Assembly: GCA_036377595.1 (NCBI GenBank)
Contig: DASUYB010000103.1
Span: 1-64,000 of the forward strand
Source: Longimicrobium sp.
Lineage (GTDB): Bacteria > Gemmatimonadota > Gemmatimonadetes > Longimicrobiales > Longimicrobiaceae
Direction of reading: 5' to 3'
DNA length: 64,000 nucleotides
Under the pieces are notes generated by a model. The model did no database searches, was not told where the DNA came from, and saw only the letters and a list, made by a program, of their open reading frames with translations. A program made the translations under genes and the position numbers. Shown in pieces: positions 1-64,000 of this stretch (within the stretch, counting starts at the first letter, position 1; every line of letters starts with the position of its first letter).

Positions 1-34
1 AAGTTACACCTGTGTAAGCACTTGCCTCGATTCA

Positions 35-80
35 GACCCCGCCGGACGCGTTGTACACGCGTCCGACGGGGTCTTGTTGT
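35..80 (+). terminator. Rho-independent-like hairpin
   Basis: Two 16-nt arms (35-50 and 58-73) pair with a single mismatch around a 7-nt loop and are followed by TTGTTGT. This looks like the terminator of a gene that ends left of the window. Nothing else is evident in the first 300 bases apart from the second hairpin at 149-188. Confidence 0.6.
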
Positions 81-148
81 ATCTTGTTGCTGTTCAACCT
101 CTTATGGCCAACGTGTAAAACGGTGCTGTCGAACGCCTGCACGGAGGG

Positions 149-188
149 AACGGAGGTAACGGAGGGAGGCATCTCCGTTACCTCCGTT
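149..188. repeat. Perfect 16-bp inverted repeat (hairpin P1)
   Basis: Arms 149-164 and 173-188 are exact reverse complements built from the reiterated phrase ACGGAGGTA, with an 8-nt loop and a pyrimidine-rich tail (TCTTTCTC). It resembles in style the family of long gene-end hairpins seen elsewhere in the window. It is the only one not clearly 3' of a gene in view, though the gene it serves may lie off the left edge. Confidence 0.6.
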
Positions 189-309
189 TCTTTCTCTTGA
201 CCATTCATCCGGACCCGCGGCGGTCCAGCGTCCTCACCCCTTGCCTCTCAGTGCATGGGGATGGAACATCACCGCGTGGAGATCCGGATCTCATTCGAAG
301 ACGTGCACG

Positions 310-1251
310 GTGGAAGACGATCGAGCGGTGAAGGTGGATGGACAGGCGCGCTCCGGGGCCGTTCCCATGGTCCTGAGCGCGTTCTGTTTCAGCCTGATGA
401 GCCTGCTGGTGAAGCTGGTGGGCGCGCGCATCCCCAGCCAGGAGGTGGTGTTCGTCCGCGCCGTCGTGTCGCTGGCGATGGCGTACCTGCTCGTCCTCCG
501 CGCCCGGCCGGGGAACTGGGGCAATCGCAAGGGACTGCTGGTGGTGCGCGGGCTGATGGGGTTCGCGGCGCTGTCGTGCTTCTTCTACGGCATCATCCAC
601 CTGCCGCTGGCCGACGCCACGGTCATCCAGTACATGAACCCGGTGTTCACCGCGTGGCTGGGATGGTGGCTGCTGGGCGAGGCGCTCACCGTCGGCGAGG
701 CGGTCTTCAGCGGCGTGGGGCTCCTGGGCGTGCTGCTGATCGCCCGCCCCACCGCGCTGTTCGGCGGCGAGGGCGCGGCGCGGCTCGATCCCGTCGCGGT
801 CTCGGTCGCGCTGGCGGGCGCGATCTTCTCCGCGGCGGCGTACGTCAGCGTGCGGCGGCTGTCGCGCACCGAGCACCCGCTGATCATCGTCTTCTACTTC
901 ACCCTGGTCACCGTCCCCGCTTCCCTCCCCGGCGCGCTGGCGGGCGCGGTGATGCCGCGGGGCGTCGAGTGGCTGCTGCTGGCGGGCGTGGGGGTGACGG
1001 CGCTGGTCGGGCAGGTGTTCCTGACCAGCGGCCTGCAGCGCGAGCCCGCGGGCCGCGCGACGGCCATCGGCTACGTGCAGATCGTGTTCGCCGCCACGTG
1101 GGGGATGCTGTTCTTCCGCGAGTGGCCCGACGCGCTGAGCCTCCTCGGCGCCGCGCTGGTGCTGGTGAGCGTGGTGACGCTCGCCCGTCGCCGCGGCAGC
1201 CCCGAGGTCCGCACCAGCCGCGCCGAGGAGCCGACGGCCGAGGCGGTCTGA
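310..1251 (+). CDS. EamA/DMT-family permease
   Basis: Inner-membrane permease of the drug/metabolite transporter superfamily, about 313 residues with ten hydrophobic segments arranged as two EamA repeats (first around VLSAFCFSLMSLLVKL, second after the mid-protein Arg-rich loop). Substrate cannot be told; relatives export amino acids, purines or drugs. The frame is open upstream to 241, but the hydrophobic family start lies near 360, so a GTG at 310, 328 or 334 is more likely; 310 is a provisional choice. It converges with the DUF5335 gene, and the long hairpin at 1276-1342 lies between the two stops. Confidence 0.8.
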   Translation: MEDDRAVKVDGQARSGAVPMVLSAFCFSLMSLLVKLVGARIPSQEVVFVRAVVSLAMAYLLVLRARPGNWGNRKGLLVVRGLMGFAALSCFFYGIIHLPLADATVIQYMNPVFTAWLGWWLLGEALTVGEAVFSGVGLLGVLLIARPTALFGGEGAARLDPVAVSVALAGAIFSAAAYVSVRRLSRTEHPLIIVFYFTLVTVPASLPGALAGAVMPRGVEWLLLAGVGVTALVGQVFLTSGLQREPAGRATAIGYVQIVFAATWGMLFFREWPDALSLLGAALVLVSVVTLARRRGSPEVRTSRAEEPTAEAV

Positions 1252-1275
1252 CCGTTCAGAAAAAGAAGAGGAATG

Positions 1276-1342
1276 GTCTCACGCAGAGCAGCGGAGGAAG
1301 CAGAGAACTCACCTCTGCTTCCTCTGCTCCTCCGCGTGAGAC
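1276..1342. terminator. Long hairpin P2 between convergent genes
   Basis: Two 30-nt arms (1276-1305 and 1313-1342) match at 27 of 30 positions around a 7-nt loop. The arms start and end with GTCTCACGC and consist of repeated GCAGAG/GGAGGA phrases. It sits between the convergent stops of the permease and the DUF5335 gene, so a bidirectional terminator is the natural reading. Member of the gene-end hairpin family. Confidence 0.65.
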
Positions 1343-1384
1343 TTGTCTGTTCAGTCAGGGACCGAGCGAGGCTGAGGGTTGGAA

Positions 1385-1723
1385 TCAGCCGCCGGCCTCC
1401 TGCAGGAAGAGCAGCGTTTGCCCGCCGGGGTAGGCCAGGCGCAGCAGCAGGTCGCGGCCGTCGCCGGCGCGCTCCACGTCGATGCGCTGCACCGCCTCCA
1501 CGCTGTGCGTCAGGTGATCGGTGGGGTCGCCGTCGGTCAGCATCAGCTCCACCCGGCCATAGCGCGGCTCGAAGGCGGCGCCGCGGAAGTGCAGCTCCAT
1601 CTCCGCCCACTGCGCGCCCAGCTCGGCGTCGTCCAGCTCCAGGCGCGTGGCCCGGCCGGCGTTCCGGCGGGTGAAATCCCTCAACAGCTGCGGCCACTGG
1701 CCGCGATCCACTGCGGCGGTCAT
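1385..1723 (-). CDS. DUF5335-family protein
   Basis: Small soluble protein of 112 residues, no signal peptide or membrane segment. The layout (N-terminal WPQLLRDFTRRNAGR, then a beta-rich segment with ADV-type acidic strands and the C-terminal LAYPGGQTLLFL) matches the uncharacterised DUF5335 family, whose role is unknown. It is a single gene, convergent with the permease and separated from it by a hairpin. No catalytic residues can be proposed. Confidence 0.65.
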   Translation of the reverse strand: MTAAVDRGQWPQLLRDFTRRNAGRATRLELDDAELGAQWAEMELHFRGAAFEPRYGRVELMLTDGDPTDHLTHSVEAVQRIDVERAGDGRDLLLRLAYPGGQTLLFLQEAGG

Positions 1724-1947
1724 CGCTCACCTCGTGCTGCGCATCCAACGCCCGCGGCGGAGAGGCCGCCACGGTCCCGGGTGATGAAGATGGCGCCGCG
1801 CCCGTCTCCGCGCGGTAAGGCAGCCGTCAACACCCGTGTCAGGCAATCCTTGACGCGCAGGCACTTCCGGCGGATTTCGCGCGCGCTTACCTTCGAACCC
1901 TAGCTTCCGACCCGATCCCGTCTCCAACCCGGTACGCTCCGGCCCGA

Positions 1948-4047
1948 ATGAGCAGCACCCTGCCGCCCGCCGGCACCGACGAGCTTTCGCGCCTGCTGCT
2001 GGACAGCGTGCGCGACGAGGCCATCTTCGCGCTCGATCCCACTGGCCGCGTCGTGCGCTGGAGCACGGGCGCGCGCGAGGTGATCGGGTACGAGGAGCAC
2101 GAGGTGCTGGGCGTGCACTTCTCGCGCTTCTACACCCCCGACGACGTACAGCTGGGGCTGGCCGAGCGCGAGCTGCGGCGCGCGCAGCAGCACGGCCGCT
2201 CGGAGACGGAGGGGTGGCGCGTGCGCAAGGACGGCTCGCGCTTCTGGGCGCAGATCGTGACCACCGCGCTGCACGACGACGCCGGGCGCCTGGTCGGCTA
2301 CTCGCGGGTGGTGCGCGACATCACCGAGCGGCTGCGCTTCGAGGAAGCCATCCGGCTCTCGGAGGCGAAGTTCTCGGGGATCATCTCCATCGCCACCGAC
2401 GCCATCGTCTCGGTCGACGAGGAGCTGCGCATCGTCCTCTTCAACCAGGGCGCCGAGCGGATCTTCGGGTGGACGGCCGAGGAGGCGATCGGCAAGCCGC
2501 TCTCCCATCTCCTTCCCGAGCGCTTCCGCGGCCGCCACGACGCGCACATCCACGCCTTCGCGGCCGGGCCCGTCGCCGCCAAGCGGATGGGCGAGCGGCA
2601 GGAGATCTACGGCCTGCGCAGGGACGGGACGGAGTTTCCCGCCGAGGCCAGCATCTCGCGGCTGGAGCTGCCCGGCGCGCGGCTGTTCACCGCCGTGCTG
2701 CGCGACATCACCGACCGCAAGCGGGCCGAGGAGGCGGTGGCGCGCGCGCTGGCCGCCGAGCAGGAGGCCCGCGCCGAGGCCGAGGCGGCGGGCGCGCGCA
2801 CCCGCTTCCTGGCCGAGGCCGGGGCGCGGCTCTCCGAGTCGCTGGACCGCGAGACGGTGCTGCGCACGCTGGCCGGCGCGTCGGTGCCCATGCTGGGCGA
2901 TTGGTGCGTGGTCTTCCTGCGCGAGGACGACGGGCAGATCCGGCGGGTGGCCGCCGCGCACCGCGACCCCGAGCGCGAGGGGCTCACCCGCGAGCTCCTC
3001 GGCCTTCCCGTGGAGCCGGCGTCGATGCACCCGGTGGCGCGGGCGATGGAGACGCGCGAGCCGGTGCTGACCGAGTCGCTCCCCGACGGCTGGATCGACG
3101 GGATCGCGGCGGGCGGCGAGCACGCGCGCATCCTCCACGAGCTGGGGATGCACGCGGTGCTCGCCGTTCCCCTGGTGGTGCGCGGCGAGGTGCTGGGTGG
3201 GCTGGGACTGGTGATGTCGTCGGCCGAGCGGGGCTACACGCCGGCGCTGGTGACGGTGGCGGGCGAGCTGGCGTCGCGCGCGGCGCTGGCGGTGGAGAAC
3301 ACGCGGCTGTACGGCGCGGCGCAGTCCGCCATCCGCGCGCGCGAGGACGTGCTGCACGTGGTCAGCCACGACCTGGGCAACTCGCTCTCGGCCATCATCG
3401 TCACCACCACCGTGCTCCTCCGCACCCTTCCCGAGGAGGAGGCGAACGACGACCTGCGCAGGCGCATCGCCAGCATCCGCGACCTCGCGCGGCGGATGCA
3501 GCGGCTGCGGCAGGACCTGCTCGACGTGGCCAGCATCGAGACCGGGCGCCTGGCCATCGAGTGGGACGCATGGGACCCGGGCGGGCTGGCCGGCGAGGCG
3601 CTGGAGTCGTTCGCCGGGCTGGCGGCCGAGAAGGGGCTGCGGCTGGAGGGCGACGTCGCCCCCGATCTCCCGCAGCTGGAAGGCGATCGCGAGCGGATCA
3701 TGCAGGTGCTGGCCAATCTCCTGGGGAACGCGGTGAAGTTCACCCCCGAGGGCGGCCGCGTGGGGCTGCGCGTGTCGGGCGGCGACGGGGAGGTGCGCTT
3801 CGAGGTCGGCGACACCGGGCCGGGGATCCCCCCCGAGCACCTGGTGCACGTGTTCGACCGCTTCTGGAAGGTGCGCAGTGCCAACCGCCAGGGCGCGGGG
3901 CTGGGTCTCGCCATCGCCAAGGGGATCGTCGAGGCGCACGACGGGCGCATCTGGGTGGAGAGCGTCGAGGGCGAGGGGAGCACCTTCGTCTTCACCCTCC
4001 CCCTCCGCGAAGGCCTGACGGAGATCGAGGAAGACGAGGATCTCTAG
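1948..4047 (+). CDS. PAS-PAS-GAF sensor histidine kinase
   Basis: Soluble sensor kinase of 699 residues. Order: PAS (about 15-130), second PAS (about 136-262), short coiled coil, GAF (about 290-455), HisKA with phospho-acceptor His in VVSHDLGNSLSAI (about 472), and HATPase_c with N box NLLGNAVKFTPEGG, G1 DTGPGIPP and G2 GAGLGLAIAKG. The H box reads HDLGNSLS rather than the common HDLRNPLS. No transmembrane segment, so it should sense a cytoplasmic signal. No response regulator lies beside it, making it an orphan kinase. The ATG lacks an obvious Shine-Dalgarno. A long hairpin (4057-4127) follows the stop. Confidence 0.9.
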   Translation: MSSTLPPAGTDELSRLLLDSVRDEAIFALDPTGRVVRWSTGAREVIGYEEHEVLGVHFSRFYTPDDVQLGLAERELRRAQQHGRSETEGWRVRKDGSRFWAQIVTTALHDDAGRLVGYSRVVRDITERLRFEEAIRLSEAKFSGIISIATDAIVSVDEELRIVLFNQGAERIFGWTAEEAIGKPLSHLLPERFRGRHDAHIHAFAAGPVAAKRMGERQEIYGLRRDGTEFPAEASISRLELPGARLFTAVLRDITDRKRAEEAVARALAAEQEARAEAEAAGARTRFLAEAGARLSESLDRETVLRTLAGASVPMLGDWCVVFLREDDGQIRRVAAAHRDPEREGLTRELLGLPVEPASMHPVARAMETREPVLTESLPDGWIDGIAAGGEHARILHELGMHAVLAVPLVVRGEVLGGLGLVMSSAERGYTPALVTVAGELASRAALAVENTRLYGAAQSAIRAREDVLHVVSHDLGNSLSAIIVTTTVLLRTLPEEEANDDLRRRIASIRDLARRMQRLRQDLLDVASIETGRLAIEWDAWDPGGLAGEALESFAGLAAEKGLRLEGDVAPDLPQLEGDRERIMQVLANLLGNAVKFTPEGGRVGLRVSGGDGEVRFEVGDTGPGIPPEHLVHVFDRFWKVRSANRQGAGLGLAIAKGIVEAHDGRIWVESVEGEGSTFVFTLPLREGLTEIEEDEDL

Positions 4048-4056
4048 AAAAGAAGG

Positions 4057-4127
4057 TTCACGCAGAGGTCGCAGAGCCGCAGAGGACTTCGATCCGTTCC
4101 TCTGCGGCTCTGCGACCTCGGCGTGAG
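4057..4127. terminator. Long hairpin P3 after kinase gene
   Basis: Arms 4057-4086 and 4098-4127 pair at all but two of 30 positions around an 11-nt loop, built from GCAGAGG/TCGCAGAG phrases. It begins 10 bases after the kinase stop and ends about 50 bases before the PAP2 start, so it would insulate the two same-strand genes. Confidence 0.65.
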
Positions 4128-4179
4128 ACAAGTCGTTCGGGGTGAGAAAGGTACGCTTCCTGCGCCGCGCATCCGCACG

Positions 4180-5025
4180 ATGAGCACGCAATCCGACCGT
4201 CTCGAGCGCCGATCCGCGCCGCGCGACCATCAGCCCGCGCGCAACGCCATGTTCCGCCTGTTCCGCTGGGTGGGCGGGCACGTGCGCGGCTTCCACGCGG
4301 CCGTCGGCGCGCTGCTGATCGGCGGCGTGGCGGTGATCGTGGTCTGCGTCGCGCTCTTCTCCGCGCTGGCCGACGAGGTGATGGAGGGCGACACGCTCGC
4401 CTTCGACCGCTCGGTGCTGCTGTGGATGAACGGCCACGCCTCGCCGCAGCTGACCAGCCTGGCGCTGGACGTGACGGCGCTGGGCGCGGGGACGGTGGTG
4501 TGGCTGGTGATGATCGTCGCCAGCGTCTTCCTCTGGGTCAGCCGCCACCGCTGGTCGGCCGCGTTGCTCTGGGTCTCCATCGCCGGCTCGGGGCTCATCA
4601 ACGCCGTGGTGAAGCTGTTCTTCGACCGCCCGCGGCCGCAGCTCTTCCCCTGGCGCGTGCCGTACGCGGGGTTCTCGTCGTTCCCCTCGGGGCACTCGAT
4701 GACGTCGATGGTGTGCTACGCCACGCTGGCGTTCCTCATCGCCCGGCTGGTGCCCTCGAAGTTCCTGCGCCGCTTCACCTTCGGCGTGGCGGCGCTGATC
4801 ATCCTGCTGATCGGGCTGTCGCGGATGTACCTGGGGGTGCACTACCCCACGGACGTGGCGGCCGGGTTCATCATGGGGCTGGCGTGGGCGTCGTTCTGCG
4901 CGCTGGGGATCGAGGCGCTGCGCTACTTCCGCCACCGCGAGCCGCAGGTGGCCGCGCAGGAGCAGGACCTCGACGCCACCGCCGAAGCCGGCCCCGCGGG
5001 TGACGCATCGACGCAGGCCGCCTGA
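4180..5025 (+). CDS. PAP2-family membrane phosphatase
   Basis: Integral membrane phosphatase of 281 residues. All three PAP2 signature blocks are visible: KLFFDRPRP (KxxxxxxRP), FPSGHSM (PSGH) and SRMYLGVHYPTDV (SRxxxxxHxxxD), with the two His as predicted nucleophile and acid/base. Relatives dephosphorylate undecaprenyl pyrophosphate or phosphatidic-acid-type lipids on the outer face of the inner membrane; the exact substrate is not determined. The frame is open upstream to 4123 but that stretch is the end of hairpin P3, so ATG 4180 is chosen. The tail is acidic and Ala-rich. Confidence 0.88.
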   Translation: MSTQSDRLERRSAPRDHQPARNAMFRLFRWVGGHVRGFHAAVGALLIGGVAVIVVCVALFSALADEVMEGDTLAFDRSVLLWMNGHASPQLTSLALDVTALGAGTVVWLVMIVASVFLWVSRHRWSAALLWVSIAGSGLINAVVKLFFDRPRPQLFPWRVPYAGFSSFPSGHSMTSMVCYATLAFLIARLVPSKFLRRFTFGVAALIILLIGLSRMYLGVHYPTDVAAGFIMGLAWASFCALGIEALRYFRHREPQVAAQEQDLDATAEAGPAGDASTQAA

Positions 5026-5402
5026 GCGGCCCCGAACGCGGCACGACCGGCTCCGGGCGCACCTTCGCGTCCGGAGCCGGGTCGTTTGCGGCATCTACCC
5101 TGATGACCGTGGAAGCGCGTTCCACGGGGGATGTCCGACTGCTCCAGGCCTGGAGAGTGGGTGGGGCGATCAGTGCACTTCCATGAAGACGACGTCGTGT
5201 TCCGCGCGCGCTCAAAGAGCAAAGCAGGAGGCGCGCCACGATTCCTCCCGAACTGTAAATCTGTTTTCCACCGATGTTTGTGAGATTCTACACGCCGTTC
5301 GCCGCTGCGGCAGGGTAGTGCGGCGGCACCAGATCGGTGCACCATTCCGGTTCGAGGCGATCGCGCGGAAGCGGCCATCGCCCCGGGTTGGGGAGGAAGG
5401 TT

Positions 5403-5578
5403 GTCATTCCGAAGGCGCCGCGCCGCCCTCTCCTCCACGCAAAACCGTGGCGCCTGAGGAATCTGTGGCCGGCTCCCGAGCCACAAGCCGCCTGTCGCTC
5501 GGACGCAGGCCACAGATTCCTCGGGCGCCGCCCGGTATCAGCGCGATTGAAGATCAGGAGCAGCGGCGCCGCTGAATA
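5403..5578 (+). repeat. Four-armed repeat, ATTCC type, copy A (truncated)
   Basis: Starts GTCATTCCGAAGG, carries the centre GAGGAATCTGTGGC / GCCACAGATTCCTC and the stretch CAGCGGCGCCGCT, but lacks the closing CGGAATGAC found at the same place in copies B (11091-11271) and C (16376-16556). The closing motif appears instead about 90 bases on (near 5661), which suggests an insertion or deletion in this copy. Confidence 0.7.
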
Positions 5579-5688
5579 GAAAGTAGATCGCCTAAGTCAT
5601 TGTGGTGCAGGCGATTATGGCTTTCATTCTCCGTGGTCGCGCGCAGCGCGGTGTACGACTCGGAATGACATCCGATCGGAATGCAGGG

Positions 5689-5762
5689 CACAGAGGAAAG
5701 CAGAGGCACGGAGAACAAAATCGCAGTCCTCTGTGCCTCTGCTGTTCTCTGTGTCCTCTGTG
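5689..5762. terminator. Long hairpin P4 downstream of MFS gene
   Basis: Imperfect inverted repeat made of CACAGAGGA/GCAGAGGCA phrases; the right arm contains one extra 8-9 nt phrase relative to the left. It ends 18 bases from the minus-strand MFS stop, so it lies exactly at that gene's 3' end. Confidence 0.6.
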
Positions 5763-5779
5763 CGATCCGTTTTCCTGAT

Positions 5780-7099
5780 TCAGGTGGCGGCCACGGCGAC
5801 GCCTTCCTCCTTCTGCGGCGCGGGGGGCTCTTCCTCGCGGTGCGGGCCGATGCCGAAGCTCAGGAAGAGCGTGCCCACCACCAGCGCGGCGCTGGTCCAG
5901 AACGGGAACCCCGTCCCCATGTGCTGGAAGGTCCATCCCGCCAGCAGCGGGAAGAGGACGCGCGCCGCGCCGCCGTAGCTCTGCTGCACGCCCATCATCA
6001 CCCCCCGCTCGCGCGGGTCGATCACCTGCGACAGTAGCCCGGTGACGCACGGGAAGGTGAACGCCGTCCCCAGCGGCATCAGGGCTGCCACCAGTGCCAG
6101 CACCACGATCCGCGGCTCGACCGACGCGCCGAAGGGGAGGGCGATGGACCAGCCGGTGCGGATGGCGGCCGTCAGCGGGATCAGCCCCAGCCCCAGCGCC
6201 AGCAGCGCCTGCCCGATGCGCGCCAGCCGCGGCTCGCCGAAGCGGTCCACCGCCGGGCCCAGGAAGAAGGCGCGCACCAGCACCGAGATGGCCCCGTTCC
6301 AGGCGAAGAACCAGCCGATGGAGCGCTCGGTGATGCCGAAGCGGGCGGCCAGGAACAGCGCCAGCACCGCCGTGAACCCGCTGAACGCGCCCATGGCGAT
6401 GGCGTAGATCCAGATCAGCCGCGGCGCCGGGTCGCCCGGGTGCGTAGCCACGTGCAGCGCGGCCTCGGCGGGGCGGATCACCGTCTTCTTGGCCTGCGGC
6501 GGCTCGGGGACGTGCGACTCGCGCACGTACGCCCACACGAAGCCGATGTTGGCCGCGCACAGAGCCGCCGCCAGCACCCCCGGCGCGCGCGGCCCCCAGA
6601 ACGCCAGGCTCAGCGACCCCAGCGCCGGCCCGATGCTCACCCCCAGGTTCGTCGCCGCCGAGAGCCAGCCGAGCGCGCGGGCGCGGTCGCGCGGCTCGGT
6701 GCTGTCGGCCACGTACGCCTGGATCACGCCCACCGTCCCCCCGCCCGCGCCCTGCACGATGCGGGAGAGGAAGAGGAGCCAGAGGTAGAAGCCGGCCGAG
6801 CGGTGGTCGCCCGTCGGCAGGCTGGCCCAGGCGAAGATGAGATACGCGGCGACGGACGCGGTGAGCGCGGTGAGCAGCACCGGGCGGCGGCCGTAGCGGT
6901 CGGAGAAGCGCCCCCAGAGCGGCGCGCTGAGCAGCTGGGCGAGAGAGAACGACGACACCAGCGCGCCCACCGCGAAGCCGCCGGCGCCCAGCCGCGTGGC
7001 CACGAACGGGAGCTGGGGGACCACCATCAGGAGGCCCATCATGTCCACGAACGCCGCGAACATCAGCGCGGTCAGGTTCCCCGCGCGGTGCCGGGTCAC
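5780..7099 (-). CDS. MFS exporter, Tet(A)-like
   Basis: Twelve-segment major facilitator of 439 residues. TM1 carries the Asp typical of drug-proton antiporters (FVDMMGLLMVVPQLP) and the TM2-3 loop carries motif A as GRFSDRYGRRPVLL, so a proton-coupled efflux pump related to Tet(A)/multidrug exporters is likely. A charged central loop (about 205-225) separates the two halves. The C-terminus ends in an acidic/Lys-rich tail. It is a single gene; no regulator is adjacent, and a repeat element occupies the upstream interval. Substrate unknown. Confidence 0.85.
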   Translation of the reverse strand: MTRHRAGNLTALMFAAFVDMMGLLMVVPQLPFVATRLGAGGFAVGALVSSFSLAQLLSAPLWGRFSDRYGRRPVLLTALTASVAAYLIFAWASLPTGDHRSAGFYLWLLFLSRIVQGAGGGTVGVIQAYVADSTEPRDRARALGWLSAATNLGVSIGPALGSLSLAFWGPRAPGVLAAALCAANIGFVWAYVRESHVPEPPQAKKTVIRPAEAALHVATHPGDPAPRLIWIYAIAMGAFSGFTAVLALFLAARFGITERSIGWFFAWNGAISVLVRAFFLGPAVDRFGEPRLARIGQALLALGLGLIPLTAAIRTGWSIALPFGASVEPRIVVLALVAALMPLGTAFTFPCVTGLLSQVIDPRERGVMMGVQQSYGGAARVLFPLLAGWTFQHMGTGFPFWTSAALVVGTLFLSFGIGPHREEEPPAPQKEEGVAVAAT

Positions 7100-7454
7100 G
7101 GGGCGTCCGGGGTTGCGATGGTGATCATCCGTTGTGAGGCGAAGGTTGGACGCGGAACGTACCCGCGCCCGCGGGGGGAGTCAACCGAGCACACTCCTCG
7201 CGCCGGCAGCTTTCGATGGCTTCCCGCCTTCGCCGGGTTGTCATCCTGAGGGCGCGGGCGCCGCAACCCGCGTGAGCACCGACGCTTGCCGCGCCCGAAG
7301 GATCTTGCCGGTTCCGCCGGGAATGCCGGTCCTGAAGGGCAGGCATCTTCGCGGGGACGAGTAGATCCTTCGCCGCCGCCCGGCATCGGCCGTGACGATG
7401 TGCCGGTGCGGCGGCGGCCTCAGGATGACACCACGCGCGCGCGCCGGTCCTCCG
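7100..7454. other. Gene-free interval
   Basis: About 355 bases lie between the MFS start and the peptidase stop. The right half is repeat copy R1 (7240-7429). The left part should hold the MFS promoter, but no confident -35/-10 pair can be named. Confidence 0.5.
7240..7429. repeat. Four-armed repeat, ATCCT type, copy R1
   Basis: Outer ends GTCATCCTGAG (7240-7250) and CTCAGGATGAC (7419-7429) are exact reverse complements; between them lie CGAAGGATCT (about 7296) and AGATCCTTCG (about 7364), also reverse complements. The four arms share the core ATCC/GGAT. Confidence 0.7.
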
Positions 7455-9053
7455 TCATCGCGACGGCGCCGTGGGGATGCGGAGGACCGGGTATGCGTTG
7501 TCCTTGAGCCACGCGTCCAGCAACCCCCACGCGGCGAACCCGTCGTCCGAGCGCGGCTCCAGCAGCGTGAACGCCAGGCGCCCCAGCGGCTGGGCCGCGG
7601 ACACGCGCAGCCAGTTCCCCGCCAGCGTCCTTTGCGCCGGCCGCCACGCGCCGAACAGGCGGCGCTCGCGGTGCCCCTCGCTCTCGTTCCGCGCCGTGGT
7701 GGCCGAGTCCACGCGGAACTCCTCGGCGCCGGAGATCGCGCCGCCGGCGACGCGCTCGACGCGGATTCCGTGCGCCCTCAGCCGGTCGGCGATGTCGCCC
7801 AGCGAGTCGGGGAGGAGCCAGGCGGCGGGGGCGCGCTCCGTCCCGGCGGCGTAGTAGGCGATGAACTCGGGCATCCGCTCCGGGCGGACGACGTCGCGCC
7901 GGCGCCACATCACCTCGCCGCTGTACGGGTTGCGCTCCTCGGTGACCTCGCCCATCAGGATCTCCGCCGGCCCCGTGCGCCGCAGCCGCGCCGTCACCGC
8001 CATCTCCATCCCCACCACGCCGCGCCGGTCCGCCTCGGCCGTGATGCGGCGGATGCGCGTGGCGTTGGCCGCGGCCCAGTCCACGATCTCCTCCACGAAG
8101 CGCCGCTGCACCTCGATGCGCTCGCCGAAGGTGAGATACGAGTAGGTTTCGCTGAGGATGCCGAAGCGGTTGCGCAGCCCCCAGTAGTGGTTGCTGAAGC
8201 GCGGCCGCCAGTCGTACGTGTACCATCCGCGCTCCGCGCCGGGTCCGGCCGCCCACGGGCTCTCCGGCGCGGGGACGTTGCCGTAGTCGTGGAACTCGTA
8301 GCCGTATTTCCGCTTCGCGCTGCGGGTGATGGCGGGGAGCCACTCGTCGCGCAGCAGGGCGGAGATGGCGGCGTCGGTGTTGGGGTGCAGCGGTGGCGCG
8401 TAGGTGAGGTGGTACGCGTGGAAGGTGCCGTCGGTCGTGTGGAGATCGACCAGCACGTGGGGATCGTACGCGTTCATCAGCGCGGCCTGCGCGCGCGCCT
8501 CGGGGGTGTCGAGCTTGGTGAAGTCGCGGTTGATGTTGAGCCCCTGCGCGTTCGGACGCGTCCCCATCCCCGCCACGGGGCCGTGCTGCTGCGGCCGGTG
8601 GTTCAGCGCGATCCGCTCGTTTCCGTCGGCGTTGAAGATCGGCGCGACGAGCAGGACGAGGGAATCCGCCCACGCCGCGTGCCCGCCGCGGGCGACGTCG
8701 CGCAGGATCTGCAGCAGCCCCTCCTTCCCCTCCACCTCGCCGGCGTGGATGTCGCCCTGCAGGTAGACGACCGTCTTGCCGCTCGCCCGCACCGCCCCGG
8801 GAGATGCGTCGCGCACGCGGCCGACGACGGCGAGCGGGAGCGCCCGCCCCTCCCACGTGTAGCCGAAGGTGGCGAGGTGGATCAGCGGCGACGCGCGACC
8901 GACGGTGTCGAGGAACGCCACCACGTCCGCGTACCGGCTGGTCTCGCGGAACTGCGACCGCTCGGCGCGCGTCAGCGGCGCCACCGCCTGCGCGGATGCG
9001 GCCTGGGAGACGAGGGAGAGGACGATGGGGAGGACGAGGAGCCGTCGGCGCAT
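7455..9053 (-). CDS. Secreted M14-family zinc carboxypeptidase-like peptidase
   Basis: Exported metallopeptidase of 532 residues. It starts with a Sec signal (RRRLLVLPIVLSL...AASAQA); the frame is open further upstream, but this ATG is chosen for the signal peptide. The zinc-binding HxxE is in GDIHAGEVEGKEG, a later His-containing block is VLVDLHTTDGTFH, and SETYSYLTF gives the likely catalytic Glu, as in M14 enzymes. The roughly 200-residue C-terminal region has no recognised domain and may be a beta-sandwich. Probably degrades peptides in the periplasm or outside the cell. Confidence 0.83.
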   Translation of the reverse strand: MRRRLLVLPIVLSLVSQAASAQAVAPLTRAERSQFRETSRYADVVAFLDTVGRASPLIHLATFGYTWEGRALPLAVVGRVRDASPGAVRASGKTVVYLQGDIHAGEVEGKEGLLQILRDVARGGHAAWADSLVLLVAPIFNADGNERIALNHRPQQHGPVAGMGTRPNAQGLNINRDFTKLDTPEARAQAALMNAYDPHVLVDLHTTDGTFHAYHLTYAPPLHPNTDAAISALLRDEWLPAITRSAKRKYGYEFHDYGNVPAPESPWAAGPGAERGWYTYDWRPRFSNHYWGLRNRFGILSETYSYLTFGERIEVQRRFVEEIVDWAAANATRIRRITAEADRRGVVGMEMAVTARLRRTGPAEILMGEVTEERNPYSGEVMWRRRDVVRPERMPEFIAYYAAGTERAPAAWLLPDSLGDIADRLRAHGIRVERVAGGAISGAEEFRVDSATTARNESEGHRERRLFGAWRPAQRTLAGNWLRVSAAQPLGRLAFTLLEPRSDDGFAAWGLLDAWLKDNAYPVLRIPTAPSR

Positions 9054-9226
9054 GGGTCTGCGGGTCGCGAGGGGAACGCGGGGCGAGCAGACAACGTACT
9101 CCGCGGCGGGTGGGATGCAATGAACGGATGGCGCTTGCGCGAGCGCCGCCGCCGGGCGAACGTGTGCGCGGCTCCCTCCCACCGTCTTCGTCCTCGACTC
9201 ATACGGACGCTCGGATTTTCGTGGGG

Positions 9227-9724
9227 ATGATGATCAGACGCGGCCTCTCGTACGCCCTCCTCGCCCTCGCCCTGGCCGGGTGCACGCCGCCGCCGGTGGT
9301 GATCCCGCCGCCGCCCCCGCCGCCCCCGCCCGAGCGGACCGCGGAGGAGATCGCGGCGGAGCGGGCCGCGCGCGCCCGCCAGCTGTGGGAGGAGGGGATC
9401 ACCTTCGGACGGCAGGGGCGATGGTTCCAGGCGGAGCGCTCGTACCGCGAGGGCGCCACGCTGCAGCCGGATTCGTCCAAGTTCCCCATGGCGCAGTCCA
9501 CCGCGCTGCTGCAGATGGGCCGCGACGCCGAGGCCGCCGACGCGCTGCTGGCCGCCATCCGCCTGGAGGAGGGGGGGCAGCCGGTGAACCACGGCGTGCT
9601 GGCGGTGGACTACGAGCGGCTGATCCAGATCCTGGAGCGCGTCGGCCGCCTGGACGAGGCCCGCACCGCCCGCGAGCGCCAGCGCTTCCACCGCATGATG
9701 CGCGACGCCCAGCCGCAGCGCTGA
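9227..9724 (+). CDS. Proline-rich lipoprotein with TPR-like region
   Basis: Predicted lipoprotein of 165 residues. The lipobox LALAGC is followed by a run of prolines (PPPVVIPPPPPPPPP) that could act as a spacer, then two helical repeats (LWEEGITFGRQGRWFQAERSYREGA and following) resembling TPR units. Double ATG at 9227/9230 preceded by GTGGGG. The frame is open to 8804, but only this start gives a signal sequence. Function unknown; such proteins often scaffold envelope complexes. It converges with the reductase gene across hairpin P5. Confidence 0.7.
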   Translation: MMIRRGLSYALLALALAGCTPPPVVIPPPPPPPPPERTAEEIAAERAARARQLWEEGITFGRQGRWFQAERSYREGATLQPDSSKFPMAQSTALLQMGRDAEAADALLAAIRLEEGGQPVNHGVLAVDYERLIQILERVGRLDEARTARERQRFHRMMRDAQPQR

Positions 9725-9732
9725 ACCAGGGC

Positions 9733-9799
9733 CTCACGCGGAGACGCGGAGAACTCAGTGCTGCGATTGGTTCTCCGCGCCTCCGCGTCTCCGCGTGAG
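9733..9799. terminator. Long hairpin P5 between convergent genes
   Basis: Left arm 9733-9753 (CTCACGCGGAGACGCGGAGAA type) pairs with right arm 9771-9799, which carries one extra 8-nt GGCGCGGA phrase. It lies 8 bases past the plus-strand lipoprotein stop and 23 from the minus-strand reductase stop. Confidence 0.65.
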
Positions 9800-9821
9800 A
9801 CTCCGGATCGGTCGCGGCCGA

Positions 9822-10460
9822 TCAGTAGGCCGCGGTCATGCGCCGGCCGACGTTCTTCCCCTGCTCCAGCTCGTCCACCAGCGCGATCGCGAAGTCCTCG
9901 GCGGAGATGCGGCTGTGCCCCTCGGCGTCGGTGAGCAGCTGGTCGCCGCCGGTGCGGTAGCGGCCGGTGCGCTCGCCGGGCTCGATCAGCGCGGCGGGGC
10001 TCAGGTACGTCCAGTCCAGCCCGTCGGCCTCGCTGCGGAACACGCCCAGCGCGTCGCGGGTGGCCAGCGCCGCCGGCTTCCACGCGGCGGGGAACCCGGG
10101 TGTGTCCACCAGCTGCACTCCCGGCGCCACCTCCAGGCTCCCCGCGCCGCCCACCACCAGCAGCCGCTTCACCCCCGCCTGCCGCAGCCCCGCGATCAGC
10201 GCGCGCGCCGATCCCACGTAGACGTCCGTCCCCGTCGTCGCCGACGGGCCCACCGAGCTGATCACCGCGTCGTGCCCGCGCACCGCCCCGGCCACGCTCG
10301 CCGCGTCCGTCGCGTCGCCCCGCACCGCGGCAACGCCCTCGGGCGCGCTCAGCCGCGAGGGATCGCGCGCCACCGCCGTCACCTGGTGCCCGCGCGACAG
10401 CACCTCGCGCACGACGCGCTGCCCGATCATCCCGCCCGCCCCGAAGATCGCGATCTTCAT
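9822..10460 (-). CDS. NmrA-like NAD(P)-binding reductase (YwnB-like)
   Basis: Cytoplasmic protein of 212 residues with an N-terminal Rossmann fingerprint FGAGGMIGQRV, the NAD(P)H-binding NmrA/atypical SDR fold (strands ending VTAVARDPSRL, AVRGDATD, and DAVISSVG). No classical Tyr-Lys SDR pair is evident, as in many NmrA relatives, which act as redox sensors or reductases. Start ATG 10460 is preceded by GGGAGATGGG. It sits 70 bases downstream of an Rrf2 regulator on the same strand with an operator in between; an Rrf2/NmrA-like pairing (ywnA/ywnB) is known in Bacillus. Probably induced when the Rrf2 protein is inactivated. Confidence 0.8.
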   Translation of the reverse strand: MKIAIFGAGGMIGQRVVREVLSRGHQVTAVARDPSRLSAPEGVAAVRGDATDAASVAGAVRGHDAVISSVGPSATTGTDVYVGSARALIAGLRQAGVKRLLVVGGAGSLEVAPGVQLVDTPGFPAAWKPAALATRDALGVFRSEADGLDWTYLSPAALIEPGERTGRYRTGGDQLLTDAEGHSRISAEDFAIALVDELEQGKNVGRRMTAAY

Positions 10461-10489
10461 CGTCCCATCTCCCTTCCGCTCGAGGTTCA

Positions 10490-10516
10490 AGTCTGTATCC
10501 AAATCAGTTACACACT
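10490..10516 (-). promoter_or_regulatory. Palindromic operator A upstream of NmrA-like gene
   Basis: On the minus strand: AGTGTGTA, 11 bases, TACAGACT. Arms are 10509-10516 and 10490-10497. The wider minus-strand block CCCAAGTGTGTAACT is identical to operator B at 10996-11022. It ends 29 bases before the reductase start codon, a plausible repressor site for the Rrf2 protein. Confidence 0.75.
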
Positions 10517-10530
10517 TGGGTACGAAAAAA

Positions 10531-10983
10531 TCAGGCGGACGACGGCGATCCAGCCGGCCGGCGGTCGCGCTGCCGCACGTCGGCCAGCATGTCGGCCACG
10601 GTGCGGCGCGCGAGCTCGGCCTCGAGCGCGCGGGTGGCGGCGTCCATGGTGCCGCGCAGCGACGCCTGGATGTTGCGCCCCACCGGGCACGCCGGGTTCG
10701 GATCCTCGCGGTGCAGCGCGAACAGCTCGCCCTCGTCCACCGCGCGGTACACGTCCAGCAGCGTGATCTCCGACGCCGGCCGGGCCAGCAGCGCGCCGCC
10801 GCCGGTGCCGAGCTGCGCGCGCGTAAGTCCCGCCCGCGTCAGCATCTGCAGCAGGCGCCGCACGACCGCCGGGTTGGTGTTCACGCTTCCCGCGATGTAC
10901 TCCGACGTCACCGGCTCGCCCCCGCCGTTCTCGATCAGCGTGAGGATGTGCACGGCCACGGCGAAGCGGCTGCTCATCGTCAT
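10531..10983 (-). CDS. Rrf2-family transcriptional regulator
   Basis: Winged-helix regulator of 150 residues: N-terminal RFAVAVHILTLIENGG, recognition region around NPAVVRRLLQMLTRAGL, and the glycine-rich wing QLGTGGGALLARP. Only one Cys is present (PACPVG), so it does not match the three-Cys Fe-S ligand set of IscR/NsrR; it fits the YwnA/CymR-like branch that may sense thiols or electrophiles through a single Cys. Operator B begins 13 bases upstream of its start, implying autorepression, and operator A lies before the downstream NmrA-like gene. Confidence 0.87.
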   Translation of the reverse strand: MTMSSRFAVAVHILTLIENGGGEPVTSEYIAGSVNTNPAVVRRLLQMLTRAGLTRAQLGTGGGALLARPASEITLLDVYRAVDEGELFALHREDPNPACPVGRNIQASLRGTMDAATRALEAELARRTVADMLADVRQRDRRPAGSPSSA

Positions 10984-10995
10984 CGTCCGCTCCCA

Positions 10996-11022
10996 AGTGT
11001 GTAACTACGATAGATACACACT
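10996..11022. promoter_or_regulatory. Palindromic operator B upstream of Rrf2 gene
   Basis: Perfect inverted repeat AGTGTGTA (10996-11003), 11 bases, TACACACT (11015-11022). Same arm sequence and same spacing as operator A, with one arm base differing there. It lies 13 bases upstream of the Rrf2 start codon, so it probably overlaps the promoter or early leader. Confidence 0.8.
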
Positions 11023-11090
11023 ACCGTGCGCGCAAGCCCCTCGTGATTGTCATTCCGGTTGTCGCAATTCATTGTGCATTCCAATCGGAT

Positions 11091-11271
11091 GTCATTCCGA
11101 GCGGCGCCGCTGCTCCGAATCTTCAATCGCGTCGATGCCAGGCGGCGCCCGAGGAATCTGTGGCAGGCGTCCGAGCGACAGGCGGCCTGTGGCTCGGGAG
11201 CCGGCCACAGATTCCTCAGGCGCCATGGCTTCGGCCTGGAGGACAGGGTGGCGCGGCGCCTTCGGAATGAC
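11091..11271 (-). repeat. Four-armed repeat, ATTCC type, copy B
   Basis: Complete copy in reverse orientation relative to A and C, bounded by GTCATTCCGAG (11091) and CTTCGGAATGAC (to 11271), with inner GAGGAATCTGTGGC and GCCACAGATTCCTC. A further partial end (GGCGCCGCCGGAATGAC) follows at about 11313-11329. Together with operator B it accounts for most of the 365 bases between the Rrf2 and GNAT genes. Confidence 0.72.
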
Positions 11272-11348
11272 ATTCCTGGTCCAGCATTGGCGCCGTAACG
11301 AGTTCAGCGCAGCGGCGCCGCCGGAATGACATCTCTTGATCACGGTCG

Positions 11349-11861
11349 ATGAGCCCGATTCCCATGCCTGCGATCAGACGCCTTCGTGCCGACGAGTGGC
11401 GCGCGTACCGCGACCTGCGGCTGCGCGCGCTGGGCGACTCGCCGGACGCGTTCGCCAGCGTGCTGGAGACGCAGCGGGTGAGGCCCGACTCCGACTGGCA
11501 GGATCGCCTCGCCGCCGGCGCCGCGTCGCCGGCGCAGCTGCCGCTGGTAGCGGAGGAGGGGGATGCGCTCGTCGGGCTGGTGTGGGGCGTGATCGATCCT
11601 CCGAACACCGGGACCGCGCACGTCATCCAGATGTGGGTGGCGCCGGAGGCCCGGGGCCGCGGCGTCGGCGCCATGCTGCTCGACGCGGTGGTCGCTTGGG
11701 CGCGGGACGCAGGCGCGCGCGGCGTGATGCTGGACGTGACCTGTGGAGATTCGCCCGCGCGCCGCCTGTACGAGCGCGCCGGCTTCGTCCCCGCGGGCGA
11801 CCCGGAGCCGCTCCGGGCCGGCTCCGATCTGCTCGCCCAGCCGATGCGGCTGGAGCTGTGA
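11349..11861 (+). CDS. GNAT-family N-acetyltransferase
   Basis: Acetyl-CoA-dependent acyltransferase of 170 residues with one GNAT domain: N-terminal RRLRADEWRAYRDLRL, the acetyl-CoA pyrophosphate loop in QMWVAPEARGRGVGAMLLDAVV (R-x-x-G-x-G/A), and C-terminal LYERAGFVPAGD. The substrate (small molecule or protein N-terminus) cannot be deduced. ATG 11364 is an alternative start. It is a single gene, followed by the rearranged interval holding a decayed HAD-gene end. Confidence 0.85.
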   Translation: MSPIPMPAIRRLRADEWRAYRDLRLRALGDSPDAFASVLETQRVRPDSDWQDRLAAGAASPAQLPLVAEEGDALVGLVWGVIDPPNTGTAHVIQMWVAPEARGRGVGAMLLDAVVAWARDAGARGVMLDVTCGDSPARRLYERAGFVPAGDPEPLRAGSDLLAQPMRLEL

Positions 11862-11940
11862 CAGTCCATGCACTCCCGCGCCGGAAGGTCACGAACGAGG
11901 AGGCGACGGACTCGGTGCTCGATTGCTTCCCCGATCGATA

Positions 11941-11958
11941 GTTAAGCCGACACTTAAG
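11941..11958. promoter_or_regulatory. GTTAAG-N6-CTTAAG palindrome, copy 1
   Basis: Inverted repeat with arms GTTAAG and CTTAAG and spacer CCGACA. It is repeated at 12472-12489, each time 40-50 bases beyond a HAD-gene stop codon, so it is part of a duplicated segment. It resembles operator palindromes of ArsR-type repressors, but no such regulator is in the window. Confidence 0.4.
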
Positions 11959-12000
11959 TATCACTTCTCTGCGGAGATAACACCGATCTCCGTCCTGCGT

Positions 12001-12090
12001 CTACGCCACGCCCGCGTCGCCGATCGACCGCGGCAGGTCGAGCTCGTCCAGCTCGCCGGTGCAGTCGATCGTGAGTCCACGTGGCGTAGT
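12001..12090 (-). pseudogene. Decayed duplicate of HAD-gene 3' end
   Basis: On the minus strand a reading of TIDCTGELDELDLPRSIGDA followed by GVA and a stop aligns with the C-terminus of the HAD protein at 12536-13228 (TIERIGELADYDLPRLIGDA, AVGVA). The similarity continues beyond the stop into the GTTAAG palindrome and breaks at about 12090 after a one-base deletion. No upstream coding part is left. This is a partial duplication that is now non-functional. Confidence 0.7.
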
Positions 12091-12137
12091 CAGCGTTCGT
12101 CGGCGACCTCTACTCCCGCGCGGCAAGACGCTCTGTA

Positions 12138-12385
12138 AACTGCGTCATCGGGGGTCCGTCGCGGGCGAGCCATCGGCGCGTGACCCTGGCCGAGTGAGCA
12201 GCCGGCCCGACGGAGCCGAGGATGCAACGACGCACGGGGTTCCCCGCGGGGCCAGGACGTTGGAGTAGAGGGTGGGCCGGGCAGGCGATCGACATGCCGA
12301 AATTTCGGCCCGGATCGCGTCCACGCCGGGCCGGCGGATACGCACGTGCGCCCGATTCGCACGATTGCCCCCCGATGACGCAGTT
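12138..12385. repeat. 248-bp segment with 17-bp terminal inverted repeats
   Basis: AACTGCGTCATCGGGGG at 12138-12154 is the exact reverse complement of 12369-12385. The inside encodes nothing recognisable. No clear target-site duplication is seen, so a MITE-like element is possible but unproven. Confidence 0.45.
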
Positions 12386-12471
12386 ACCGATCTCGCTCCC
12401 GCGCCCCAGCGTGGGTTGCGGCAACGGGCGGGGGTGCGACACGAGGTTCCATCCCACGTCGGCAGTCGATA

Positions 12472-12489
12472 GTTAAGCACTTACTTAAG
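12472..12489. promoter_or_regulatory. GTTAAG-N6-CTTAAG palindrome, copy 2
   Basis: Arms GTTAAG and CTTAAG around CACTTA; 47 bases past the stop of the intact HAD gene. Partner of the palindrome at 11941. The inner bases also make TTAAG-N6-CTTAA symmetric on the other strand. Confidence 0.4.
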
Positions 12490-12535
12490 TATTGCCTGCG
12501 TATCTGCGGGGATGACGCCGATCCTCCGTCCGCCT

Positions 12536-13228
12536 CTACGCGACGCCCACCGCTGCGTCGCCGATCAGGCGCGGGAGGTCGTAGTCGGCCAGCTCGCCGA
12601 TGCGCTCGATGGTGACGTCCGCGGGGGCGTAGCGGGCACAGAGCTCGGGGTCGAGCGCGTAGTGGCCCTGGCGCGGGAAGACGGTGGTCAGGCGGCCTCC
12701 CCACGCCGACCGCATCGCGTCGAGGATGCGCAGCTTGTCGTCGACCATCACGTAGTGGCGCGCGGGAAAGCGGGCTTCCACGTCGTCCATCATCTCCTCC
12801 TTGTGGATGTAGATGAGGACGTTTCCCTCCACCGCGTCCCACAGCCCGCTGCGCTCCACCTTGCGCGGCTGGAACACCACGTCGCCGTCCGACAGGATCG
12901 CCACCGGGCCCCATGCCTTGCACCGGTCGATCACGTCCAGTGAGCCGGGATACAGCCGGTTGGCGAACGGATAGTTGACCAGGTACGTCGACACGGCCAG
13001 CAGGTTGGGGTCGCGCGGGTGCTCCACGCGGAAGCGCTGCAGCGCGCCCAGGTAGTCGGCGTAGCCCAGCTCGGCGCGCAGCTCCTCGAACGTCTCCCAG
13101 TACCACTGCGCGCGCTCCGCGCCGAACGCGCCGGTCAGGTGGCGCTTGAGGTCGGCGGTCACGCGGTCGTTGTCGAGCAGCGTGTTGTCCACGTCGAACA
13201 GGAACACCACGTCGTGGCGCAGGCTCAT
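12536..13228 (-). CDS. HAD-superfamily hydrolase
   Basis: Cytoplasmic HAD-type phosphohydrolase of 230 residues. Motif I is FLFDVDNTLLDND (nucleophile Asp and general acid Asp), motif II is VAILSDGD, motif III is probably a Lys of the FQPRKVERSG stretch, and motif IV is MVDDK. The cap between motifs I and II is helical (C1 type). The start ATG 13228 is preceded by GGGGAGA; the frame runs further upstream without family similarity. The 3' end has been duplicated upstream in the map (12001-12090). Substrate unknown. Confidence 0.87.
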   Translation of the reverse strand: MSLRHDVVFLFDVDNTLLDNDRVTADLKRHLTGAFGAERAQWYWETFEELRAELGYADYLGALQRFRVEHPRDPNLLAVSTYLVNYPFANRLYPGSLDVIDRCKAWGPVAILSDGDVVFQPRKVERSGLWDAVEGNVLIYIHKEEMMDDVEARFPARHYVMVDDKLRILDAMRSAWGGRLTTVFPRQGHYALDPELCARYAPADVTIERIGELADYDLPRLIGDAAVGVA

Positions 13229-13409
13229 CGTCGTCTCCCCGGTGCAGGCGTCCGCCGGACGATACGACGCGCGCCCCTGCCGGGCCAGACGCGGGTGACT
13301 CTCCGCTCCGGGTCCACGATCCGCGTTCCGCGTGCGTCCGTGCCCCACTAGCTTGCAAGATCGGACGTTGCTTCGCGGGCGCCGGACCTGAATGCGGAGG
13401 GATGAGCGT

Positions 13410-13949
13410 ATGGAGGAGGAAAAGCCGACCGACGCGACGCTCCTTACCTTCATCCAGATGGAATGGGCCGATCTCCACCACTCCCGCGTGCAGGAATGGA
13501 CCGCTCTCGGGGTCGTCGCGGGGGTGCACGTGGTGCTCATCCAGGCTGTCTCGTTCCTGGTCGAGAAGCACTTCGCCGCCCCTCACGTCACCGTTCTCGC
13601 GGCCAGCGCAGTCGCAGCCTCCTTCGCGGTGTTCGGGATCCTGATCACGCTGCGGCATCGCCACCTGATGAACGTGAAGCTCCACTGGATCTCCCAGGCC
13701 GAGGAGAGGCTCGGCCTCGTCCGGAACGAGCAGAACGACGCGGGGATCATTTCCACCAACGAGTTGAATGAGCCCGGCCGCGGGAGGAAGAAGCGGCGCC
13801 CCGGCAAACCCGTCGCCTGGAAGGGCCTCGCCTGGCCCAGGCCTTTTTCGACCGGCGGCCTGCTGATCGGCTTCTACGTCCTCCTGATCGTGGTGGACCT
13901 CCTCGTGGTGGTGACGATATGGCTGGCGCGAGGGCGCCTGCCTGCCTGA
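13410..13949 (+). CDS. Membrane protein of unknown function
   Basis: 179 residues, not recognised. An N-terminal amphipathic stretch (EWADLHHSRVQEW) is followed by two hydrophobic segments (about 30-50 and 60-82), a long charged cytoplasmic-type loop rich in Lys/Arg, and a final transmembrane segment (GLLIGFYVLLIVVDLLVVVTIW). GGAGG 12 bases upstream favours ATG 13410 over 13392. It is the first of three consecutive plus-strand genes for small membrane proteins, so a shared envelope function is conceivable. Confidence 0.65.
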   Translation: MEEEKPTDATLLTFIQMEWADLHHSRVQEWTALGVVAGVHVVLIQAVSFLVEKHFAAPHVTVLAASAVAASFAVFGILITLRHRHLMNVKLHWISQAEERLGLVRNEQNDAGIISTNELNEPGRGRKKRRPGKPVAWKGLAWPRPFSTGGLLIGFYVLLIVVDLLVVVTIWLARGRLPA

Positions 13950-13998
13950 CGCGCACCCTCTAGCGTCGTTACGGGATTCCGCGCATCCGAAATCGTCG

Positions 13999-14391
13999 AT
14001 GAAGCACCGGTACGTCCAGCCGCTCACCGGAGCAGGGGTGGCCGCCGGGGCCGCTGTCCTGTCGGCCTTCTTCTTCGTCGCGTTCCTTGCGCCGGGATGG
14101 CCGCGCACGGCGTGGGAATGGGCGATCTCCGCCGCGCTGGGCCTGCCGCTGCTGGTGCTGGCGGAGATGATCCTGGCGGTCTGCTTCTCGATGGGCCCGC
14201 CGCGCTTCCGCCTCGTCCGCCGCCTGACGCCGTCGGGGATGCAGGTGTTCCGCTACCGCGCCGGCTCGCGCACCGCGCAGGCGGTCGTGGTGGCCGTGCG
14301 CATCCTCGCCGCCGCGGCACTGTTCGGCGCCGCGATCTGGGCGCTCGTCGCCTTCCTGCACCTCCCCGCCGTCCGCGCGCAGTTCCGCTGA
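13999..14391 (+). CDS. Small three-TM membrane protein
   Basis: 130 residues, not recognised. Three strongly hydrophobic segments (about 9-31, 40-64, 94-122) separated by an Arg-rich loop (PPRFRLVRRLTPSGMQVFRYRAG). Lies 49 bases after the preceding membrane-protein gene and 62 bases before the next, so the three may be co-transcribed. No motif suggests a function. Confidence 0.6.
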   Translation: MKHRYVQPLTGAGVAAGAAVLSAFFFVAFLAPGWPRTAWEWAISAALGLPLLVLAEMILAVCFSMGPPRFRLVRRLTPSGMQVFRYRAGSRTAQAVVVAVRILAAAALFGAAIWALVAFLHLPAVRAQFR

Positions 14392-14453
14392 CGCGACCCC
14401 GTTCCCGCCGGAGTCGTCTTCGCGCTCGTCCACATCCCACCCGGAACACGGCC

Positions 14454-15179
14454 ATGGGCAAAGCGAAAGTGTTGTGGGAGGTCACCCCCGCTCCCCATTA
14501 CCAGCCCGCCATCCTGCCGCCGGAGGTCGGCGAGAAGATCGGGTCGCAGCTCGGCCGCCCCGCGCCACGGACCGCGGACGCGGTGTGCGACCTGCGCGGC
14601 GAGCGCTGGGTGGTGCGCGCAGGGAAGAAGAGCTTCCGGGTGGTGCGCGGAGACGACGGCCCGATCGTCTTCGGCGACCGGCCACGCCACTACGCGTCGA
14701 GCCGGCTCCCCACGCTGCGGCGGCCGCAGCCTCAGCCCCCGGAGCGGGAGATCCTGCTGTCGCTGTATCCGGAGGTGTGCTCCGGCTGGCGGATGCTGAC
14801 GGACGTGCGCTTCAAGCTCCTTGCGCTCGTGCCGGCCGTCTCGATCATCGCCTGGGTGCAGCTGCTCAAGGAGACCGCGCTGAACGAACCGCCGGGTACA
14901 TGGGCGGGGGTGGCGCTGTCGCTGGCGGGCCTGGCCGTCACCGTCCTCCTCAGGATGTACGATCTCCGCAACGACCAGCTGTACGACGACCTGATCAGTC
15001 GCGGACGGAAGATCGAGGAGGAGCTGGGGGTGGATACCGCGCTTTTCCGCGGGCGCCCGCGAGGCGTAGGCACCCGCGTCGTCCACTCGTTCGCGCTCAC
15101 CGGGATCTACGGCGTGGCGATGCTCGGCTGGGTGGGGATGGCGCTGTGGTTCACCGCCGGGCTGCTTGGCTTCCGCTGA
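14454..15179 (+). CDS. Membrane protein of unknown function
   Basis: 241 residues. A soluble N-terminal half (about 1-110, with WEVTPAPHYQPAILPPEVG and a basic beta-rich segment GKKSFRVVRGDDGP) precedes three hydrophobic segments (about 120-140, 150-170, 210-235). Not recognised. ATG 14454 is chosen; the frame is open upstream but overlaps the previous gene. Follows two other small membrane-protein genes on the same strand. Confidence 0.6.
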   Translation: MGKAKVLWEVTPAPHYQPAILPPEVGEKIGSQLGRPAPRTADAVCDLRGERWVVRAGKKSFRVVRGDDGPIVFGDRPRHYASSRLPTLRRPQPQPPEREILLSLYPEVCSGWRMLTDVRFKLLALVPAVSIIAWVQLLKETALNEPPGTWAGVALSLAGLAVTVLLRMYDLRNDQLYDDLISRGRKIEEELGVDTALFRGRPRGVGTRVVHSFALTGIYGVAMLGWVGMALWFTAGLLGFR

Positions 15180-15259
15180 CCATCGGCTGCCCGCGCCGTT
15201 CATCATCTGTTCATCCTGCGGAGCTTGCTGCGGACGGCGCGGCGGCCAGTTTCTCAGGC

Positions 15260-15574
15260 GTGATCCTCCTTCCCCACTTCACCCGCTCCCTCCTTCTCCG
15301 CTCGCTGCTGGCGTGGGCGTTCATGCGCGTGCTGGCGATGTTCGTCGCGGCTGCCCTGCCCGGCGCAGCCGACGCGAATCCGCTGCGGCTGGTGCCGTGG
15401 GCGATGCTGGCGGTGGTGGCGACCACCGGATGCGTCGTCCGGCTCTCGGCGCGGCAGCGGAACGAGGAGCGCTTCCTCCTCTCGCTCGGATACGGCCGCG
15501 CGCGGCTGATCGCGACGGCGGTGTTTCTGCCGCTGCTGGTGGAGATGGCCATCGCCGTGGCGATGCGGCGGTGA
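15260..15574 (+). CDS. Small membrane subunit preceding ABC ATPase
   Basis: 104 residues beginning at GTG 15260 (no ATG fits) with three hydrophobic segments: SLLLRSLLAWAFMRVLAMFV, LVPWAMLAVVATTGCVV and LIATAVFLPLLVEMAIAVAM. Between the last two lies the charged stretch RQRNEERFLLSLGYGR. Its TGA overlaps the GTG of the ABC ATPase by four bases (GTGA), so the two are translationally coupled and probably form one complex. It is far too short for a normal ABC permease. Function not recognised. Confidence 0.6.
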   Translation: MILLPHFTRSLLLRSLLAWAFMRVLAMFVAAALPGAADANPLRLVPWAMLAVVATTGCVVRLSARQRNEERFLLSLGYGRARLIATAVFLPLLVEMAIAVAMRR

Positions 15575-16299
15575 GCGCCGTGCTGCGGGTGGACTCGGTG
15601 GGGGTGAGCTTCGGGCGCCGCCGCGTGCTGGCCGGCGCGTACTTCCAGGCGCGCGCGGGCGCGGTGACGGCGCTGGTCGGGCGCAACGGCGCGGGAAAGT
15701 CGACGCTGCTGAAGATCGCGGCGGGATGGCTGCGGCCGGACCACGGCCTGGTGGAGTTCCGCGGCCGCCGCTCCCCGGCCCCGCGGCCGGCCCGGCTGGC
15801 GCGCGACGGGCTCTTCATCCTTCCGGTGGACGGCTCCGTGCTCTCGCCCGCGTTCACGCTGGCGCAGCACCTCGACGCGCTGGAGAGGCGCTTCGGCGCG
15901 GGCGACCGCGCCGCCGTGCTGGAGCGATTGGGGATCGTCCACGTGGCCGGCGTGGCGAGCCGGAGGCTCTCGGGCGGCGAGCGGCGGCTGGCGGAGCTGG
16001 CGCTGGCGGTGCTGCGGCGCCCCGTCTGCCTGCTGGCGGACGAGCCCTTCCGTGGCATCGTGCCGCATCACGCCGAGCGGGTGCTGGCCACGCTGCGGGA
16101 GATGGCGCGCGGCGGGTGTGCCGTCGTGGTCACCGGCCACGAGATGGGCTGGGTGCTCGAGGCCGCCGACGAGGTCACCTGGGTGCGCGACGGAAGCACG
16201 CAGCCGCTCGGTACCCGCGACGAGGCCCTCGCCCACTGGCGCTTTCGCCGCGAATACCTGGGTGCCGCTGGACTCCGGGATCGACCGGGCCGCGCGTAG
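15571..16299 (+). CDS. ABC transporter ATP-binding protein
   Basis: Nucleotide-binding subunit of 242 residues: Walker A GRNGAGKST, signature LSGGERR, Walker B CLLADEP, and H-loop His in VTGHEMG. Q-loop Gln is not obvious (FILPVDGSVLSPAFTL occupies that region), as happens in some divergent NBDs. Coupled by a 4-base GTGA overlap to the 104-residue membrane protein upstream; no full-length permease follows. A minimal export or regulatory ABC module is the best description; substrate unknown. Confidence 0.85.
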   Translation: MSAVLRVDSVGVSFGRRRVLAGAYFQARAGAVTALVGRNGAGKSTLLKIAAGWLRPDHGLVEFRGRRSPAPRPARLARDGLFILPVDGSVLSPAFTLAQHLDALERRFGAGDRAAVLERLGIVHVAGVASRRLSGGERRLAELALAVLRRPVCLLADEPFRGIVPHHAERVLATLREMARGGCAVVVTGHEMGWVLEAADEVTWVRDGSTQPLGTRDEALAHWRFRREYLGAAGLRDRPGRA

Positions 16300-16375
16300 C
16301 CGCTGGCGATGGCCGGTGTCTCATCCCGAATTCCCGGATCAACTGTGCATTGGAGGAAGGGATAGGAATAGGAAT

Positions 16376-16556
16376 GTCATTCCGAAGGCGCTGCGCCGCC
16401 CCGTCCTCCATGACAAACCCGTGGCGCCTGAGGAATCTGTGGCCGGCTCCCGAGCCACAGGCCGCCTGTCGCTCGGAGGCATGCCACAGATTCCTCGGGC
16501 GCCGCCCGGCATCAGCGCGATCGAAGATTCGGAGCAGCGGCGCCGCTCGGAATGAC
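16376..16556 (+). repeat. Four-armed repeat, ATTCC type, copy C
   Basis: Best-preserved copy: opens GTCATTCCGAAGG, inner GAGGAATCTGTGGCC and GCCACAGATTCCTC, closes CTCGGAATGAC. Almost co-linear with copy A and the reverse complement of copy B. Confidence 0.75.
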
Positions 16557-16651
16557 ATCCCGATCGGAATGCACGATGAATTGCGGCAGCCGTTATGATA
16601 CCAAGCGCAGGCGACGTATTGGTGAGTCCAACCGACTCGCGTGCTGGTGCC

Positions 16652-16727
16652 GGCTATAGATTCTTCGGCCTGCAAGCTCTTGCGCAGACGCTGATTACGG
16701 TCTGTCCGGCCTCAGCCTCAGGATGAC
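16652..16727 (-). repeat. Half-copy R6 of the ATCCT-type repeat
   Basis: On the minus strand it reads GTCATCCTGAGG ... GTAATCAGCGTC ... TGCAGGCCGAAGAATCTATA. It is closely related to the half-copies at 22274-22340 and 48489-48570. Confidence 0.6.
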
Positions 16728-16728
16728 G

Positions 16729-17640
16729 TCAGCCCGGGATCGGTGTCGGTGAATCAACCGGTCTACCCTCCTTCACCTCCACGCTGTGCTCGCCGAAGGG
16801 GCGGCCGAGCTGCCGCACCTCGCGCTCCAGCTCGGGAATCCGGCGCCTGATCTCGCCGCCCAGCACGCGCTCCGCGAGGGGACTTGAGAAGAATTGCCGG
16901 ACGGCGGCCAGGGGACCGAGCGACTTCGGGATGAACACCTTGCGCTTCCGCCGCTCGATGGCGTGCACCAGCGTGGCGGCGCACTCCTCGACCGAGGTGG
17001 TGGAGCCGAACGGGCCGGGGAGCTTGCGGCGCAGCTTCTCGAACGCGTCCAGGTCGTGCTCCATGTCGCGCACCATGTCGGTCCAGATCCAGCACGGGTG
17101 CGCCGTTCCCACGCCCACGCCCTTGTGCGCCACCTCCAGCCGGAAGCAGGTGGCGAAGTGCTCCACGCCGATCTTCGACGCGGAGTACGCGGCCAGCCCC
17201 GGCATCGCCGCTACCGCGGCCGCGGAGGAGACGAGCAGGTAGTAGCCCTCCCGCTCCGTCACCGCCGGCAGCGTGGCGGCGACGGTGCGGACGACGCCGA
17301 TCAGGTTCACCTCCAGCACGCGCACCTGCGCCTCGACCGGCGTCACCGCCACGGTGCCGTTGCTGGCGATCCCCGCGTTGGCGACCACCACGTCGATCCC
17401 GCCCATCGCCTCGAGCGTGCCCGCCACGGCGCGGTCGAGCGCGGACTGATCGGTCACGTCGCACTCGAACCAGCGGTGCGCGGCGCCGAGCTCCGCCGCG
17501 AGGGCCGCCAGCCGGTCGGGCTCCATCCCCACCAGCGACAGGCGCGCGCCGCGGACCGCCAGCCGCCGCGCCGTCTCCGCGCCGATCCCGCGCGCCGGGC
17601 CGGTGATCAGCACCACCCTGCCAGCGATGGAGTCCGCCAT
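16729..17640 (-). CDS. SDR-family oxidoreductase
   Basis: Classical short-chain dehydrogenase of 303 residues: cofactor loop TGPARGIG, NAG motif VVANAGIAS, catalytic Ser in LLVSSAAAVA and YSASK for Tyr/Lys. The 50-residue extension after the core (VFIPKSLGPLAAVRQFF...) resembles SDRs that act on lipophilic alcohols, but the substrate is not determinable. The ATG at 17640 is chosen over an upstream in-frame ATG because the fold begins directly after it. Repeat R2 lies just upstream. Confidence 0.87.
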   Translation of the reverse strand: MADSIAGRVVLITGPARGIGAETARRLAVRGARLSLVGMEPDRLAALAAELGAAHRWFECDVTDQSALDRAVAGTLEAMGGIDVVVANAGIASNGTVAVTPVEAQVRVLEVNLIGVVRTVAATLPAVTEREGYYLLVSSAAAVAAMPGLAAYSASKIGVEHFATCFRLEVAHKGVGVGTAHPCWIWTDMVRDMEHDLDAFEKLRRKLPGPFGSTTSVEECAATLVHAIERRKRKVFIPKSLGPLAAVRQFFSSPLAERVLGGEIRRRIPELEREVRQLGRPFGEHSVEVKEGRPVDSPTPIPG

Positions 17641-17695
17641 GGTCGGCTCCGCTTCGTAGATGGAGATCGAGGGGGTGATGAGGCACCGGCACGGT

Positions 17696-17885
17696 GTCAT
17701 CCTGAGGGCGCGATGCGCCGGCGTCGCGTCCGCGCCGTGATCCGTCGCGCCCGAAGGATCTGCTCGTCGCCGCGGTGATGTCGATGCAATGAGCCGCCAT
17801 CACCGCCGCGCCGGCAAGATCCTTCGGTCGCCGCCGGAGATGGGGTGCGGACGAAGGTACGGCGTGGCGGCTCCGTCAGGATGAC
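17696..17885. repeat. Four-armed repeat, ATCCT type, copy R2
   Basis: Opens GTCATCCTGAGG (17696), contains CCGAAGGATCTGC (about 17752) and AGATCCTTCGG (about 17817), closes TCAGGATGAC (to 17885). Occupies most of the gap between the SDR and the lipoprotein gene. Confidence 0.7.
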
Positions 17886-17904
17886 ATCGCCGCGCGGCGC
17901 GGCT

Positions 17905-18846
17905 TCACTGCTGTGGCAGCGAGCAGCGCAGGCGGGCGATGGTGCCGGGGACGTGCTTGCTCCCCGGGCCCTCGCTGGTGAGGACGACGCTGCCGTCGCT
18001 CCCCAGCGCCACCGCCTCGCCCTGCGGCTCGGCGAGGGGGTCCAGGTCGAACTGCGCGAACGGCTGTCCGCTCCCCAGCAGGTCCTGCGTGCGGTAGATG
18101 GCCAGCGCGGCGTACGTCCGCACGGCCACGAACCGCCCGTCGGGGCTCGCGCTGGCGGCGGTGACGCGGTCGCCGATCTCCTTCGGCTCGGGGGCCAGCT
18201 CGCGCACCCGCTCCAGCGCGGGCTCGGCGCCGGCCTGCAGCGGCGTGGGCCAGCGGAAGAGCTGGATGGCGTCGTTGTTCCCCTTGCTGACCAGGTACAC
18301 GCGCCCGTCGGGGAGCACGGCCATGGCCTCGATGTCGGTGCGGTGCTCGGGATAGCGCGCGCGGAACTCCTGCGCGGGCGCGGTCGCCCTCGCCCCGGGT
18401 TCGGGCTCGGGGAAGACCCACATCCCCACGTGGTTGCGGTCCTTGTCGTTGTTGCCGATGTCGCCCACGTACACGCAGTTCCCCCCGCCGGCGGGGCAGG
18501 GGCCGGTGGCGATGTCCTCCCAGTCGTGGTTCTTCGCGCCGGTCACGTGCACCGTCTGCAGCAGCCGCCCCTCGGCGTCGATGGCGAAGACGTCCGCCGG
18601 GCGGCCGGAGTCGTTGTGGCTCCAGTACACGCCCGGGCGCGTGCGGCTCAGCGCGATCCCGCTCGTCTCCGTCAGCACGTCGGGGAGGTTGAACCCCTTC
18701 TCCACCACCTCGCACGCGGCCGTCGTCCCCGCCTGGTTGGCGTCCGCGCGCCGCGAATCTCCGCCGCCGTCGCCGTCCCGGGTGCATCCCGCCGCCAGCA
18801 GCGCGGCGAGGGCAAGCATGGTCCTGCTCGTCATCCCCATCTTCAT
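17905..18846 (-). CDS. Beta-propeller-like lipoprotein
   Basis: Predicted lipoprotein of about 313 residues (lipobox LAALLAAGC). The body has repeated beta-strand patterns (TSGIALSRTRPGVYWSHNDSG, FAIDAEGRLLQTVHV, KNHDWEDIATGPC, VYVGDIGNND, VYLVSKGNND, ASPDGRFVAVRTY) typical of a six- or seven-bladed propeller, with Asp/Asn-rich turns that may bind calcium. No enzyme motif is certain. Three in-frame ATGs (18846, 18840, 18834) are possible; the longest is given. Sequence upstream of it is the gene-end hairpin P6 and is not coding. Confidence 0.7.
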   Translation of the reverse strand: MKMGMTSRTMLALAALLAAGCTRDGDGGGDSRRADANQAGTTAACEVVEKGFNLPDVLTETSGIALSRTRPGVYWSHNDSGRPADVFAIDAEGRLLQTVHVTGAKNHDWEDIATGPCPAGGGNCVYVGDIGNNDKDRNHVGMWVFPEPEPGARATAPAQEFRARYPEHRTDIEAMAVLPDGRVYLVSKGNNDAIQLFRWPTPLQAGAEPALERVRELAPEPKEIGDRVTAASASPDGRFVAVRTYAALAIYRTQDLLGSGQPFAQFDLDPLAEPQGEAVALGSDGSVVLTSEGPGSKHVPGTIARLRCSLPQQ

Positions 18847-18871
18847 CGCTTCTCGTCCATCCTTTATGGGA

Positions 18872-18941
18872 CTCTCACAGAGGGCACGGAGTACACGGAG
18901 AAAAGATTTTTCCTCCGTGACCTCTGTGTCCTCTGTGAGAG
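18872..18941. terminator. Long hairpin P6 downstream of ppk1
   Basis: Arms of about 31 nt (18872-18902 and 18911-18941) made of CACAGAGG/CACGGAG phrases pair with five or six mismatches. The right end is 13 bases from the ppk1 stop, placing it at that gene's 3' end and ahead of the lipoprotein start. Confidence 0.6.
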
Positions 18942-18953
18942 ATTCCAATCAGT

Positions 18954-21900
18954 TCATCCCGTGATGATCGCGCGGCGGTCCGGGTCGGCGGGCGGCAGCA
19001 GCGGGTCGCGGGGGGCGCGCTGCGGGCGCTGGTAGTAGGTGCCGTCGGTCCCCAGCTCCCACGCGCGCGGGTGCTCCAGCTGCGAACGCAGGATCTCGTC
19101 CAGCCGCGCGCGGTGATCGGGATCGCGCACGGGCGCGGCCACCTCCACGCGGCGGACGAGGTTGCGCGTGCGCCAGTCCGCCGAGCCGAGGTAGTACTCG
19201 GGATCGCCGCCGTTGGCGAAGCGGAAGATGCGCGCGTGCTCCAGGTAGCGCCCCAGCACGCTGACCACGCGGATGCTCTGCGAGAGCCCCGCCACCCCCG
19301 GCCGCAGCGCGCACAATCCGCGCACGACCAGGTCGATCCGCACCCCCGCCTGCGACGCGCGGTACAGCGCCGCGATGATCTCCCGGTCCGCCAGCCCGTT
19401 GACCTTGGCCACGACGTGCCCGCCGCGCCCCGCGCGTGCGTGCTCCGCCTCGCGGTCGATCATCTCCACGAAGCGCCGCTGCATGGTGTGCGGCGCGGCC
19501 AGGAGGAGGCGGTACTGCGGCTCGCCCCCGGCGCCGGTGAGCATGTTGAAGAGCTCCGACACCTCGCCCGTGATCCCCGGGTCCGCCGTCAGCAGCCCCA
19601 GGTCGGTGTACGCGGCGGCCGTCGTCGCATTCAGGTTCCCCGTCCCCACGTACGCGTAGCGCCGCACGCCGCCCGTCTCGCGGCGCACCACGAGCGCCAC
19701 TTTCGCGTGCACCTTGAGCCCCGGCAGCCCGTAGACCACGTGGATGCCGGACGAGCGCAGGTGGCGCGCCCACTGGATGTTGCGCTCCTCGTCGAAGCGC
19801 GCGGTCAGCTCCACCAGCGCCACCACCTGCTTCCCGCGCGAGCTGGCGCGCCGCAGCGCCTCCACGATCCGCGACTTCCGGTTCGTGCGGTACAGGGCGA
19901 GCTTGATCGCCACCACGTCCGGGTCTTCCGCCGCCTCGAGGACGAAGCGCTCGACCGTCGCCTCGAACGAGTCGCGGGGGAACTCCACCAGCACCTCGCG
20001 CTCGCGCAGCACGTCGACGATGGGGACGTCGTCGTCCAGCGGCTCGCGCGGCTCCTCGGGCGGCCAGTGCGCGCCGCCGATCTCCGCCTGCGCCAGCTCG
20101 CGCAGGCCGCGCAGGTCGATCAACCCCTCCACCTCGTACACGTCCTCGTCGCCCAGCGGCCAGGCGCGGTCGGGCGCCTCGTGCCGCAGCTCGCGCAGCA
20201 GCGTCTCGCGCAGGCGGCCGGGCATCGCATCCTCCACCTCCACGCGCACGACGGGGCGGAAGCGCCGGCGCCGCACCTCTTCCTCCACCGCGGTCAGGAG
20301 ATCGGCGAGCTGCGCGGGCTCCAGGTTCAGCTCGGCGCTGCGGGTGACGCGGAAAGTGGAGGCGGAATCGACCTCCATCCCCGGGTAGAGGCGGTGGAGG
20401 TTCTCGATGATGACGGTCTCCAGCGGCACGAAGCGCCCGCCCTCGGGAAGGGGGACGAAGCGCGGCAGTCCGTCCGGGAGCTCCACCACGCCCAGGCGCT
20501 CGCCGCCGGTCAGCGGCTCGCGCAGGATGGCGACCAGCGCCGGCCGCTGGTTGCGGATGTGCGGGAAGGGGTGCCCGGGCCCGGCGGCCAGCGGGGTGAG
20601 CAGCGCGTGCACCTCGGCGTCGTACCAGTCGCGCAGCCAGGCGCGCTCGTCGCGCTCCAGCCCGCTGCGGCGCACCACGTCGATCCCCCGCTCGCGGAGC
20701 TCCGGGAGCAGCGTGTCGAACAGGAGCCGGTACGCCGCGTCGGTGAGGCGCCGCGCGCGGGTGCCGACGGCGTCGAGCTGCTCGCGCGGGTGGGTGCCGT
20801 CGAGCCCGGGCTTCTCCATGCCCGTGGCCACCTGCTCCTTGTAGCCCGCCACGCGCACGCGGAAGAACTCGTCCAGGTTGCCGCCGAAAATGGAGAGGAA
20901 GCGCACCCGCTCCAGCAGCGGCACCTCGGCGTCGCCCGCCAGCTCCAGCACGCGGCGGTTAAAGGCGAGGACGGAGAGCTCGGGGTTGAGCAGCGTTCCC
21001 GGCGGCAGCGCGCCCTGGTCGAGCGAACCCGGCGGGGGGACGTACGCGGGGATGGCGCGCAGCGGCGCCGTGGCGGCCGCGCCCGTATCCCATTCCGCGC
21101 GCAGGGGATGGACGGGGAGCCCCGAGCGCGCGAGCACGTGCAGCGCCGAGAGCGTGGCCGCGTCGCGCAGCGCGGGCGACCCCGCCGCCTCGATCACCTC
21201 GTCGGCGGGAAGGTGGACGAGCCCCGCCGCGCCCGGCGCGTACGCCACCTCCTCCGCGATCCACACCTCGGTCGCGGGGTGGCGGGTGGAGCCGGGGCCG
21301 GTCCCCGCCAGACGGATGCGGCCGGTGGCGCCCAGCTCGCGGCGGAGCACGCGCCGAGCCGCCTCCAGCCCCGTCCCCGGACCGGCGGGGATCTGCAGCA
21401 CGCCCTCGCGGTTCAGCATCGCCACGCGCCCGGCGTCATACGCGACCACGGCCACGCGGCGGGCGGAGCGGACGGTCTCTTCCAGCCAGTCGACCTCCGT
21501 CTCCTCCAGCGAGCGCGACCAGCGACGCAGCGGGTCGCCGGTCAGCAGCGTCAGCCCGAACGCCGTCTCCAGCGCGCGGGCGGCGGCGCGCCCGGCCTGG
21601 GTGTCTTCCGCCAGCCGCACCTCCACCTCGGCCAGCTCGGCGCTGACGTCGCGGTCGCGCACGGTACGCTCGTCGCACGCGATCTCCATCTCCACCGCCT
21701 CGCCACCCTCGCCGGCGGCGGCCTCGCGGACGCGGCGGCGCGTCTCCACCTCCAGCCACGGAGCGAGGAGGGCGGGATCGACGAGCGCGCGGAGGAGGCG
21801 GGCGGGCTCGCTGTCGCCGGCGAAGAGGGTCTGGGGATCGGAGGCGATGGTCGTGGCCGCGGCGCTCTCGGGGAGATGGTCCTCGGAGCCGCGCACCTCC

Positions 21901-22181
21901 ACCGCCAGCGTCAGCTCGCCGCCGGGGTGATGGCGCACGCCGACGGTGGCGCCGCGGCGGCGCAACTCGCCCTCGGGGGTGTCGAAGTAGACGTCGCGGA
22001 ACAGCTCGAGCGATGCGTCGCCCGCGCGGATGCCGGCGGGAAGCGCGCCCGCGGCGATGCGGTCCAGCGCCTCGCGTCCGGGCGCGGCGAAGCGGACCAC
22101 CAGCCCCTCGGCGTGCGGGATCCCCGCCGGGAAGCGCGGCCGCCACGGCGGTCCGGCGAAGCGTCGCGAGGCGGGGTTCAA
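18954..22181 (-). CDS. ppk1: Polyphosphate kinase 1 with N-terminal CYTH and degenerate Nudix domains
   Basis: A 1075-residue fusion. Residues 25-220 look like a CYTH (triphosphate tunnel) domain, with strand pairs rich in Glu and Arg (DVYFDTPEGELRRRG, VGVRHH, LAVEVRG). Residues 242-352 resemble a Nudix fold whose box is G267-x5-E273-x7-R281-E282-L, but the metal-binding Glu pair is replaced by Ala285-Thr286, so it should be inactive. Residues 399-1075 are PPK1: NPELSVLAFNRRVLEL, FGGNLDEFFRVRV, FPHIRNQRPAL, and the two catalytic His regions GLKVHAKVALVV and LEHARIFRFANG. It would make polyphosphate from ATP. The only upstream start is TTG at 22181, directly beside a heptamer repeat, so the true start is uncertain. 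Confidence 0.92.
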   Translation of the reverse strand: MNPASRRFAGPPWRPRFPAGIPHAEGLVVRFAAPGREALDRIAAGALPAGIRAGDASLELFRDVYFDTPEGELRRRGATVGVRHHPGGELTLAVEVRGSEDHLPESAAATTIASDPQTLFAGDSEPARLLRALVDPALLAPWLEVETRRRVREAAAGEGGEAVEMEIACDERTVRDRDVSAELAEVEVRLAEDTQAGRAAARALETAFGLTLLTGDPLRRWSRSLEETEVDWLEETVRSARRVAVVAYDAGRVAMLNREGVLQIPAGPGTGLEAARRVLRRELGATGRIRLAGTGPGSTRHPATEVWIAEEVAYAPGAAGLVHLPADEVIEAAGSPALRDAATLSALHVLARSGLPVHPLRAEWDTGAAATAPLRAIPAYVPPPGSLDQGALPPGTLLNPELSVLAFNRRVLELAGDAEVPLLERVRFLSIFGGNLDEFFRVRVAGYKEQVATGMEKPGLDGTHPREQLDAVGTRARRLTDAAYRLLFDTLLPELRERGIDVVRRSGLERDERAWLRDWYDAEVHALLTPLAAGPGHPFPHIRNQRPALVAILREPLTGGERLGVVELPDGLPRFVPLPEGGRFVPLETVIIENLHRLYPGMEVDSASTFRVTRSAELNLEPAQLADLLTAVEEEVRRRRFRPVVRVEVEDAMPGRLRETLLRELRHEAPDRAWPLGDEDVYEVEGLIDLRGLRELAQAEIGGAHWPPEEPREPLDDDVPIVDVLREREVLVEFPRDSFEATVERFVLEAAEDPDVVAIKLALYRTNRKSRIVEALRRASSRGKQVVALVELTARFDEERNIQWARHLRSSGIHVVYGLPGLKVHAKVALVVRRETGGVRRYAYVGTGNLNATTAAAYTDLGLLTADPGITGEVSELFNMLTGAGGEPQYRLLLAAPHTMQRRFVEMIDREAEHARAGRGGHVVAKVNGLADREIIAALYRASQAGVRIDLVVRGLCALRPGVAGLSQSIRVVSVLGRYLEHARIFRFANGGDPEYYLGSADWRTRNLVRRVEVAAPVRDPDHRARLDEILRSQLEHPRAWELGTDGTYYQRPQRAPRDPLLPPADPDRRAIITG

Positions 22182-22214
22182 GTCCTGAGTCCTAAGTCCT
22201 AAGTCCTAAGTGCT
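22182..22214. repeat. TCCTAAG heptamer tandem repeat
   Basis: Four to five copies of the 7-base unit TCCTAAG (with TCCTGAG and TGCTGAG variants at the ends), immediately upstream of the ppk1 frame. The inverse unit CTTAGGA is repeated at 22449-22493. Confidence 0.7.
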
Positions 22215-22273
22215 GAGTGCAGACACCAAGCCCAGGCGTTTGGTTGATGCTCCCGCGTCGATACTCGGATGAC

Positions 22274-22340
22274 GTCATCCTGAGGCCGGCCAGACCGAAG
22301 CCGCGGCCGCACCGTAGGCCGCAGGCCGAAGGATCTATAA
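22274..22340 (+). repeat. Half-copy R3 of the ATCCT-type repeat
   Basis: GTCATCCTGAGGCCGGCC ... GCAGGCCGAAGGATCTATAA. Same half-element as R5 (48489) and R6 (16652). It lies between the two inverted heptamer arrays. Confidence 0.6.
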
Positions 22341-22448
22341 CCGCGTCCGCACGTGATCCCGTAAGTCGCACCAGCACTGCCTCCCAATTTGTTCAAAGTC
22401 CCGATCCCGGCTCCAAAGAACCTCGACAGATGCCCCCGGCAGGAATCC

Positions 22449-22493
22449 ACTTAGGACTTAGGACTTAGGACTTAGGACTTAGGACTTAGGACT
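22449..22493. repeat. ACTTAGG heptamer tandem repeat (inverse of 22182-22214)
   Basis: About six perfect copies of ACTTAGG. Because the unit is the reverse complement of that at 22182-22214, transcripts across the 338-base gap between the barrel gene and ppk1 could fold into one large stem. The gap also holds repeat R3; no gene is visible. Confidence 0.7.
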
Positions 22494-22519
22494 TTACCAC
22501 TCAGCACCCAGCACTTCCC

Positions 22520-25075
22520 CTAGAACGGCATCCCCAGCGTCACGTAGAACGAGTCCCGCTCGCCCCGCGCCCAGGTCGCCGACACCGCCCGCTTCCGGTC
22601 GAGGAAGGTGAAGAACAGGCCGCCGCCGTATGCCGTGTGCCATCCCCCGGGCGATTCGCCGCGGTACCAGACGCGGCCCGCGTCGCCCAGCGCCAGCACC
22701 CCCAGGTCGCCTCGCACGATCAGCTTCGCCCGCGTCACCACCTGCCGTAGCTCCGCGCTTCCGAACGCCGACGCGTCGCCCGCGAAGCGCTGCGAGCGGA
22801 AGCCGCGCAGCGTGGCCCCGCCGCCCAGGAACGCCGAGTACTGGAAGGGGAAGCCGCCCCACACCCGCTCGCCCCCCGCGCGCAGCGCCAGCGTCGGCCC
22901 GCCGCCGCCCGCGGAGAGGTACGTCGTCCCCACCGCCCGCGCGCGGCCGAACGCCTCCGCGTCGTGGAAGGCGACGGGGAAGCCCGTCCCCCACGTCTCC
23001 AGCGTCCACCCGCTGCGCGGATAGGCGGTGGAATCCGTCCGCTCGAACACCAGCCCCGCGCGCCCGCCCACGATGGCGAAGTCCGAGGCGCCGCGCGGGC
23101 GTCCGATGGCCACGGGCGTCCCCGCGTCGATCTCGGGGTCGGTAAAGCGGCCGGTCAGCTCGCCCACCACCCACGCGCCGCGGCCGATCCCCCGCCAGAA
23201 CGCGGCGTTTCCCAGCAGCTGGTGCTCGAACACGCGGAAGCGGTCGTTGTCCACCTCGCTGCCGATGTGCGTGTCGTTGCCGAAGCCGGGAAAGCGGCTG
23301 GCCTCCATCTCCGACACGCGGGCCAGCAGCAGCGTCCGGTCCATCGGCCGGCCCACATAGCGGAAGTCGCCCAGGTACTCGGCCCCGAACCGCCCGTGCT
23401 CCACCGCCCACATGAATCGCACCTGCTGCCGCATCGCGTACGGCGTGCGCCGGAAGCCGTAGCGCATCCACTGCGGGCCGATGCCGACGAACGGACCGAC
23501 GCCCGCCGGCCGCCACCCGAACGAGGGCGAGAAGGCGCTCGCCGAGCCGCCCCAGTCGCGCGGGGGAAGCGTGCCGCCGCCGGGCTCCCACTTCTCCTGC
23601 TTCCACTCCTTCTCGTCCACCCGCGTGTGCGGCCGGCGGGTGTAGCGGTTCTCACCTTCGGCGTCGTAGAACGCGGTGCGGCGGCCGGTGCGGCTCTCGT
23701 CGCGCAGGTCGTCGTCGCCGCGGCCGCCGATCACCCGCACGATCAGCTGCTCGGGGCCGCTCCCGACCACCCGCGCCTGGTCGTTGCCGCCGTGGAGGAA
23801 CACGCGCACCTCGCGCGATTCCACCCAGCTGAACCAGCGGCGGTAGATGGGCGTGCCGCCGCCCGCGGGGGTGATGGTGACCCACGCGTTCCCGTCGGGC
23901 AGCCGCTCGATCGCCGCGACATCGTCGTGGTCGGTGGCGTGCGCCTGGGGCTCGCGCGCGATGATGCCGTAGAAGTCCAGCGACGCGCGCCACAGGTCGT
24001 CGCGCCGGGCCTTGAGGATGCGCACCAGCTCCGCGCCGCGCAGCCGGCGGTACTCCGGGGGAAGCGCGGCCACCGCCGCCTCCAGCGCCGCGTCGGTGAG
24101 GCGGGACTGCACCTCGCGCGTCACCGCCTCCCAGCTGGCCCGGTCGACGCCGCCCAGGAGGCGATGGTCGAGCGGCGACGCGTTCAGCAGCAGCGACCGC
24201 AGCTCGATGTGCTCGCCGAAGCGCCCGGTGTTCCAGACGACCACGTGGGCGAGCTGGAGCCCCACCCCGTCGTAGTCCACGAAGGTGTAGTCGCGGTCGC
24301 GGGGGACGGCGCGCCAGAGGTGGACGCCGCCGGGCTGGTCGAAGCGCGCCCACAGGTACTGGTCGCCGTGACGGTCCCAGTCGTTGATCAGGAAGTCCAC
24401 CAGCCGCACGGCCAGGTACCCCCGGTCGTCCAGCCGCTCGGTGGGCGCGCTCTCCAGGATCTCCAGGAACTCGTCGGTGTTCTCGATCCGCGCCGCGCCG
24501 GCCAGGCCGGGAAGCAGGGTGCGGCCGGCCTCCGGGCGCTCCTCCATCGTCCCCAGCATCCCCGCGAACTCCTGGCGGAACTCGCCCAGGCGCGGGTCGT
24601 CGGGCATGCGGTAGATGGCCTCGGTGAGGTACGGCACCCCGGCCGCGTCCTCGATGGCGTGCGCCGCGATCCCGCCCGCGGGGATCAGCGACGACACCTG
24701 GTCCTGGATGATCCAGGAGACGAGGGTGCCCTGCAGGTCCTTCGACAGCGAGGTGGCGGGATACTTGTCGACCGAGCGGAAGGCGTACTCGCGCCCGTCG
24801 GCGCCGCGGAAGCGCAGCGAGCGCGTCTGGTTCCCCCCGCCCTTCCGCGTCGGCGTCAGCCCCCCCGCGAAGGTGGAGAGGTCGAGCACGGGCACCGCCA
24901 CCGGCTCCGTCCACAGGTCGCGGTACGACGAGCCGAGCACGAAGCGGTGCAGCGATCCCGCCTCGTAGCGCGTCCCCGCGGTGACGACGGACGTGTCGCG
25001 GCGCTGCGACGCGAGCGCCGCGGGCTGAACGAGCCACGCGGCGGCGAGGGAGAGCGAGAGACGGCGAAGGCTCAC
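22520..25075 (-). CDS. BamA/TamA-like outer-membrane barrel protein
   Basis: Large exported protein of 851 residues beginning at GTG 25075 with a short signal (LSLSLAAAWLVQPAALA). The first 450 or so residues are a soluble region with no POTRA signature (LRFRGADGREYAFRSVDKYP, LINDWDRHGDQYLWAR). The last 350 alternate aromatic/Gly strands and end in YVTLGMPF, a terminal-Phe beta signal of outer-membrane barrels; GGATLRGFRSQRFAG is the conserved RGF turn of Omp85-type barrels. The GTG overlaps the TGA of the upstream metallophosphatase gene by four bases, so the two are coupled. Probably surface or outer-membrane located; function inferred only from fold. Confidence 0.8.
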   Translation of the reverse strand: MSLRRLSLSLAAAWLVQPAALASQRRDTSVVTAGTRYEAGSLHRFVLGSSYRDLWTEPVAVPVLDLSTFAGGLTPTRKGGGNQTRSLRFRGADGREYAFRSVDKYPATSLSKDLQGTLVSWIIQDQVSSLIPAGGIAAHAIEDAAGVPYLTEAIYRMPDDPRLGEFRQEFAGMLGTMEERPEAGRTLLPGLAGAARIENTDEFLEILESAPTERLDDRGYLAVRLVDFLINDWDRHGDQYLWARFDQPGGVHLWRAVPRDRDYTFVDYDGVGLQLAHVVVWNTGRFGEHIELRSLLLNASPLDHRLLGGVDRASWEAVTREVQSRLTDAALEAAVAALPPEYRRLRGAELVRILKARRDDLWRASLDFYGIIAREPQAHATDHDDVAAIERLPDGNAWVTITPAGGGTPIYRRWFSWVESREVRVFLHGGNDQARVVGSGPEQLIVRVIGGRGDDDLRDESRTGRRTAFYDAEGENRYTRRPHTRVDEKEWKQEKWEPGGGTLPPRDWGGSASAFSPSFGWRPAGVGPFVGIGPQWMRYGFRRTPYAMRQQVRFMWAVEHGRFGAEYLGDFRYVGRPMDRTLLLARVSEMEASRFPGFGNDTHIGSEVDNDRFRVFEHQLLGNAAFWRGIGRGAWVVGELTGRFTDPEIDAGTPVAIGRPRGASDFAIVGGRAGLVFERTDSTAYPRSGWTLETWGTGFPVAFHDAEAFGRARAVGTTYLSAGGGGPTLALRAGGERVWGGFPFQYSAFLGGGATLRGFRSQRFAGDASAFGSAELRQVVTRAKLIVRGDLGVLALGDAGRVWYRGESPGGWHTAYGGGLFFTFLDRKRAVSATWARGERDSFYVTLGMPF

Positions 25076-26331
25076 GGACGCGCTCCCGCGGGCGGCGGCG
25101 CGGGAGCCGGCGGCGGCGAGGGTGGCCGCGTGGGCCCCGACGGCTCGGCCGGGTGCGGCACCGCGGGCGGCTCCTGCGAGGTCGGCACCAGCGGCGGCGT
25201 GTCGAGCCAGGCCGAGTAGTCCTCGCGGAACGTGCCATCCGCGTTGACCACGCGGTACGCCATCCGCACGCGCCCGTCGCGCAGGAAGGCCAGCGTCACC
25301 CACCCGCTGGCACGGCTGGCGTACAGCGTTCCAGCGATCACCCGCGTGGGCGTGGAGTGGTTGTAGATCCCCGCTCCGCTCACGATCAGGTAGCTCGCCG
25401 GCGCGCCCCGCGGCTTCAGCAGCTGCAGGTTGTGCTCGTGCCCCGCCGCGTGCACCAGCGGCGGGTGCGCGCGGTAGGCGCGGGTGAGGGCGGCGATCAT
25501 GGTGCGGTACTCGCGCCCGCTCACGTCCTGCCGCGCGAAGATCCCCGCCTGCCGCGCCCACGGGTGGAAGGGGAAGAGGTACGTGGGCCAGTCGAAGTAG
25601 CCGCCGTGCTGCCCGCCGGAGACGAGCGGGTGGTGGCTGACCACCACGGTGCGCCGCGTCCCCGCGTTCGCCAGGTCCGAGGCCAGCGAGTCGACCACCT
25701 CCTGCTCGGTGCGCGCGCGGCACTTGCTGTCGGCGCCGTAGGGGCGCGGGAAGCCTTCCTGCAGCCACCACTGCGTGTCGAGCACGATCAGCCGCAGGTA
25801 GTTGCCGAAGTCGAGCGAGACGGGGCCCGGGCAGCCGTTCTCGGGAAGGAAGCGCACCAGACCGCGGCCGCGCGAGTTCACGTAGTGCTCCTCGGCGTTC
25901 ACCGCCTCGAGTCCGCCCGCCGTTCCGGTGGCCCAGTCGTGGTTGCCGGGGATCATGATCCCCTTCACCCCCTGGTCCACCAGCGGCTTGAGCTGGTCGT
26001 TGATGATGCGCTCGTTCTCGCGGCGCTCGGCGGCGGTGCTGTCCACCACCATCCCGCGCGGATAGACGTTGTCGCCCAGGAAGACGACGAACGAGCGCTT
26101 CGGGTCGTACGACAGCTCGGTGCGCAGCGCCTTCATCACCGGCTCGCCGCCGGGCGCGGGAAGGCCGGCGTCGCCGATCAGGATCAGGCGCATCTCCACC
26201 GTGTCCGTCTCCACCACGCCGGGGATGATGCTGCCGACCCCCTTCAGGTACCGGAAGCACCCGGCCATCCCCAGCATCGCCACGCACGCCAGCGCCGCGG
26301 CGATCGCCCGCCTCGATCTCCTCATCCCCAT
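25072..26331 (-). CDS. Metallophosphoesterase lipoprotein
   Basis: Calcineurin-like phosphoesterase anchored as a lipoprotein (lipobox AMLGMAGC), about 419 residues. Five metal motifs are visible: LIGDAGLP, FLGDNVYPRG, IPGNHDW, VVVSHHPL and AAGHEHNLQ. The C-terminus is a Pro-rich tail (PSPPPAPAPPPAGARP). ATGs at 26358, 26343, 26331 and 26325 are all possible; 26331 is provisional. Its TGA overlaps the GTG of the outer-membrane barrel gene, and in other phyla these two domains occur fused in one chain, which supports a joint periplasmic function. Substrate unknown. Confidence 0.86.
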   Translation of the reverse strand: MGMRRSRRAIAAALACVAMLGMAGCFRYLKGVGSIIPGVVETDTVEMRLILIGDAGLPAPGGEPVMKALRTELSYDPKRSFVVFLGDNVYPRGMVVDSTAAERRENERIINDQLKPLVDQGVKGIMIPGNHDWATGTAGGLEAVNAEEHYVNSRGRGLVRFLPENGCPGPVSLDFGNYLRLIVLDTQWWLQEGFPRPYGADSKCRARTEQEVVDSLASDLANAGTRRTVVVSHHPLVSGGQHGGYFDWPTYLFPFHPWARQAGIFARQDVSGREYRTMIAALTRAYRAHPPLVHAAGHEHNLQLLKPRGAPASYLIVSGAGIYNHSTPTRVIAGTLYASRASGWVTLAFLRDGRVRMAYRVVNADGTFREDYSAWLDTPPLVPTSQEPPAVPHPAEPSGPTRPPSPPPAPAPPPAGARP

Positions 26332-26382
26332 GCCGTTAAGCATCGCCCTGTCGTTCATCGTTCGTGATGCGCTGCTCACCCT

Positions 26383-26572
26383 GTCATCCCGAGGGAGGCG
26401 CCGCACCGCCGCCGCGTCCGCGCCGAGGTCCGGCGCCGGCCGAAGGATCTGCTCGCCCCCGCGAAGATGCCTGCGCGTCGTGCCGGATCACCGGCCGCGG
26501 CCGGCAAGATCCTTCGGGCGCGGCCGGCTTCGGTTCAGACGACGATCGCGTGCATCGCGCCCTCGGGATGAC
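26383..26572. repeat. Four-armed repeat, ATCCC variant, copy R4
   Basis: Outer ends GTCATCCCGAG (26383) and CTCGGGATGAC (to 26572) are exact reverse complements; inner CCGAAGGATCTGC and AGATCCTTCGG. The outer pair differs from R1 and R2 but still matches itself, an example of a paired change. Confidence 0.7.
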
Positions 26573-26607
26573 ACCGGGAAGTGTCTCCGATCATCCCCCA
26601 CTCCCCA

Positions 26608-27765
26608 TCACCCCTCGCCCTTGCCCTTCTTGCGCTTGCGGCGGCGGGTGCGCATGGGCATGTACTCGGCGGCGTCGACCTGCACGCTCCAGCGCTCGTC
26701 CAGCGCGCCCACCAGGTCGGCGGGCGTCACCGACTTCTTCAGTCGCACGAGGTATTCCAGCGTGTGCATCCGCCCGCCGCGGGGAACCACGTCCACCAGA
26801 CGCCAGTCGCGGGCCATGTCGGCCAGCGCCTCCTGCACCGTCATCCGCGCCAGGTCGGGCTCGGAGCTGTGCACCAGCAGCACGCCGTCGGTGCGCATGT
26901 CGCCCTCGTACTGCAGCATGCGCCGGCGCACGGCCCGCTGCTGCGGCGGCTGCTCGGCCACCAGCAGCCCCGGATCGCCCACCGACAGCACGCCCGTGCG
27001 CCCGAAGCTGCCGCTGTAGATGGAGCCCACGTTGAACTTCCAGACCGTCAGCACCACGAAGTTGAACGCGAGCGACACGGCCAGCGCCACGTCGAGCGCC
27101 TGCACGCCGGCCGACAGGCCGATGGCGATCACCAGGAAGATGTAGACGGCGTCGCGCGGGTCCTTGAGCGTGTTGCGGAAGCGCACCGCCGCCACGATCC
27201 CCGCCAGCGAGAAGGCCAGCGCCAGCGAGTTCTTCACCACCAGCGCCGTTCCCGCCACCACGATGGGAAGGATGATGACCGAGGCGACGAGCGCCGGGTC
27301 GTAGCGGAAGCGCTTGGTGAGCATGTAGACCCACGCCACCGGCAGCACCAGCATCAGCGCGCCGGCGATCACCAGCAGCGTGGTCAGCACGCGGTGCAGC
27401 GCCTCGTCGAGCGACAGCTTGCGCCCGATGTCGGCGGTGATGGGGCCGGCGGTCATCAGCCCGCCCTCGCGCGGCGGCAGCAGCGTGGCGGTGACGAAGG
27501 CGTCGCGCACGGTGGGCACGAAGTACACGAGCGCCGTCATCAGCGCGATCAGCAGCAGGTAGTAGATGCCCAGCCGGAGGTAGGGGTGGCTGCGCGCCTC
27601 CACGATGCGCTCGAACAGCGTGCGGCGCGGGCCGCGGCTGCGGGGCGTGCGGATGGCGCCGCCCGGCGGGGGCGCGTACGGCCCGTCGGCCGGGGCCGCC
27701 AGCAGCGTTTCGGACTCGCCCGGCGGCACCACCGGCTCCGCCGCGTCGTGGTTGTCCCTTGCCAT
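26608..27765 (-). CDS. DUF4956 membrane protein
   Basis: Inner-membrane protein of 385 residues. A Pro-rich N-terminal 50 residues precede about five membrane segments; the core LALAFSLAGIVAAVRFRNTLKDPRDAVYIFLVIAIGLSAG is the DUF4956 signature. A soluble domain of about 130 residues and a very basic end (RTRRRKRKKGKGEG) follow. DUF4956 proteins often accompany VTC-type polyphosphate polymerases; here the gene lies 4.4 kb from ppk1, so a link to polyphosphate is possible but unproven. ATG 27765 is chosen because the upstream open frame is terminator sequence. Confidence 0.8.
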   Translation of the reverse strand: MARDNHDAAEPVVPPGESETLLAAPADGPYAPPPGGAIRTPRSRGPRRTLFERIVEARSHPYLRLGIYYLLLIALMTALVYFVPTVRDAFVTATLLPPREGGLMTAGPITADIGRKLSLDEALHRVLTTLLVIAGALMLVLPVAWVYMLTKRFRYDPALVASVIILPIVVAGTALVVKNSLALAFSLAGIVAAVRFRNTLKDPRDAVYIFLVIAIGLSAGVQALDVALAVSLAFNFVVLTVWKFNVGSIYSGSFGRTGVLSVGDPGLLVAEQPPQQRAVRRRMLQYEGDMRTDGVLLVHSSEPDLARMTVQEALADMARDWRLVDVVPRGGRMHTLEYLVRLKKSVTPADLVGALDERWSVQVDAAEYMPMRTRRRKRKKGKGEG

Positions 27766-28078
27766 CCCGTACCGGATATCCGTCGAAACGTGGCTCGTGC
27801 ATGGGCTTGCGCCGCGCTGACACAAGCACGAAGCGCGCCGCGCCGGGAGGCCCTCACCCGAAAAAAGGAAGGGCCGAGACAAAACAGCCGTCTCGGCCCT
27901 TCCTTTTTTCGACCTCTCCCAAACCGATGGGAGAGGTAACTGCAAAAGAAATCTAGACTTGCGTTAGTTCTCCCCTCCCCTGTCCCTCCCCCCTCGTGGG
28001 GCCTCGTGGGGGAGGGGCCGGGGGTGGGGGGGGAGATCGGCGGCGCTACGCCAACGCCTGCACTCCGCGTCCCAGGCT
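27766..28078. other. Gene-free interval with terminator and C-rich hairpin
   Basis: Holds the 19-bp perfect terminator at 27861-27909 and a C/G-tract palindrome (CCCTCCCCC...GGGGGAGGG) at about 27970-28025 next to the DUF4249 stop. No gene. Confidence 0.5.
27861..27909 (-). terminator. Strong bidirectional intrinsic terminator
   Basis: Perfect 19-bp stem (27861-27879 with 27891-27909), 11-nt loop, with an A6/T6 pair at the stem base that gives a U-tract in either direction. It lies downstream of the minus-strand DUF4249 gene and upstream of the DUF4956 gene, so it should end the former's transcript. Confidence 0.85.
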
Positions 28079-29032
28079 CTACGCCCCCGGGCACCTCGGC
28101 ACTCCCGATTGCTGCTGGACGAAGATGAAGGTGCGCTTGACCGTCATCGAGCCGAACACGCCCACGCCGTCGCCGACCACCGTGGAGATGCGGATCTGGC
28201 CCGACGGGTTGAAGTTGCCGCCGCGCACGCTGTTGACCCAGTTGAGGTCCACGGCGGCGAGGATGAAGTCCGCCGCCACGCCTTCGGGAAAGCCGTGGGA
28301 GATGGCGGCGAGCAGCTCGGTGTCCAGCTCCAGCCGCTCGAACAGGCCGAACTCCGTGGGAAGCACCAGGGTGGTGTCGGTCTCGGAGACGGAAAGGCCG
28401 CGCAGCTCCAGCGGCTCGGGCACGTCGAAGCCGCTGTCGCGAAACGCGTTGCGCAGCCCCAGCACGCGCAGGTCGCCCACGTAGCTGGCCGCCCCCGGCG
28501 AGCGCGTCCACACCACGTCGAGCGTGCTTTCCGGCGCCAGCGAGCAGGTGCGGAACCGCCCGACCGAGCTCGACATGGGGATCGACGGCACGAAGTCGCC
28601 CGGGACGTGCGTCCGCCCGCGGATCACCTCGCCCCGCGGCGTCTCCACGCGCAGGTCGTAGGTGGCGCCGGGGCGGACCCAGCTCGTGTCCGTCCCGCCG
28701 CTCGTGTAGCAGCTCCCGTCGACCCGCAGCGAGTCGGAGCGCGCGTACGCCGGGTCCACGCGGAAGCAGTCGCTCGTCCGCTCCACCAGCCGGTGCTCGG
28801 CGCCGTCGGGCCCCGTCACCACCACCGTGGCGCCGGGGACGGGGCCGGCGAAGCGTCCCTGGATGGCGCGGTGCAGCAATACCTGCTGCCACGGGAAGTC
28901 GGTGCGCAGCACGGCCTCCACCACCACCACGTCGTCGCCGGGCTCGGTGGTCACCTCCGCCAGGTCGCACGAGGCCGCGACCATCGCGAGCGTGGCCGCC
29001 GCGGCCGCGCGCTTCATCTCCCGCAGGAACAT
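28079..29032 (-). CDS. DUF4249-like lipoprotein
   Basis: Predicted lipoprotein of 317 residues (lipobox AMVAASC). The start of the mature part (DLAEVTTEPGDDVVVVEAVLRTD), the Ig-like strand pattern (GATVVVTGPDGAEHRLVE, GATYDLRVETPRGEVIRG) and overall length fit DUF4249, a family usually found beside TonB-dependent receptors in Bacteroidota; none is nearby. ATG 29032 has GGAG seven bases upstream; 29038 and 29017 are alternatives. Function unknown. Confidence 0.65.
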   Translation of the reverse strand: MFLREMKRAAAAATLAMVAASCDLAEVTTEPGDDVVVVEAVLRTDFPWQQVLLHRAIQGRFAGPVPGATVVVTGPDGAEHRLVERTSDCFRVDPAYARSDSLRVDGSCYTSGGTDTSWVRPGATYDLRVETPRGEVIRGRTHVPGDFVPSIPMSSSVGRFRTCSLAPESTLDVVWTRSPGAASYVGDLRVLGLRNAFRDSGFDVPEPLELRGLSVSETDTTLVLPTEFGLFERLELDTELLAAISHGFPEGVAADFILAAVDLNWVNSVRGGNFNPSGQIRISTVVGDGVGVFGSMTVKRTFIFVQQQSGVPRCPGA

Positions 29033-29156
29033 CGGCATCGCTCCGGGTGCACGCCGTGCTGCCGCAAACGTCATCGACATACTAGATTAGGCCATCGCGG
29101 CGACGCCGTATGTCGTCCGCCGCCCTCCCGGTCCCCCCTCCACCGGCCCCCCGCGC

Positions 29157-29762
29157 ATGAACATCACCTCCCCCACCGGCGTTGCGGAAGACGTGCCGCC
29201 GCCCGCGACCATCGAGATCCCCAGCCCCATCGTGGGCTCCCTGGACCGCTCGGCCTCGGTGGAAGAGGACGAGTTCATGAGCGACTACCTGTGGGCGGTC
29301 AACGGCTACATCAACGACCACGTGCGCTTCTCCGACACCAAGGCCGGCTCGGTGATCGTGCTCTCCGGCGCGCTGCTCAGCCTCCTCTACGGCGGCGGGG
29401 TGCAGCGCATGTTCGCCGCGCGGACGTTCGGCGAGTGGACGATCAGCTCGGTGGCGGCGCTGCTGGCGTTCCTCTGCCTGGGCGGGAGCGTGCTGACCGC
29501 CGCATGGTCCATGCGCCCGCGGCTGGTGCGCATCCACTCCACGGGCTTCATCTTCTGGGAGGGCGTGCTGGCCCACGGCTCGGCCGACGCGTTCGTGCGC
29601 TCGGTGGCCGGCCAGTCGCGCCAGCAGCTGATCGACCACCTGGCCATGCAGATCTACCACGTGAGCCTGGTGTGCAGCCGCAAGTTCCTGTGGGTGGCGC
29701 GCTCGATCCTGCTCTGCCTGGCCGGCGCGCTCCTGGCCGCCGCCGTGCTCGTGGCGCGCTGA
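29157..29762 (+). CDS. PycTM-like (DUF5706) transmembrane protein
   Basis: 201 residues. A disordered Pro-rich start is followed by DYLWAVNGYINDHVRFSDTKAGSVIVLSGALLSLL, typical of the Pycsar effector / DUF5706 family, then a second membrane segment (about 100-120), a helical part, and a C-terminal transmembrane helix. In Pycsar anti-phage defence such proteins disrupt the membrane when activated by cCMP or cUMP. No pyrimidine cyclase gene is in the window, so either it is an orphan effector or it has another role. Convergent with rsgA across hairpin P7. Confidence 0.65.
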   Translation: MNITSPTGVAEDVPPPATIEIPSPIVGSLDRSASVEEDEFMSDYLWAVNGYINDHVRFSDTKAGSVIVLSGALLSLLYGGGVQRMFAARTFGEWTISSVAALLAFLCLGGSVLTAAWSMRPRLVRIHSTGFIFWEGVLAHGSADAFVRSVAGQSRQQLIDHLAMQIYHVSLVCSRKFLWVARSILLCLAGALLAAAVLVAR

Positions 29763-29869
29763 CGCTCACTCCAGAACGATCGACCTCGTGCAGATGGACA
29801 CGCGATGCGGCTGCGGCATCTGTCCCACCGACACCTACGCGGCGTGATCGAACGCTGAAAACAGCAGGT

Positions 29870-29938
29870 CTCACGCAGAGCAGCAGAGGCAGCAGAGGAA
29901 CCGATCCCTTCTCTGCTGCCTCTGCTGCTCTGCGTGAG
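29870..29938. terminator. Perfect 28-bp hairpin P7 between convergent genes
   Basis: Arms 29870-29897 and 29911-29938 are exact reverse complements, made of GCAGAG/CAGCAGAGG phrases, with a 13-nt loop. It ends 14 bases before the rsgA stop and starts 108 bases after the PycTM-like stop. Confidence 0.7.
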
Positions 29939-29951
29939 GCCAATCTTTTTC

Positions 29952-30863
29952 CTACTCCTCGTCCTCGCCCGTCATCATGCGGCGATAGCTGTCGTAGCGG
30001 CCGGGGTCGAGCGCGCCCGACCCGGCGGCGTCGCGGACGGCGCAGCCGGGCTCGTGCACGTGCGTGCAGGTGGGGTAGCGGCAGTTCCCCAGCAGCGGCT
30101 CGAACTCGGGGAAGTAGAACTGCAGGTTGTCGCGGTCGATCTCCCACAGCCCCAACTCGCGCAGCCCCGGCGTGTCGGCCACGTAGCCGCCGCACTCCAG
30201 CGGGATCAGCTGCGCGGTGACCGTGGTGTGCCGCCCCTTGTTCACCGCCTCGCTGATCTCCGCCACGCGCAGGCCCAGCCCGGGCTGGACGGCGTTGAGG
30301 AGACTGCTCTTCCCCACCCCCGACGGCCCGGCGAGCGCGGAGATGCACCCGCAGATGGCCTCGCGCACCGCGTCCGTCCCCACGCCGCGCTTGGCGGCGG
30401 TGAACAGGACGTCGTAGCCGGCGGTCACGTAGGGCGCGAAGAGGCGCCGCGCCTCGTCCTCGCCCGACAGGTCGGTCTTGTTGACGACGACCACGGGGCG
30501 GATCTCGGCGTCGGCGGCGATCACCAGGAAGCGGTCGAGCATGCGCAGGTGCGGCGCGGGGTTGGCCGCGGCGAACACGATCAGCACCTGGTCGAGGTTG
30601 GCGGCGATCACCTTCGGCCGCGGCGCCTTCCCCGGCGCGCGGCGGGCGAGGACGGTGGAGCGGTCGTGCACGCGCTTGATGGCCCACACTGCCTCGTTCC
30701 CCGCCTGCTCGCGGTCGAGGTCCACGTGGTCGCCGACGACGACCTTGTCGCCCGAGCGGTCGTCGCGCTTGAGCGTTCCGCGCAGCACCGCCTCGCGCAC
30801 CCCCTCGCGCGTTTCCACCTCGTACACGCCGCCCTGCGCGCGCAGCACCGTGCCGGTCAGCAT
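29952..30863 (-). CDS. rsgA: Ribosome small-subunit-dependent GTPase A
   Basis: Circularly permuted GTPase for late 30S maturation, 303 residues. Order: OB fold (about 1-75), then G4 NKTDL, G1 GPSGVGKSSLLN and G3 DTPG, and a C-terminal zinc site with NCRYPTCTHVHEPGC. All key residues are present. ATG 30863 is chosen; the frame upstream runs into hairpin P8. Sits downstream of the sigma-factor gene on the same strand, separated by P8. Confidence 0.93.
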   Translation of the reverse strand: MLTGTVLRAQGGVYEVETREGVREAVLRGTLKRDDRSGDKVVVGDHVDLDREQAGNEAVWAIKRVHDRSTVLARRAPGKAPRPKVIAANLDQVLIVFAAANPAPHLRMLDRFLVIAADAEIRPVVVVNKTDLSGEDEARRLFAPYVTAGYDVLFTAAKRGVGTDAVREAICGCISALAGPSGVGKSSLLNAVQPGLGLRVAEISEAVNKGRHTTVTAQLIPLECGGYVADTPGLRELGLWEIDRDNLQFYFPEFEPLLGNCRYPTCTHVHEPGCAVRDAAGSGALDPGRYDSYRRMMTGEDEE

Positions 30864-30868
30864 GGCAC

Positions 30869-30953
30869 GTGCGAGAGTGCGAGAGTGCGAGAGTGCGAGA
30901 GTGCGAGGGTGCGTTGCGGTCCAGCGCACCTTCGCACTTTCGCACTCTCGCAC
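30869..30953. repeat. Octamer-array hairpin P8
   Basis: Left arm is five tandem copies of GTGCGAGA (30869-30908 and a degenerate end to 30913); right arm (30925-30953) is about three and a half inverted copies (TTCGCACT, CTCGCAC). The last 29 left bases pair with the right arm with two mismatches. It lies between the sigma-factor stop and the rsgA start, hence at the sigma gene's 3' end. Confidence 0.7.
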
Positions 30954-31026
30954 TTCTGTTCCGGGGAACGCGAAGGGCACCCCACCCGGCGGCGGAGTGC
31001 CCCTCGATCCATCCCGGCGCGAGCGC

Positions 31027-31944
31027 TCATGCGGCGGCGAAGGAGGCCAGCGCCTCGCCCATCTCGCCCTCGCGCAGGCGCTTGAGCGCGCGGTCGCGCA
31101 GCTGGCGGATGCGCTCGCGGGTCACGCCCAGGATGTCGCCGATCTCCTCGAGCGTGTGCTCGCGCCCGCCCTCGAGGCCGAAGTACAGCTTCAGCACCTT
31201 GGCGTCGCGCGGCTGGAGGGTGCCCAGCGCCTTCTCCACCCGCTCGCTCAGCAGCCGCTCCTCCACCTCGTCCTCGGTGACGATGGCCTCTTCGGCGATG
31301 AAGCGGTCCATCAGCTGGCTGTCGTCGCTGTCGCCGATGGGCGCGTCGAGCCGGATCTCGGCCGCGTTCAGCGTCTGCAGGCTCTCCACGATCTCCGCGG
31401 ACAGCCCCGTCGCCTCCGACAGCTCCTGCGGCGTGGGGTCGCGGCGCAGCTCCTGCTTCAGCCGCTCGCGCTCGCGGAAGATCTTGGCCAGGTCGCTGGC
31501 GCGGTTCAGCGGCACGCGCACGCTGCGCCCCTGGTTGGCCAGGGCCGACAGGATGGCCTGCCGGATCCACCACACGGCGTAGGAGATGAACTTCACCCCC
31601 TGGTCCGGGTCGAACTTCCGGGCGGCCGTCACCAGCCCCACGTTCCCCTCCTGGATCAGGTCCGAGAGCGAGACGCCGCGGTTCTGGTACTTCTTGGCCA
31701 CGCTGATCACGAAGCGGAGGTTGGCGCGGGTCAGCTCGTTCACCGCGTCCTCGTCGCCGGCGCGCGCGCGGCGGCCCAGCTCGATCTCCTCGGCCGGGGT
31801 GAGCAGCTTGTGCGTGCTCACCTCCTTGAGGTACTGGTCGAGCGAGCTCTGGTCCTCGTTCGGCGCGCCGAACTCGGCGTCCAGCCGAGGGGCCGTGCGC
31901 TTGCGCTTGCGTGCCGGGGTGCTCTTGCGCGCTGCCGTTGCCAT
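31027..31944 (-). CDS. rpoD: Sigma-70 factor (RpoD-like, no region 1.1)
   Basis: 305-residue sigma factor with regions 1.2 (DQYLKEVSTHKLLTPAEEIELGRRARAG), 2 (NLRFVISVAKKYQNRG, GNVGLVTAARKFD, KFISYAVWWIRQAI), 3 (PTPQELSEATGL) and 4 (REHTLEEIGDILGVTRERIRQL). Region 1.1 is replaced by a short basic tail (ARKSTPARKRKRT). The architecture matches the short primary sigma factors known in Bacteroidota; whether it is the housekeeping factor here is an inference. The 5' leader contains two GC hairpins (31981-32006 and 32057-32088). Confidence 0.85.
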   Translation of the reverse strand: MATAARKSTPARKRKRTAPRLDAEFGAPNEDQSSLDQYLKEVSTHKLLTPAEEIELGRRARAGDEDAVNELTRANLRFVISVAKKYQNRGVSLSDLIQEGNVGLVTAARKFDPDQGVKFISYAVWWIRQAILSALANQGRSVRVPLNRASDLAKIFRERERLKQELRRDPTPQELSEATGLSAEIVESLQTLNAAEIRLDAPIGDSDDSQLMDRFIAEEAIVTEDEVEERLLSERVEKALGTLQPRDAKVLKLYFGLEGGREHTLEEIGDILGVTRERIRQLRDRALKRLREGEMGEALASFAAA

Positions 31945-31980
31945 GGGTCTCAGTTCCACCTGATCCGTCTTGCTCGGGAT

Positions 31981-32006
31981 CCCCTGCCGGAGTGCGCCGG
32001 CAGGGG
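31981..32006 (-). promoter_or_regulatory. Leader hairpin 1 of sigma-factor gene
   Basis: Perfect 10-bp stem (CCCCTGCCGG with CCGGCAGGGG) and 6-nt loop, 37 bases upstream of the sigma-factor ATG. Possibly an RNA structure controlling the mRNA; no known family recognised. Confidence 0.45.
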
Positions 32007-32056
32007 GACCGGAAGGGGAGCCGGTCTGCAAAAGGTCTGCCTCGCCGGAAACGAAA

Positions 32057-32088
32057 CCCGCCCGGCGCTGCGGGGGCGGCCGGGCGGG
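32057..32088 (-). promoter_or_regulatory. Leader hairpin 2 of sigma-factor gene
   Basis: Perfect 10-bp stem (CCCGCCCGGC with GCCGGGCGGG), 12-nt G-rich loop, 50 bases beyond hairpin 1. Lacks a U-tract on either side, so not a classical terminator. Confidence 0.4.
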
Positions 32089-32513
32089 CAACGGTGCATG
32101 GCGCGAGCCCTGCCGCGCCTACGCCTGTCTCCCGCCCCGCCTCATCGCGAAGCCACCCAGTCCGCGCGACGGCGCGCGGAGCGCTGCCCGGTCATGGCCG
32201 GAGTGCCGCTGGGTGCGTGCCACGGTGAAGCTCATCTGCCCGAAAAGCTTGGTAGAATGTTGCCGCCGGTACGCTCCCTCGGAGCGTGGGGGCGCACAAG
32301 GTAGTGCGGCCTCCGTGCCCCGTCAACGGGAAAGAACGCGCCTCCCGCCCCGCGTCCGCACAGGTGGAATACCGCCCGACTCCCGGCAGGTTCCCGAAGT
32401 CCCTGTCATGAAAGACGATTGACCGGCGCAAAACGTTTCGCGGCTCCTGCGCCTCCGCGGGACAGCCGCCGTCCCACGCCGCGACAGCGCGTCCGGAAGG
32501 AAAAGTTTTCATG

Positions 32514-32578
32514 CTCACGCACGGTCGGCAGAGTGAGCAAGCTTTGTACAACTGCTTACCCTGCCGACTCTGCGTGAG
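32514..32578. terminator. Long hairpin P9 downstream of response regulator
   Basis: Imperfect inverted repeat bounded by CTCACGCA and TGCGTGAG with GTCGGCAG phrases in the arms. Ends 35 bases from the minus-strand LytTR-regulator stop. Confidence 0.55.
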
Positions 32579-32612
32579 TCCCGTCTGTTTGGTTACGTGG
32601 GGATGAGGATGG

Positions 32613-33443
32613 TCAGATGCGTGCGCCGAGGAGCTGCTGCAGGCGGTCGCGGCGGGCGCGGCTCAGGCGCAGCTCGGCGCCGTCGCGCATGATCACCACG
32701 TACTCGCCGTGGAAGAGCGGCTGCAGCTCCTTCACGCTCCCCAGGTTCACGATCGTCGAGCGGTGGATGCGGAAGAAGCGGCGCGGGTCCAGCCGCTGCT
32801 CCAGCTCGGCGATCGGCTCGCGCAGCACGTGCACCGCGCCGGCGGCGTGGATGCGGACGACGTAGTCCGCCGCCTCGATCCAGTCCACCGTGCGCACGTC
32901 CAGCAGCGTCACGCGGCTGTTCTTCTTTACCACGATCCGCTCCGCGTATGCCGACGGGGGAGTCGCCGCCGTCTCGGGCGTCTGGGGGATGGGGGGATTC
33001 GGGAGGGGGGATGCGGGGGAGAGCATCCGCGCCAGCCGCGAGGCCAGGTCGCGGACGCGTGCGTCGCCGATGCGGGCGCGGGCGCGGGCCAGGGCGCGGC
33101 GGAAACGCTCGTCGTCGAACGGCTTCAGCAGGTAGTCGGCCGCCTCGGCGTCGAAGGCGCGCACCGCGTGCTCGTCGAACGCGGTGACGAAGATCACCGC
33201 CGGCGTGCGGTCGGGCCCCAGCGCGTTCAGCACCTCGAAGCCGTCCATCTCCGGCATCTGCACGTCGAGGAAGACGAGGTCGGGCGCGGTGGCGGCGACG
33301 GCCTCCAGCGCCTCGGCGCCGTTCCCCGCCTCCGCCACGATCTCCACCCCTTCCTCCGGCTCCAGCAGCACGCGCAGGGTGCGGCGCGCCAGCGGCTCGT
33401 CGTCGACGACGACGACGCGCAGCGGGGGCTGCGGCTCAGCCAT
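32613..33443 (-). CDS. LytTR-family response regulator
   Basis: 276 residues: receiver domain (about 8-125) with acidic pair VVVDDEP, phospho-acceptor Asp in FLDVQMPEMDG, Thr in FVTAFDE and Lys in LLKPF; a Pro-rich linker; and a C-terminal LytTR DNA-binding domain (ERIVVKKNSRVTLLDVRTVDWIEAADYV, FFRIHRSTIVNL). Its ATG overlaps the end of the sensor kinase gene by eight bases, so the two form a coupled two-component pair. Target genes are unknown. Confidence 0.92.
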   Translation of the reverse strand: MAEPQPPLRVVVVDDEPLARRTLRVLLEPEEGVEIVAEAGNGAEALEAVAATAPDLVFLDVQMPEMDGFEVLNALGPDRTPAVIFVTAFDEHAVRAFDAEAADYLLKPFDDERFRRALARARARIGDARVRDLASRLARMLSPASPLPNPPIPQTPETAATPPSAYAERIVVKKNSRVTLLDVRTVDWIEAADYVVRIHAAGAVHVLREPIAELEQRLDPRRFFRIHRSTIVNLGSVKELQPLFHGEYVVIMRDGAELRLSRARRDRLQQLLGARI

Positions 33444-34572
33444 CGGCCAGCCGCAGCGGCACCTCCACCGTCGCGACCGCGCCGCCGTCCGCGCCGGCGG
33501 CCAGCTCGAAGCGCTGGCGATCCCCGTAGAGATGCGCCAGCCGCTCGCGCGTGTTGGCCAGCCCGACGCCGCGGCGGCCGTTCTCCTTCGGGCCGGGGCC
33601 GTCGTCGCCCACGCGCAGGCGCAGCATCCCGTCCGCGCGGGTGACCTCCACGCGGACGCGGCCGGCGGCGGCGCGCGCCTCCACGCCGTGGCGGATGGCG
33701 TTCTCCACCAGCGGCTGCAGGATCAGGTGCGGCACCAGCGCGTCCAGCGGCGCGTCCGGAGCGACCTCGATCTCCGCGCGCAGCCGGTCCTCGAAGCGGA
33801 TCCCCTCCACCTCCAGGTATCGCCGCGCGAAGTCCAGCTCCTCGCGCAGCGGCACCTCCTGCGCGTCGCGGTTGCGCAGGGCGATGCGCAGCAGGTCGCT
33901 CAATCCGACCAGCATCCGGATCGCCGCCTGGTCCTCCTTCACCCGGATCAGCGAGGCCACGGCGTGCAGGGTGTTGAACAGGAAGTGGGGATGGATCTGC
34001 ATCTCCAGCGCCTGCAGCCGCGCCTGCAGCAGCTCGCGCTCGAGGGCGGCCTCGCGCTCGCGGCGTTCGTTCAGCGCGCGGTAGTACTGCACCGCGTGGG
34101 CGATACCGACCACCGCCGCGTAGCTGAAGACGTTGATGAACAGCTTGGCGAAGAAGCGCTGCACCAGCGTCCCCCCGGGCGCGCCCAGGATCGGCCGGAA
34201 GACGATGTCGCCGCCCAGGTCCACCACCGCGAAGCCGAGCGCGCAGACGGCGTGGACGGCCAGGTTGCGCGCGCGGATGCCCTTCTCCAGCGGGAAGCGC
34301 GCGGCCAGCCAGAACATGGGCGGGGTGAAGAGCGCCCACAGCCACACGCTCTCCAGGTCCCACAGCAGCACCCGCATCCCCGGCCACCGCCGCCCGCCGA
34401 ACACGCTGCCCAGGTACGCCTGCGCCTGCCCGAACACCCACACGAACGTCCACGCCGCGAACATCAGCCCCAGCTCGCCCCAGCGCACGGCGAAGCGCGG
34501 CCGCGCGGACGCATCCGTGCGCGCGGCCGCCTTCGCGGCGAGCTCCGGTGTCCGGGCTACGGTGATGCTCAT
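33436..34572 (-). CDS. LytS-type sensor histidine kinase
   Basis: 378 residues. Four membrane segments in the first 180 residues (GLMFAAWTFVWVFG, LWALFTPPMFWLA, HAVCALGFAVVDL, FINVFSYAAVVGI) precede a coiled coil, the His_kinase domain with phospho-acceptor in MQIHPHFLFNTLHAV, and HATPase_c with PLVENAIRHG, GDDGPG and GVGLANTRERL. Belongs to the 5TM/YehU-like group that pairs with LytTR regulators, as here. ATG 34572 is preferred to an upstream in-frame ATG. The signal sensed is unknown. Confidence 0.9.
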   Translation of the reverse strand: MSITVARTPELAAKAAARTDASARPRFAVRWGELGLMFAAWTFVWVFGQAQAYLGSVFGGRRWPGMRVLLWDLESVWLWALFTPPMFWLAARFPLEKGIRARNLAVHAVCALGFAVVDLGGDIVFRPILGAPGGTLVQRFFAKLFINVFSYAAVVGIAHAVQYYRALNERREREAALERELLQARLQALEMQIHPHFLFNTLHAVASLIRVKEDQAAIRMLVGLSDLLRIALRNRDAQEVPLREELDFARRYLEVEGIRFEDRLRAEIEVAPDAPLDALVPHLILQPLVENAIRHGVEARAAAGRVRVEVTRADGMLRLRVGDDGPGPKENGRRGVGLANTRERLAHLYGDRQRFELAAGADGGAVATVEVPLRLADG

Positions 34573-34721
34573 CAAACTGAACGGGTTGATGGAGATTGGG
34601 CGCGGTCCGCCGATCCTGGCCGCCAACTGTAACGAATGTCGCGCGCGCAGGTCAACCGAAGTGCAGCCAACTGCCCGGATCGTGCGGCGAACTGCGATGC
34701 GCGCCTTCAGGATCTTGATGG

Positions 34722-34791
34722 CTCACGCAGAGGAGCAGAGGCAGCAGAGAACCGATTCGTGTTCTCTGCTGCCTCTGCTCCTCTGCGTGAG
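34722..34791. terminator. Perfect 31-bp hairpin P10 downstream of cytochrome gene
   Basis: Arms 34722-34752 and 34761-34791 are exact reverse complements (CTCACGCAGAGGAGCAGAGG and onward) with an 8-nt loop: the longest perfect stem in the window. It lies 18 bases past the cytochrome stop and 150 upstream of the kinase start. Confidence 0.72.
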
Positions 34792-34809
34792 GTCCCGCGG
34801 TTCAGCGAT

Positions 34810-35586
34810 CTATGGCTGCGGCGCCGGCGGCGCGGCGGCGCCCGTCAGCTCGTTGATGCGGCGCTGGATCTGGGGGTTGTTGGGCGACTTCTGCTGCGCC
34901 ATCCGATAGCGGACGAGCGCCTTGTCGCGCTCGCCGCGGGCGCGGTACACCTCGGCCAGCTCGAAGTCGACCTGCCCGGAGTTGGGATAGAACTCGGCGT
35001 TCAACTCCAGCAGCGCCACCGCCTCGGCCGTCTTCCCCTGCGCGGCCAAGCGCCGCCCCAGCTCGTTCAGCGTGGTCTCGCTGAAGTCGTAGCGCCCCGA
35101 CGCCAGCGACGACTCGCGCAGCTGGCGGTACCGCGCGACGGCCGCGGGCGCGCCGCCGCTGTCCAGCGCCGCCGCCAGCACGCGGTCGAGCGTGGTGGGG
35201 ACGGGGAGCCCGCGATGGCAGGTGATGCACCCCACGCCCACCGGCGGATTGCGGCGATGCGGAACCTGCGGCAGCACCTGCGCGTTCAGGTTCTGCGTCA
35301 TCCGCATCATGAAGCGCGCCTTCTCCTTCGCTGGCTTGTCGTCCGACGCGAAGTTCAGCTGCTCGCGCCCGCCGGGCTGCGCGGGCTCCCGCTCCACGTG
35401 GCAGTAGTTGCAGCGCACCCCCAGGCTCATCGCGAAGCCGCGCATAATGGCCACGAGCGAATCGCGCGGGATGTCGCGCGGCAGCACCTTCAGGTTCTCG
35501 AAGCGCTCGGGGATCTGCGCGGCCAGCGGCTGCGCGGCGAGCACGGCGGCGAACGGCACCAGCGCGAGCGGACGGATTCGGCGCAT
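34810..35586 (-). CDS. Di-haem c-type cytochrome with TPR tail
   Basis: Exported protein of 258 residues. A Sec signal (LALVPFAAVLAAQPLAAQ) precedes a segment like the photosynthetic-reaction-centre cytochrome family (ENLKVLPRDIPRDSLVAIMR), with haem sites CNYCH (59-63) and CITCH (120-124); Met in FAMSLG and MMRMTQ may be axial ligands. The C-terminal third has TPR-like helices (EAVALLELNAEFYPNSGQ, DKALVRYRMAQQKSPNNP). Two haems instead of the four of reaction-centre subunits, so a general periplasmic electron carrier is likelier than photosynthesis. Confidence 0.85.
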   Translation of the reverse strand: MRRIRPLALVPFAAVLAAQPLAAQIPERFENLKVLPRDIPRDSLVAIMRGFAMSLGVRCNYCHVEREPAQPGGREQLNFASDDKPAKEKARFMMRMTQNLNAQVLPQVPHRRNPPVGVGCITCHRGLPVPTTLDRVLAAALDSGGAPAAVARYRQLRESSLASGRYDFSETTLNELGRRLAAQGKTAEAVALLELNAEFYPNSGQVDFELAEVYRARGERDKALVRYRMAQQKSPNNPQIQRRINELTGAAAPPAPQP

Positions 35587-35836
35587 GCGGTCGGCCTGTG
35601 GCGAGGGGTTGATCGTTGCAACGGGGACCGGCGGAAGATGCGTCCGCAGGTTGTGTGCGCGCCAGATTTTTGTGATCGGAGGAGGATAGAAGAAATCTGA
35701 GGAAGGTTAAGGTAAAGTCGGGTTGACAGTTCGGTACGCCCGTTCGCTCATCCTAATGACCGGACGTCGCAAAGACCTGCTGCCGGACGGGCAGATCTCG
35801 CGACGGCCGGCTCGGTTCTCAATGCTGCCCCGTCTG

Positions 35837-36184
35837 CTATGGATAAAGGGGCTTGGTACTGTGACACGGCGCGAGAATCCTCCCGGCTGCATTTGCCCGG
35901 TTGTAGCTCTTCCAAGCCGTCCGTCCAACTTGCCAGGCCAGTGCGGCAAAGGCTGCGCCTAAGCGGCGAGGTCGGCTGTTGATGCGCGCCAACTGCTCCA
36001 CCTTCTTCTGTTTCCATTGGGAGTAGTCGCTCCACGTATTCCTGGCTTGGTAATGGGCCAGTTCCGCATGGGCAGACATACATGCTGAGGTGGTACCTGG
36101 ATAGAGGCCTTGTTGCTGCGCAAGGCTCGGAGTTGAAGCAACCACAAGCGCCGCGAACGCAACGCTGAGAGGTCGTGTAAGCAC
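35837..36184 (-). CDS. Secreted protein of unknown function
   Basis: 115 residues with a clear Sec signal (SVAFAALVVASTPSLAQ). The mature part is rich in Trp, Tyr, Gln and Ala (HYQARNTWSDYSQWKQKKVEQ) and carries two Cys. Not recognised. The gene and its flanks (about 35600-36280) are visibly less GC-rich than the surroundings and use codons such as TTG, CAA and AGG, suggesting recent acquisition. Confidence 0.55.
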   Translation of the reverse strand: MLTRPLSVAFAALVVASTPSLAQQQGLYPGTTSACMSAHAELAHYQARNTWSDYSQWKQKKVEQLARINSRPRRLGAAFAALAWQVGRTAWKSYNRANAAGRILAPCHSTKPLYP

Positions 36185-36283
36185 GTTTTCCTCATCTCTG
36201 TGAAGGTTACCGTCCGGCCCTCACAGGTAACGCTAGTCGCGTGCCAAGAGCCAATTACTGTGCCGTGTTAGTCGATGACGTGA

Positions 36284-38308
36284 TCATTGGGGAGGCCTAG
36301 CGATGACGCGCTGGTACGCGGCCAGGATCTCCGCGCGGCCCAGGGTGCCGAGGAACGCGCCCGTCCCGGCGTCGACCACGGGAAGGGAGCCCACGCCGCG
36401 CACGCCCATCTTCCGCACCGCCTCCAGCAGCGTGTCGGCGGGATGGACGCTCTCGGACGGGCCGGCCAGGTCGGCGGCGAGCAGGACCGCGCCCAGCGAC
36501 GGCGCCTCGCCGGCGGCGCGCGCGAGCTCGGCCACGGTCACGATCCCCAGCAGCGCGCCGTCCTCGTCCACCACGGGGTACTCGGTGCGGTCCGCGCGGC
36601 CGAGCTGCTCCACCAGGTGCTCGATCGTCGCATCGGCGGGGATCGACGGTGCCGCGCGGTCGTACACGTCGGACACGTGGAGGCCGGACAGCACGTCGCG
36701 GTCGGTGCCGTGCTCCAGGTGCTCGCCGCGGCGCCGCAGCCACCCGCTGTACAGCGAGTCCGGCTCCACGTGGCGGGCCACGACCGTTGCGATCACCGTG
36801 GCCATCATCAGCGGCAGCACGATCGCGTAGTCGTTCGTCATCTCGAACACGATCAGGATGGCCGTGATCGGCGCCTGCGTCGCCGCGCCCACCACGGCGC
36901 CCATCCCCACCAGCGCGTAGGCCTCGGGGTGGAGGCCGAGGCCGGGGAAGAGCTTCGTCATCAGCACCCCGTACGCGCCGCCCGTGGCCGCGCCGATGTA
37001 CAGCGACGGGGTGAACACGCCGCCCGTTCCCCCGCTCCCCAGCGTCAGCGACGTCGCCACGATCTTGCCCAGCGCCAGCATCGCCAGCGTGGTCCACGCC
37101 ATCCGCCCGAACACCTCCACCCGCACGGCCAGGTGCCCGTAGCCCACCAGGACTCCCCCGCTCGCCCACACCATCAATCCCACCACCAGCCCGCCCAGCA
37201 CGGGAAGGAGCCACGGCCGCAGCTTCAATCGCTTCGCCAGCGACTCGGCGCCGAAGAAGGCGCGCACGTAGAGGACGGAGACGAGTCCCGCCAGCACGCC
37301 CAGCACGGGGTAGAAGAGGATGACCTCGCGGCGCAGGGTGAAGCCGTACTGCGCGGGGATGGGAAAGGCGGGATGGTCGCCCAGGAAGGCGCGCGAGACG
37401 ACGGCCGCCAGCACCGCGGCGACGACGACGGGCGGGAAGGCGGCCACGGCCAGCGAGCCCAGCACCTCCTCGAGCGCGAAGAAGGCGCCGGCCAGCGGCG
37501 CGTTGAACGACGCGCTGATCCCCGCCGCCGCGCCGGCGCCGACCAGCACCTTCACCCGCTCGGCGTCGAAGCGGAAGGCGCGGCCGAGGACGGAGCCCAC
37601 CGTCGCACCGAGCACGGCCACGGGGCCCTCGCTCCCCGCCGAGCCGCCCGAGCCGAGCGTCACGGCGGATGCCAGGATCCGCACCAGCGCCGGCCGCGCG
37701 GGGATCTCGCCCTGTCGGCGCGCGACGGCGAGCTGGACCGCCGCGACGTTCTCGCCGCCGGCGCGGCCGCGCAGCGAGCGCACGAGGGCCCACGCCGCCA
37801 GCAGCCCCGCGGCGGTGATCAGCGGGCGGTAGACGGCCAGCACGCCGCGCCCCAGCACGTTCCCCGTCCAGCGGTAGAAGACGGTGAAGGCCAGGTCGAT
37901 GCAGCGGTAGAAGGCCACCACGCCCAGCGCGCCCACCAGCCCGATGGCCACCGCGAAGCCGAGGAGAATGGCGTTCTCGCTCAGCTCGCGGCGGTTGAAC
38001 CAGTCCACGAACGCGCCCCACCCCCTCGCCGCGCGCGCTTGCCCCACCCGCATCCCGCGCCCGACGCGCCGCGCCGCCGACGCCGCGCGCCGCCGTCCGT
38101 GGCGCACCCGCCGAACCGCCTTCCGCCGCCACGCCCGCCGCGACCGCGCCTGCCGCTCCACCAGCGAGGGAACGTGGTGCGGCTCGTCGTACAGCAGCGT
38201 CTCGTCGTCGGCGGCGGGCGCGCGAGGCGGCCGCGGACGAGAGTCGCCGTCCGCGGGGGTGATGGCGCGGGGCGGGGCCTCGCGGGTTTCGTCGCCGTCT
38301 GCTTCCAC
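36284..38308 (-). CDS. CLC-family chloride channel/transporter with CBS pair
   Basis: 674 residues. A basic Arg-rich cytoplasmic start (about 1-105), then the CLC membrane domain with filter segments GSGGSAGSEGPVAVLGA and GSGGTGGVFTPSLYIGA, and a C-terminal pair of CBS domains (about 545-670) ending at RPPQ. The proton-Glu equivalent is in GSEGP, suggesting antiport rather than a pure channel. Divergent from the SulP gene across a 200-base shared promoter region, so anion handling may be co-regulated. Confidence 0.9.
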   Translation of the reverse strand: MEADGDETREAPPRAITPADGDSRPRPPRAPAADDETLLYDEPHHVPSLVERQARSRRAWRRKAVRRVRHGRRRAASAARRVGRGMRVGQARAARGWGAFVDWFNRRELSENAILLGFAVAIGLVGALGVVAFYRCIDLAFTVFYRWTGNVLGRGVLAVYRPLITAAGLLAAWALVRSLRGRAGGENVAAVQLAVARRQGEIPARPALVRILASAVTLGSGGSAGSEGPVAVLGATVGSVLGRAFRFDAERVKVLVGAGAAAGISASFNAPLAGAFFALEEVLGSLAVAAFPPVVVAAVLAAVVSRAFLGDHPAFPIPAQYGFTLRREVILFYPVLGVLAGLVSVLYVRAFFGAESLAKRLKLRPWLLPVLGGLVVGLMVWASGGVLVGYGHLAVRVEVFGRMAWTTLAMLALGKIVATSLTLGSGGTGGVFTPSLYIGAATGGAYGVLMTKLFPGLGLHPEAYALVGMGAVVGAATQAPITAILIVFEMTNDYAIVLPLMMATVIATVVARHVEPDSLYSGWLRRRGEHLEHGTDRDVLSGLHVSDVYDRAAPSIPADATIEHLVEQLGRADRTEYPVVDEDGALLGIVTVAELARAAGEAPSLGAVLLAADLAGPSESVHPADTLLEAVRKMGVRGVGSLPVVDAGTGAFLGTLGRAEILAAYQRVIARPPQ

Positions 38309-38510
38309 GATCCGGACCTCGGGGAGCCGCCGTTCCGGAGCTCCCCGCCTGCACGGATCGAACCCGGAAGCTCACAGATGGGTGCCCATACGCTTTCGCA
38401 TGTGGGGATGTTCCCCTCACGCATGTGGGGGACGGACGGATGCGGGAAACGGATGGGTTTGCGATCTTTCGTAGATTTCACGCCCATCATTGGCTTCGAT
38501 CCGGGTTCCG

Positions 38511-40232
38511 ATGCTCGTCCCCAAGCTGTTCACCACGCTGAAGGGCTACACGCGCCGGCAGCTGGCGTCCGACCTCACCGCGGGCGTCATCGTCGGCATC
38601 GTGGCGCTGCCGCTGTCCATCGCCTTCGCCATCGCCAGCGGGGTGACGCCGCAGGCGGGGCTGTACACGGCCATCGTCGCCGGCTTCCTGATCAGCGCGC
38701 TGGGCGGCTCGCGCGTGCAGATCGGCGGGCCCACCGGCGCGTTCGTCGTCATCGTCTACGGCATCGTGCAGAAGTACGGGGTGGACGGCCTCACCGTCGC
38801 CACCATCCTCGCGGGCGTGATGCTGGTCGTCTTCGGCGTCGCCAGGCTGGGCGCGGCCATCAAGTTCATCCCCTTTCCCGTGGTCACCGGGTTCACCAGC
38901 GGCATCGCGGTGATCATCTTCTCCGGGCAGATCAAGGACCTGCTGGGGATCCGGATGGGCGCGGTCCCCGCCGACTTCGTGGGGAAGTGGGAGGCCTACG
39001 CCGCGCACGTCTCCGCCGTGACCCCGCACGCGGCCGTCGTGGCCGCCGCGGCGCTGGCGATCCTGGTGCTCTGGCCGCGGGTGAGCCACCGCGTTCCCGC
39101 GCCCTTCGTGGCGTTGGTCGTCACCACCGCGATGGTGCCGCTGCTGGGGTTGCGGGTGGAGACGATCGGGTCGCGCTTCGGCGAGATCTCCGGCGCGCTT
39201 CCCACTCCGCGTGTGCCGCAGATCACCTGGGCGGACTTCCGCGGGCTGATCGCCCCCGCCTTCACCATCGCCCTGCTCGCGTCGGTGGAGTCGCTCCTCT
39301 CCGCGGTGGTGGCGGACGGGATGATCGGCGGGAAGCACCGCTCGAACATGGAGCTGGTGGCGCAGGGGGTGGCCAACATCGCCTCGCCGGTCTTCGGCGG
39401 CATCCCCGCGACGGGGGCGATCGCGCGGACGGCCACGAACATCAAGGCGGGCGGGCGCACGCCGGTGGCGGGGATGGCGCACGCGGCGACGCTGCTGCTG
39501 GTGACGCTCTTCTTCGGGCGCTGGGCCGCGTACATCCCCATGGCCACGCTGGCGGCCATCCTGGTGATCGTGGCCTACCACATGAGCGAGTGGCGCACCT
39601 TCCGCTCGGAGCTGGCCGGCCCGAAGAGCGACGTGGCCGTGCTCCTCGCCACCTTCGTGCTGACGGTGCTGATCGACCTGACCGTGGCGATCCAGGTGGG
39701 GATGGTGCTGGCCGCGTTCCTGTTCATGCGGCGCATGGCCGAGGTCACCAACGTGACGGCCATCACCCGCGAGCTGGCGGACGGCGGCGAGGACGCGCAG
39801 CTGCGCGGCGGGACGGTGCCGAAGGGCGTGGAGGTGTACGAGATCGACGGCCCGTTCTTCTTCGGCGCCGCCGAGAAGTTCCGCGAGACCATGGGCGCGG
39901 TGGAGACGCGGCCGCGCGTGCTGGTGATCGGGATGGAGAAGGTGCCGGCGATCGACTCCACCGGCCTCCGCGCGCTGCGGGCGGTGGTGCGCGGGGCCAG
40001 GAAGGACGGGACGGCGGTGATCCTGGCCGGCGTGCACGCGCAGCCGATGGTGGCGCTGGGGAAGAGCGACCTGCTCGACGAGATCGGCGACGAGAACCTC
40101 TGCGGCACCCTCTCCGACGCCCTCACCCGCGCGCGGGAGATCCTGGGGATTGCGCCGGTGAACGCGTTCGACGCGGCCGCTCCGCGACGGGCTGAGGGTG
40201 AGGTGGAGAAGGAGACGGCGCGGGTGGAGTGA
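38511..40232 (+). CDS. SulP-family anion transporter with STAS domain
   Basis: Inner-membrane anion permease of about 573 residues: N-terminal DLTAGVIVGIVALPLSIAFAIASG, the SulP filter region VQIGGPTGAFVVIVYG, about twelve helices, and a cytoplasmic STAS domain (about 430-550) with EIDGPFFFGAAEKF and the conserved IDSTGLRALR loop. Likely substrates are sulfate, bicarbonate or other oxyanions; not decidable. TTG 38490 extends the frame by seven residues, while ATG 38511 is the conservative start. Confidence 0.9.
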   Translation: MLVPKLFTTLKGYTRRQLASDLTAGVIVGIVALPLSIAFAIASGVTPQAGLYTAIVAGFLISALGGSRVQIGGPTGAFVVIVYGIVQKYGVDGLTVATILAGVMLVVFGVARLGAAIKFIPFPVVTGFTSGIAVIIFSGQIKDLLGIRMGAVPADFVGKWEAYAAHVSAVTPHAAVVAAAALAILVLWPRVSHRVPAPFVALVVTTAMVPLLGLRVETIGSRFGEISGALPTPRVPQITWADFRGLIAPAFTIALLASVESLLSAVVADGMIGGKHRSNMELVAQGVANIASPVFGGIPATGAIARTATNIKAGGRTPVAGMAHAATLLLVTLFFGRWAAYIPMATLAAILVIVAYHMSEWRTFRSELAGPKSDVAVLLATFVLTVLIDLTVAIQVGMVLAAFLFMRRMAEVTNVTAITRELADGGEDAQLRGGTVPKGVEVYEIDGPFFFGAAEKFRETMGAVETRPRVLVIGMEKVPAIDSTGLRALRAVVRGARKDGTAVILAGVHAQPMVALGKSDLLDEIGDENLCGTLSDALTRAREILGIAPVNAFDAAAPRRAEGEVEKETARVE

Positions 40233-40539
40233 GGCGCCGCATCGCGCCCTCTCCGGCTCGCCTGGCTCGCTACCTCTCCCGTACCGGGGCCCGTACCGGG
40301 AGAGGTAGCCGCCCCGGCATCCGTCCTTCCCGGCAAGTTGCGGCGCTTGTCCTGGATTCTCGCGCGGATGCCGCGTTCGCAGTCCCGAAGGGACTTTGTG
40401 CTGTTGTTGCCGCGTATTCGGCACGCTCGTAGCTAAGTGCCAGTCCTGCAAGGGTTTTGCCGCTGTCCGTCCGGCCCTGCTGTCGGTTGGTGCTGTCCGT
40501 TTCCCGAATCACGCCACGGACCGCAGGCGCCGACCGTCG

Positions 40540-40777
40540 CGGGCGGCTGCGACAGGGGCGCCGGAGCCGCTTCCAACGCCGCTACGGCGTCCTGTATCGC
40601 GGTGAGCGGGCCGATGGGTGACGGAAAGGCGGAGGCGTATCTCATCTCCATCAACAGAAACAGAAAGGTTCGCACGGTCCCGAGAGAGAACCGAAAAGCT
40701 CAGCGAATCCTGGACCTGATACAAGTTGGTCCACGCGCGAGCCGCGACGGGCAAGGGGCCCGCCGCGGCTCGTTTTT
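40540..40777 (+). ncRNA. Candidate small RNA ending at intrinsic terminator
   Basis: About 200 non-repetitive bases precede the terminator at 40738-40777 on the plus strand, more than 500 bases downstream of the SulP stop and after other hairpins. A frame is open through the terminator without recognisable protein features, which argues against a coding gene ending there. No known RNA family (SRP, tmRNA, 6S, RNase P) is recognisable. The 5' end is a guess. Confidence 0.3.
40738..40777 (+). terminator. Intrinsic terminator with U5 tract
   Basis: Stem CGAGCCGCG-A-CGGGC with GCCCG-C-CGCGGCTCG (one internal mismatch), 5-nt loop, then TTTTT. One of the few classical terminators in the window. Confidence 0.75.
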
Positions 40778-40831
40778 CACCTTCATGATCTTAGGTCAAC
40801 CGGCCGTAACGAGCGGAGCCACCCTTGCGGT

Positions 40832-41236
40832 TCACGGCATGATTGTGTAGCAGCGGAAGGTGTAGCGGGCCTGCGCCGTGGCCCCGGAACTGTCGGTGAC
40901 CGTGAAGGTGACCGTCAGGTAGGTGCCGGGGCTGCACACGCCTTCGATGTACGAGGACTCCGGGCCGTCCTCGCGATACGTCTGGATCACGTTCCAGTTG
41001 AAGGTGTTCCCGCCCGTTCCGCCACTCACCTCGCCCGAGCAGGCGGTGGTGTGGTAAGAGCCCCCGCTGGGGCCCGTGTCTTCGCAAAACAGGTTGGTGA
41101 CGTGCAGCGTGCCGCCGAGGGTGGCGCGGGGTGTCGTGGTGCCCGGCTCGCGTGCCCCGGGGAGCGTTGGAGCATCTGTGCAACCTGCCAACGCGAAGGC
41201 GATTACGGCCACGGCTGATGTGACGAGACGGCGCAT
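40832..41236 (-). CDS. Small lipoprotein with Ig-like region
   Basis: 134 residues: lipobox FALAGC, Pro/Thr-rich spacer, then a beta-rich body (TLHVTNLFCEDTGPSGGSYH, SPGTYLTVTFTVTDSSGATAQARYTFRC) with four Cys that may form disulfides and a PKD/Ig-like look. AAGGAGG five bases before ATG 41236 settles the start. Function unknown; probably an envelope or surface protein. Confidence 0.68.
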   Translation of the reverse strand: MRRLVTSAVAVIAFALAGCTDAPTLPGAREPGTTTPRATLGGTLHVTNLFCEDTGPSGGSYHTTACSGEVSGGTGGNTFNWNVIQTYREDGPESSYIEGVCSPGTYLTVTFTVTDSSGATAQARYTFRCYTIMP

Positions 41237-41521
41237 GCATCCTCCTTGGTACGTGGGCCACGGGGGTGGGGCGACAGCGGAAGTACTGCCCGCCACCCCG
41301 TCGTGAACGTCACTCTCCTCTGGTGCCAGACGACGCGAATATCATCCTTATACGACATAAAATCAAGTGTTTCCCCGAAGGCTCGCCCTACGCGGGCCAC
41401 CGCTTTCCCTCTCGATCCCCATCTCACGCAATGGCATTTTTCAATCTTCTGTCGAACGCACCGTCCGCCTTGCCAAGCCCGCAGACGTGGCGGCGATGGG
41501 CTCGGCAGGTCCAGCGGCTTA

Positions 41522-41594
41522 CTGCCGCAGAGCGAAGGGAGGAACGGAGGAGCAACTCCGTTCCCCCCGTTCCTCTGCGTTTCCTCTGCGTGAG
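41522..41594. terminator. Long hairpin P11 at the end of a gene remnant
   Basis: Central stem GGAGGAACGGAG / CTCCGTTCC with outer CGCAGAG / CTCTGCG pairs (the right side has two copies of the TCCTCTGCG phrase). It ends 10 bases from the stop of the amidohydrolase fragment, so it has stayed where a gene end once was. Confidence 0.55.
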
Positions 41595-41603
41595 ATCAGT
41601 TGG

Positions 41604-41703
41604 TCATCCTCCGCCACGACGGAGGCCGCGGCCGGCGCGGGCGCCGGTGACCTGCGCGTTGCGGATCTCGGGGACGCCGTTCACGATCACGTGCACGATC
41701 CGG
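41604..41703 (-). pseudogene. C-terminal remnant of an N-acyl-D-amino-acid deacylase-like amidohydrolase
   Basis: On the minus strand the last 32 codons read RIVHVIVNGVPEIRNAQVTG, then ARAGRGLRRGGG and a stop. This matches the usual end of D-aminoacylase-type amidohydrolases (VLVNG..VV..G..TGARPGR.LR). Upstream of about 41703 the frame turns into unrelated sequence, so the rest of the gene is gone. Confidence 0.6.
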
Positions 41704-42026
41704 AGGCATGTGGATGATGCGGAGGCAGTCTTGAGCGGCGTGCTCTGGCGACGTGTCGAGTGCGAGCGGAAGTTGCGGGAGCGCGGGGAGTAGCGACCTA
41801 AGTGCCGCCAAACCGGATCGGGAGATACGAGGTCTGCTGTCTGTTTTACTGTTCGTTGGCGTTGCAAGATGCGCTGTTCGGCAACGGTGGATGTGCAGGT
41901 TGCGCGCGCACATCTAGTGATTTCGCCGTTTTCCGAGCATCTTGCTCAACCATGAGTCTCAAGGCCGTTTCTGCCGTGAATTCATTCGCCCGGCCCAAGC
42001 TTGACCGCCGCTGAGTCTGTCTCTCC

Positions 42027-42953
42027 CTACAGCTCCATCTCCCATGTCTCCGCCATCAGCGGCAGGCCGAAGTGGTCGTGCACCTCCTCGTTCACCACGC
42101 GGAAGCCCGCGCGCTCGTAGATGCGGCGCGCGGCCAGGAGCACGCTGTTCGTCCACAGCACCATCTTCCGGTACCCCGCCGACCGCGCGAACGCGATGCA
42201 CTCGTCCACGAGCCGGCCGCCGATCCCCAGCCCGCGCGCGGAGGGCTCCACGTAGAGCAGGCGCAGCTTGGCCGTCTCGTCGTCCATCTGCGTGCAGAAC
42301 ACCGAGCCCACGATCTCGCCCTCGCGCTCGGCGATCCAGCTGCGCTCGCGGGCGGGATCGAAGTGGTCGATGAAGTCCGCCACCACGCGCGCCACCAGCG
42401 CCTCGAACCGCTCGTTCCACCCGTACTCCTGCCAGTACAGCACGCCGTGGCGGTGGGTGATCCACCCCATGTCGCCCGGGCGGTGCGGGCGCAGCGTGTA
42501 GGGCGCCTCCGCCGGGCGGCCGCCCAGCATCCGCTCGATCCGCTGCATCGTGCCGATGAGCGCGCGCCGCTCGTCGTCCGCCAGCGGTGCCAGCATCCCC
42601 GCGATCTCGGCGTGCGCGGCGGCGTTGAGGCCGCCGAATTCGTCGCGTCCGGCGCCGGTGAGCGACAGGTGCGACTGCCGCGCGTCCTTCTCCGACGGCG
42701 TGCGGGCGACGAGGCCGCGCTCCTGGAAGCGCGCCAGGATGCGGCTCAGGTACCCCGCGTCCAGCGCCAGCCGCTCCGCCAGCTCCGTTGCGGTGATGCC
42801 GTCCTGGTGCGCGATCTCGTACAGCACGCGCACCTCGGTAAGCGTATACGGGGAATGGAGATGGCCTTCGCCCAGCGCGCCTACCTCGCGCGTGTAGAAG
42901 CGGTTGAAGCGCCGTACCGCGGCCACCTGCGTGTCGATCTCGTCGGTTGCCAT
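42027..42953 (-). CDS. MarR-type regulator fused to GNAT acetyltransferase
   Basis: 308 residues. The N-terminal half (about 1-150) is a MarR winged helix (YTLTEVRVLYEIAHQDGITATELAERLALDAGYLSRILARF, wing RTPSEKDARQSHLSLT). The C-terminal half (about 155-308) is a GNAT domain with LLYVEPSARGLGIGGRLVDECI for acetyl-CoA and IYERAGFRVV. Such fusions may couple acetylation of an effector to transcriptional control. A TTGAC-CGA-GTCAA palindrome (43014-43026) about 60 bases upstream could be its own operator. Confidence 0.9.
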   Translation of the reverse strand: MATDEIDTQVAAVRRFNRFYTREVGALGEGHLHSPYTLTEVRVLYEIAHQDGITATELAERLALDAGYLSRILARFQERGLVARTPSEKDARQSHLSLTGAGRDEFGGLNAAAHAEIAGMLAPLADDERRALIGTMQRIERMLGGRPAEAPYTLRPHRPGDMGWITHRHGVLYWQEYGWNERFEALVARVVADFIDHFDPARERSWIAEREGEIVGSVFCTQMDDETAKLRLLYVEPSARGLGIGGRLVDECIAFARSAGYRKMVLWTNSVLLAARRIYERAGFRVVNEEVHDHFGLPLMAETWEMEL

Positions 42954-43013
42954 CGCGATGCTCTGCAGTCTCGGGATGCGGTGAGCCCCTCATCCCAAGG
43001 GTAAGCAGATTGA

Positions 43014-43026
43014 TTGACCGAGTCAA
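43014..43026. promoter_or_regulatory. TTGAC-N3-GTCAA palindrome upstream of MarR-GNAT gene
   Basis: Perfect 5-bp arms around CGA. Read on the minus strand it also supplies a TTGACT -35-like hexamer. Its place between the two divergently oriented ends and 60 bases ahead of a MarR-type gene suggests autoregulation. Confidence 0.45.
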
Positions 43027-43063
43027 CTATTTGAGTGCGATGAGATGATCACCCTCTCCCGTC

Positions 43064-43630
43064 CTATCGTCTCCACACCTCGCGGTCCGTGACGACGGCG
43101 TCGAGCGGCAGGTCCCACGTCTCGGTGGGGATGTGATCCATCTCCTGGAAGGAGAAGAAGATGCCGCAGCGGAAGCCCCGCCACTCGGGTGCGCCGAAGA
43201 GCCGGTCGTAGTATCCCGCGCCGCGGCCGAGGCGATTGCCCGCGCGGTCCCACGCCAGCCCCGGCACTAGCGCCGCGTCGATCTCCGTCTCGGGGATGGT
43301 GGGGCAGCGCGCGGGGTCCGGCTCGCGGATGCCGTAGTTGCCCGTGAGCAGGTGGTCGAGCGAGGAGACGCGGTGCAGCGTCATCGCGTGCGATTCCGGC
43401 ACCGTGCGCGGGTAGACGACGGTGATGCCGCGCCGCAGCGCCTCGGCCGCGATGGCATCCGTCGTCACCTCCTCCGGCAGGTCCGCGAAGAGCAGCAGCG
43501 TGCGCGCACCGGCGATCTCCGGCACCGTCCACAAGCGCGCGTCGAGCGCCGCCTCGGCCGCCTCGCGCTCCGGCTCGGTCAGCGCCCGCAGCCTCCGCCG
43601 CGCCTCCGCCCGCAGCTCCGCCTTCGTCAT
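43064..43630 (-). CDS. 5-formyltetrahydrofolate cyclo-ligase
   Basis: ATP-dependent enzyme converting 5-formyl-THF to methenyl-THF, 188 residues. N-terminal KAELRAEARRRLRAL, and the phosphate-binding signature NRLGRGAGYYDRLF near the C-terminus (family form GRGGGYYDR, with one Gly to Ala). ATG 43630 is chosen. The frame stays open upstream to a TTG that would overlap the psuG stop, but that stretch contains a 21-bp tandem repeat and a repeat-family fragment and is probably not translated. Confidence 0.88.
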   Translation of the reverse strand: MTKAELRAEARRRLRALTEPEREAAEAALDARLWTVPEIAGARTLLLFADLPEEVTTDAIAAEALRRGITVVYPRTVPESHAMTLHRVSSLDHLLTGNYGIREPDPARCPTIPETEIDAALVPGLAWDRAGNRLGRGAGYYDRLFGAPEWRGFRCGIFFSFQEMDHIPTETWDLPLDAVVTDREVWRR

Positions 43631-43640
43631 GTCGCCGAAC

Positions 43641-43690
43641 GAAGTCCGCGGAGGCGGACTGTGTGTCGTTGTAGCCGCGACTTCAGTCGC
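43641..43690. repeat. Fragment of the AGTCCGC...GCGGACT repeat family
   Basis: GAAGTCCGCGGAGGCGGACT followed by GTGTGTCGTTGTAGCCGCGA; matches one end of the palindromic element at 51553-51746. Lies just upstream of the cyclo-ligase start. Confidence 0.55.
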
Positions 43691-43737
43691 ATCGTCCCCA
43701 ATCTCCCCCGCATCGTCCCCAATCTCCCCCGTATCGT
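43690..43737. repeat. 21-bp tandem repeat between psuG and the cyclo-ligase gene
   Basis: Two full units beginning CATCGTCCCCAATCTCCCCC plus a partial third (TATCGTCC). In the cyclo-ligase frame it would encode GEIGDDA heptads. Confidence 0.65.
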
Positions 43738-43740
43738 CCG

Positions 43741-44640
43741 TCAATCCGCCGCCAGCGCGGCCGCCACCTGCGCCGCGACGCGGGCATTGTTGCGCAGCAG
43801 CGCCACGTTCGCCTCCAGCGACCGCCCGCCGGTGCGCTCGGCCACGGCGCCGAGGAGGAACGGCGTCACCTCCTTGCCGCGGATCCCGCGCGCGTCCGCC
43901 TGCCGCAGCGCGTCGGCGATCGCCGTCTCCACCTCCGCGGCGGGGAGCGCGTGCTCGGCGGGCGGGGGAACGCAGAGGAGGAGCGCGCCGGGAAGGTTCA
44001 TCTCCTCGTGCGCCGTCCACAGCTCCGCCACCTCCCGCGGCGAATCGACCCGCACGTCCACGGAGAGCCCGCTCTCGCGCGAATAGAAGGCGGGGAGCTC
44101 GTCCGTCCCGTAGCCGGCGACCAGCACGCCCGCCGTCTCCAGCGCCTCGCGCGTGGCGGGGAGGTCGAGGATCGCTTTCGCGCCGGCGCAGACGACCAGC
44201 ATCCGCGTGCGGCCGAGCTCCGTCAGGTCAGCGGAGACGTCGTGCGCGCCGCCGCGGTGCACCCCGCCGATCCCGCCCGTGGCGAACACCGACGCACCGG
44301 CCAGGTCCGCCAGCCACATCGTCGCCGCCACCGTCGTCGCGCCGTCCAGCCCGCGCGCGGCGGCGATGGGCAGGTCGCGCGTGGAGAGCTTCAGCACGCC
44401 GGACGCCGTCCCCAGCCGCTCGATCTCGTCTCCGCTCAACCCGACGACCGGCCGGCCGGCGACGACGCCGACGGTGGCGGGAAGGGCGCCGTTCGCCGTG
44501 ACCTCGGCCTCGAGCTCGCGTGCCACCTGCAGGTTGCGGGGATGCGGCAGCCCGTGCGCGATCACCGTCGATTCCAGCGCGACCACCGCGCCGCCGTCCT
44601 CCAGCGCGCGCTGCAGGTGGAGGGGAATATGGATCTGCAT
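43741..44640 (-). CDS. psuG: Pseudouridine-5'-phosphate glycosidase
   Basis: Enzyme that splits pseudouridine 5'-phosphate to uracil and ribose 5-phosphate, 299 residues, usual family length. Signatures: ALESTVIAHGLPHPRNLQVA, FATGGIGGVHRGGAHDVSADL, LVVCAGAKAILDLPATREALET and GYGTDELPAFY. The catalytic Lys is expected in the AKAILD stretch and metal-binding Asp in the DVSADL/H-rich loop. No psuK kinase or transporter is adjacent, so it acts alone here or with a distant kinase. Confidence 0.92.
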   Translation of the reverse strand: MQIHIPLHLQRALEDGGAVVALESTVIAHGLPHPRNLQVARELEAEVTANGALPATVGVVAGRPVVGLSGDEIERLGTASGVLKLSTRDLPIAAARGLDGATTVAATMWLADLAGASVFATGGIGGVHRGGAHDVSADLTELGRTRMLVVCAGAKAILDLPATREALETAGVLVAGYGTDELPAFYSRESGLSVDVRVDSPREVAELWTAHEEMNLPGALLLCVPPPAEHALPAAEVETAIADALRQADARGIRGKEVTPFLLGAVAERTGGRSLEANVALLRNNARVAAQVAAALAAD

Positions 44641-44726
44641 TCGCCTCGATGTTCGGTCCAGTGGCCGCCGTGCATCCGCGCGGCGGGGCGGATAAGTTAC
44701 GGCGGACCCTTCTGCCGCGAAAACCG

Positions 44727-46220
44727 ATGACCGTTCACGACGCGCCCGCGCCCCCCGCCGGGCCGCAGACCGCCGCGCCGCCGCTGGGCGACATGCCGCC
44801 CGAGGAGTTCCGCCGCCACGCGCACGCCGCGGTGGACTGGATGGCCGACTACCTGGCCGGCGTGGAGCGCTTCCCCGTCCTCTCGCGGGTCGATCCGGGG
44901 GACGTGGCCGCGATGGTCCCGCCGCATCCGCCCGCGCGCGGCGAGGACTTCGCCGGCGTGCTGGCCGACGTGGACCGCGTGGTGATGCCGGGGATCACGC
45001 ACTGGAATCACCCCGGCTTCCACGCGTACTTCGCCATCACCGGCTCGGCGCCCGGCATCATCGGCGAGATGGTGGCGGCGGCGCTGAACGTCAACGGCAT
45101 GCTCTGGCGCAGCTCTCCTTCCGTCACGGAGATCGAGGAGCGCGCGCTCGACTGGCTGCGGCAGCTGCTCGGCCTCCCCGAAGTCTTCCGGGGGACGATC
45201 CAGGACACCGCCTCCATCTCCACCCTGGTCGCCATCGCCACGGCGCGCGAGGCGGCGGGGGTGAAGGTGCGGGAGATGGGGATGAGCGGGCGCGATCTGC
45301 CGCGGATGCGCGTCTACGCCAGCGAGCAGGTGCACTCGTCCATCGACAAGGCGTGCATCACGCTGGGGCTGGGGATGGAGGGGCTGCGGAAGATCCCCAC
45401 CGACGCCGAGTTCCGCATGGACGCCGCCGCGCTCGAGGCGGCGATCGAGGAAGACCGCGCCGCGGGGATGCTCCCCTTCTGCGTCGTCGCCACCTCGGGG
45501 ACGACGTCGACCACCAGCATCGATCCCATCCCCGCCATCGCCGACGTGTGCGCGCGGCGGAAGGTGTGGCTGCACGTCGACGCGGCGTACGGCGGGTCGG
45601 CGGCGGCGGTGCCGGAGCTGCGCTGGGTGCTGGCGGGGGCGGAGCGGGCGGACTCGCTGGTCGTCAACCCGCACAAGTGGATGTTCACGCCCATCGACAT
45701 CTCCGTGCTCTACCTGCGCGACCCGGAGGTCTGCCGCCGCGCCTTCTCGCTCGTCCCCGACTACTTGGCGACGCCGGAAGGGGAATCCGTCACCAACCTG
45801 ATGGACTACGGCCCGGCGCTGGGGAAGCGCTTCCGCGCGCTGAAGCTGTGGTTCGTGCTGCGCTACTTCGGCGCGGAGGGGGTGGCCGCGCGCATCCGCG
45901 AGCACGTGCGGCTGGCGCAGGAGCTGGCGGGGTGGATCGATGCCGAGCCGTTCTGGGAGCGGATGGCGCCCACGCCGCTGAGCCTCGTCGTCTTCCGCCA
46001 CCGCCCGGCCGGATTGTCGGATGAAGAGGTCGACGCGCACAACGAGCGCATCATGGCCGAGGTGAACGCGGGCGGGCGCATCTTCATCTCCCACACGCGC
46101 CTGCACGGGCGGATCGCGCTGCGCCTGGCCGTCGGCAACATCCGCACGCAGGAGCCCCACGTCCGCGCCGCCTGGGACCTGCTCCGCGAGACGGGCGATC
46201 GCCTGCTGCGCGAGTCGTAG
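44727..46220 (+). CDS. PLP-dependent amino-acid decarboxylase (group II, aromatic type)
   Basis: 497 residues of the aromatic-L-amino-acid/tryptophan/tyrosine decarboxylase family. The PLP Lys is in LVVNPHKWMFTPID, the cofactor Asp in HVDAAYGGSAA, the ring-stacking His in SEQVHSSIDKA, and the substrate-side start is GITHWNHPGFHAYF. Would release CO2 from an aromatic amino acid to give an amine, but some relatives are aldehyde synthases. The frame upstream of ATG 44727 covers the neighbouring divergent psuG gene and is not used. Confidence 0.88.
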   Translation: MTVHDAPAPPAGPQTAAPPLGDMPPEEFRRHAHAAVDWMADYLAGVERFPVLSRVDPGDVAAMVPPHPPARGEDFAGVLADVDRVVMPGITHWNHPGFHAYFAITGSAPGIIGEMVAAALNVNGMLWRSSPSVTEIEERALDWLRQLLGLPEVFRGTIQDTASISTLVAIATAREAAGVKVREMGMSGRDLPRMRVYASEQVHSSIDKACITLGLGMEGLRKIPTDAEFRMDAAALEAAIEEDRAAGMLPFCVVATSGTTSTTSIDPIPAIADVCARRKVWLHVDAAYGGSAAAVPELRWVLAGAERADSLVVNPHKWMFTPIDISVLYLRDPEVCRRAFSLVPDYLATPEGESVTNLMDYGPALGKRFRALKLWFVLRYFGAEGVAARIREHVRLAQELAGWIDAEPFWERMAPTPLSLVVFRHRPAGLSDEEVDAHNERIMAEVNAGGRIFISHTRLHGRIALRLAVGNIRTQEPHVRAAWDLLRETGDRLLRES

Positions 46221-46223
46221 GCT

Positions 46224-46400
46224 CTCATTCCGAGGGCGGCCAGACCGTCGCCGCGTGGTGAAGAAATGCCTGCAGCCCGAGGAATCGGTAGCCGGCGTCC
46301 GAGCATCAGGCCGCCTGTCGCCCGGAAGCCGGGCCAAAGATTCCTCAGGCGCCCGGGACTTGGAGCGGTGGACGTTTCGGAGAAGCGCCTTCGGAATGAC
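46224..46400 (+). repeat. Four-armed repeat, ATTCC type, diverged copy D
   Basis: Opens CTCATTCCGAGG, inner GAGGAATCGGTAGCC and AAGATTCCTC, closes CTTCGGAATGAC. The outer and inner short arms are kept while the long central stem has lost pairing. Confidence 0.6.
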
Positions 46401-46443
46401 AGAATTGGCGTCGCTGCGCTGAGTAGCCGCGCGAAGCGCCCAG

Positions 46444-46475
46444 GTCCCTCCCCCAGTCGGTTTTGGGGGAGGGAC
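46444..46475. repeat. GTCCCTCCCCCA hairpin
   Basis: Perfect 12-bp stem with 8-nt loop. Similar C-tract hairpins occur at about 27970-28025 and, in related form, at 40271-40307. Confidence 0.55.
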
Positions 46476-46567
46476 AGGCGCGTAGCGCCAGGGAGAGGGC
46501 CCCTGCGGCGCCGGCGAGCACGTTCCCTGCGGGGCGTTAATGTGGACTTCTTCGACGGACGGGAAGC

Positions 46568-47392
46568 ATGAGCGAGAACGGGCGGAAGGTCGTAGTCGTC
46601 ACCGGGGCCAGCGGCGGGATCGGGGCGGCGGTGGCGCGTGAGCTGGGGCGGCGCGGATGCGCGCTGGTGCTGTCCGCGCGCAACGAGGACGCGTTGCGCG
46701 AGGTGGCGGCGCAGTCGGGAGACGCGGTGCACGTGGTCCGCGCGGACGTCACCAGCCGCGCCGACGTCGAGCGCCTGCGCGACGAGGCGCTCTCCGCGTT
46801 CGGCCACGTGGACGTGTGGATCAACAACGCCGGCCGCGGCATCAACCGCACCGTGCTGGAGCTGACCGGCGCCGACATCGACGCCATGATCGCCGTCAAC
46901 GTGAAGGGGCCGCTCTACGGGATGCAGGCCATCATCCCCCACTTCCAGGAGCGCGGCGAGGGGCACCTGATCAACATCTCCTCCTTCCTCGGCCGCGTTC
47001 CCATCGTCCCCATCCGCTCGGCGTACAGCGCGGCCAAGGCGGCGCTCAACTCGCTCACCGCCAACCTGCGCATGGACCTGCGCATGCGCGGGTCCGACAT
47101 CCACGTCACCACGGTGATGCCGGGGATGGTCGCCACCGCGTTCGCCGACAACGCGCTGGGCTCCACCGACGGCGTGTCCGGCGTGCGCCCGACCGGCCCG
47201 ATGGCGCCGCAGACGCCCGAGGAGGTGGCGGCCATCGTCGCCGACGCGATCGACCATCCGCGCCCGGAGGTGTACACGAACCCCGCGAACCCGGGGATGG
47301 CCCGCGCGTACTTCGAAGATGTCGCCGCGTTCGAGGAGCAGGCCGCGCGCGCGATCACGCAGATGCTCTCGCAGTCCGCCGCCGGGGCCTGA
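46568..47392 (+). CDS. SDR-family oxidoreductase
   Basis: Classical SDR of 274 residues: TGASGGIG cofactor loop, INNAGRGI (NNAG), catalytic Ser in LINISSFLG, and YSAAK. The substrate is not deducible. The C-terminal part (YTNPANPGMARAYFEDVAAFEEQ) is typical of SDRs of about this length. It shares its strand with the next gene (gap about 100 bases). Confidence 0.87.
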   Translation: MSENGRKVVVVTGASGGIGAAVARELGRRGCALVLSARNEDALREVAAQSGDAVHVVRADVTSRADVERLRDEALSAFGHVDVWINNAGRGINRTVLELTGADIDAMIAVNVKGPLYGMQAIIPHFQERGEGHLINISSFLGRVPIVPIRSAYSAAKAALNSLTANLRMDLRMRGSDIHVTTVMPGMVATAFADNALGSTDGVSGVRPTGPMAPQTPEEVAAIVADAIDHPRPEVYTNPANPGMARAYFEDVAAFEEQAARAITQMLSQSAAGA

Positions 47393-47493
47393 TTCCTCGA
47401 AAAGCGGAAATCCTTCCGATCGTCGCTTCGCGGCACGGAATCGGCAATCCGCTCCCGCACGGAACGGACGGGATCTCGAGCGCGGAGGACGGG

Positions 47494-48498
47494 GTGCCGG
47501 GCGTCGACCCGATGCTGCTGGAGACGGACGAGGGGAAACGGCTGGAGGCGGAGTGGTTCCGCGCCGTCCGCCGCGGCGACTTCGCGGCGGCGTGGCGCGC
47601 GAGCGACGCCGTGCTCCGCGCGCGCGTCGGCGTCCCCTGCTGGCACCTTCCCCGGCACGAGCAGTGGGTGTGGGACGGCACGCCGCTCGACGGCCGGCGC
47701 GTGCTGATCCGCTGCTACCACGGCCTGGGCGACACCCTCCAGTTCATCCGCTACGCGCCGAGGGTGAAGGCCGTCGCCGCCGAGGTGACCGTTTGGGCCC
47801 AGCCCGCGCTTCTCCCGCTGCTGCGGACCGTCTCCGGCATCGACCGCCTGCTCCCGCTCCACGACGGCGTCTGCGAGGCGGAGCACGACGTGGACGTGGA
47901 GGTGATGGAGCTCCCGCACGTCTTCCGCAGCACGCTCGCCGATCTCCCCGCGGACGTCCCCTATCTCCACGCCGATCCGGCCCCGCTCGCGAAGGATGGC
48001 CGGCTCGCGGTCGGGCTGGTCTGGCGGGCGGGGGATTGGGACGACCGGCGCTCCATCCCCCTGCCGCTCCTGGCGCCGTTGGCGGACGTCCCCGGCGTCG
48101 CGCTCCATCTTCTCCAGCGCGGCGATGCGCTCGCGGAGGCGCCGGACGGCTTCGGCGTCGTCTCCGGCTCCGACGACGTCACGGAGTGCGCGCGGGTGAT
48201 GCGTGCGCTCGACCTCGTCGTCACCGTGGACAGCATGCCCGCGCACCTGGCCGGCGCGCTGGGGGTGCCCGTGTGGACGCTGCTGCACGCCGACTGCGAC
48301 TGGCGCTGGATGGACGCGCGCGACGATTCGCCGTGGTACCCGACGATGCGCCTCTTCCGGCAGGAGCGGCAGGGCGATTGGGAGCCCGTCGTGCGTCAGG
48401 TCGCCGCGCATCTCCGCCGCCTAGCCGCGAGCCGGGCTCGGATCACCGTGCCGCGGCGGTCCGCCCACATGCCGCATCCCACGCTGACGTCATCCTGA
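47494..48498 (+). CDS. GT9-like glycosyltransferase-fold protein
   Basis: 334 residues. Segments RRVLIRCYHGLGDTLQFIRYAP, GLVWRAGDWDDRRSIPL and VDSMPAHLAGALGVPVWTLL match the GT9 heptosyltransferase-like domain that commonly ends TPR-containing proteins in other phyla; here only a short helical N-terminus (RAVRRGDFAAAWRASDAVL) remains. A sugar transferase role is possible but not shown. GTG 47494 has GGAGG five bases upstream and is chosen over ATG 47512. Confidence 0.7.
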   Translation: MPGVDPMLLETDEGKRLEAEWFRAVRRGDFAAAWRASDAVLRARVGVPCWHLPRHEQWVWDGTPLDGRRVLIRCYHGLGDTLQFIRYAPRVKAVAAEVTVWAQPALLPLLRTVSGIDRLLPLHDGVCEAEHDVDVEVMELPHVFRSTLADLPADVPYLHADPAPLAKDGRLAVGLVWRAGDWDDRRSIPLPLLAPLADVPGVALHLLQRGDALAEAPDGFGVVSGSDDVTECARVMRALDLVVTVDSMPAHLAGALGVPVWTLLHADCDWRWMDARDDSPWYPTMRLFRQERQGDWEPVVRQVAAHLRRLAASRARITVPRRSAHMPHPTLTSS

Positions 48499-48570
48499 GG
48501 CCGGCCTCACTGTAATCAGCGTCAGAGCAAGCGCTTGCAGGCCGAAGGATCTATAGCCGCGGCAGCACGA
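48489..48570 (+). repeat. Half-copy R5 of the ATCCT-type repeat
   Basis: GTCATCCTGAGGCCGGCC ... GTAATCAGCGTC ... TTGCAGGCCGAAGGATCTAT. It starts inside the last codons of the GT9-like gene and supplies that gene's stop codon. Confidence 0.6.
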
Positions 48571-48640
48571 GATCCGGTCAGACGCACCGATCCTTCACCC
48601 GGACCTGGTACGAGAGAGGGATGGGAAGGAGAAGGCGGAC

Positions 48641-49141
48641 CTAACGCAGCTCCGGCACGCGGATCCAGCGGCGCGACCCGGCGACGCTGTCGATGCGGAC
48701 TTCGAGCGCGCGCAGCTCGGGGGTGCCCATGCAGCCGAGGTAGTCGTCCACGCGCTTCGTGCGGGCGCCCGCGTGGATTGTGAGGTACACGGAGGGGAGG
48801 TCGGTGGCGTAGGTCGGGCACAGCCGCGAGCCCTCGATCCGCGCGGGCAGCTCCCAGAAGCCGATCCGCGCGGCCTCGTCGACCAGTGACGCGAAGTCGG
48901 CCGCGGCGATCGTCCCCGCGCCGGGAGGCGTGTCCGCGGGCCAGACCGACGCGAACCGCACCTGGCCCGCGCGCGTGAGGGTGAGGCGGTACGCGGGGCA
49001 GGTGCCGTAGCAGCGCGTCCGCTCCAGCACGATGCTGTCCGCCCGCACCTGCGCGGTGGATTCCGCCGGGCGTGCGGCGGGGCGCGGGCACGCGGTCAGT
49101 GTCAGCAGCGCGGCGGCGGCCGCGGCGGCGATGCGCTTCAT
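48641..49141 (-). CDS. DUF6438-type lipoprotein
   Basis: Predicted lipoprotein of 166 residues: signal KRIAAAAAAALLTLTAC, then DSIVLERTRCYGTCPAYRLTLTRAGQVRF, the Cys-containing start of the DUF6438 family, and two later Cys. Role unknown. The ATG 49141 overlaps the TGA of the PAS-GGDEF-EAL gene (ATGA); an ATG at 49147 is an alternative. Co-translation with a cyclic-di-GMP enzyme is unexpected for a lipoprotein. Confidence 0.72.
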   Translation of the reverse strand: MKRIAAAAAAALLTLTACPRPAARPAESTAQVRADSIVLERTRCYGTCPAYRLTLTRAGQVRFASVWPADTPPGAGTIAAADFASLVDEAARIGFWELPARIEGSRLCPTYATDLPSVYLTIHAGARTKRVDDYLGCMGTPELRALEVRIDSVAGSRRWIRVPELR

Positions 49142-51216
49142 CTCCATTCCCTTCCCGAGGCCAGGATCTCCCGGATTGCCGCGGCGTCCACCGGCTCGGA
49201 GACGAGGTAGCCCTGCGCGTAGTCGCAGCCGATGGCGCGCACTTCCGCCAGCTGCGCCTCCGTCTCCACCCCCTCCGCGATCACCGCCAGCTCCAGCCCG
49301 CGCGCCATCAGCGCGATGGTGCGCACCAGCTGCGACGGCGCGCTTCCCTCCTCCATCCGTCCCACGAACGTCCGGTCCACCTTCAGCGCCTTCATCGGCA
49401 GGCGGTGCAGCGCGGAGAGCGACGAGTAGCCCGTGCCGAAGTCGTCCAGCTGCATCTCGATCCCCAGCTCGCGCAGCTCGTCCAGCACCGACCCCGCCGC
49501 CTCGCTCTCCAGGATGGCGCTCTCGGTGATCTCCAGCTTCAGGTGGCGCGGCTTGAGCCCCGTCTCCGCCAAGGCCGCGCGGACTGCGTCCACCAGCCCG
49601 GGCTGCGCCAGCTGCCGCGCGGAAAGGTTCACGCTCACGGCGATGCGCGCGCCCAGCTCGCGCCGCCACTCGGCCAGCTGGCGGCAGGCCTCGCGCAGCA
49701 CCCACTCGCCCAGCGGCACGATCACTCCCGTCTCCTCGGCGGTGGGGATGAACTCCGCCGGCTGGATCAGCCCCCGCTCGGGGTGCTCCCAGCGGCAGAG
49801 CGCCTCCACGCCCGCGACGCGCCCGGTCGACAGCGAGACGATCGGCTGGTAGTGCAGCCGGAACTCGCCGCGGGTGAGCGCGCGGCGCAGGTCCGTCTCC
49901 ATCTGCAGCCGCGAGAGCGCCTGCGCGTGCATGGTCCGGTCGAACACCTCCCACGCCAGGCCGCCGCCGCCCTTGGCGCGGTACATGGCCATGTCGGCGT
50001 TGCGCAGCAGGTACTCCGGCCGGTCGTACCCCAGCGTCGACAGGGCGATGCCGATGCTGGCGGAGGTGAACACCTCGTAGCCGCTCAGGTTCACCGGCGC
50101 GGACACGGCCTGCACCACGCGCTCGGCGATCATGGTGGCGTCGTTCGCCTCCTCCAGGTTCGTCAGCAGGATGGCGAACTCGTCGCCGCCGAAGCGCGCC
50201 ACCGTGTCCGTCGCACGCACGTTCTCCAGCAGCCGCCGGGCCACGGCCACCAGCAGCTCGTCGCCCACGTGGTGGCCGAGCGAGTCGTTCACCACCTTGA
50301 AGCGGTCCAGGTCCAGGAAGAGCACCGCGAACCGGTGGCCGCCCGCGTTGAAGCGCAGCAGCGCCTCGCCCAGCCGCTCCATGAACAGGTGCCGGTTGGG
50401 AAGCCCGGTGAGCGAGTCGTGCAGCGCGTCGTGGATCAGCCGCTCCTCCACGCGCTTGCGCTCGGTGATCTCGCCGCCGAACAGGTGCACCGTGCCCAGC
50501 GCCGGCTGCGGATGGTACGTCCACGCGAACACGCGCCCGCCGAAGCGCGCCTCCTGGTTCGGCAGCACCTTCCCCGACCGCCCCGCCTGCCGCACCAGGC
50601 GGGGATGCTCGCCGGGAAGGATCCACGCGGGCTCGCTGACGCCGAGCTCGGCGACCAGGCGCTCGCCCGCGGCGTTCAGCCACAGCACGCGGCCGTCGCC
50701 GGCGCATTCCAGGATGGGATACGGGTTCTCGCGCGCGAAGGCGGCCAGCCGCTGCGTCTCTTCCTCGGCGCGCATCCGCTCCGTCACCTCGCGCGAGTTG
50801 ACGATGATGCCGCGGATGCGCGGGTCGTCGAGCAGGTTGCGGCCGATGGCCTCGAACACGCGCCACGAGCCGTCGCGGTGGCGGACGCGCACGGTGAGGG
50901 GGCGCCCCGCGCCCGGCGTCTGCCGCGAGGCGCGGATCTGCGCCAGCGCGGCCTCGCCGTCCTCGGGGTGGATCAGCTCCAGCGCGCTGCGGCCGATCAC
51001 CTCGTCGGGGTGCCAGCCGAGCAGGTGGATGACGGACGGGGTGACGTAGCGGGTGGTGCCGTCCTCGTTGATCACGTGGATGACGTCGCGCGCGTTCTCC
51101 ACCAGCGCGCGGAAGTACGCATCGCTGTGGCGGAGCGCCTGCACGGCCGCCTCGCCGTCGACCACGCGAGGGATCGGCAGCAGGCCTTCCTGCGGCGGGA
51201 GGAGCGTGTCGGTCAT
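49138..51216 (-). CDS. PAS-GGDEF-EAL cyclic-di-GMP enzyme
   Basis: 692 residues, no membrane segment. Order: PAS (about 30-150), second PAS-like (about 155-270), GGDEF with an intact RFGGDEFAI site (about 275-440), EAL (about 445-690) with VEALCRW, the metal-site Asn in SVNLSARQL, EITESA, DDFGTGYSSL and VIAEGVET. Both catalytic domains appear intact, so it could make and break cyclic di-GMP in response to a PAS-bound signal. ATG 51216 chosen. The stop overlaps the start of the DUF6438 lipoprotein gene. Confidence 0.92.
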   Translation of the reverse strand: MTDTLLPPQEGLLPIPRVVDGEAAVQALRHSDAYFRALVENARDVIHVINEDGTTRYVTPSVIHLLGWHPDEVIGRSALELIHPEDGEAALAQIRASRQTPGAGRPLTVRVRHRDGSWRVFEAIGRNLLDDPRIRGIIVNSREVTERMRAEEETQRLAAFARENPYPILECAGDGRVLWLNAAGERLVAELGVSEPAWILPGEHPRLVRQAGRSGKVLPNQEARFGGRVFAWTYHPQPALGTVHLFGGEITERKRVEERLIHDALHDSLTGLPNRHLFMERLGEALLRFNAGGHRFAVLFLDLDRFKVVNDSLGHHVGDELLVAVARRLLENVRATDTVARFGGDEFAILLTNLEEANDATMIAERVVQAVSAPVNLSGYEVFTSASIGIALSTLGYDRPEYLLRNADMAMYRAKGGGGLAWEVFDRTMHAQALSRLQMETDLRRALTRGEFRLHYQPIVSLSTGRVAGVEALCRWEHPERGLIQPAEFIPTAEETGVIVPLGEWVLREACRQLAEWRRELGARIAVSVNLSARQLAQPGLVDAVRAALAETGLKPRHLKLEITESAILESEAAGSVLDELRELGIEMQLDDFGTGYSSLSALHRLPMKALKVDRTFVGRMEEGSAPSQLVRTIALMARGLELAVIAEGVETEAQLAEVRAIGCDYAQGYLVSEPVDAAAIREILASGREWR

Positions 51217-51818
51217 CGCGGAGTGGAGCGGGTCCGCCGGAGCGGGGTCGCGGGGCGCGCGATCCGGTGGGCGGGCGCGCGGTGGAGCGGCACGGACGGG
51301 GGGGAGATGTGTCGCGTTGCTGGCGATTGCGCGGCAAAATAGCACACAGTCGGCGATCGCGGAACACCCGCGTTGAACCGGACGGCCTGCGGGTACGGCG
51401 CGCAGCACGCCAGCCGACAATATTGCGCCGCGTGCGGCGGTTCCCTCGGCCGGCCGCGGAGCGCCGGTGAATCTGGCGCCGCCGCGCAATACCGCGTTAC
51501 ACTGCCGCCTGCACGTCCGGCTGCGCCGGGGCGGGAGATCCGGTGCTGGGAGGGGCGAATGAATTCGCTGCAACAACCACACGAAGTCCCCCTGCGGGGA
51601 CTACGGAGGTTCGAGGCCGACGCGGGTGTGGCGCTCGGAGCGGACTTCCTGAGAAGCCGCTGCGAGCACCAGAGCATCGGCCTCACGAGAGCCAGTAGTC
51701 CGCGAAGGCGGACTTCGTGTGGTTGTTGCCGCGGATTTATCCGCCCTTCACAGCCTTGGCTCGGGCCCGAACCCCGCGGTTCATCCGGATCGAATCACAA
51801 CGACGCTGCTCGAATGCG
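51217..51818. other. Gene-free interval with palindromic element
   Basis: 602 bases. The right half is the palindromic element at 51553-51746; the left half carries no recognisable gene and should hold the promoter of the GGDEF-EAL gene. Confidence 0.5.
51553..51746. repeat. Palindromic element of the AGTCCGC/GCGGACT family
   Basis: Left end GGGCGAATGAATTCGCTGCA then ACAACCACACGAAGTCCCC; right end GGCGGACTTCGTGTGGTTGT then TGCCGCGGATTTATCCGCCC. Both ends are near-reverse complements over about 50 bases. Partial copies lie at 43641-43690 and 40381-40427. Confidence 0.65.
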
Positions 51819-52388
51819 ATGAGCCTTCCCACCGTGACCGTCACCCTCCCCGACTGGGTGGACTCCGCTGTGGAGATCGGCCGCGCCTACGCCTCGGACG
51901 AGGAGAAGATGCGGCTGGCGATCGAGCTGTCGCGGCAGAACGTGCTGCACGCCACGGGCGGCCCCTTCGGCTCGGGGATCTTCGAACGGGAAACGGGAAC
52001 GCTCGTCACCGTGGGCGTGAACAGCGTGGTGCGGCTGAACAACTGCACGCTTCATGGCGAGATGGTGGCGTTCATGATGGCGCAGGCGCGCCTCGGCCGC
52101 TTCACGCTGAAGTCGCCCGGCGGCCCCGAGTACGAGCTGGTGACGAGCTGCGAGCCGTGCGCCATGTGCCTGGGCGCCACGCTCTGGAGCGGCGTCACCC
52201 GCGTGGTCTGCGGCGCCCACCGCGACGACGCGCGCCGCCTGAGCTTCGAGGAGGGCCCCGTCTTCCCCGAGAGCCACGAGTACCTCGAGGCGCGGGGGAT
52301 CGAGATCGTGCACGGCGTGCTGCGCGCCGAGGCCAACGAGGTGCTGGAGCTGTACCGCGCCCGCAAGGGCACCATCTACAACGCCTGA
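51819..52388 (+). CDS. Nucleoside/nucleobase deaminase (CDA fold)
   Basis: Zinc-dependent cytidine-deaminase-fold enzyme of 189 residues: zinc ligands and proton shuttle in TLHGEMVAF and SCEPCAMCLGA (H-A/G-E and PCxxC). The sequence around the site resembles guanine/tRNA-adenosine deaminase relatives rather than cytidine deaminase, but the substrate is open. ATG 51819 is preferred to an upstream start that reads into the repeat. The stop is 12 bases from the start of the DUF6986 gene, so they likely form an operon. Confidence 0.85.
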   Translation: MSLPTVTVTLPDWVDSAVEIGRAYASDEEKMRLAIELSRQNVLHATGGPFGSGIFERETGTLVTVGVNSVVRLNNCTLHGEMVAFMMAQARLGRFTLKSPGGPEYELVTSCEPCAMCLGATLWSGVTRVVCGAHRDDARRLSFEEGPVFPESHEYLEARGIEIVHGVLRAEANEVLELYRARKGTIYNA

Positions 52389-52400
52389 AACGTCCGCCGG

Positions 52401-53759
52401 ATGCCCGCTTCGCTTTCCGAGCACGAGCTGATCGACCAGGAGGCGCGCCTGCGCCGCGCCAACGAGGGCTTCGCCCGCCGCTATCCCGGCGAGGGCGGCG
52501 CGCGCCAGCCCGTGCACACCGTGTACGGCGGCGCGCAGCTCTTCCGCTCCGATTCCACGGTGAAACTGGGCCAGGTAGCCCGTCGCGCGCTGGCCGAATA
52601 CGCGCCCGATCCGGAGACGCTCGCCGCCGCGGTGGGGATGGCCGGCGGGGCTTTCGCCGAGCGCGTCTACGCCCGCGTGGTGGAGAAGCTGGAGCGCGAG
52701 CCGGTGGAGGACTTCCGCATCGACTTCGAGGACGGCTACGGCAACCGCCCCGACGCCGAGGAGGACGGCCACGCCGAGTCCGTCGCGCGCGAGGTGGCCA
52801 AGGGGCTGTCCGAGGGCACGCTCCCGCCCTTCCTCGGCATCCGCGTGAAGACGCTCAGCGAGGAGCTGCGCGGCCGCAGCGTGCGCACGCTCGACCTCTT
52901 CCTCACCACGCTGGTGCGGGCGACGGGCGGCGCGCTCCCGCCCAACTTCGTGCTCACGCTCCCCAAGGTGGCGCTCCCCGAGCAGGTGGACTTCTTCGGC
53001 GACGTGCTGCAGGCGCTGGAGCCGCGGCTGGGGCTCTCCACGGGGACGCTGAAGTTCGAGATCATGGTCGAGGTGCCGCAGGCCATCATCGGCGCCGACG
53101 GCCGCTGCATGCTTCCCGACCTGGTCCGTGCCGGCGAGGGGCGCATCACCGCCGCGCACTTCGGCACCTACGACTACACGGCCGGCGTGGGGATCACCGC
53201 CGCGCACCAGCACATGCGCCACCCCGCGTGCGATTACGCGAAGCACGCGATGCAGGTCTCCCTCGCCGGCACCGGCGTCTGGCTCTCCGACGGGTCCACC
53301 ACGGTGATGCCCGTCCCCGTGCACCGCGCCGCTCCCGACGGGCCGCCGCTGACACCGCAGCAGCAGGCGGCGAACCGCGAAAGCGTGCACCGAGCGTGGA
53401 AGCTGCACTACGACGACGTGCGCCACTCCCTGGTCGGCGGCTTCTACCAGGGGTGGGACCTGCACCCCGCGCAGCTTCCCACGCGCTACGCCGCCGTGTT
53501 CGCCTTCTTCCTCGAGAGCGTCGATTCGGCCGGCGCGCGGCTCAAGAACTTCGTGGAGAAGGCCGCGCAGGCCACGCTCGTCGGCGACGTGTTCGACGAC
53601 GCGGCCACGGGGCAGGGACTGCTGAACTACTTCCTGCGCGGCATCAACTGCGGCGCGCTGACCGAGCAGGAGGCGCTGGAGATGACCGGGCTCACCCTCG
53701 ACGAGCTGCGCGGCCGCTCCTTCCTCAAGATCCTCAACGGTCGCCGCCTGCTCGGCTGA
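52401..53759 (+). CDS. DUF6986 aldolase-like (HpcH/citrate-lyase fold) protein
   Basis: 452 residues. The core resembles a TIM-barrel lyase of the citrate lyase beta/HpcH group: DFRIDFEDGYGNRPDAEEDG (acidic metal site), VLTLPKVALPEQVDFF, FEIMVEVPQAIIG and GRITAAHFGTYDYTAGVGI. Matches the DUF6986 family, sometimes labelled aldolase; reaction not established. Twelve bases after a nucleoside deaminase gene, so a joint role in purine or nucleobase catabolism is a reasonable hypothesis. Confidence 0.75.
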   Translation: MPASLSEHELIDQEARLRRANEGFARRYPGEGGARQPVHTVYGGAQLFRSDSTVKLGQVARRALAEYAPDPETLAAAVGMAGGAFAERVYARVVEKLEREPVEDFRIDFEDGYGNRPDAEEDGHAESVAREVAKGLSEGTLPPFLGIRVKTLSEELRGRSVRTLDLFLTTLVRATGGALPPNFVLTLPKVALPEQVDFFGDVLQALEPRLGLSTGTLKFEIMVEVPQAIIGADGRCMLPDLVRAGEGRITAAHFGTYDYTAGVGITAAHQHMRHPACDYAKHAMQVSLAGTGVWLSDGSTTVMPVPVHRAAPDGPPLTPQQQAANRESVHRAWKLHYDDVRHSLVGGFYQGWDLHPAQLPTRYAAVFAFFLESVDSAGARLKNFVEKAAQATLVGDVFDDAATGQGLLNYFLRGINCGALTEQEALEMTGLTLDELRGRSFLKILNGRRLLG

Positions 53760-53900
53760 CGCCTATCTTCCGCGGATTGGTCCATCGGCGGCGCTCCTCC
53801 CGGGGCGCCGCCGATTTCGCTTCCGCCGCGATGCCGATCACGCTACCTTCATCCCATCTCCCGCCTCGATCTGTCATCCTCATCCCACGGAGACGCGGCC

Positions 53901-54248
53901 ATGCGCAAGGTCCGGCTGAACCTCGACGCGCTGCGGGTGGAGTCGTTCGACACCTCGTCCGACGCGGCGCGCCCGCCTCGCGGCACCGTGCACGCGCGCG
54001 GCGTGATCGCCGAGCCGTACTCCCAGTTCCAGCAGTGCGGCTCGTATCCCAACTGCCCCAGCCCGCTCTGTGTCGACACGCCGCTGGCCAGCTGCGACGG
54101 CAGCTGCGCGTGGACCTGCGGCGACAGCTGCAACGGCACCTGCAACTCCTGCGTGACCTGCAACACCTGCCAGGAGAGCTGCAACGGCACCTGCTACCTG
54201 TGCATCCCGCCGGACCCGCAGATCAACGGCGTCTACGTCGGCGGCTGA
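53901..54248 (+). CDS. Cys-rich RiPP-like precursor peptide 1
   Basis: 115 residues. The start RKVRLNLDALRVESFDT is a leader of the LxLxxLxVESF-T kind used by lanthipeptide-type precursors in Bacteroidota and Gemmatimonadota. The remainder carries 14 Cys in short loops with Thr and Ser (CDGSC, CNGTC, CNSC, CNTC) and ends in INGVYVGG. No signal peptide. GGAGA lies eight bases ahead of the ATG. A second precursor with a matching leader lies 223 bases away, convergent. No modification enzyme or transporter is in the window. Confidence 0.68.
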   Translation: MRKVRLNLDALRVESFDTSSDAARPPRGTVHARGVIAEPYSQFQQCGSYPNCPSPLCVDTPLASCDGSCAWTCGDSCNGTCNSCVTCNTCQESCNGTCYLCIPPDPQINGVYVGG

Positions 54249-54266
54249 AGTCCTTGAACCGATAGG

Positions 54267-54299
54267 GTTTGGGCGTGTTGGGCGCCGAGACGCCCAAAC
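54267..54299. terminator. Hairpin after precursor 1
   Basis: Perfect 10-bp stem (GTTTGGGCGT / ACGCCCAAAC) 18 bases past the stop of precursor 1. No U-tract follows on the plus strand. Confidence 0.5.
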
Positions 54300-54345
54300 G
54301 GGCTGCGCGCGCCGTAGGCCACGATACCGCTGTGGCCAACGGCGC

Positions 54346-54381
54346 CGGGCCCCCGGCGGGTTCGTCACCGCCGAGGGCCCG
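54346..54381. terminator. Second hairpin between the two precursor genes
   Basis: 14-nt arms (CGGGCCCCCGGCGG with CCGCCGAGGGCCCG, one mismatch) around an 8-nt loop, in the middle of the gap between the convergent precursor genes. Confidence 0.5.
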
Positions 54382-54471
54382 TCTCGATGATCCCGCATCC
54401 GCGCCGCCGCCCCGCCGGGGTCCCGGCCCTCCGGGCGCGCATCCCTCACGCAGCGGCGGGGCCGCGGTCGC

Positions 54472-54738
54472 TCACGCGGTGCATTGCGCGGTGCACTCGT
54501 AGCACACGGGGTAGCCCGAGTCGCAGGTCTGGCCGCTACACTGATAGCACACGGGATACCCCGAGTCGCAGCTCGTTCCGCCGCAGGTGGCCGGGTAGCC
54601 GCAGCTCGCCTCGGGCGTGGTGTCGAAGCAGAACCGGGTGGCGTCGTTCGCGACGACCGTCCCGTTCTCATCGTCCGCCCCCTGCGTCTGGAAGGGCTCC
54701 ACGACGAGCTTCTCGGGGTCCAGCCGGAGCTTCTTCAT
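54472..54738 (-). CDS. Cys-rich RiPP-like precursor peptide 2
   Basis: 88 residues. Leader KKLRLDPEKLVVEPFQT is aligned with that of precursor 1 (LxLxxxxLxVExF-T). The core carries 10 Cys and a near-perfect tandem repeat TCDSGYPVCYQC / TCDSGYPVCYEC. ATG 54738 is preceded by GGAGAGA; the frame is open further upstream without the leader. Convergent with precursor 1. Whether the Cys residues become lanthionines, thioether or disulfide links cannot be told from sequence. Confidence 0.68.
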   Translation of the reverse strand: MKKLRLDPEKLVVEPFQTQGADDENGTVVANDATRFCFDTTPEASCGYPATCGGTSCDSGYPVCYQCSGQTCDSGYPVCYECTAQCTA

Positions 54739-54963
54739 CGTTCTCTCCGCGTTGTGGAGTGGGCTCCCGCCGCGAGAGATTCGCGGCTGGTCGATCCGGT
54801 GGGTGATCGCGAAGAACCGGTGTACCGTCCAACACGACAGAGGCTCGTCCAGAACCGGCTGGAAGTCAATGGACGTGCACAGGCGACGAAGCGGTCCGTA
54901 GAGCGCCGGCAACGAAAGCGCCCACCGGGATGGCCCGGCGGGCGCGGTCGGGCTCGACGCTCG

Positions 54964-56223
54964 TCAGTACCATCCCGCCGGGAGCTGCCTCACGATGACG
55001 CGCTCCACGTCGTCGGCGTCGCGCTCCAGGTACACGGCGCGGCCGGTGGCGCTGATCGCCACGGGAAGCTTCGTCCCGTTCAGCGTCCCCAGGTAGCGCC
55101 CGTCCGGCGTCACCAGGTCGATGGGGCCGGGATCGCCGATGTTCGCGGGCGTGCGCTCGATCCAGATCTTCCCGGACGGCGTCACCACCATCCCCTGGAT
55201 CGTGCGCACGGTGTCGGCGAACTGCAGCTCGCGCACGCGCTGCTCGATCTGCTCGCGCGACGGTCCCGGCGGCGGCCCCGCCGGCCCGCCCCCACCGCCC
55301 GGGCCGCCGCGCACCACCATGATCATCCCCCGCCCGGACCGCATCTGCTCTCGGACCCGTTCGCGCGCGCGCTCGCGGTCGCGCTCCGTGGGCCGGCGTA
55401 CACGCACGGGGCGCTGGATCCAGCGCACGATCCGGCCGCCCGGGTCCAGCACCTTCACCGTGTAGAGCTGCGTGTGGGTCAGCGCCACGCCGCCGTTCGG
55501 CAGCACCCCCCACAGCGTCAGCGGCGAGAACTCCGGCGGCCCGGTGATGCGGAAGTCGAACTGCCCGGGCCCGCTCGACCGCGTCTGCGCTACCATGTTG
55601 TCGGGAATCTCGAACAGCCGCGCCGTGCTCCCCGCGCCCGCCAGGCTCACGCGCGAGAGCACCTGGCTCTGCGGCAGCGAGCGGGTGTTGCGCAGCGCCT
55701 GCGGCGTCATCATCCCCAGTCCCGGGCGAAGCATGGCCAGCACGCCGCCGCGCGGCTCGGGTGCCAGCACGCGGCCGGGAAAGCCCCACTCGGGCCGCAT
55801 CGGCACCGTGCGCCGGAACGCGCCGTCGGCCCCGAAGAGGGTGAAGTTCTGGTGGGCCATGTCCAGCACCGCCACGCTCCCGTCCGCAAGGATCGAAAGC
55901 GCGGTCGGCACCTCCAGCTCGCCCGGCCCGCCGCCCTTCTTCCCCAGCTGCCGCACGAAGCGCCCGTTGCGGTCGAACACCAGCACGCGCGCGTTGCCGC
56001 GGTCCAGCACGTACAGGTTGTCGGCGCGGTCGAACACGGCCTGCTCGGCGTTGTTCAGCATCTCCCAGCTGCGCTCTTCCATCGTGCCGATGCCGAACAC
56101 GGTGGTGATGCGGCCGCCCAGCGGCCGGTCGCGCTCGGGAAGCCGCACCACGCGCTGGGCGTGCGCGGAGGCGGCCGCCAGCGCGAGCGCCGCCGCCGCG
56201 ATTCCTGACGTTCGCAGGGACAT
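54964..56223 (-). CDS. Secreted six-bladed beta-propeller protein
   Basis: 419 residues with a Sec signal (GIAAAALALAAASAHAQ). Propeller blades are visible as NAEQAVFDRADNLYVLDRGNARVLVFDRNGRFVRQLG, VPTALSILADGSVAVLDMAH and later GMVVTPSGKIWIERTP, typical of the 6-bladed NHL-like fold. A charged and Gly/Pro-rich insert (about 275-330) breaks the propeller. Likely periplasmic binding protein; ligand unknown. Runs towards the RiPP precursors on the same strand as precursor 2. Confidence 0.75.
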   Translation of the reverse strand: MSLRTSGIAAAALALAAASAHAQRVVRLPERDRPLGGRITTVFGIGTMEERSWEMLNNAEQAVFDRADNLYVLDRGNARVLVFDRNGRFVRQLGKKGGGPGELEVPTALSILADGSVAVLDMAHQNFTLFGADGAFRRTVPMRPEWGFPGRVLAPEPRGGVLAMLRPGLGMMTPQALRNTRSLPQSQVLSRVSLAGAGSTARLFEIPDNMVAQTRSSGPGQFDFRITGPPEFSPLTLWGVLPNGGVALTHTQLYTVKVLDPGGRIVRWIQRPVRVRRPTERDRERARERVREQMRSGRGMIMVVRGGPGGGGGPAGPPPGPSREQIEQRVRELQFADTVRTIQGMVVTPSGKIWIERTPANIGDPGPIDLVTPDGRYLGTLNGTKLPVAISATGRAVYLERDADDVERVIVRQLPAGWY

Positions 56224-56370
56224 GGTCGGAGATGGGTTGGAGACGGAATCGATCGCGGCGTCGCCACCGCCGCGGGAGAGTGCCCGTTCGACCCCCGCAC
56301 GCGCGACGAGCGTTGCCGCCGCAGGATTACGAGACGATGAAGGGCCGCCTCGACGGCGGCCCCTCGCGGC

Positions 56371-57837
56371 TCACACCAGCTCGAAGGTGGTCTTCCCCTC
56401 CTCCACCTCCACGCCGGTGAGCTTCACCTGCACGCGCTCGCCCAGGTCCAGCCACTGCGCGTGCGGTCCGCGCTCCGCCTCGGCGCGCACCGGGGGATCC
56501 TCGATCTGCACCTCCACCCGACCGTCGTGGATCCCCAGCACCGTCGCGTGGAAGTGCTCGCCCACGCGCCCGCGCAGCATCCACGCCTCGGCGACGTCGA
56601 CCACCGCTCGGTCCAGCCGGCTGGCGCGCGTATCGGCGTCGTTCATCACCTTCGCCAGCTGGGGGAGGCGCGCCCGCACCCGCGGATCGGGCCCGCGCCC
56701 GGCGAAGAGGTCGGCCACCAGCTCCAGCACGTAGCGGTCGGCCAGGCGGCGGAGCGGGGCCGTGCAGTGCGCGTACACCATCGCCAGCGCGTGATGCTGC
56801 GGATCCGCCGGCACCTGGCCGTCGAAGGCCACGTAGTCCGCCCCGCGCATCACCCGCTTGGCCTGCCAGACGAGCGCCGCCGCGTTGGGGTTGGCCAGGT
56901 CGATCCCGCGGATGAACTCCGCATAGGAGACGGTGGGCGGCCATGGGAAGCGCAGCGCCTTCGCGGCCCGGCGGAACTTGGCGATCGCGCCCTCCTCCGC
57001 CGGCGGCAGGACGCGGAGGATGCCGACCTTCGCCTCGACCATCCGCAGCGCCGCCGCATGGCCGGTCAGCAGCGACACCTGCGAGTTCCAGTCCTCGGAC
57101 AGGCTGGGCTGCTCGTACTCCAGCTCGTAGCCCAGCCGCGCGGCCGCGGTGCGCTGCACGTGCTGCGTCAGGATCGGCAGGGAGACGCCGCCGCGCTCCG
57201 CCTCGCGCTCGCGCCGCCGCTCGCCGAACTCCTTGAGCACCACCAGCGAGTCCGCCCACTCCTCGCCGCGAAACCGGTTTCCGCCGCCTTCGACGTGCTC
57301 GAGCGCCTGCTGATAGGTGAGCTGCGCGCGGCTGCGCACCAGCGCCCGCTCCATCGTCCACGACACGATCTCCGCGCGCTCGTCCAGCTCGAACGCGAAG
57401 ACGAACGCGGGCTTCACCGCACCGGGAAGGAGGCTGGCCGCGCCTTCGCTGAGCGCCGGGGGATAGAGCGACTTCCGGCAGTCGGGCGCATAGAAGGTCG
57501 TCCCCCGCAGCCACGCCTCGCGCTCCAGCGGCCCGTCCGCATCCACCCAGAAGCCCACGTCGGCGATGGCGTACCACACGCGGAACCCGCCGCCCGCGCG
57601 CTCCAGCCGCAGCGCCTGGTCCAGGTCGCGGCTCCCCGGCGGGTCGATGGTGACGAAGGGGATGCCGGTGAGGTCCGTCCTTCCAGGTGCCGACGCGGGG
57701 TCGCTCCGCGCCGCCGCCTCCGCGGCCTGGACGACCTCCGGCGGAAACTCGGCCCGTACGCCGAGCGCCTCGCGCTTGCGCGTGAATGCGGCCTCGATGA
57801 GCGCGACGCCGGGGTCGGTTCCGCTGCGAGCGGGCAT
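56371..57837 (-). CDS. RNB-domain ribonuclease (RNase II family)
   Basis: 488 residues. The RNB catalytic block is FVTIDPPGSRDLDQALRL, with the last Asp of the usual DLDD series replaced by Gln as in many actinobacterial RNB proteins; later VYAHCTAPLRRLADRYV holds the conserved RNA-binding Arg cluster. No cold-shock domains precede it; a small beta domain (about 415-488) follows in place of a full S1. Should degrade single-stranded RNA 3' to 5'. ATG 57837 chosen; the frame is open upstream without similarity. Confidence 0.87.
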   Translation of the reverse strand: MPARSGTDPGVALIEAAFTRKREALGVRAEFPPEVVQAAEAAARSDPASAPGRTDLTGIPFVTIDPPGSRDLDQALRLERAGGGFRVWYAIADVGFWVDADGPLEREAWLRGTTFYAPDCRKSLYPPALSEGAASLLPGAVKPAFVFAFELDERAEIVSWTMERALVRSRAQLTYQQALEHVEGGGNRFRGEEWADSLVVLKEFGERRREREAERGGVSLPILTQHVQRTAAARLGYELEYEQPSLSEDWNSQVSLLTGHAAALRMVEAKVGILRVLPPAEEGAIAKFRRAAKALRFPWPPTVSYAEFIRGIDLANPNAAALVWQAKRVMRGADYVAFDGQVPADPQHHALAMVYAHCTAPLRRLADRYVLELVADLFAGRGPDPRVRARLPQLAKVMNDADTRASRLDRAVVDVAEAWMLRGRVGEHFHATVLGIHDGRVEVQIEDPPVRAEAERGPHAQWLDLGERVQVKLTGVEVEEGKTTFELV

Positions 57838-58157
57838 TTGTCGGCAGGGGAAGACGGGAAACTGCCCAGGGTGGAGACGCCCGACTAACCTGCGGCGTAC
57901 CCCTGTTCCGCGCCAGCATGCTATGAATTTCGCAGGAACTACTCGAAGGCGGGAAGTGACGCGATCAGCCGAAGAAAGCCCGGCGGGGTGCCGGTGTACT
58001 GTAGCACAAGTTTGGTGCAGTTGGATCAACGTGGCGGGAATTAATCGATTTTAGGCGCCTTATGTCCGACCCCTCCGTCCACGTGGGAGATAGTTTCCGC
58101 CCGCAGACGCGGAAGCCTCCGCGTCCCATCCCTCAAAAACCCCCAAGGACCGTTCCG
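57838..58157. other. Intergenic region upstream of tiny lipopeptide gene
   Basis: 320 bases between divergently transcribed genes. The part 58000-58060 is AT-richer (GGGAATTAATCGATTTTAGG) and probably holds the promoter of the small lipopeptide. No repeats or gene. Confidence 0.45.
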
Positions 58158-58331
58158 ATGAAGATCCGTATTGCCGTGCTCGCCGCGATGATCCTGGCCA
58201 ACGTGGCGGCCTGTGCGCAGTCCCCGACCGCTGTTGATCCGAGCCGCCGTTCCCCGGTGCCTTCCGTGCGCGAGGGCGATGTGACCGACACGACCTCGAG
58301 AGGCGGCGGACTCCTCGGGAGCAACCACTGA
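58158..58331 (+). CDS. Tiny lipoprotein ending in GGGLLGSNH
   Basis: 57 residues. The lipobox is LANVAAC; the mature peptide is a short disordered Ser/Pro/Asp tail ending RGGGLLGSNH. ATG 58158 has AAGGACC upstream. The frame is open to 58062 but only this start gives a lipoprotein signal. Its stop is three bases from the stop of the convergent TPR gene. Function unknown; a surface-attached or released signalling peptide is one possibility. Confidence 0.55.
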   Translation: MKIRIAVLAAMILANVAACAQSPTAVDPSRRSPVPSVREGDVTDTTSRGGGLLGSNH

Positions 58332-58334
58332 ACC

Positions 58335-59639
58335 TTAGGTGGCGGCGAGCTCCAACACTCCTGGCGCAGTGAGGACGGCAACGAACCGCCGGGCGAGTTC
58401 TGTTGCCGCACTCTCTTCCGCCGAACGGGAGATGCGCGTGGAAGAAGCCGTCTCCCGCTGTGCAGCCTCTAGAACCGCCTCCGCTTCGATCGACACGCGG
58501 CCTTCGCCTCGCCTGCGGGCAATCGACATCGCCTCGTCCGCATAGCCGGCCGCAGCCTGCGCGTCTCCAAGCGAGAGCGCGCCGTGCGCAAGGCCGAGAA
58601 GCGTTCTGGCCGCGGTCTCACCTGGAATAGCCGGGTCACTCAACAAATCGTCCACCAGTGCGGCGGCCGCGACGAACATCTCGCGGTCGCCAAGCGCTCC
58701 TGCCGCACGGCCGACGAGCCCCTGAACGATGGGTCGCACGGCCGGTTCGTCGATCACGTCGGCGAGCGCGAGCGCAACCTGGAGCGCAGCGGCAAACTCG
58801 CCGCGCAGCATCCAGTACATCGCCACGTCGTACGCCAGGCGAGGCACGTTCTCATTGCCGGGCTCGTAATTGTCCAGCGCGCGTGCCGCCAGCGTATCCG
58901 TGTGGGGCCCAGCCTCGGTCGCCACCTCGATGTCGAACAGGTTGTGATACGATGCAGCCACCAGCTCCCTGACCCCGTGGCGGGTCGCAGCGGCGAGGCA
59001 ACGCTGGTGCATGCGTCGGGCGGCGGGGAAGTTCCCCCGCTGGAAATGCAGGTTGCCCATGCCGGCCAGCGCGGACGTGAACGCATTCCAGTCCTGCGCC
59101 TCCCGGGCCTGCACCGTCGCGCGCGTGTACCAGCTCTCGGCACGGTCGTACTCGGCGAGCTTTCGGGCGACGCGGCCGACGATGAATGCCAGCGACGCCG
59201 ATTCGGGGGACACCAGGGCGGCGGCCTGCGAGAACTCCAGCACGGTGTGCATGGCGCCGCGCTGCTCGGCCCACGCGGCCACGCGGCGGCAGGCGTTCAC
59301 CAGGCGCAGCACGTCGGCGCCGGCGGGGTCGCGGAGCAGGTCGGTGAAGACGGACAGGGGGGCGCGGAGCTCGGGATCGACGTCGGCGTGCGCCAGCTCG
59401 TCGCGGCGCGTACGGGCGGCGTCGCCGGCGAACAGGGCGGCGCGGCTGCCGGCCGGGGTCTCGGCCCAGAGAAGCACGTTGCGGGCCGAGCGCCAGAGCG
59501 TCAGCCCGAGATCGCCGGGGATTTCGTCCAGAATGGAAATGGCCTCCACCCGCTCGATGCCGCGTGTGAGGGCCGGAGGGACGCGCTGCCGCCGGTTCGG
59601 GCTGGGCTGGCGGGTGCGGCGGCTGGTGGCGAGGCGCAT
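58335..59639 (-). CDS. TPR-repeat protein
   Basis: 434 residues, all helical, no signal peptide. TPR-type helices run from about 130 to 400 (YDRAESWYTRATVQAREAQD, NLHFQRGNFPAARRMHQRCLAAA, ARALDNYEPGNENVPRLAYDVAMYW, ALSLGDAQAAAGYADEAMSIAR). The N-terminal 60 residues are basic (RRTRQPSPNRRQRV), possibly nucleic-acid binding, but no helix-turn-helix is recognised. Converges tail-to-tail with a tiny lipopeptide gene, recalling peptide/TPR-receptor pairs. Function unknown. Confidence 0.65.
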   Translation of the reverse strand: MRLATSRRTRQPSPNRRQRVPPALTRGIERVEAISILDEIPGDLGLTLWRSARNVLLWAETPAGSRAALFAGDAARTRRDELAHADVDPELRAPLSVFTDLLRDPAGADVLRLVNACRRVAAWAEQRGAMHTVLEFSQAAALVSPESASLAFIVGRVARKLAEYDRAESWYTRATVQAREAQDWNAFTSALAGMGNLHFQRGNFPAARRMHQRCLAAATRHGVRELVAASYHNLFDIEVATEAGPHTDTLAARALDNYEPGNENVPRLAYDVAMYWMLRGEFAAALQVALALADVIDEPAVRPIVQGLVGRAAGALGDREMFVAAAALVDDLLSDPAIPGETAARTLLGLAHGALSLGDAQAAAGYADEAMSIARRRGEGRVSIEAEAVLEAAQRETASSTRISRSAEESAATELARRFVAVLTAPGVLELAAT

Positions 59640-60140
59640 GTCGGGTTCGAGCGGAAACGGCGGGGCCGGTTGCACGTATCCCGGAAGCGTACGGCGCAAG
59701 ATAACCGGGCGCAAGCGAAAAGTTCCTGGGCGCCGCGCGCGGGAGGGCGGCGCGCGGCCGTAGAGACAATCTTATACAAACCGTCGCGTTTCGGAACCTC
59801 CCCGGTACAATTTCTTTTCACCGTGAACGCATCTGCCGATTCTGCATCAGGTTCGCCCAACCTGACGCTCCGTGGTTTCCTCGTTTTTCCTCCTCGATCT
59901 CCGGCCCATCAGTCCGCCCCGGACGCCGTGACGCTGCCGGCGGGGCGCGGGCCGGCTTCGCGCGCGGGGCGGGAGCGCGGTAGATTGGCTGTCGGCTCGC
60001 GGGCCTCGGTGTCGCCCAGGACGATGCAGCGACGGCTCGCGGCCGAGATCATCATCCCACCAGTTTGAAACTTTCGGGGCCTGTCCGGCGTGGAGCATGC
60101 GTATCCCGCCGCGCGAGGACCGACCCGGAGGCCGCCAACC
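59640..60140. other. Intergenic region between divergent genes
   Basis: 501 bases. The portion 59760-59830 is AT-richer (CAATCTTATACAAACC, CAATTTCTTTTCACC) and probably contains the TPR-gene promoter. No gene or repeat supported. Confidence 0.45.
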
Positions 60141-61328
60141 GTGACCGACACCCGCTTCCACCGACGCCAGGACGACCCGTCTCCGTTTCCGCCGGAGCCG
60201 GACTTCGATCCGCGCTGGGAGCACGAGGTGGCGGAGCTCGAGGAAGAGGCGAAGAAGGCCGGTCCCCTCCGCTGGGTGCGCTGGGTGGTGGTGCTGGCCC
60301 TCCTGGCGCTGGCGGTGCACCTGATCATGCCGCAGCTGGGCGACCTGCAGGACTCCGCCAGGGTGCTCCGCACCATGCGGCCGTGGGCGGTGGGGCTGGC
60401 GATCCTTTCCGAGCTGCTGAGCTACGTGGCGCTGGGCTACATGATGAGGCGCATCGTGGGGCTCACCGGGCAGGTGCTGACGCTGAACCGCGCGTTCGCG
60501 GTGACGCTGGCGTCGGGCGCCGTGGGGCTGGTGGCGGGCGGGCTGGTGGGGATCGGCGGGAGCAGCTTCCGCTGGCTGCGCGACGCGGGGATCCGCGCGG
60601 AGGGCGCGCTGCTGGCCGGGTGGCTGCCCACGCTGCTGAACGCCGCCACCATCGCCGCGTTCGCGCTGGTGGGGATGGTGGAGCTGGTCATCTTCCAGGA
60701 TCTGTCCACCACGCTGTGGATCGCGTTCAGCCTGTCGCTGGCGCTGCTGGTGGCGGTGGCCGGGGCGCTGCTCTGGGGCTCCAGCCACCGCGACGCGGCC
60801 AAGCGCCGGCTCTGCATGCTGCAGGAGAAGTGGGCGCGGCTGCGGAAGAAGGAGCCGCAGCCGGAGCGACTGTTGGGCACGGTGGACCGCCTCTTCGACG
60901 CGTTCCACATCCTCAAGACGCGCGGCTGGAAGGCGCCGGTAGCCGCGGCGGCGATGGGCGTGGTGCTGGACATGGGCGCCATGTTCTGGCTCTTCGTCGC
61001 CGCCGGGCACCCGGTGACGCCCGGCAAGCTGCTGTCGGGGTACGCGCTGCCGCTGCTGCTGGGCAAGGTGGCCGTGATCCCCGGCGGCATCGGGCTGGTG
61101 GAGGGGACGATGATCGCGCTGTACCACGGCTTCGGCGTGCCGGCGGCCACGGCCACGGTGGTGGTGCTGGCCTATCGCGTGATCGCGTTCTGGATGCCGA
61201 ACTTCATCGGCTTCGGGATGATCCCCCTGCTGCAGATCCCCACCAAGCGCACCGGCCGCGACATCCCCCCGCGGTGGGGGCGGCGCGAGACGGATCGCCA
61301 GCCCACGGAGACGTCGTCGGCCGGATAG
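60141..61328 (+). CDS. LPG-synthase/flippase-like membrane protein (UPF0104 type)
   Basis: 395 residues with about eight membrane segments in the layout of the lysylphosphatidylglycerol synthase transmembrane region: VTLASGAVGLVAGGLVGIGG, TRGWKAPVAAAAMGVVLDMG and LGKVAVIPGGIGLVEGTMIALYHGFG are family-typical. No aminoacyl-transferase domain follows, so a lipid flippase-like role is more likely than synthesis of lysyl-PG. GTG 60141 with GGAGG upstream is chosen over GTG 60090. Confidence 0.83.
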   Translation: MTDTRFHRRQDDPSPFPPEPDFDPRWEHEVAELEEEAKKAGPLRWVRWVVVLALLALAVHLIMPQLGDLQDSARVLRTMRPWAVGLAILSELLSYVALGYMMRRIVGLTGQVLTLNRAFAVTLASGAVGLVAGGLVGIGGSSFRWLRDAGIRAEGALLAGWLPTLLNAATIAAFALVGMVELVIFQDLSTTLWIAFSLSLALLVAVAGALLWGSSHRDAAKRRLCMLQEKWARLRKKEPQPERLLGTVDRLFDAFHILKTRGWKAPVAAAAMGVVLDMGAMFWLFVAAGHPVTPGKLLSGYALPLLLGKVAVIPGGIGLVEGTMIALYHGFGVPAATATVVVLAYRVIAFWMPNFIGFGMIPLLQIPTKRTGRDIPPRWGRRETDRQPTETSSAG

Positions 61329-61374
61329 ATTTCGCCATCTCCCTCTCCATCCCATTCTCCCGCTCGAAGGACGG

Positions 61375-61863
61375 TCAGCGCGGCACCATGTCGCGCAGGC
61401 TGCACAGGCGCAGCTCGGGCACGTGCTCGCGGCCCGCGACGCCGCGGTTGTGGCGAAAGACGCGGCGCACGTCGGTGGGGAGGGTGCGGTCCTCCAGGTA
61501 CGCGTCGTAGCGACGGATCACCTCGCTCTCGACGGCCAGCAGCGCGCCGCAGGCGGCGGAGAGCACGCGGTGCGAGGGCACCGCTCCGGCGCTCCACCGG
61601 CTCGGCGGGACGCCCAGGCCGCGGTCGGTGTAGAGCAGGCCGATCAGCTCGGCGTGGTTGCGCTCGACGGCCGCCCACCCGGCGAACGGCGGCACGGCGC
61701 CGAAGTCGCGCGCGAAGCGCTCGTACGCGGCGGACGAGCGGTACTCCTCCTGGATCATCGCATCCATCGCCGCCACGACGGGGTCGACGCGCGGCGCACC
61801 ATCAGCGCACAGCGCCACGCCGGCCAGCAGCAGGAGCGGAATCGCCATCGTCTGTCTCATCAT
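61375..61863 (-). CDS. Secreted ferritin-like (DUF2202-type) protein
   Basis: 162 residues with a Sec signal (MAIPLLLLAGVALCADG). The mature part is a helix bundle with EEYRSSAAYERFARDFG, FAGWAAVERNHAELIG and AVESEVIRRYDAYLE, matching the Glu/His pattern of ferritin-like domains of the DUF2202 type, so a di-iron site is plausible though not proven. Periplasmic or secreted. Function unknown; possibly oxidative-stress protection. Confidence 0.65.
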   Translation of the reverse strand: MMRQTMAIPLLLLAGVALCADGAPRVDPVVAAMDAMIQEEYRSSAAYERFARDFGAVPPFAGWAAVERNHAELIGLLYTDRGLGVPPSRWSAGAVPSHRVLSAACGALLAVESEVIRRYDAYLEDRTLPTDVRRVFRHNRGVAGREHVPELRLCSLRDMVPR

Positions 61864-62061
61864 CCCCCTTCCCTATCGCCCTGATCGACAGATCCACCTG
61901 GCGCTGTGCACGCTAGGGCGAGCGGGAGATCGGAATGGACGGGAGATGGAGGGCACTCGCGGCGCGGAAAGCTCCGCGAATGCGTGTGGTGCGGCGCCGG
62001 ACAGGACCAAGACGACGTTCCGCCGGGCGATCATCTGCCCGGCGATTTCCTCGATCAAAGC

Positions 62062-62097
62062 CGAAAACCCTCTCCAGCGCGCCGGAGAGGGTTTTCG
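62062..62097 (-). terminator. Terminator of persulfide-dioxygenase-like gene
   Basis: Perfect 14-bp stem CGAAAACCCTCTCC / GGAGAGGGTTTTCG with 8-nt loop, 20 bases past the minus-strand stop. The stem's A/T base provides a short U-run. Confidence 0.75.
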
Positions 62098-62116
62098 CGT
62101 TTCGGATCGAGATCGA

Positions 62117-63553
62117 TCAGACCGCGACCGGCACTTCGCGTTCGATGGGGCGGCCGGCACGGACCCACTCGGCGTAGTCGCCGGCGAGGTGGACGACGTC
62201 GGTGAAGCCGCGCGCCTTGAGCAGCGCGGCTGCGATCCCTGCCCGCGCGCCGGTCTGGCAGTGGACGACCAGCGTACGGTCGCGCGGGAGCTCCCCGAGG
62301 CGCTCGGGCAGGCGGCCCAGCGGCAGGTTCACCGCGCCGGGGAGGTGGCCGGGCTCGAACTCCGACGAGTTGCGCACGTCCACGATCTCCGCCGCGCCGG
62401 CGGGGCGCAGGGCCTCCAGCTCGTCCGCGGAGATGTAGGGCACCGAGCCCGCGCGGCCGCTCTCGCGCACCGCGGCATCCACCGCCTCGGGGGAGAAGAA
62501 GCCGGCGACGTCGTCGATGCCGATCATCGCCAGGTCGCGCACCGTCTCGGCCACGCTCTCGTCCTCGATCACCAGCCACACCGGGCGCCCGTACGGGACG
62601 ATGGAGCCGGCCCAGGTGACGAACGACTTCCCCAGCGGCACGCTGAGCGTCCCCGGGACGTGGCGCGCGGCGAAGGCCTCGGCGCGGCGCGTGTCGAGCA
62701 CCGTCTCGCCGGCGGCGGCGAGGGCGGCCAGCTGCGCGGCGGGAAGGCGGCGCGGCGCGCGGAAGCCGCCCAGCACGCGCGGCCCGTCGCGGTTCACCCG
62801 CTTCATCTCCGCGAAGTACATGGGCGGCTCGGGCTGCCCGGCCAGCACCTCGCGCACGAACGCGTCCTCGTCGTCGGCCGCCAATCCCCAGTTGAACAGC
62901 TTCTCGTAGCCCAGCGTGCTGGAGGGGACGGCGCCGAGCGCCTTGCCGCACGCCGAGCCGGCGCCGTGCGCGGGCCACAGCTGCACCCAGTCCGGAAGCG
63001 CGGCCTTGAAGCGCCGCAGCGAGGCGAACAGGGTGCGCGCGCCGGCCTCCATCGTTCCCGCGTAGTGGGCGGCGCGCTCCAGCAGGTCGGGGCGGCCGAC
63101 GTCGCCGACGAACACGAAGTCGCCGGTGAACACGCCCATGGGCCGGTCGGCGCCGGCGGTGTCGGTGACGACGAGGCAGACGTGCTCGGGGGTGTGCCCC
63201 GGGGTGTGCATCACGTCGATGCGCACGTTGCCGACCATGAAGCGCGACCCGTCCTCCATCAGCACGGCGCCCGCATCCTTCGCCCAGCGATAGCGCCACT
63301 CCTCGCCGCCCTCGGCGGAGAGGTAGGGCGTGGCGCCGGTGCAGCGGGCCAGCTCGCGCGCGCCGGAGACGAAGTCGGCGTGGATGTGCGTCTCGGCGAC
63401 GTGGGTGATGCGGAGCTTCTCGCGCGCGGCGGCGTCGAGGTACCGGCCGACGTCGCGGTTGGGATCGACGACCAGCGCCTCGCCGGTGGCGTCGCACCCC
63501 ACCAGCCAACTCGCGTGCGCCAGCTTCTCGTCGTAGAAACGCTTGAGGATCAT
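62117..63553 (-). CDS. Metallo-beta-lactamase-fold persulfide dioxygenase-like protein with two rhodanese domains
   Basis: 478 residues. MBL domain (about 1-250) with metal ligands in ETHIHADFVSG, MHTPGHTPEH, FTGDFVFVGDVG and LWPAHGAGS, as in ETHE1/CstB-type persulfide dioxygenases. Then rhodanese 1 (about 265-365), whose active-site loop lacks Cys (VWLVIEDESV), and rhodanese 2 (about 375-475) with VVHCQTGARAG and an intact Cys. Likely oxidises glutathione or protein persulfide to sulfite, with the second rhodanese handling sulfane sulfur. ATG 63553; followed by terminator at 62062-62097. Confidence 0.88.
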   Translation of the reverse strand: MILKRFYDEKLAHASWLVGCDATGEALVVDPNRDVGRYLDAAAREKLRITHVAETHIHADFVSGARELARCTGATPYLSAEGGEEWRYRWAKDAGAVLMEDGSRFMVGNVRIDVMHTPGHTPEHVCLVVTDTAGADRPMGVFTGDFVFVGDVGRPDLLERAAHYAGTMEAGARTLFASLRRFKAALPDWVQLWPAHGAGSACGKALGAVPSSTLGYEKLFNWGLAADDEDAFVREVLAGQPEPPMYFAEMKRVNRDGPRVLGGFRAPRRLPAAQLAALAAAGETVLDTRRAEAFAARHVPGTLSVPLGKSFVTWAGSIVPYGRPVWLVIEDESVAETVRDLAMIGIDDVAGFFSPEAVDAAVRESGRAGSVPYISADELEALRPAGAAEIVDVRNSSEFEPGHLPGAVNLPLGRLPERLGELPRDRTLVVHCQTGARAGIAAALLKARGFTDVVHLAGDYAEWVRAGRPIEREVPVAV

Positions 63554-63723
63554 GGAGATGCAGGTCAATGGATCCCGTCGGCGCGCCATCGGCTCGCGGC
63601 GCGCGAAGAAGGTCTGCCCGCGCGCCGGTGCCGTCAAGTGCGCCGTGCGGACGGGAACGCCGCGGCGACCCGGCGTGCGCGATCCCGCCGCCTCACGTCC
63701 CGAAGCGGCGGGATCGCACGCGC

Positions 63724-63960
63724 TCAGACGGCGGCGAGCACCGGCGCCGGCTCGACCGCCAGCGCGTTGGCCACGCGCCGTACGCCCCACACGCGCCGCG
63801 CGGCCGTCTCCGCGGCATGCCGCCCCGCGACGGTGGGGACGGCGCCGGTGAGGGTGACGTCGCGGCCGCGCACCGTCACCGCGACCGTCGCGGGGTCGAT
63901 CTCCGGCTCCCACGCCAGCTCGTCGAGCACGTCGCGCTGGAGCTCGGCGGGCGTCCTCAT
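63724..63960 (-). CDS. BON-domain protein
   Basis: 78 residues, one BON domain: YWEPEID-type start (ELAWEPEIDPATVAVTVRGRDVTLTGAVPTVAGRHAAETAARRVWGVRRVANAL). BON proteins bind phospholipid or link envelope to cytoplasm; no signal peptide is present here, so it is cytoplasmic or membrane-peripheral. ATG 63960 has GGGAG upstream; GTG 63987 and ATG 63966 are alternatives. Ends 170 bases before the MBL-rhodanese start on the same strand. Confidence 0.75.
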   Translation of the reverse strand: MRTPAELQRDVLDELAWEPEIDPATVAVTVRGRDVTLTGAVPTVAGRHAAETAARRVWGVRRVANALAVEPAPVLAAV

Positions 63961-64000
63961 TCCCATCTCCCGCTCGTCCGCGCTCACAGCGCCAGCGCGG

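Follow-up and report, generated by a model that had tools for sequence, protein, structure and literature searches.

Two convergent cysteine-rich peptide genes of Longimicrobium sp. belong to a genome-wide, leader-sharing precursor family that is probably matured in trans by a split-LanB lanthipeptide system

We present an analysis of two small genes of Longimicrobium sp., P1 and P2, which encode cysteine-rich peptides with a common leader and different cores. The genes are convergently oriented and lie in the window analysed, namely the first 64 kb of contig C103, between a gene for a DUF6986 enzyme and a gene for a 6-bladed beta-propeller protein. The features of the locus are the following:

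52401-53759: DUF6986 enzyme gene, one neighbour of the pair
53901..54248, + strand: P1, lanthipeptide-type precursor gene, an open reading frame of 115 aa with 14 Cys
53901..53999, + strand: P1 leader, MRKVRLNLDALRVESFDT...RGTVHAR, with LxLD, LxVESF and GTV motifs and no Cys
54000..54245, + strand: P1 core, holding all 14 Cys of P1
54060..54098, + strand: conserved head of the P1 core, SPLCVDTPLASCD, identical in the related genomes G286 (two copies) and G032
54090..54194, + strand: periodic [ST]Cxx[ST]C stretch, 6 units in the P1 core where 0.07 are expected after shuffling
54267..54299, no strand: inverted repeat between P1 and P2, 15-nt arms, 87% complementary
54472..54738, - strand: P2, precursor gene, an open reading frame from the ATG at 54738, 88 aa with 10 Cys
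54475..54645, - strand: P2 core, holding all 10 Cys of P2, with the motif SCGYPxTCGGTSCDSGYPVCYQC
54489-54533 and 54534-54578, - strand: tandem direct repeat of 45 nt in P2, copies 78% identical
54646..54738, - strand: P2 leader, MKKLRLDPEKLVVEPFQT...NGTVVAN, with no Cys
54964-56223: 6-bladed beta-propeller gene, the other neighbour of the pair

The initial annotation had described the pair as reading frames with one leader and two different Cys-rich cores, and this description is confirmed by the open reading frames themselves and by a leader profile that was built without either peptide. With P1 and P2 excluded from training, P1 scored 49.5 bits and P2 36.8 bits, the maximum on reversed DNA being 9.5 bits. 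Both genes have the GC3 expected of coding sequence, and their ribosome-binding sites are G-rich, like those in the rest of the family. The inverted repeat between them, which has no T-run, is possibly a terminator common to the two genes. No sigma-70-like promoter site was detected at the pair, and a shared promoter was rejected, the alignment of upstream regions yielding only the ribosome-binding site and a C-rich stretch. Homology to a structural or metal-binding protein family would have counted against the interpretation as precursors of ribosomally synthesized and modified peptides (RiPPs) that was first proposed for P1 and P2, and no such family, nor Nif11, was matched in Pfam and NCBIfam scans of the two peptides; the only match was to the NCBIfam pinensin leader model (NF038180), where P1 reached 13.7 bits against a cut-off of 24 and P2 had no match. 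Elsewhere in the window, the Pycsar effector transmembrane domain (PF18967) was recognized in a protein encoded at 29157-29759 on the + strand, and a match to the photosynthetic reaction centre cytochrome c family (PF02276) lies at 34813-35586 on the - strand, with no photosystem gene among the window genes scanned.

The leader of P1 and P2 is shared by a large number of other peptides in the same genome. Our main profile, A2, is an alignment of 70 leaders gathered around NCBIfam pinensin-leader matches, from which P1 and P2 were left out; searched against the whole genome, it returned at least 150 matches, every one with E<4e-8, and found P1 with E=3.8e-13. The NCBIfam model itself gives nine matches above its cut-off in the whole genome and more than 100 weaker ones. 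In the 864 kb of own-genome DNA that was scanned, at least 221 precursor reading frames carry the family leader at 10 bits or more (reversed DNA: 0), and the count is a lower bound for this reason. The leader has ~31 residues and the pattern M[KR]KLxLDxxxLxVESFxT...GTVxAx; an LxLD-like motif is present in 219 of the 221 leaders, and LxLD is known to vary on FxLD, the motif recognized by the RiPP recognition elements (RREs) of lanthipeptide enzymes (PMC12710340). The 221 precursors are spread over 103 loci on 56 contigs, and only 13 of them lie within 10 kb of any modification machinery. The assembly consists of 208 contigs, with 96% completeness and 4.8% contamination, and contamination is an unlikely cause of the expansion because the same kind of expansion recurs in independent relatives. 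Such leader-sharing paralogues in related genomes, whose absence would have spoken against the initial annotation, are thus present, and they are plentiful here; its interpretation of the pair as RiPP precursors is supported, while the chemistry remains unproven.

No RiPP modification enzyme was recognized by Pfam among the 33 other window proteins scanned, in agreement with the first description of the locus as lacking such an enzyme nearby; this part of the description does not hold for the contig as a whole, which carries a full class I lanthipeptide operon at ~89-105 kb, outside the window and 34-51 kb downstream of P1 and P2. The search for LanB and LanC genes that had been proposed at the outset was therefore positive. 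In the operon LanB is split into a glutamylation and an elimination protein, and the other genes encode LanC, ten precursors, an ABC transporter, HlyD and an S8 protease, arranged on C103 as follows:

~89-92.5 kb: LanB-N (PF04738, 5.5e-41)
92449-93480: LanB-C (PF14028, 2.4e-42)
to ~95.6 kb: LanC (PF05147, 8.7e-51)
95694-100560: ten operon precursors
101085-102896: ABC transporter
102995-104215: HlyD
~104254-104991: S8 protease

LanB-N and LanB-C are separate genes, and the nearest named LanB-C is that of a Gemmatimonadetes MAG. P1 and P2 are not clustered with LanB or LanC, being ~34 kb from the operon, and other members of the family are inside it. LanB-N, LanB-C and LanC are conserved across the genomes with expanded families, beside leader-bearing precursors, and the transporter, HlyD and the S8 protease are conserved in those related loci that are long enough to include them.

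The WCHG and LCHG motifs are retained in LanC of all orthologues, and the C103 LanC carries in addition a C-terminal extension of 250 residues. Its predicted model (pLDDT 81.5) is matched by Foldseek to TglI-type proteins, NGO1945, PqqD and leader-bound TbiB1/lasso B1, and weak sequence matches to the PqqD, NGO1945_C and HvfC models were found as well. A sequence search of the PDB with the extension gave no match, so that the likeness emerged only by fold search. On the strength of the predicted fold, and without binding data, we infer that this domain may serve as a leader-binding RRE. The extension is present in all LanCs of the C103 type and in more distant ones, namely those of genome G169, of Acidobacteriota and of a Gemmatimonadetes MAG, and is absent from the type encoded on C98, where a second, diverged split-LanB set is located.

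Several other loci with related genes were noted. Next to the second split LanB on C98 (18824-19400; L057) are two precursors with diverged leaders, one with a core made almost purely of CSNCSDC-type repeats (17 Cys in 90 aa), and a similar CSGCSGC peptide adjoins the LanB of the related genome G251. A precursor from Acidobacteriota (L212, 10940) combines the family leader with a core of TCGSTCGSTCGS repeats containing 18 Cys and lies beside a split LanB and an RRE-fused LanC; an Ignavibacteria MAG (L214, 14862-16900) has six leader-related precursors in a split-LanB locus, three of them with the near-identical tail PTMxQTPIPCxx. A second S8 protease, 57% identical to that of the G032 operon, adjoins two near-identical small precursors on a contig of 4.3 kb (C131; L070). 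A LanC match on C145 was rejected as a partner of the family since it belongs to a RamC-type synthetase of class III whose leader is another one; there (61-65 kb; L059, 9034-13000) the synthetase is followed by several short peptides that combine ENVLDLQSFDE-type leaders with SCVSVPSC repeats. A LanB match on C1 adjoins NRPS-type genes: the LanB N-terminal-like domain at 12.8-14.7 kb (L036, L078) is near an ABC transporter and an apparent NRPS condensation protein, no LanB-C match was found on C1, and the locus is a possible hybrid cluster. A transporter with a C39 peptidase was also considered as the leader protease and rejected; the genome has three, none of which adjoins the operon, the transporter of the operon is without this domain, and the S8 protease is conserved instead.

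The leader and the split LanB occur together across genomes. Among 395 genomes of the phylum, a leader match was found in 12 and LanB-C in 20; 11 of the 12 leader-positive genomes have both, and the single one without LanB-C is a partial weak match. A leader match in G250, which is partial and inside a 1583-aa frame, was rejected. The 15 members of the bacterial family in this sample divide into eight with leader and split LanB-C and seven with neither. In a set of 21 genomes of the bacterial family, the eight whose LanB-C is at least 54% identical to that of C103 carry from 11 to more than 200 leader peptides (at E<=1e-6, at least 150 in G312, 136 in G286, 73 in G032, 55 in G243, 41 in G224, 15 in G399 and 11 in G180; the eighth is the present genome with its at least 221), and each expanded genome has one set of the C103 type. 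The association between leader and LanB-C is strong; it cannot be stated as a formal probability because common ancestry inflates the counts. Genomes of other bacterial families with small repertoires (G169, G167 and G068) have the leader peptide directly adjoining the split-LanB genes, and for this reason the scatter of the precursors looks like a derived state.

These data bear on the question of which enzymes modify P1 and P2. The peptides could be leader-guided RiPPs that are modified by some other set, for example the C98 split LanB or an enzyme of the YcaO, radical-SAM or DUF692 type, with products other than or beyond lanthionine peptides. In favour of this reading, C98 encodes a second set of LanB-N, LanB-C, LanC and S8 protease, the RRE-like domain of the C103 LanC most resembles the TglI/HvfC-type partners of DUF692 enzymes, and the NCBIfam label for LanB-C is 'thiopeptide-type'. 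However, the expansion tracks the C103-type set, which is present in all eight expanded genomes, whereas G251, with only a C98-like set (LanB-C 34% identical to that of C103), has one leader peptide, and the C98 precursors have a diverged leader that scores only 18.5-18.8 bits. We consider modification of P1 and P2 by another set unlikely, although which precursor is acted on by the C103 set and which by the diverged set on C98 is not settled.

A second question is whether the scattered copies are functional at all. Most of them, perhaps including P1 and P2, could be decaying or unexpressed relics of duplication, in which case only the ten operon precursors would matter. The fairly high dN/dS of 0.78 between P1 and its orthologue in G286 is consistent with decay, as is the second, truncated P1-like copy in G286. 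Against decay, the reading frames are open and preceded by ribosome-binding sites throughout the set, with an ATG start in 95%, and the conserved Cys of P1 are retained: the orthologues in G286 and G032 are 71% and 58% identical overall and 68% and 49% in the core, yet they keep 14/14 and 13/13 of the aligned Cys, respectively. Between a C163 member of the P2 subfamily and its counterpart in G312, dN/dS is only 0.12. Leaders outside the operon are also as good as those inside; a profile trained only on precursors within split-LanB clusters of other genomes gives P1 46.2 bits and P2 42.9 bits, and the medians for own-genome precursors, 43.8 inside the C103 operon vs 41.1 for the rest, are indistinguishable (p=0.52). 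Taken together, we find it quite improbable that most scattered copies are relics. One operon core is identical between species despite a core dS of 0.34, and the genes flanking P1 are not common to the pieces of G286 and G032 examined.

Cysteine accounts for 0.2% of residues in the leaders of the 221-member family and for 15.6% in the cores. Relative to each Cys, Ser and Thr are twice as frequent at positions -5 and -1, and there is an enrichment at +3 as well, a pattern characteristic of [ST]Cxx[ST]C repeats; the cores contain 147 of these units, compared with 8.2 +/- 2.8 after shuffling. The P2 core has none of these tight units and follows a different, equally conserved design, which is also found in three tandem paralogues on C163 and in six relatives from two genomes (G286 and G312). 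A duplication within P2, as suggested by the initial annotation, is borne out by these nine sequences; each has a single unit, and because all relatives carry one unit, the second unit of P2 is a true duplication. That the cores are not thioether-cyclised at all but are disulfide-rich or metal-binding miniproteins, the N-terminus being a tag for export or maturation, is suggested by how rich in Cys the cores are (some have more than 10), in the absence of mass spectrometry, and we consider it very improbable, given that the leader on direct reading lacks a Sec-type hydrophobic segment, that P1 and P2 match no structural or metal-binding family, that 97% of cores have at least as many Ser plus Thr as Cys, that at fixed core length the number of Cys climbs with Ser/Thr (partial r=+0.37; Gly/Pro -0.28), and that the members of the bacterial family without LanB-C are also without leader peptides.

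We conclude that P1 and P2 are most probably precursors for a pinensin-type lanthipeptide pathway, of class I with a split LanB, whose enzymes act in trans, and assign this interpretation a probability of about 0.8. Two observations weigh against it: the P2 core is devoid of tight [ST]Cxx[ST]C units, and neither peptide reaches the cut-off of the pinensin leader model. The genes, the common leader, the composition of the cores, the content of the operon, the co-occurrence and the RRE-like fold are computational observations; action of the C103 enzymes on P1 and P2, the formation and pattern of lanthionine rings, removal of the leader behind the GTV region, export, and whatever biological activity the products have are inferred. 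In the proposed pathway the leader would be bound by the leader-recognition domains of the modification enzymes, and the split LanB would dehydrate Ser and Thr of the core by glutamyl transfer followed by elimination. LanC with its fused RRE-like domain would then close thioether rings by addition of Cys thiols to the dehydro residues. Leader removal would fall to the conserved subtilisin-like S8 protease, and export to the ABC/HlyD pair. The C103 enzymes are encoded once for the expanded family and would serve all of its precursors in trans, at least 221 of them at 103 loci. Processing in trans, which had been proposed from the pair alone, is supported by the LanB/LanC set elsewhere on the contig, again as an inference rather than a demonstration.

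The system resembles two known types of lanthipeptide biosynthesis. Pinensin biosynthesis uses a split LanB (PMC7268733), as does the C103 system, and nine members of the family in this genome exceed the cut-off of the pinensin leader model. The C103 LanC is closest to LanM-type cyclases, and the same has been reported for the LanC group of the pinensin-containing precursor family (PMC7268733). The large number of scattered precursors and the leaders of P1 and P2, which stay under the cut-off of the pinensin model, set the present system apart, as may the RRE-like LanC extension. The prochlorosins of Prochlorococcus and Synechococcus likewise comprise numerous precursors with a common leader, which occur singly or in tandem at various places of the genome and are served by one promiscuous synthetase (ProcM), and the numbers and placement of the precursors described here reproduce the genomic side of this pattern; that one set serves them all is inferred. 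In contrast to the system described here, which is class I with a split LanB, a separate LanC and an S8 protease, prochlorosins are class II, with a LanM enzyme, a Nif11-type leader and a GG cleavage site. The largest comparable set found in the literature searched is of this kind, the highest prochlorosin count given in PMC10783134 being 83 precursors in one Synechococcus strain. The LanC extension is similar in fold to stand-alone or fused RREs (TglI, NGO1945/DUF2063, PqqD and lasso B1), here fused to a lanthipeptide cyclase, and keyword searches of two RRE surveys (PMC12710340, PMC7470986) gave no mention of an RRE-cyclase fusion. Longimicrobium terrae was reported to have three lanthipeptide-containing clusters and no such precursor family (PMC7291104), and no report of the family was found in open-licence papers on lanthipeptides or RiPP precursors of Gemmatimonadota or Longimicrobiaceae. 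New elements are thus the size of the family, its scatter and the RRE-LanC fusion, while the family as such is of the pinensin type and, as the NCBI leader model shows, already known in part.

Viewed across the genome, the family is likely to represent a combinatorial library in which over 200 Cys-rich cores depend for maturation in trans on one split-LanB system with an RRE-bearing cyclase, and in which cores diverge and repeats duplicate while the leader stays fixed. Within class I it would correspond to the prochlorosins, at more than twice their number, and would be the largest precursor library reported in the literature searched. Genome mining restricted to the surroundings of LanB and LanC would miss ~94% of its members. 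If this interpretation is correct, a single lineage has assembled hundreds of lanthipeptide cores into a natural library with one leader and one enzyme set, and extreme substrate tolerance could be put to the test in a class I system, with the cyclase-fused RRE as a possible reason for it.
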